From assembly GCA_002709185.1 (NCBI GenBank), contig PAQB01000026.1, forward strand, positions 1-16,511: a stretch of DNA of 16,511 nucleotides, in the 5' to 3' direction. The notes below the pieces were generated by a model, which was given only the letters and a program-made list of their open reading frames with translations, did not search any database and was not told the origin of the DNA. The first letter of the stretch is position 1. Every line of letters begins with the position of its first letter. The DNA is from Flavobacteriaceae bacterium (GTDB taxonomy: Bacteria; Bacteroidota; Bacteroidia; Flavobacteriales; Flavobacteriaceae). Made by a program: the position numbers and the translations under genes. This document shows, piece after piece, positions 1 to 16,511 of this stretch.

Positions 1-1
1 C

Positions 2-199
2 AAGCGTAAAAATGATATTTACAATATATTAAAGTCTGATATAAAATCACAGGTTAAAAGGACCAGAGGTGCGGATGAGTCCAGCCCAAAAAATACAACA
101 CTATATTTCAATTTACTGTTGGAAACTAAAGATTTCTTAAAGGCTACAGGCAATTTAATAGACGAATACCAAAATTCACACAACAAATCTTCAAAGTAA
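2..199 (+). CDS. C-terminal end of an unidentified protein, possibly the PhoU-like tail of a phosphate transporter
   Basis: An open frame enters from the left edge and stops at TAA 197-199, giving the last 65 residues of a protein. The tail is hydrophilic and helical, rich in Lys, Asn and Asp, with the segment LYFNLLLETKDFLKATGNL near its end. That pattern resembles the PhoU-like helical tails on some Bacteroidota phosphate transporters, but this is recalled resemblance and not a recognised motif. There is no membrane segment in the visible part. A strong terminator follows 16 nt after the stop, which supports this being a real gene end. It converges with nrdA. Confidence 0.55.
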   Translation, partial: KRKNDIYNILKSDIKSQVKRTRGADESSPKNTTLYFNLLLETKDFLKATGNLIDEYQNSHNKSSK

Positions 200-215
200 A
201 TTCAAAAGACTTAAT

Positions 216-247
216 AAAAAAACCCTTTCAAATTAAAGGGTTTTTTT
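216..247. terminator. Bidirectional rho-independent terminator
   Basis: A perfect 13-bp stem (216-228 with 235-247) closes a 6-nt loop. The arms are an A-run followed by CCCTTT, and AAAGGG followed by a T-run. Because both arms carry the A/T run, it can end transcription of the plus-strand gene to the left and of nrdBA arriving from the right. Confidence 0.9.
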
Positions 248-269
248 ATTTAATACTACAAATGTTTAA

Positions 270-2048
270 TTAGCCTTCGCAGCTTGTACACTCTTTCTTT
301 TGCTTGAACTTTTGGGCGGCATTCATGCTGTGCTGGTAGTATAGTGACTTCAGCCCAAGCTTCCATGCAGTCACATGGATCTTATTGACAACCTTGGTAG
401 GCATATCCGGATGTACAATGATGTTAAGCGACTGGCCTTGATCTATATGATTTTGGCGGTTGGCAGCCTGATAGATGATTGCCAATTGATCAATTTCAGA
501 ATAGGTTTTGAAAACTTCTTTTTCATTTTCAGATAAGAAATCAAGGTGCTGAACAGAACCATCTCTGTCTCTAATGTCTCTCCATACCTCTTGGGTATCC
601 ATGCCTTTTTCTTTTAAAAGTGTCACCAAGAAAGGATTTTTAATGGTAGTCTTTATTTTGGCAATATCTTTTACATATATATTAGACCATATGGGCTCTA
701 TGCCTTGAGATACTTGTCCTAGTATAAAAGCCGATGAAGTGGTTGGTGCAATCGCATTTAAAGTGGCGTTCCTTCTGCCGTAGCCTTTGAGTACTGCAGG
801 TTCCCCAAACTTTTCTGCCAATTCTTCGGAGGCTTTATATGACTTGTCTTTTAAAGTTTTAAAAACCTCTGTATTTAAATTGAAGGCTTCTTGGCTGTCA
901 AAAGGCAGCATTTTGGACTGTAATAAAGAGTGCCAGCCTAAGGTGCCCATGCCAAGCGCTCTGTTTTCCTTTGCAAAATTATAGGCGCGTTCCATAAATA
1001 AAAAGGTTTGTCGGTCGTCTAAATTAGGAGAGTCTTTATAGGATTCCAGTTTTTCTAAAAACTCGGTAATAACGGCGTCCAAAAAGTAAACCATGGTTTC
1101 CACAGCATCGGTATCTTTCCATTTGTCATAATGTAGTAAATTGATGCTTGACAAGACACAAACAAAAGACCAATTGTGATCTGAGGGTAGCATTATTTCA
1201 GTACATAAATTGCTGGCATAAATCGGCAGTGCTTTGTCCTTGTATACATCCGCAGCTCCGTTGTTTGCATTGTCTGTAAAGAAAATATACGGATAACCCA
1301 TCTCTCCACGACTCTGTAAAACTTTGGCCCAGACGGTTCTCTTTTCAGTATCACCATCAATCATTTCTTGCATCCAATTATCAGTAACCGTGACACCATG
1401 AGTCAATTCCTGATTAGGGTTTCCTTCTGTTCCTATTTCCAAGAATTCCATAATGTCTGGGTGGTCGATGGGAAGATAAGGAGAAAAACGACCGCGTCTT
1501 ACAGACCCTTGACTTACAACGTCTACCATGGATTCAAATAACCTCATAATGTGCACCGCCCCAGAGGCTTCGCCATTATTTTTTATGGCCGCACCACGGC
1601 CTCTGATTTTACCAAAATAGCCCGAGGTTCCACCACCTAATTTAGACATCATGCCCACTTCAGATTGGGTGTATAAAATATTTCCGATGTCGTCATCTAT
1701 ATGAGAACCGAAACAGCTGATTGGTAAGCCGCGTTTTTTTCCAAAATTTGACCAGACAGGTGATGCCAATGAGTAATAGCCCTCAGACATATAATAATAA
1801 AACTTATCTGCAAAACCAGGTATTTGTAGTATGTCTTCTGCTCGTTTTGCGATATTGGCAATGCGCTCTTCTGCGCTGATGCCCTCTCCCAAGTATCCAG
1901 CAGCTAAAAATTTTCTGCTATTTTCATTGAGCCAATCGAAAGATTTATCGGCGTTTGAATTTGCGTTTTGCTTGGATTCTTTTCTAGCTTGAATTAAATC
2001 TTGGTATGGCTTTTTTTGGTCTTGTTTGTTGGTTAGTTTTTTCTCCAT
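270..2048 (-). CDS. nrdA: Ribonucleoside-diphosphate reductase, catalytic (alpha) subunit, class Id
   Basis: Catalytic subunit of aerobic ribonucleotide reductase, reducing ribonucleoside diphosphates for DNA synthesis. Visible catalytic residues are the NLCTE motif (N280, thiyl-radical C282, E284), the redox pair C112 and C297, the adjacent tyrosines Y570-Y571 of the radical relay, and a C-terminal CTSC pair (C587, C590) that passes electrons from thioredoxin or glutaredoxin. The APTTSSAFILG phosphate loop is near residue 434. At 592 residues it is much shorter than E. coli NrdA because it lacks the N-terminal ATP-cone; that domain is on the partner NrdB instead. It starts 3 nt after the nrdB stop, so the two are surely co-transcribed. 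It is preceded by nrdB and ends at the bidirectional terminator. Confidence 0.97.
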   Translation of the reverse strand: MEKKLTNKQDQKKPYQDLIQARKESKQNANSNADKSFDWLNENSRKFLAAGYLGEGISAEERIANIAKRAEDILQIPGFADKFYYYMSEGYYSLASPVWSNFGKKRGLPISCFGSHIDDDIGNILYTQSEVGMMSKLGGGTSGYFGKIRGRGAAIKNNGEASGAVHIMRLFESMVDVVSQGSVRRGRFSPYLPIDHPDIMEFLEIGTEGNPNQELTHGVTVTDNWMQEMIDGDTEKRTVWAKVLQSRGEMGYPYIFFTDNANNGAADVYKDKALPIYASNLCTEIMLPSDHNWSFVCVLSSINLLHYDKWKDTDAVETMVYFLDAVITEFLEKLESYKDSPNLDDRQTFLFMERAYNFAKENRALGMGTLGWHSLLQSKMLPFDSQEAFNLNTEVFKTLKDKSYKASEELAEKFGEPAVLKGYGRRNATLNAIAPTTSSAFILGQVSQGIEPIWSNIYVKDIAKIKTTIKNPFLVTLLKEKGMDTQEVWRDIRDRDGSVQHLDFLSENEKEVFKTYSEIDQLAIIYQAANRQNHIDQGQSLNIIVHPDMPTKVVNKIHVTAWKLGLKSLYYQHSMNAAQKFKQKKECTSCEG

Positions 2049-2051
2049 GTG

Positions 2052-3326
2052 CTAAAATAGATCGTCGCTGGTTATACTTTGTGCTCTTTTACTGTAATTG
2101 ATGGATCGTTTCACAAAGAAGTCTCCATGCTTGGTACCTATAATTTCGTCGTCAAACCATTCGGTTTCCGAAACTAATGTTTCATCGATTTCAAACACGC
2201 TATCAATTCCTATACTTTCAAGTGATTTGTTAAATCTGTTTTTCAAAAACTCGTTAATTACAGCCTTGGGTAAAAAATCTAACTCTCCGTTTTCGAAAAT
2301 CCAATCGACGACATGCTGCTCCGCCTCAAAAGCTTCTTTGCAGATGTTTTGGATATAAGTTTTGTATTCTGATGTAAACCACTCTGGGTGTTCATTTTGA
2401 AGAATTTTAATCAAATCAATACCAAAATCTCCATGAATTTGCTCTTCTTTAGAAGTGGCCTCCACAACATTTGAAATTCCTTTGAGCATATTTTTGTGCT
2501 TGTTAAAAGCCATGATGATTAAAAACTGTGAAAACAAAGACACATGTTCAATAAATAATGAAAACAATAGAATGGCCTCAGCATATTCTTTATCGTCATC
2601 ACTTTTTGAGTTCTTAAGAGCCGTTTCTAAATATTGAACTCTTTTCATGATGGCTGGCTTCTTTTTAAGCGCCTTAAATTCTGAGTTTAAGCCTAGTATT
2701 TCTAATAAATGGGAATAGGCATCGGCATGGCGGACTTCACTTTCAGCAAATGTAGAGCCGACTGAGCCAATCTCGGGTTTTGGAATTCTATGATAAAGAT
2801 CTCCCCAAAAAGACTTTACAGCCACTTCTATTTGAGAAATTGCCAGCATGGTATTTTTGATTGCACTTTTCTCAGGAGCCGATAAACGTGACTTAAAATC
2901 TTGTATGTCACTTGTGAAATTAAATTCAGAATGAATCCAATAGGAATGTCTTATCGCAGGAACATATTCATATAACTGTGGGTATTCGTAGGGTTTTAGG
3001 TTAATGCGTTTTTCGAAAATGTCAGGCTGCCTATCTTGGCTTCTTTTATTTCTGTAAAGAATATAGGCTTTGGCAACTCCTGGAAAATTACTTTCCATGA
3101 GTTGTGTTTCTACAATGTCTTGAACTTCCTCAATTGTTGGAGTGTAGTCATGATCTTCGCTTTTTCGGTTTAATAATTTCTGGTAAACAGACAATGCAAC
3201 GTCTTGCGCGTTTTCTGCATTGCCAACACCCACTGAATCCATCGCTTTTTGAATAGCTTGAGTTATCTTATCCAGATGAAAAGGGCTTGTACTGAAATCT
3301 CTTTTAATTATGTGTTCTATTTTCAT
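2052..3326 (-). CDS. nrdB: Ribonucleotide reductase radical-generating (beta) subunit with N-terminal ATP-cone, class Id
   Basis: Residues 1-95 form an ATP-cone (starting MKIEHIIKRDFS, ending near YILYRNKR), and residues 105-370 the ferritin-like radical domain. Inferred dimetal ligands are E167, E197, H200, E260, E295 and H298, with Y204 at the usual radical-tyrosine position and K171 four residues after the first ligand. That Glu-Lys spacing matches class Id enzymes (Flavobacterium johnsoniae, Leeuwenhoekiella blandensis), which are known to use a dimanganese centre and no tyrosyl radical. An ATP-cone on the beta subunit is known in L. blandensis to give dATP inhibition by beta-subunit oligomerisation; I infer the same here. 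First gene of the nrdB-nrdA operon, behind a long leader. Confidence 0.97.
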   Translation of the reverse strand: MKIEHIIKRDFSTSPFHLDKITQAIQKAMDSVGVGNAENAQDVALSVYQKLLNRKSEDHDYTPTIEEVQDIVETQLMESNFPGVAKAYILYRNKRSQDRQPDIFEKRINLKPYEYPQLYEYVPAIRHSYWIHSEFNFTSDIQDFKSRLSAPEKSAIKNTMLAISQIEVAVKSFWGDLYHRIPKPEIGSVGSTFAESEVRHADAYSHLLEILGLNSEFKALKKKPAIMKRVQYLETALKNSKSDDDKEYAEAILLFSLFIEHVSLFSQFLIIMAFNKHKNMLKGISNVVEATSKEEQIHGDFGIDLIKILQNEHPEWFTSEYKTYIQNICKEAFEAEQHVVDWIFENGELDFLPKAVINEFLKNRFNKSLESIGIDSVFEIDETLVSETEWFDDEIIGTKHGDFFVKRSINYSKRAQSITSDDLF

Positions 3327-3803
3327 AATTTTTAATATTTGGGTTATTTCCAGGCTGATCCTATTGGACAGTCAAGTTAAGTTCTGGTATGTATCGGATG
3401 ATTTTCCCAGAAGATGAATGTTACTTTTTATCACTCTCCCAGCGCGATGATCTGCGCTTGTGTGATAAAATGGTCTATGTTTTGTTGTGAATTGGGCTCT
3501 TTTTGTAGCATCGTTAAATTGGTTGTTTTGATCTAATTTTTGGTTTAAGGTTATGGTTTTGGTTAACTCGCTACAAACCCGAGCTTCACAAAGAAACGAA
3601 AATTGTTGGCTTATATAAAAGTCATTTTTATAAACATTGACCCCAAGTTTTTAACAACAAGTAAGTTTTTTCTTACAAAAAAATTTCCCGCTATAATTTA
3701 TAAATAACTAATAATCAGTTTATTATAAATTACTTCTCTCGTAAAAAGTAGTGTGGTCAGAAAATAAAAAAAACAGAAAAATATTTAGGAATTTAAAAAA
3801 GCT
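3327..3803. other. 477-nt region between nrdB and the DUF3109 gene: nrdBA leader and promoter zone
   Basis: No convincing gene. I found no clear TAnnTTTG promoter box and no NrdR-box-like palindrome. It holds the interrupted dyad at 3426-3470. The minus strand has a stop-free frame at 3372-3650 (92 sense codons, no ATG) and, in another frame, a 26-codon ORF from ATG 3511 to a stop at 3431-3433. The plus strand has a 33-codon ORF at 3389-3490. Composition is less AT-rich in 3360-3600 than in 3650-3800. The length and structure suggest a regulated 5' untranslated region for nrdBA. Confidence 0.6.
3426..3470 (-). promoter_or_regulatory. Interrupted dyad in the nrdBA leader
   Basis: A 9-bp outer stem (TTTTATCAC at 3426-3434 with GTGATAAAA at 3462-3470) encloses a 5-bp GC-rich inner stem (AGCGC at 3441-3445 with GCGCT at 3454-3458) around an 8-nt loop. 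The internal loop is asymmetric. It lies about 100-145 nt upstream of the nrdB start and could act as an RNA hairpin in the transcript or as a DNA operator. I do not recognise it as a known riboswitch. Confidence 0.5.
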
Positions 3804-4373
3804 TTAGGACATGCGTTTATTTGCAAGCGCTTCAAGCGCTTCGTACCATGCCTTTCCAAATTTTCTAATGAGTGCCTCTCTAACAAATTTATATACTGGA
3901 ATTTTTAGCACGTGACCTAAACTACAAGCCGGATCGCAAATTTGCCATTTGTGGTAATTAACGGCCGAAAATTCACTGTAATCTTTTACGCGAATGGGGT
4001 ATAAGTGGCAGGAAACTGGTTTTTTCCAAGCAACATCACCTTGATTGTAGGCTTCTTCAATCCCACACATGGCCGTTTGACTTTCATCATAAATAACATA
4101 GGCACAATCTGCTCCATTAACAAGCGGTGTCTCCAACTCTCCATTTTCAGTTGTCACAAACAAGCCTTGGTTTTCGAGGGCATCAATACCCTGGGGGGTC
4201 AAATGGGGTTTTAATTTTGGGTAAATTTCATGTAATGTTTTGACCTCGTCAGCTTCTAGAGGCGCACCGGCATCCCCATCGATACAACAGGCGCCTTTAC
4301 AGGCGGATAAATTGCATGCAAAATCATTGTCTAAAATCGCTTCAGATACTATTGTTTTTCCCAGTTGAAACAT
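3804..4373 (-). CDS. DUF3109 family cysteine-rich protein
   Basis: A 189-residue soluble protein with nine cysteines (C20, C25, C29, C30, C90, C103, C122, C146, C150), including the N-terminal pattern C-x4-C-x3-CC and the C-terminal CDPAC. The arrangement fits the DUF3109 family, which is related to the YkgJ type of cysteine-cluster proteins and probably binds metal or an iron-sulfur cluster; the actual function is unknown. The segment SCHLYPIRV near residue 121 is typical of the family. It reads toward nrdB but is separated by the 477-nt leader, so it is likely its own unit. It is divergent from the MarC-family gene. Confidence 0.85.
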   Translation of the reverse strand: MFQLGKTIVSEAILDNDFACNLSACKGACCIDGDAGAPLEADEVKTLHEIYPKLKPHLTPQGIDALENQGLFVTTENGELETPLVNGADCAYVIYDESQTAMCGIEEAYNQGDVAWKKPVSCHLYPIRVKDYSEFSAVNYHKWQICDPACSLGHVLKIPVYKFVREALIRKFGKAWYEALEALANKRMS

Positions 4374-4452
4374 AAAACGAAGATACTGATTTTAAGGCAT
4401 ATGCTAACCAAAAAAAAATTGGTTTTTTAAATTTATATTTAAATAATTTAGC

Positions 4453-4460
4453 GAACTTTG
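4453..4460 (+). promoter_or_regulatory. Possible -7 promoter box for the MarC-family gene
   Basis: GAACTTTG matches the Bacteroidota -7 consensus TAnnTTTG at all fixed positions except the first. It would place transcription start about 15 nt before the ATG at 4482, which favours that start over the TTG at 4458 that lies inside this box. I see no TTG at the correct -33 spacing, so the call is weak. Confidence 0.3.
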
Positions 4461-4481
4461 ACCTCACAAATTTATGAGAAT

Positions 4482-5060
4482 ATGAATTTCAATCTTAAAG
4501 AAATTTTTACGGTTTTTATGGTGCTTTTTGCGGTGATTGATGTGGTTGGTAACATCCCTATCATTATTGATTTAAGAAAAAAGGCAGGGCATATTCAAAG
4601 TGAAAAAGCGGCGATTATTGCAGGGGCGATCATGATCGTTTTCTTGTTTATTGGCAATAGTATTCTGAACTTGGTCGGTATAGACGTGCACTCATTTGCA
4701 GTGGCGGGGGCCTTTATATTGTTTTTTATAGCGCTAGAAATGATTTTGGGCATCACACTTTACAAGCAGGACGAAGAGTCGTCTTTAAATGCGACGGTAT
4801 TTCCCTTGGCATTTCCCTTGATTGCTGGTCCGGGAAGCCTCACTACTATATTGTCCCTAAAATCTGAGTTTTACACAGAAAACATCATTGTGGCCATCGT
4901 TATTAATGTCCTGGTTATTTTTTTGTTTTTAAAGACCTCTGTAAAAATTGAGCGCATGATTGGACAAAATGGGATCAACATCACTCGAAAGATATTTGGC
5001 GTGATACTACTAGCCATTGCCGTAAAATTATTCACGTCAAATATTAAATTTTTACTTTAA
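4482..5060 (+). CDS. MarC family integral membrane protein
   Basis: A 192-residue polytopic inner-membrane protein with about six hydrophobic segments. The N-terminal FMVLFAVIDVVGNIP and the central PLAFPLIAGPGSLTTIL are hallmark MarC-family (NAAT) segments, and the length is normal for the family. Despite the name, a role in multiple antibiotic resistance is not supported for E. coli MarC, so substrate and function are unknown. I chose the ATG at 4482. An in-frame TTG at 4458 would add eight residues, but it lies in a promoter-like box and the family starts at the MNFNLKEIF segment. The next gene follows after 3 nt and is probably co-transcribed. Confidence 0.9.
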   Translation: MNFNLKEIFTVFMVLFAVIDVVGNIPIIIDLRKKAGHIQSEKAAIIAGAIMIVFLFIGNSILNLVGIDVHSFAVAGAFILFFIALEMILGITLYKQDEESSLNATVFPLAFPLIAGPGSLTTILSLKSEFYTENIIVAIVINVLVIFLFLKTSVKIERMIGQNGINITRKIFGVILLAIAVKLFTSNIKFLL

Positions 5061-5063
5061 TTA

Positions 5064-5267
5064 ATGAAAATCGCAACTTACATCATCTCGTTTATCGCAT
5101 TGGTCACATGCGCATTTAATGTCTCAAAGATTGATTTTCAAGCACCTTTGGAAAACGAAAGTTTTACAGCGCTCATTACGGCAATAGCAGCAGCTTGCGC
5201 CTTTCTCATAGCAAGCCTGTTAATAATTTCTAAAAAAGTAGATCGCGTGGTAAAAACCAAGACCTAA
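5064..5267 (+). CDS. Small two-helix membrane protein, unknown function
   Basis: A 67-residue protein with two predicted membrane helices (about residues 4-21 and 36-56) and a basic C-terminus. It starts 3 nt after the MarC-family stop, so it is the second gene of that transcript. Its last 4 nt overlap the 3' end of the convergent deaminase gene. I do not recognise a family. A membrane role alongside the MarC-like protein is inference from position only. Confidence 0.7.
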   Translation: MKIATYIISFIALVTCAFNVSKIDFQAPLENESFTALITAIAAACAFLIASLLIISKKVDRVVKTKT

Positions 5268-5686
5268 AGTGGGATAAAGTTAACTTCAATACCAGATTTT
5301 TCTAAGAAATCTACGCCAGATAAATCTTTATAAGCGGTACTGTAAACCACTCTTGTGATGCCAGCTTGATAAATCAATTTACTGCAATTTTTACAGGGTG
5401 ACAATGTAATGTATAGCGTTGCCCCTTTACAAGACTGGGTTGAAGCCGCAACTTTAAGAATGGCATTGGCTTCAGCATGGAGTACATACCATTTTGTATA
5501 CCCCTCATCATCTTCACAAATATTTTCATATCCTGTTGGGGTGCCATTGTATCCGTCAGAAATGATCATGCGATCCTTGACAATTATGGCCCCCACCTGT
5601 CTTCGATCACAGTAGGATAGTTTAGCCCATTCGCTGGCCATTCGAAGGTATGCCTTGTCGTATTTTAATTGTTTGGTGTTCGACAT
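5264..5686 (-). CDS. Deoxycytidylate (dCMP) deaminase family protein
   Basis: A 140-residue zinc-dependent deaminase. The zinc site is complete: H70-A-E72 (HAEAN, with E72 as proton shuttle) and P97-C98-x2-C101. The N-terminal motif DRRQVGAIIVKD and GYNGTP fit dCMP deaminases (ComEB/Dcd-type), which make dUMP, a precursor of dTMP. The reaction is pyrimidine nucleotide deamination in the cytosol, thematically linked to the ribonucleotide reductase nearby but not in one operon. Length is normal. It overlaps the convergent small membrane gene by 4 nt. Substrate could be another cytidine compound, but dCMP is the best fit. Confidence 0.9.
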   Translation of the reverse strand: MSNTKQLKYDKAYLRMASEWAKLSYCDRRQVGAIIVKDRMIISDGYNGTPTGYENICEDDEGYTKWYVLHAEANAILKVAASTQSCKGATLYITLSPCKNCSKLIYQAGITRVVYSTAYKDLSGVDFLEKSGIEVNFIPL

Positions 5687-5745
5687 TTGATGCTAAAAAT
5701 ATTTGCCGAATATAGGCCGTTTACGCCGCAATTGCAATTTTTAAA

Positions 5746-6333
5746 TTAGGAAAACATTGGGCTCATAAAAATCAAAGGCAAAATAAATCCAAGTATGATT
5801 GAAGAGATCACCAAAACCCAATCTCTATTTGAGAATCTGAAAATACTCTGAAAGACAAAACTTAAAATAAGGGTGCACAAAACAATGATAAATTGTCCTA
5901 TCTCAATCCCAATGGAGAATTCTAAAATTGATAAAATGGTGTTTTCTTTGGAGTGCACCAATGATTCAAAGGCATTGGCAAAACCCAGGCCATGAACCAA
6001 GCCAAAAAACAAAACAATCCCATACATTAAATAAGGGCGTCTTTGTTTGGATTTCTCTGCCGTTAAAATATTGTAAACCGCCATAAAGAAAATGGTAATG
6101 GGAATGAGCCATTCCGTGACATTGACATTTAAATTAACGATATCATAAACCCCTAAAATTAAACTCAAAGTATGGCCCAAGGTAAATACGGAGATGAGGA
6201 TCAAAAGTCGTTTCCAGTCTTTAAAAATGAAGGGGACTGAAACTATAATCACAAATAGAATATGATCGTATCCATCAAAATTTAAAATGTGGTAAAGCCC
6301 TAGTTCAAGGAATTTTAAAAAGCTTTGTAGCAT
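5746..6333 (-). CDS. HupE/UreJ-like integral membrane protein
   Basis: A 195-residue protein with about six hydrophobic helices. It carries the histidine-containing segments typical of HupE/UreJ-like proteins: GYDHILF near residue 21, TLGHTLSL near 51, and GLVHGLGFANAF near 112, the last being the most diagnostic. Some family members transport nickel or cobalt, but there are no urease or hydrogenase genes here, so the substrate is uncertain. It lies 59 nt from the deaminase and 68 nt from dsbD, all on the minus strand, and could be read from dsbD or from its own promoter. Confidence 0.8.
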   Translation of the reverse strand: MLQSFLKFLELGLYHILNFDGYDHILFVIIVSVPFIFKDWKRLLILISVFTLGHTLSLILGVYDIVNLNVNVTEWLIPITIFFMAVYNILTAEKSKQRRPYLMYGIVLFFGLVHGLGFANAFESLVHSKENTILSILEFSIGIEIGQFIIVLCTLILSFVFQSIFRFSNRDWVLVISSIILGFILPLIFMSPMFS

Positions 6334-6401
6334 TGGATGTGTTTTTATGAATCAAATTTAATAAAATATTTAAGCTAAATGCCTATGCGTCTAAAAAATA
6401 C

Positions 6402-8390
6402 TTACAACGCTTTAAAGGCCTCTAAACCAAGCTTTAGAAAAGCTTCATAATTTTTTACATCGGGGGTATACCCCACTTTTGGAGCCAACTCTATTTTTGC
6501 ATCTGGACTCAATAAAACATAAAAGGGTTGTGAATTGGACTGAAAAAATTCAGTTTGAAAATGAGCCCATTTATGACCAAAATTAGTGAGGGTGCGAGAG
6601 CCACCTCCGAGTCGCTCTACGCTTATTTTTTGGGCTTCAGGTAGTGCTTTCTTGTCATCGACATAAAGGGAGATCAGAACGTACTCATTTTCAAAATAAG
6701 GGGCAATGGACGGTTTGGACCAAACAATTTCCTCCATTTTACGGCAGTTTACACAAGCATAACCCGTAAAATCTAAAAGGATCGGTTTGTTAACTTTTTG
6801 TGCATAGGCCACGCCCTTTTTGAAATCTTTAAAAGACTTAAAGTTATTAGGGGTGTCATTGGGATATAAAATACTGTGCCCAACAGGTGGGGCAAGTCCG
6901 CTTAAAAGGGTCAATGGGGTAAATGTTTTAGTGGTGTCATTTAGTTTAAATCCCGAGCCTAAATACACTACGAAAGCAAACACTAAGAGACCGGAAATGA
7001 TTCTTAAAAAGGAGCGCTTTCTTATAGGACCGTCGTGCGGAAATTTAAGGACTCCGAAAATATAAAGGGTCAAGCCCAGAAAAATAAGAATCCAAATGGC
7101 TAGAAAAACTTCAATTTTTAATAGCCCCCAGTGCTGAACAAGATCGGCGTTAGATAAAAATTTGAAGGCCAGTGCCAACTCTAAAAAGCCTAAAACTACT
7201 TTTGTAGTATTGAGCCAGCCACCGGACTTAGGCAGCGCCTTGAGCATGTTTGGAAACATTGCAAACAGTGCAAAGGGGAAGCCAAGAGCCACACCGAAAC
7301 CACCCATTCCTGCAGTCAGTTGCCATGCCCCGCCATTAGAAGATAAAGATCCTGCCAAGAGCGAACCTAAAATTGGGCCTGTGCACGAAAAGGAAACGAT
7401 GGACAGCGTAAGTGCCATAAAAAAGACCCCCAAAATACCACCAACACCCTCGCCTTGACTTGTAAAATTAGTCCACTTGGAAGGGAGAGTCAGTTCGTAA
7501 TACCCAAAAAATGAAAACGCAAAAATTATAAAAATTAAAAAGAAAATGACGTTGAGCCATACATTGGTTGAAATTTCATTTAGAATATCGGGATTTACGG
7601 AGTCCAAGAGGTGGAAAGGGATGCTTAAGATCAGGTAAACCAAAACAATAAATAGGCCATAAAGCAGCGCTTTCATAAAACCAGAATTATCGTCTGTTTT
7701 TTTTGTGAAAAAACTAACGGTCAAAGGAATCATTGGAAAAACACATGGGGTTAACAATGCGAGCAGCCCCCCTAAAACACCAAGGGCAAAGATCCGCCAA
7801 AGCGACCTAGAGCTTTTAGAAACTTCGCTGTAATGCTTAATTTGATCCGGCTGCATGCCGTAAAGTTTTACATTTGCGTTTTCTGAAACAATTTCGGTTT
7901 CAATCTTTGAGGCGGAAGCAACTGCCAGGCCTTTTGCAGGGGTGTAATTAAACGCAAAAGGATTGTCAGGCTTATAAGTACATCGAGAATCATCACAAGT
8001 CATGTATTCAACATTACCGATCAGATCAAAGGCGGATTGCTCAATAATTTTAATGCGTTGTACAAAGACTGCACGCTTATAAAATTTCGAAACCACCATT
8101 TCAAAAACAGCATCGTGTTTTGTCACTTTATTGAGTGGCTTTTCATAAGGGGCCCCAAGAGTTTCATAGAACGGTGATGCTTCAAAAGAAATAACGGTAG
8201 GCAGTGGTCCGCCTTCCTCAAGAAATTGAGAGTAAATGGCCCAATTTTTTTCAATGTTTGCCGTAAAGACCAATTCGTATTCGAGGGGTTCTACTGGAAC
8301 TACGCTCAACTCCCACTTTACGGGATTTAAAATTTGCGCAAAGGAATACTGGGCGACTAAGGCTAGGATTAGAACGAGGGGGTTTTTCAT
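6402..8390 (-). CDS. dsbD: Thiol:disulfide interchange protein DsbD
   Basis: A 662-residue electron conduit moving reducing power from cytoplasmic thioredoxin to the periplasm. Order of parts: signal peptide (1-18, MKNPLVLILALVAQYSFAQ), N-terminal immunoglobulin-like domain with the cysteine pair C132 and C137, an eight-helix core with C216 (LLTPCVFP) and C336 (SFSCTGP), and a C-terminal thioredoxin-like domain with C546-V-N-C549. All six catalytic cysteines of full-length DsbD are present. I start at the ATG at 8388-8390 because it begins a clean signal peptide; an upstream in-frame ATG at 8414 would add eight residues in front of it. Its partners in cytochrome maturation or disulfide repair are not in the window. 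Confidence 0.96.
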   Translation of the reverse strand: MKNPLVLILALVAQYSFAQILNPVKWELSVVPVEPLEYELVFTANIEKNWAIYSQFLEEGGPLPTVISFEASPFYETLGAPYEKPLNKVTKHDAVFEMVVSKFYKRAVFVQRIKIIEQSAFDLIGNVEYMTCDDSRCTYKPDNPFAFNYTPAKGLAVASASKIETEIVSENANVKLYGMQPDQIKHYSEVSKSSRSLWRIFALGVLGGLLALLTPCVFPMIPLTVSFFTKKTDDNSGFMKALLYGLFIVLVYLILSIPFHLLDSVNPDILNEISTNVWLNVIFFLIFIIFAFSFFGYYELTLPSKWTNFTSQGEGVGGILGVFFMALTLSIVSFSCTGPILGSLLAGSLSSNGGAWQLTAGMGGFGVALGFPFALFAMFPNMLKALPKSGGWLNTTKVVLGFLELALAFKFLSNADLVQHWGLLKIEVFLAIWILIFLGLTLYIFGVLKFPHDGPIRKRSFLRIISGLLVFAFVVYLGSGFKLNDTTKTFTPLTLLSGLAPPVGHSILYPNDTPNNFKSFKDFKKGVAYAQKVNKPILLDFTGYACVNCRKMEEIVWSKPSIAPYFENEYVLISLYVDDKKALPEAQKISVERLGGGSRTLTNFGHKWAHFQTEFFQSNSQPFYVLLSPDAKIELAPKVGYTPDVKNYEAFLKLGLEAFKAL

Positions 8391-8497
8391 GTTTTTGGGA
8401 TATATGATCAACAAATTAATGAAAAAATAAAAGGATTAAAAAAATTTACTCCTCTAAAATAACATCAGGGTGTAGAAGCGGTTTGTAATTTGGTGGC

Positions 8498-8938
8498 CTA
8501 AGACTTGACTTTCGCTAGGATTTCTTCTCTTAAATCAAGATAGGATAGCGTCACATCAGAAATAATTTTCTCAGCCGGTTGGCCTTTGGAATTCTTGAAA
8601 AATTCAACACCCGACGGGCCAAATTTTTTCTTTAAATTTCTATCACTCCACTGCATCATTTCGTACATGATAGGGTACATATCAATGCCCATGTCTGTTA
8701 GGTAATAGAGTTTGGTTTTTCGATCGTTTGGTCGCTTTGTGAATTTTATTAAGCCGTTCGCAGTCAATAACTCTAGGCGATTTGCTAAAATATTGGTTGC
8801 AATTTTTTCTGATGATTTTATGAATTCAGTAAACGTTTTTTTACCCATAAACAAATCCCTCATAACAATTAAAGACCACTTGTCACCAATGATGTCAAGT
8901 GCACTTGTGAGCGGGCAATTAGATCTATTTTTTTTCAT
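8498..8938 (-). CDS. HxlR family winged-helix transcriptional regulator
   Basis: A 146-residue DNA-binding regulator. The HxlR signature is clear: an N-terminal cysteine (C8, in NCPLTSALDIIGDKWS), the RDLFMGKKTFTEF helix, and the winged-helix segment ILANRLELLTANGLI followed by the wing LYYLTDMG. HxlR proteins such as YodB and HypR sense electrophiles or oxidants through this cysteine, and redox sensing is plausible here. A long C-terminal helical extension follows residue 105. A promoter and an inverted repeat directly upstream suggest autoregulation. Its target is not evident; dsbD lies 107 nt downstream on the same strand and read-through is possible. Confidence 0.93.
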   Translation of the reverse strand: MKKNRSNCPLTSALDIIGDKWSLIVMRDLFMGKKTFTEFIKSSEKIATNILANRLELLTANGLIKFTKRPNDRKTKLYYLTDMGIDMYPIMYEMMQWSDRNLKKKFGPSGVEFFKNSKGQPAEKIISDVTLSYLDLREEILAKVKS

Positions 8939-8956
8939 AATTTATAAAACTTTACA

Positions 8957-8985
8957 GTAATTATCGATAATTTCACAATAATTAC
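8957..8985. promoter_or_regulatory. Operator-like inverted repeat upstream of the HxlR regulator gene
   Basis: A perfect 8-bp inverted repeat (GTAATTAT at 8957-8964 and ATAATTAC at 8978-8985) with 13 nt between the arms. Centre-to-centre spacing of 21 nt is two helical turns, as expected for a dimeric winged-helix protein. It overlaps the predicted transcription start, a position fit for autorepression. Confidence 0.5.
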
Positions 8986-8986
8986 C

Positions 8987-9020
8987 CAAATTTAGTATAA
9001 AATTAGTATAAATTAAACAA
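8987..9020 (-). promoter_or_regulatory. Bacteroidota-type promoter of the HxlR regulator gene
   Basis: Minus-strand box TAAATTTG (8994 to 8987) is an exact match to TAnnTTTG. A TTG at 9020-9018 lies 23 nt upstream, at the upper end of the spacing reported for Flavobacterium promoters. The start codon is about 50 nt downstream. Confidence 0.6.
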
Positions 9021-9118
9021 CCTTCAATAAAATTTAACGTATTTTAATGTTAAATATATTCATTCTTAATAATTCTAGAAAGCGCGCTAATGCTTGCCAT
9101 GACAACTAAAGTTTGTGT

Positions 9119-9145
9119 TTAGTCGGGATGATAGGATTTAAAACC
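9119..9145 (-). repeat. Partial copy of the tRNA-Pro 3' end
   Basis: This stretch repeats, 104 nt away, the DNA at 9223-9248: a 13-nt exact match (TTAGTCGGGATGA), then one substitution, then AGGATTT exact, then decaying similarity with one inserted base. It corresponds to the 3' acceptor strand and part of the T-arm of the tRNA-Pro. Only this part is present, so it is not a second tRNA gene. Such a 3'-end copy is the usual footprint of an integrated element or of a lost tandem tRNA. The rest of 8995-9226 holds AT-rich DNA and a short near-palindrome at 9188-9201, with no gene. Confidence 0.75.
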
Positions 9146-9226
9146 TTAACAAACCCTCATTGCAAATATTAGGCTCAGCTCTCATAAGAAAGTACACTTT
9201 CTACAGAAACTATTGACTATAGTTAG

Positions 9227-9301
9227 TCGGGATGACAGGATTTGAACCTGCGACCACACGACCCCCAGCCGTGTACGCTAACCGGACTGCGCCACATCCC
9301 G
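9227..9301 (-). tRNA. tRNA-Pro(GGG)
   Basis: A complete 75-nt cloverleaf. Acceptor CGGGATG pairs with CATCCCG, the D-stem is GCGC/GCGT, and the anticodon stem CACGG/TCGTG closes the loop CTGGGGG with anticodon GGG. The T-arm GCAGG-TTCGAAT-CCTGT is followed by discriminator A. CCA is not encoded. It lies 81 nt downstream of acr3 on the same strand, with no clear terminator in between; that gap shows no other feature. Confidence 0.96.
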
Positions 9302-9382
9302 TTTTAAAAGCAGCAAATCTATTTATTTTATGTGAATTTCTCTAAAAAAAGCTAGAAATAATCGCCATTTTAATTGTTGGTC

Positions 9383-10429
9383 TTAGTTTTTAATGCAAAT
9401 AAAGTATCTTTTTCTAAGCCAAAACGACACTTTCACCAACAGAATTAGTGCAGGAACTTCTACCAAAGGCCCAATGACACCGGCAAAAGCTTGATCCGAA
9501 TTTAATCCAAAAACGCCAATAGCTACAGCAATGGCCAATTCAAAATTATTACCGGCTGCCGTAAAGGCAACTGAAGCTGTTTTATCGTAGTCTGCGCCCA
9601 TAGCTTTGGTAAAGAAAAAACCAATGATAAACATCAATACAAAGTATATTAACAAGGGAATCGCGATGATTAAAACATCCTTTGGTATTTCAACGATAAG
9701 TTCACCCTTCAGTGAAAACATCACCACAATGGTAAACAATAGAGCCATGAGCGTAAGCGGTGAAATTTTAGGTATAAAGACTTCTGTGTACCATATTTCA
9801 CCTTTGAGCTTGACCAAAATCAAGCGGCTTAAAATCCCTAATAAAAAAGGGATTCCAAGGTAAATGAGAACACTTTCGGCAATGAGCCCGATGGAAATCT
9901 CTACAATGGCGCCTTCAAACCCTAAATATGGCGGCAAGACAGTGATAAAAATCCAGGCATAGAAACTGTAAGCAAATACCTGAAAGATGCTGTTAAGGGC
10001 TACCAAAGCGGCGCCGTATTCGTTGCTACCCTCAGCCAAATCATTCCAAACCAAAACCATGGCAATACAGCGGGCCAACCCGATTAAAATCAAACCCACC
10101 ATGTAGCCTGGATGGTCTTTTAAAAAGATCAAGGCCAATGCAAACATGAGGACAGGGCCTATCACCCAATTGAGCAGAAGTGAAATGGATAATATCCTAG
10201 TATTTTGAAATACTTTGGGCAACAATGCATAATTGACTTTAGCCAACGGGGGATACATCATGACAATAAGACCAATGGCAATGGGTATGTTGGTCGTCCC
10301 GCGACTCATGCCGTTGATGACTTCAGAGATACTGGGCATAAAATACCCCAAACTGACCCCAATGCCCATGGCTACAAAAATCCACAGTGTAAGGTTTTTA
10401 TCGAGAAAACTTAATTTTTTTTGGCTCAT
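9383..10429 (-). CDS. acr3: Arsenite efflux transporter, Acr3 family
   Basis: A 348-residue inner-membrane permease with about ten helices, of the BART (bile acid/sodium symporter) fold, expelling arsenite from the cytosol. Key residues are present: C121 in the helix-4 motif [16 protein letters not shown] and E297 in [12 protein letters not shown]. They line up with C129 and E305, the essential residues of Alkaliphilus metalliredigens Acr3, at a constant offset of eight. Length is typical. It begins 3 nt after the arsC stop and is the last gene of arsR-arsC-acr3. No ArsA ATPase is nearby, as is usual for Acr3 systems. Confidence 0.95.
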
Positions 10430-10432
10430 GAT

Positions 10433-11047
10433 TTATTGCTTAATATTTGAAAATACGTGTTTTAATTCTGTGGCTATTTGTAAACTGCGCTCTCTATATT
10501 TTTCGGCTTGTTGCGAGGTGTTATCAAAAGCTTTTGGATCCTCAAAAGGCAATGGAATTCGAACCTCAGCGCCAGGAATATACGGGCAGTCTTTGTCGGC
10601 CTGAGAACAAGTGAGAATGGCTGCGAATGCAGTCTTTGGATTCTCTACGTGGTCATAGGTTTTAGAAAACCCTTTAATGGGGGTTTGCTGCGCTGAAAAC
10701 TTAATGGCATACAACGGGTTTTTCGTATGTGTTTGAGAATCAATTTTAAAGCCACTGGTCTCTAAAGCCCTGGCAGCCGCAGGAAATAGGGCAGTGCTTT
10801 CTGTCCCCCCAGAATAGCAAAAAATCGTTTTGATGTTATAGAAATGGCCCAGCGCCTGGGCCCAAACCTGAGACAAATGGCTGCGCCTGGAATTATGGGT
10901 GCAAATAAAATTCAGTTTAATGGGTTGACCCGCATCTACTTTAGACTGAATGAAATCTATTAACGGTTGTAATAAATTTTGCCGGCTTGAAGAAATTGAG
11001 CTTGTATCTAGGCATTTGATTTGTATTTGGAGGATTTTAAAAAGCAT
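10433..11047 (-). CDS. arsC: Arsenate reductase, low-molecular-weight tyrosine phosphatase type
   Basis: Reduces arsenate to arsenite for export. The phosphatase loop C-x5-R is C49-THNSR-R55 (in FICTHNSRRS), and the general acid D170 lies in FEDP. A second cysteine pair, C147 and C154, is seven residues apart, exactly the spacing of C82 and C89 in the thioredoxin-coupled Staphylococcus pI258 ArsC, whose nucleophile is C10. The enzyme therefore probably uses an internal disulfide relay. At 204 residues it is longer than pI258 ArsC because of about 40 extra N-terminal residues and a C-terminal helix. It is 21 nt from arsR and 3 nt from acr3, in one operon. Confidence 0.93.
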   Translation of the reverse strand: MLFKILQIQIKCLDTSSISSSRQNLLQPLIDFIQSKVDAGQPIKLNFICTHNSRRSHLSQVWAQALGHFYNIKTIFCYSGGTESTALFPAAARALETSGFKIDSQTHTKNPLYAIKFSAQQTPIKGFSKTYDHVENPKTAFAAILTCSQADKDCPYIPGAEVRIPLPFEDPKAFDNTSQQAEKYRERSLQIATELKHVFSNIKQ

Positions 11048-11068
11048 GGTTAGGTCTATTTTAAATTT

Positions 11069-11398
11069 TCAACAACATTGGTAGGCGTTCAGATCCTGGT
11101 CTAAAAAAGCTGACAGGATCTGTTTCATTTTAGCCCAATTTTTAAAATCAACACAATAACACACCGTGGTCCCTTCTACATTGCCTTGAATTAAGCCTAG
11201 GGATTTGAGCGCCTTGAGGTGCTGAGAAATTGTGGCTTGTGCCAGGCCAATTTCCAAAACCAAATCGCCACAAATGCATTGGTTTGTTTTAAATAGATGT
11301 TGTAAAATGGCCACTCTTGCAGGATGCCCAAGAGCTTTTGCAAATCTCGCAACCGCATTTTGCTCAAGGGGAAAAATTTCTGTTTTGGCAAGGCCCAT
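11069..11398 (-). CDS. arsR: ArsR/SmtB family arsenic-responsive repressor
   Basis: A 109-residue winged-helix metalloregulator. The metal-sensing pair is C41-I-C43 in NQCICGDLV, the position of the classical ELCVCDL site, followed by the recognition helix [16 protein letters not shown] and a wing. Extra cysteines sit at C80, C82 and at the very end (C108, C109), and could add ligands. I use the ATG at 11396-11398. The longer reading from a TTG at 11422 would run into the operator-like palindrome and adds eight residues outside the family fold. First gene of the ars operon; expected to release its operator on binding arsenite. Confidence 0.94.
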
Positions 11399-11412
11399 AT
11401 GTGGTGATTTAT

Positions 11413-11434
11413 TTAATTGCAATATTACGATTAA
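11413..11434. promoter_or_regulatory. Operator-like palindrome between arsR and a divergent small gene
   Basis: A 22-bp imperfect palindrome (TTAATTGCAAT followed by ATTACGATTAA) matching at 9 of 11 positions per half. It lies 15 nt upstream of the arsR ATG, between divergent genes, and includes TAATATTG on the minus strand, one mismatch from the TAnnTTTG box. This is the expected place and size of an ArsR operator. Confidence 0.55.
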
Positions 11435-11493
11435 TAAACTACTTTGAAAAATTATTTTGTTTTATGTTGAGAAAATATTGTAGGTTTACAAAG

Positions 11494-11697
11494 ATGCATT
11501 TAAAAAGACATATCGCAATATTAGCCAGTTGCTTAGCTGCTGCTTTTTTCTTAGGAGCTATAGACGCTAAAGTCTTGTCCATTTCAGACCTTTTTTTATT
11601 AAATGGCAATGGTATTGCACTTTTTGTATACACTTTACTTTTTATGGCAGTGGCCTATACTGGGTATTGGATTTACATAAGGCGGAAAAACTTTTAA
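11494..11697 (+). CDS. Small two-helix membrane protein divergent from arsR, unknown function
   Basis: A 67-residue protein with two hydrophobic helices (about residues 6-24 and 38-58) and a basic end, IYIRRKNF. I choose ATG 11494, which starts a clean membrane segment with a short basic lead. ATG 11464 would give 77 residues and is also possible, while longer readings run across the arsR start and are unlikely. The shared intergenic region with the operator-like palindrome suggests it may respond to arsenic, but I do not recognise the family. A strong terminator follows 14 nt after the stop. Confidence 0.6.
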   Translation: MHLKRHIAILASCLAAAFFLGAIDAKVLSISDLFLLNGNGIALFVYTLLFMAVAYTGYWIYIRRKNF

Positions 11698-11711
11698 AAG
11701 ACTTGAATAAC

Positions 11712-11746
11712 ACTAAAAAACCCACCTTTTGGTGGGTTTTTTTAGT
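11712..11746. terminator. Bidirectional rho-independent terminator
   Basis: A stem of about 15 bp with a TTTT loop: ACTAAAAAACCCACC (11712-11726) pairs with GGTGGG plus a T-run ending AGT (11731-11746), with one extra T. Both strands end in a T-run, so it serves the small membrane gene and the first SnoaL-like gene, which converge here. Confidence 0.9.
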
Positions 11747-11772
11747 TGGTTAGTAGGTATGCACTTGATATT

Positions 11773-12705
11773 TTAATCTAACTTTGACTGATTCCAAAGT
11801 TCATTATGCCTAAAGATTTTTCCTTCCGCATTAAACCCATGGTTAAACAAAACCGGAATTACAGTCACCTTATTGTCGGACTTACGTGTCAAGGAGACAC
11901 GCCACCAAGACTGAACGTAGTTGCGTTGTGAATCAAATTCATAATATTTAATCCAAACACAGTCAAAGCTGTTTACCGAATAGGACTCTAAAAATTCCAT
12001 TTGAAGGGCCTTAAAATCAGCTTTTGATAATGGATCATTGCCCCAGTCATTAAACAAACCATCAAACTGTGCATTGTCGGCAAAAGCTTCGTAAAACGCA
12101 TCCATATCGTTAAACTCAATGGCGTGCAGGGCTTTTCTAACCGTGTTGATGTTTGGATGGTGGGAATAAATTTGACCATCTTTTAGTTCTCTTTGGCTTC
12201 TCCAGCTTTCAGCAAAAGGCATTTGATTTTGATAAATTCGCAAGAACACGATTTTACCGTCGGAAGTGACGCCATATTGCGCATGTCTTGGTTGTGAAAA
12301 TTTAACCCCTGTAGTGCCGCCGATCCCGGTGATTTTTTCCCATGCATACACCCAGGTTAAATTACTGAAGGTGTCATCTTTATATTCTACTGCGTCTGGG
12401 TAGCCGTTTTTGGTGTGGTTTAAAGTAAAGTAACGGTTGTAAGTTTGCCAATTTGCAATATTTTGAAGAAACGCTGCTTTGGTCGTTGCCTCTGCATCCT
12501 TGTTCATGTTGTCGCCACTAAAACCCTTAAAGTCGTCTGCAATCAGACTTGCTAATTTTAAAGAGTCTTTTGCATTGACGGCCGCATACATTTGATTGAT
12601 CACATCAATTGCAGGGTGCTCGATGTACATGGTACCATTTTTCTTTTTTTGAGCAGACAGCAATAAACAAAGTGTTAAGGCTGCTAATGTTAATTTGGTT
12701 TTCAT
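11773..12705 (-). CDS. Secreted NTF2/SnoaL-like protein, tandem paralogue 1
   Basis: A 310-residue exported protein. Residues 1-19 form a signal peptide (MKTKLTLAALTLCLLLSAQ). The mature part looks like two NTF2/SnoaL-type units, each opening with a helix pattern of the kind INQMYAAVNAKDSLKLASLIADD (about 36-58) or VRKALHAIEFNDMDAFYEAF (about 189-208), then Trp- and Tyr-rich strands. SnoaL-like folds are used for many jobs, from isomerases to binding domains. I see no catalytic signature, so the function is unknown. Downstream paralogue of the gene at 12817, with which it shares upstream and signal-peptide DNA. It ends at the bidirectional terminator. Confidence 0.8.
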   Translation of the reverse strand: MKTKLTLAALTLCLLLSAQKKKNGTMYIEHPAIDVINQMYAAVNAKDSLKLASLIADDFKGFSGDNMNKDAEATTKAAFLQNIANWQTYNRYFTLNHTKNGYPDAVEYKDDTFSNLTWVYAWEKITGIGGTTGVKFSQPRHAQYGVTSDGKIVFLRIYQNQMPFAESWRSQRELKDGQIYSHHPNINTVRKALHAIEFNDMDAFYEAFADNAQFDGLFNDWGNDPLSKADFKALQMEFLESYSVNSFDCVWIKYYEFDSQRNYVQSWWRVSLTRKSDNKVTVIPVLFNHGFNAEGKIFRHNELWNQSKLD

Positions 12706-12769
12706 AAAGTAATAATTTGATTGATTAAATTAGTTTTTAAGAACAACTAATATAGAATTAAAATTTTAA
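12612..12769 (-). repeat. Duplicated leader and signal-peptide segment, copy 1
   Basis: About 155 nt covering the upstream region and first ~30 codons of the paralogue at 11773-12705. It is nearly identical to 13644-13800, including an unbroken match across the start codon (GGTTTTCATAAAGTAATAAT on the plus strand). The coding sequence downstream diverges sharply. The pair allows deletion of one paralogue by recombination. Confidence 0.85.
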
Positions 12770-12794
12770 AAAACCCCTTGTCGAAAAGGGGTTT
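12765..12794 (-). terminator. Rho-independent terminator of SnoaL-like paralogue 2
   Basis: A 9-bp stem (AAACCCCTT at 12771-12779 with AAGGGGTTT at 12786-12794) has a 6-nt loop and, read on the minus strand, runs into a T6 tract. It ends the transcript of the gene at 12817-13737 before the start region of paralogue 1, so each has its own promoter. Confidence 0.88.
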
Positions 12795-12816
12795 AACGTT
12801 TTTAATCTAACCGATA

Positions 12817-13737
12817 TCAGTCCGGAAGTTGTGCGGGATTAAAATAGTAATCCTCTCTGGAGATCTCTCCTTTTTCATTAAATGCGTGTTGAATGTGCTG
12901 TTTAATGGTTGTTGTATTTCCAGATTTTTTATTTTTAAATTTCATATTCCACCAAGAGATTACAACACTGCCATCGCCCTCATAATCTAATACATCAGGA
13001 TAACCGCTTTCGTTAATTTCCAACAAATCAAAAACTTCCATGTAGCTGTTAAAATCCGCAAACTCCTCGTCTAATGTCTTGTATTCATTTAGGCCTGAAT
13101 TCATGACATCATAAAAGGCGGTAGATGCTGTGTAGTGGCTTTTTATTTCGTCAACGTCTTTTGTGAGGTAAGCTTGCATGAGAAGTCGAACTTTTGAAAC
13201 CAGGGGGTGATCCTTATAGATAACCCCGTTTTTTGTGGTATCATAGGCATCGTATGCTTTATTCCAAAGCACTTGGTCATCCATGATGTTCACCGATAAA
13301 ATTTTACCGTTTTCGCCAACTCTAAAACTTGCGTGGCGTGGCATGTTTAATGAAACGCCAGTGTTTTTATCGTAACCTGTCATCCAGGTGTAGGTCATGA
13401 CGTCCAGAACATTGTCTTTCTTATATTCAAAAGCGTCTGGATAAGAGCCGCCATAATGTTTGATTTCAAAATTTTCAATGTTTTTACTCAGATAGTTTGA
13501 TCGGCCTAAAAGCTGCTTTAAGGTCCCCGGTTTTTCTCGCATTGTTGAATTTCTCCATTTAAAGTCATCCGAAACAAGGCTTTTAATTTTTTCGAGATCA
13601 CCTGCTACAAAAGCCGTGTTAAATTCCTCCACAGCCTCCATTGCTGGATGTTCTATGTAAATGGTACCATTTTTCTTTTTTTGTGCAGACAGTACCAAAC
13701 AAAGTGTTAATGCTGCTAATGTTAATTTGGTTTTCAT
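12817..13737 (-). CDS. Secreted NTF2/SnoaL-like protein, tandem paralogue 2
   Basis: A 306-residue exported protein with the signal peptide MKTKLTLAALTLCLVLSAQ, almost identical to that of its neighbour, followed by the shared KKKNGT-YIEHPA segment. Beyond about residue 35 similarity falls to scattered positions (for example GYPD or SYPDAFEYK, MPRHA or QPRHA, and ISWWNM or QSWWRV), enough to show common descent. Two NTF2-like units are suggested, as in paralogue 1. Its own terminator separates it from paralogue 1. It is the last apparently resident gene before the recombinase-repeat region, whose first repeat begins 106 nt upstream of its start. Confidence 0.8.
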   Translation of the reverse strand: MKTKLTLAALTLCLVLSAQKKKNGTIYIEHPAMEAVEEFNTAFVAGDLEKIKSLVSDDFKWRNSTMREKPGTLKQLLGRSNYLSKNIENFEIKHYGGSYPDAFEYKKDNVLDVMTYTWMTGYDKNTGVSLNMPRHASFRVGENGKILSVNIMDDQVLWNKAYDAYDTTKNGVIYKDHPLVSKVRLLMQAYLTKDVDEIKSHYTASTAFYDVMNSGLNEYKTLDEEFADFNSYMEVFDLLEINESGYPDVLDYEGDGSVVISWWNMKFKNKKSGNTTTIKQHIQHAFNEKGEISREDYYFNPAQLPD

Positions 13738-13800
13738 AAAGTAATAATTTGATTGATTAAATTAATTTTAAAGAGCAACTAATATAGGGATTAAATTTTA
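13644..13800 (-). repeat. Duplicated leader and signal-peptide segment, copy 2
   Basis: Counterpart of 12612-12769, covering the start of the gene at 12817-13737 and its upstream DNA. The similarity ends near 13800. The stretch 13801-13842 that follows has no gene and no match elsewhere in the window; it is the likely junction between resident DNA and the repeat region. Confidence 0.85.
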
Positions 13801-13842
13801 AATCGTTTTGGCAGCGAAAGCGGGTTCATTGCCTCCTTATTA

Positions 13843-13926
13843 TCATCAATTAATTTAAGTTTAACCTACTTAAGAGGTTTAGAAATAGCAGAATTAAAAG
13901 AAGAAGATATGCCAATGGTTTCCTAA
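13843..13926 (+). repeat. Detached copy A of the recombinase-gene 3' end (attachment-site candidate)
   Basis: These 84 nt read as the last 28 codons of the recombinase at 15309-16370: SSINLSLTYLRGLE, then IAELKEEDMPMV, plus one extra Ser and TAA. Differences from the gene's own end are nearly all synonymous. The core AACCTACTTAAGAGGTT (13863-13879) is unchanged. No recombinase coding sequence precedes it, as similarity begins abruptly at TCATCA. Confidence 0.92.
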
Positions 13927-14063
13927 ATAAAAAAGTCAAGAATTAAATTACCTATAGTCATTCCTACAGCGACAAAGATGAAAGACCAAAAACATTTTTC
14001 AGCCAATGTTGCATCGTCTTTCCATTGTCCCCATTTATTTTTCATTGGATTTCGTAATTTCAT
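13923..14063 (-). CDS. 46-residue single-helix membrane protein in a short cassette, unknown function
   Basis: A small gene from ATG 14063 to TAG 13923-13925, fitting exactly between repeats A and B. The N-terminal half is basic and tryptophan-containing (MKLRNPMKNKWGQWKDD); the C-terminal half is one membrane helix (SFIFVAVGMTIGNLILDFF). Its stop overlaps the stop codon of repeat A on the other strand. I do not recognise a family. Being the sole gene of a 227-nt unit (core to core) marks it as probable cargo. Confidence 0.65.
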   Translation of the reverse strand: MKLRNPMKNKWGQWKDDATLAEKCFWSFIFVAVGMTIGNLILDFFI

Positions 14064-14078
14064 AGCCTAAATATAAGA

Positions 14079-14150
14079 AATGTATCTCTAACCTACTTAA
14101 GAGGTTTGGAAATAGCAGAACTAAAAGAGGAAGATATGCCTATGGTTTAG
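14079..14150 (+). repeat. Detached copy B of the recombinase-gene 3' end (attachment-site candidate)
   Basis: These 72 nt read NVSLTYLRGLE, then IAELKEEDMPMV and TAG, identical in protein to the recombinase end but with synonymous changes (for example TCT CTA for AGT TTA, and GAG for GAA). The core AACCTACTTAAGAGGTT is at 14090-14106, unchanged. Similarity starts abruptly at AAT; upstream is the promoter side of the 46-residue cargo gene. Confidence 0.92.
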
Positions 14151-14156
14151 GATTAA

Positions 14157-14441
14157 TTAATGTTGTTTTTTATGACAAGATGCGCAAAGGGATATTAGCC
14201 ATTTAATAGGTTCTTTTCCTATTTTGTATTTAGCATATCTTAGGTGATGAACTTGAGTTGCTTTATTGCCGCAATATTGACAAGTCCAATTATCCCTTCT
14301 CAAAACGACATACCTCTTTCTTTTCCAAGCATCTGACTTAAGATACTCCCTATATTTCCGAGTCCTGTCTGCTGACCAAATATGTCCCCCTACATATTTC
14401 CCAAATATTGCTTGAGTAAATAATTTGCTGAAAAAACCCAT
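14157..14441 (-). CDS. HNH endonuclease domain protein
   Basis: A 94-residue protein with a complete HNH/treble-clef zinc nuclease motif: C54-x2-C57 (CQYCGN), the catalytic H65-H66 (QVHHLRY), and C86-x2-C89-H90 (CASCHKKQ). The preceding segment YLKSDAWKRKRYVVLRRDNW is the typical lead-in of phage- and element-borne HNH proteins. It could nick or cut DNA, or act in defence or mobility; the target is unknown. It ends 6 nt after repeat B and lies 25 nt downstream of the secreted-protein gene on the same strand, so the two may form one cargo transcript. Confidence 0.88.
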   Translation of the reverse strand: MGFFSKLFTQAIFGKYVGGHIWSADRTRKYREYLKSDAWKRKRYVVLRRDNWTCQYCGNKATQVHHLRYAKYKIGKEPIKWLISLCASCHKKQH

Positions 14442-14466
14442 ACTGTAATTCCTTTATGGCTAAATT

Positions 14467-14928
14467 TTATTTATCAGGAAAATGTACAATGATTCCATTG
14501 TCTTCCTCAATAACAAATCCGATTTTTCCTTTGTATGAGGATTCAGGGCAACTATAAGTTACATAATCAGTGCCACCAAAGTTGACAATTTTATGATAAC
14601 TACATTTTTCTTTTACCTCGTTGAGAATTAAATCATAATCACTTTTATCATTTACACCCAAGAAAGATGACCTTGAAAACTGAAAAAAGAAAGAATCACC
14701 TTTAGGGTCATAATAAAGCCATTTGGTAGATTTATTCCCTTCAATAGAATCTCTTTGAATATTAAATCCATATGTAATTAATTCGCCTTCATCACTATTA
14801 TCAATCTCATAGTTATTCTCAATAGCAACTTTCTTAAACATTTCTGCAGAGTTAATAGACATTATGTCTTTATATGTTTGACTATATGAGAATAATGGAA
14901 TAAACAGTAATAAAAGCAACTTTTTCAT
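14467..14928 (-). CDS. Secreted hypothetical protein, cassette cargo
   Basis: A 153-residue protein with a clear signal peptide (MKKLLLLLFIPLFSYSQ, cleavage after about residue 16). The mature part is hydrophilic and beta-rich with two cysteines (in EKCSYHK and YSCPES) that could form a disulfide. I do not recognise a family. It lacks the lipobox cysteine of a lipoprotein. It sits upstream of the HNH gene, with AT-rich DNA on its 5' side, and is opposite in strand to the recombinase. A role in the HNH gene's function is not implied by its sequence. Confidence 0.75.
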   Translation of the reverse strand: MKKLLLLLFIPLFSYSQTYKDIMSINSAEMFKKVAIENNYEIDNSDEGELITYGFNIQRDSIEGNKSTKWLYYDPKGDSFFFQFSRSSFLGVNDKSDYDLILNEVKEKCSYHKIVNFGGTDYVTYSCPESSYKGKIGFVIEEDNGIIVHFPDK

Positions 14929-15065
14929 AGTATATCAAAAGTAAAATTATTTTTCGAGTTTTCAATAAAATGACAATAACTTACCCCTTAAATACTTGAT
15001 TATTAAAAATTTAACCTGTAACTTTACAACTATCTTCGCTATTAAGTTGTACGTTAACTTGTCAC

Positions 15066-15098
15066 TTTTGGCGGTGCCACAAGCAACGCCGCCTAAAA
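15066..15098. repeat. GC-rich bulged hairpin
   Basis: TTTTGGCGG (15066-15074) pairs with CCGCC plus AAAA (15089-15098) except for one bulged T at 15094; the loop is 14 nt. It is a GC-rich island in very AT-rich DNA. A bulged base on a hairpin recalls folded integron recombination sites, but I see no flanking heptamers that match those. Confidence 0.4.
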
Positions 15099-15155
15099 CA
15101 AATTGCAAAAAACTTATTGTTGTATTTAAACGTATTATACAAATATCTGTGTAAT

Positions 15156-15181
15156 AAAAAAGCCCTACATCTCTGTAAAGC
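15156..15181 (-). terminator. Terminator of the tRNA-Asn remnant
   Basis: Minus-strand stem GCTTTACA/TGTAGGGC (15174-15181 with 15162-15169, two G-T pairs) with loop GAGA is followed by T6 (15161-15156). It begins 5 nt after the tRNA discriminator base, so the native 3' flank of a tRNA gene came along with the remnant. Confidence 0.75.
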
Positions 15182-15186
15182 TTTTG

Positions 15187-15253
15187 CTCCTCCTCTTGGG
15201 CTCGAACCAAGGACCCTCTGATTAACAGTCAGATGCTCTAACCAACTGAGCTA
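15187..15253 (-). pseudogene. tRNA-Asn(GTT) lacking its 5' acceptor strand
   Basis: Positions 8 to 73 of a tRNA-Asn are intact. These are the D-arm (GCTC/GAGC), the anticodon stem TCTGA/TCAGA with loop CTGTTAA (anticodon GTT), the T-arm CTTGG-TTCGAGC-CCAAG, the 3' acceptor AGGAGGA and discriminator G. The seven bases that should be TCCTCCT are instead AT-rich and unpaired (15254-15260), so no acceptor stem forms and the gene should be inactive. The break faces the recombinase, whose start is 55 nt away. This is the usual look of an attachment-site junction, in which the 3' part of a tRNA is duplicated by an element; the intact tRNA would lie elsewhere. Confidence 0.85.
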
Positions 15254-15308
15254 TTGATTACCAGTGCCTTGTACAGACAATTAAGTTTAACTGTCTAAGC
15301 ACTGTCAA

Positions 15309-16370
15309 ATGACACTACAATTTCCTAAAGTTCACACTGATTCTTTAAACAAAGTATTTGTATCCTTTTACATTGGTGGTAAGAGATACAGACTTTATAA
15401 TGGTAAAAGAATCAACTCAACCACAGACCCTAATTCCTATCCACTTGATCAAAGACTATCCATTGCTAAAGTTCTAGCTGCTGAGATTTATAGCTACCTT
15501 TTAAATGGTGATGTTTTGTTGTCCTACAGATCTTCAAATGTGGTTAGTGGTAAGCTCTCAGACATTGATTATATCAAACAGGCATTAGACTCAAAACTAG
15601 CTGGTGATTATTCTTCAAAATACAAGGCTATGTTACAGTTTAGTTTTGACTGTTTAAAGCAAGAAATTGGATCCTCAAAACTCTCTGTTAGAGGGCTCAA
15701 AAATATTCTTTCAAGGTATTGCTCTGGAGTTTCTCACAACACCCTTAAAAGGCATCTAAAAGTGCTTATAAATGAGGCTGCATCCCTAGGTTTGGAGGGC
15801 AATCCAATGACTGAAATAAAAAGTAAGAAATCCAAGGCTGTTTTGCACAAACCTTTTGATGATATTGCTGCTGTACTAGAGGATATAAAAGCTTTTAATA
15901 AACACCTTCATTTATGTTGTTTGCTGACTTATGGTTGCTTATTAAGACCACATAGAGAAGTGAGGGAATTGACATGGGGAGATTTCTCTAATGACTTAAG
16001 CTATATTACACTTTCTGGGTTTAGAAATAAGTCAGGTAGAAACAGGATTGTACCAGTCCCAAGATTTATAAAATCCTACTTACATCCAAAAGGTTTATAT
16101 GATAATATCTTTACTGGGGAGCAGTGGAGCAGAAATCCAGACTATTTCAAAACGCTTTGGAGCAGATATAAGAAACAAACTAAGCTTCTTAAACAAGGAC
16201 AAACACTCTACTCTTTTAGACACTCTGGGGCTATAGAAATCTTCAAGCGTACAGGCTCAATAACCAAGTTACAGAAAGCTATGGGGCATTCGTCAATAAA
16301 CGTAAGTTTAACCTACTTAAGAGGTTTAGAAATAGCAGAATTGAAGGAAGAAGATATGCCTATGGTTTAG
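15309..16370 (+). CDS. Tyrosine recombinase / integrase whose 3' end is repeated in the region
   Basis: A 353-residue site-specific recombinase. Residues about 85-180 are a core-binding (SAM-like) domain and 185-350 the catalytic domain. Catalytic residues are R213 (CLLRPHREVREL), K241 (in RNKSGRN), R304, H327 (MGHSS) and nucleophile Y336 (LTYLRG). The first box-II histidine is replaced by Y301 (YSFRH), a change tolerated in some family members. The last 27 codons occur as detached copies at 13843-13926 and 14079-14150, and a perfect inverted repeat with a 7-bp spacer overlaps the Y336 codon. The gene is intact. It lies next to a broken tRNA-Asn and is convergent with opposite-strand cargo on its right. 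It probably drives integration and excision of this region. Confidence 0.93.
   Translation: MTLQFPKVHTDSLNKVFVSFYIGGKRYRLYNGKRINSTTDPNSYPLDQRLSIAKVLAAEIYSYLLNGDVLLSYRSSNVVSGKLSDIDYIKQALDSKLAGDYSSKYKAMLQFSFDCLKQEIGSSKLSVRGLKNILSRYCSGVSHNTLKRHLKVLINEAASLGLEGNPMTEIKSKKSKAVLHKPFDDIAAVLEDIKAFNKHLHLCCLLTYGCLLRPHREVRELTWGDFSNDLSYITLSGFRNKSGRNRIVPVPRFIKSYLHPKGLYDNIFTGEQWSRNPDYFKTLWSRYKKQTKLLKQGQTLYSFRHSGAIEIFKRTGSITKLQKAMGHSSINVSLTYLRGLEIAELKEEDMPMV
16290..16370 (+). repeat. Copy C of the 3'-end repeat, within the intact recombinase gene
   Basis: The part of the recombinase gene shared with copies A and B. The core AACCTACTTAAGAGGTT lies at 16310-16326, with arms AACCT and AGGTT and spacer ACTTAAG. 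The TAC of Y336 is at 16314-16316, so the first arm and spacer cover the nucleophile codon. Cargo on the other strand begins right after the stop codon. Confidence 0.9.
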
Positions 16371-16511
16371 TTATCGCCTAACGTACCCACCAATAGATTC
16401 TCTGTATTCTATTTCAAACTCATTTTCTTTCGTAAACTTTTTGAATTCATCTGTTGCATTACCTATTGTTAAAAATGATTCTATTTCAAAGATTTCAAAA
16501 AATCTATTGAA
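16371..16511 (-). CDS. C-terminal part of an unidentified cargo gene
   Basis: An open frame runs in from the right edge and ends at TAA (16371-16373), directly abutting the recombinase stop codon. The visible 46 residues are acidic and aromatic (for example FFEIFEIESFL and NEFEIEYRESIGGYV) and end in RR. No family recognised. Its position mirrors those of the 46-residue gene after repeat A and the HNH gene after repeat B, which supports it as a third cargo unit. Confidence 0.7.
   Translation of the reverse strand, partial: FNRFFEIFEIESFLTIGNATDEFKKFTKENEFEIEYRESIGGYVRR

Follow-up and report, generated by a model that had tools for sequence, protein, structure and literature searches.

Results

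The window, by which we mean the whole 16,511-nt stretch of flavobacterial DNA analysed here, carries near its right end three copies of the 3′ end of a recombinase gene, all on the plus strand, which a repeat search grouped into one 79-nt family starting at 13843, 14070, and 16290. They are 227 and 2,220 nt apart, as the earlier note had described, are 81–91% identical to the reference copy, and contain GATATGCC in register (at 13906, 14133, and 16353). Copies A (13843..13926; GATATGCC at 13906–13913) and B (14070..14150; GATATGCC at 14133–14140) are without an integrase body, A reaching further left in the tail model (from position 13) than B (from position 21). Copy C (16290..16370) is the end of an intact tyrosine recombinase gene of 353 aa (15309..16370, plus strand; PF00589), in which GATATGCC (16353–16360) encodes D349-M350-P351 and the nucleophile of which we take, from the position of the motif, to be Tyr336 (codon 16314–16316).

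The cargo between these copies is encoded on the minus strand, as had been noted before. The 227-nt unit A–B holds a 46-aa ORF (13923..14063), and unit B–C contains, besides the integrase gene, ORFs for a 94-aa HNH protein (14157..14441; Pfam PF01844) and a 153-aa protein (14467..14928), the latter of which matched no Pfam or NCBIfam profile and has an N-terminus that, in our reading, looks like a signal peptide. The third unit, which the earlier note had placed after the intact gene, does begin there with a minus-strand ORF that runs out of the window (16371..16511, 46 aa visible). A tRNA-His (anticodon atg) called by ARAGORN at 14136–14230, overlapping tail B, is absent from the Rfam list and is probably a false call.

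Copy A forms the left edge of the array and adjoins a SnoaL-like gene. Two such genes stand in tandem (11773–12705 and 12817–13737), and a 166-nt repeat (89%) is common to their 5′ ends. In another genome (G008, locus L119), a similar SnoaL gene has an intact tRNA-Ala after it and lacks a tail, whereas the window has a tail at that place (13797–13843); in G006, the 74 kb around the corresponding place contain a tRNA-Asn and no tRNA-Ala. This difference possibly reflects a rearrangement between two islands.

A fragment of the 3′ end of a tRNA gene lies upstream of the integrase on the minus strand (15185..15253; Rfam RF00005 match at 15195–15253, model positions 8–63 of 71, 48.4 bits), a setting that adds to the earlier note. 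It is assigned to tRNA-Asn by a 99% match of 15156–15253 to a G006 stretch containing the intact tRNA-Asn; in that genome, a similar fragment and integrase are found with the intact tRNA-Asn 12.7 kb further on. Within the family, an antisense T-loop motif precedes 48 of 68 integrases by no more than 220 nt, compared with a frequency of 2.7% in random windows. Of 69 integrases, 20 are followed within 12 kb by an intact antisense tRNA, and 19 of these 20 have a matching upstream fragment (best matches of 47–70 nt at 81–100%). The arrangement of a tRNA island, with a 3′ fragment at the integrase and an intact tRNA at the far end, is thus found in the family, while the window shows the fragment and its far end lies outside the view. 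Because the integrase adjoins a tRNA 3′ fragment, often with an intact tRNA downstream, we interpret these loci as tRNA-targeted islands with a cassette array inside. A likeness between the tail core and the tRNA D-arm, seen by eye, is not claimed, since a rough manual estimate that takes all offsets into account puts it close to chance.

A scan of genome contigs yielded 141 stretches encoding a relative of the integrase, and 79 loci were retained. Tail DNA was present in 12 of 60 relatives and, with two candidates scored per genome, in 34 of 397 genomes of the family. The search of related genomes for tails and the listing of the DNA between them, which the earlier note had proposed, gave 288 tails in 139 related loci, or 276 once exact duplicates were removed, with mostly opposite-strand cargo. 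Among the 276 tails, 78 belong to a near-complete integrase (at least 250 aa), 13 to a partial one (60–249 aa), and 185 are attached to less than 60 aa of integrase and are called bodiless here; 23 of the 185 extend to the left limit of the tail model, and these may include a shorter stretch of integrase. A degenerate tail pattern had 0 matches in viral contigs, and the integrase protein as a query found no match in phage and plasmid records.

For 30 of 68 integrases, the locus contained a further copy of the last 80 nt; in the control, this held for 18 of 547 other ORFs of at least 300 aa, and, thus, the recurrence of the tail exceeds chance. The corresponding values were 2/68 for integrase 5′ ends and 1/68 for the middles. 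When the 72 loci containing a full integrase were searched, 84 extra copies of the last 80 nt were present in 34 loci; windows placed 40 and 80 nt further into the gene produced 25 copies in 16 loci and 5 in 5, respectively, and windows still further in (at least 120 nt before the stop) recurred in at most 2. The integrase usually heads the array: of the 80 bodiless tails in loci that have a single near-complete integrase, 61 follow it and 11 precede it, in both cases with its orientation, and 8 are inverted. The fetched stretches of 42 of the 82 loci with bodiless tails contained no integrase tail, a figure that is an upper bound on integrase-less arrays because these stretches are short. Tails occur at several places in the single 2.0-Mb contig of G006, which makes the mis-assembly of fragments an unlikely cause.

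Two further features of individual loci were observed. Many bodiless tails of L040, L061, L071, and L073 match the integrase only from approximately tail position 56–64 onward, their left parts being unlike the integrase and in part resembling one another, and tails inverted relative to the integrase occur in L063, L067, L068, and L089.

Differences between bodiless tails and the nearest integrase tail follow the codon frame. In the 93 of 128 candidate tails used (35 were excluded as out of register or less than 70% alike), they numbered 82, 43, and 159 at the three codon positions; 137 codons differed synonymously and 105 non-synonymously (18% of random changes are synonymous), and an in-frame stop was present in 1 of the 93. 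One serine codon is AGY or TCN in 89 of 105 bodiless tails (approximately 10% expected), and both types occur within 13 of 41 loci. This coding-type variation fits tails having passed through integrase genes, and part of it could be inherited from integrase ancestors.

At positions 46–83, tails resemble the integrase of their own locus more closely than random integrases (0.772 vs 0.683; 0 of 2000 permutations), while the likeness of the left part (20–45) is weak and was reached by 38 of 2000 permutations. The tail may also differ between integrases with nearly identical bodies, as in L021 vs L022 and L052. Across 16 integrase pairs with a body identity of at least 0.90, the third-position mismatch is 0.18 over the 100 nt that precede the tail model and 0.26–0.35 in parts of the tail, but 0.17 at positions 55–63 and 0.08 at 76–84.

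Among 141 tail-to-tail intervals, ten pairs were alike over at least 85% of both members (92.6–99.6% identity), representing six distinct units, two of which give three pairs each. Neither 600-nt flank was alike in seven of the ten pairs; in the remaining three, the left flank was unlike and the right too short for comparison (L078/L154), a 60-nt match was present at the left and the right was again too short (L078/L027), or both units followed closely related integrases and the right flank was unlike (L052/L023). The 227-nt unit of the window resembles the last unit of a G006 array (94.5% over 145 nt), its 46-aa ORF being open in both with four synonymous and four non-synonymous codon changes, and a 530-nt unit is 99.6% identical in two G006 arrays, one beside a tRNA-His gene and the other beside tRNA-Met. 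That the array is built on the integrase's own 3′ end, as the earlier note had proposed, is borne out by such whole units in different surroundings.

At their left ends, all ten pairs showed 3–12 nt differences in tail positions 46–75 and few in 84–96, and positions 76–83 (GATATGCC) were identical in nine, an indel upsetting the count in the tenth (L067/L159). Since GATATGCC is conserved in general, the evidence for the left border rests on positions 84–96; comparison of the units suggests that they begin at or close to GATATGCC (codons D-M-P), the high conservation of which prevents an exact placement of the crossover. L067/L159 is the only pair to narrow the crossover at both ends, with both breaks falling at approximately 76–80 when aligned. 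An inverted repeat in copy C, AACCT-ACTTAAG-AGGTT (16310..16326, plus strand), was considered as the crossover point and is not favoured, given that the shared units begin at GATATGCC or in its vicinity. The agreement is poorer at right ends, where the tail has diverged further than the cargo in eight of the ten pairs; it stays with the cargo in window/L102 and L067/L159 and not clearly in the other eight.

Close integrase proteins have D-M-P in common and vary after it. Among the 40 close homologues listed, two are truncated, and the 38 complete proteins comprise 18 with MV after DMP, one ending in DTPMV, and 19 with other ends, such as VMILDNDY and GALMQKKWL. The integrase of the window and its G006 relative are 94% identical as proteins, and their DNA alignment extends from the tRNA fragment to 2 nt beyond GATATGCC, where it ends. 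L087 and L089 have 4 kb of chromosome in common (93.4%) and share the tRNA fragment and integrase (96.2%), and further downstream their resemblance is confined to the tail region and some short stretches. In L089, an additional 1.25 kb separates the chromosome from the tRNA fragment. L069 and L085 have a common chromosome with integrases only about 76% alike and do not represent a clean same-locus case. At a unit border, the change affects mainly the sequence from D-M-P onward, though tails themselves are also exchanged. The earlier idea that every arriving circle brings a fresh gene body and strands the previous tail is not supported: of 198 tails lacking a near-complete integrase, 13 carry 60 aa or more of it.

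Of 129 intervals that end in a bodiless tail, with a median length of 868 nt, 100 have their longest ORF on the opposite strand, 13 have it on the same strand, and 16 contain none. The 144 cargo ORFs remaining once overlaps and repeats were removed, all of which were scanned, included 126 Pfam families, none with more than five members (SnoaL_2), and genes of the chromosome, such as DsbD in L169, are probably included in some intervals. A defence role of the cargo was considered and set aside, with five PADLOC families, one member each, among the 144 ORFs. The promoter-like motif CAAAnnTA, which matches a promoter element of Bacteroidota, occurs to the left of 42 of the 128 bodiless tails, compared with 7.1 in shuffles, and of 2 of the 78 integrase tails; in 28 of the 42, its spacing from the tail is one and the same. 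In L103 (reversed, approximately 11.7–15.1 kb), the G006 integrase related to that of the window is followed by plus-strand genes, which break the opposite-strand rule; the last of them reads, to us, like a DNA cytosine methyltransferase.

Discussion

The reading that we consider probable is that of an integron-like cassette array of separate origin inside a tRNA-targeted island, with the integrase's own tail as the acceptor site. The integrase would stand beside the 3′ fragment of the tRNA gene used for island integration, and the last 60–75 nt of its own gene would serve as the acceptor. Cassettes of approximately 0.2–4.5 kb, each ending in a copy of the tail and with cargo mostly read towards the integrase, would be gained and lost by recombination between tails with a border at or next to GATATGCC, new units entering after D-M-P. 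The integrase gene would be kept whole, only its last few residues being supplied by the neighbour. We infer the integrase as the acting enzyme, free circles as the moving form, the exact crossover, and the passing of tails between cassettes and integrases, whereas the tail arrays, recurrence of units in different surroundings, left unit border, coding-type variation of tails, and tRNA frame emerge from the comparison of loci.

The main rival explanation is that homologous or short-homology recombination between the 60–80-nt tails moves the units, with the integrase only inserting the island at tRNA genes and the tails being passive. Exchange points at right ends scattered over the tail are consistent with this, as is the exchange of tails between integrases of closely alike body revealed by the third-position mismatches of the 16 pairs; we nevertheless regard it as unlikely given the consistent left border of shared units in ten pairs, the origin of new repeats solely from the integrase 3′ end, and the fixed distance between tail and CAAAnnTA in 28 of 42 cases. 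It is very improbable that the arrays are debris of tandem island insertions, each tail being the remnant of a decayed full integrase, since, of 72 loci, no more than 2 contain repeats of gene windows located at least 120 nt before the stop, compared with 34 for the last 80 nt, whole units are shared with tails as borders, and one of 93 in-register tails has an in-frame stop, even though the islands are tRNA-targeted, 13 partial integrase bodies exist, 23 of 185 bodiless tails extend to the left edge of the model, and copy A extends further left than B.

An array in which the integrase tail acts as the acceptor resembles integrons in that a tyrosine recombinase heads a series of small units, each ending in a repeat resembling a recombination site, and in that arrays beside an integrase have units in common. 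The earlier note had suggested a similar build with a different recombinase and site, and both differences hold: by profile, the recombinase is not IntI (NCBIfam TIGR02249, 20.5 bits vs a cut-off of 265), and the site corresponds to the 3′ end of the recombinase gene. Moreover, unlike in integrons, cargo is mostly oriented towards the integrase, and some units have a promoter-like motif beside the tail. No attC-like folding signal was obtained with 60 bodiless tails spanning the site (mean fold z of 0.15 and −0.06 for the two strands vs mononucleotide shuffles).

Modules at Xer sites (pdif) depend on the host XerC and XerD. PMC7399989 describes them as small modules between short recombinase sites, which is similar to the present units, whereas the site proposed here belongs to the integrase gene of the island. 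Additive tRNA islands and tycheposons, for which tRNA genes are described as targets for added cassettes, together with repeats of the end of a tRNA gene (PMC4119200 and PMC10872708), also have an integrase beside a tRNA and variable cargo, but the present islands repeat the 3′ end of the integrase as their internal border instead of the end of the tRNA. The archaeal suicidal (SSV-type) integrases have their recombination target inside the integrase gene, as is proposed for the present system, and self-disrupting recombinases are stated there to be found only in archaea (PMC8371274). SSV genes are split on integration, whereas the gene in the array is intact and near-complete integrases carry whole tails; the gene would stay whole because the partner site has the same coding end. 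Our searches of an open-access literature collection without preprints brought up no description of such tail arrays.

For the assembly of gene-cassette arrays by a recombinase, integrons are the standard case. We lean, with some reserve, towards a form of gene capture independent of integrons in Flavobacteriaceae and their relatives, in which the last codons of a recombinase would be the attachment site, each cassette would hold a spare copy, site and enzyme would evolve as one sequence, and tails would move between cassettes and integrases. If this is true, a second design whose recombinase and site are unrelated to those of integrons would indicate that cassette capture arose more than once, the tail would provide a sequence handle for cataloguing a so far nameless cassette pool, and it would become directly testable how a recombinase can accommodate its target within its coding sequence and still keep the gene intact. 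Short flavobacterial gene units joined by recombinase tails and recurring in unrelated strings suggest integron-like gene shuffling from different parts.
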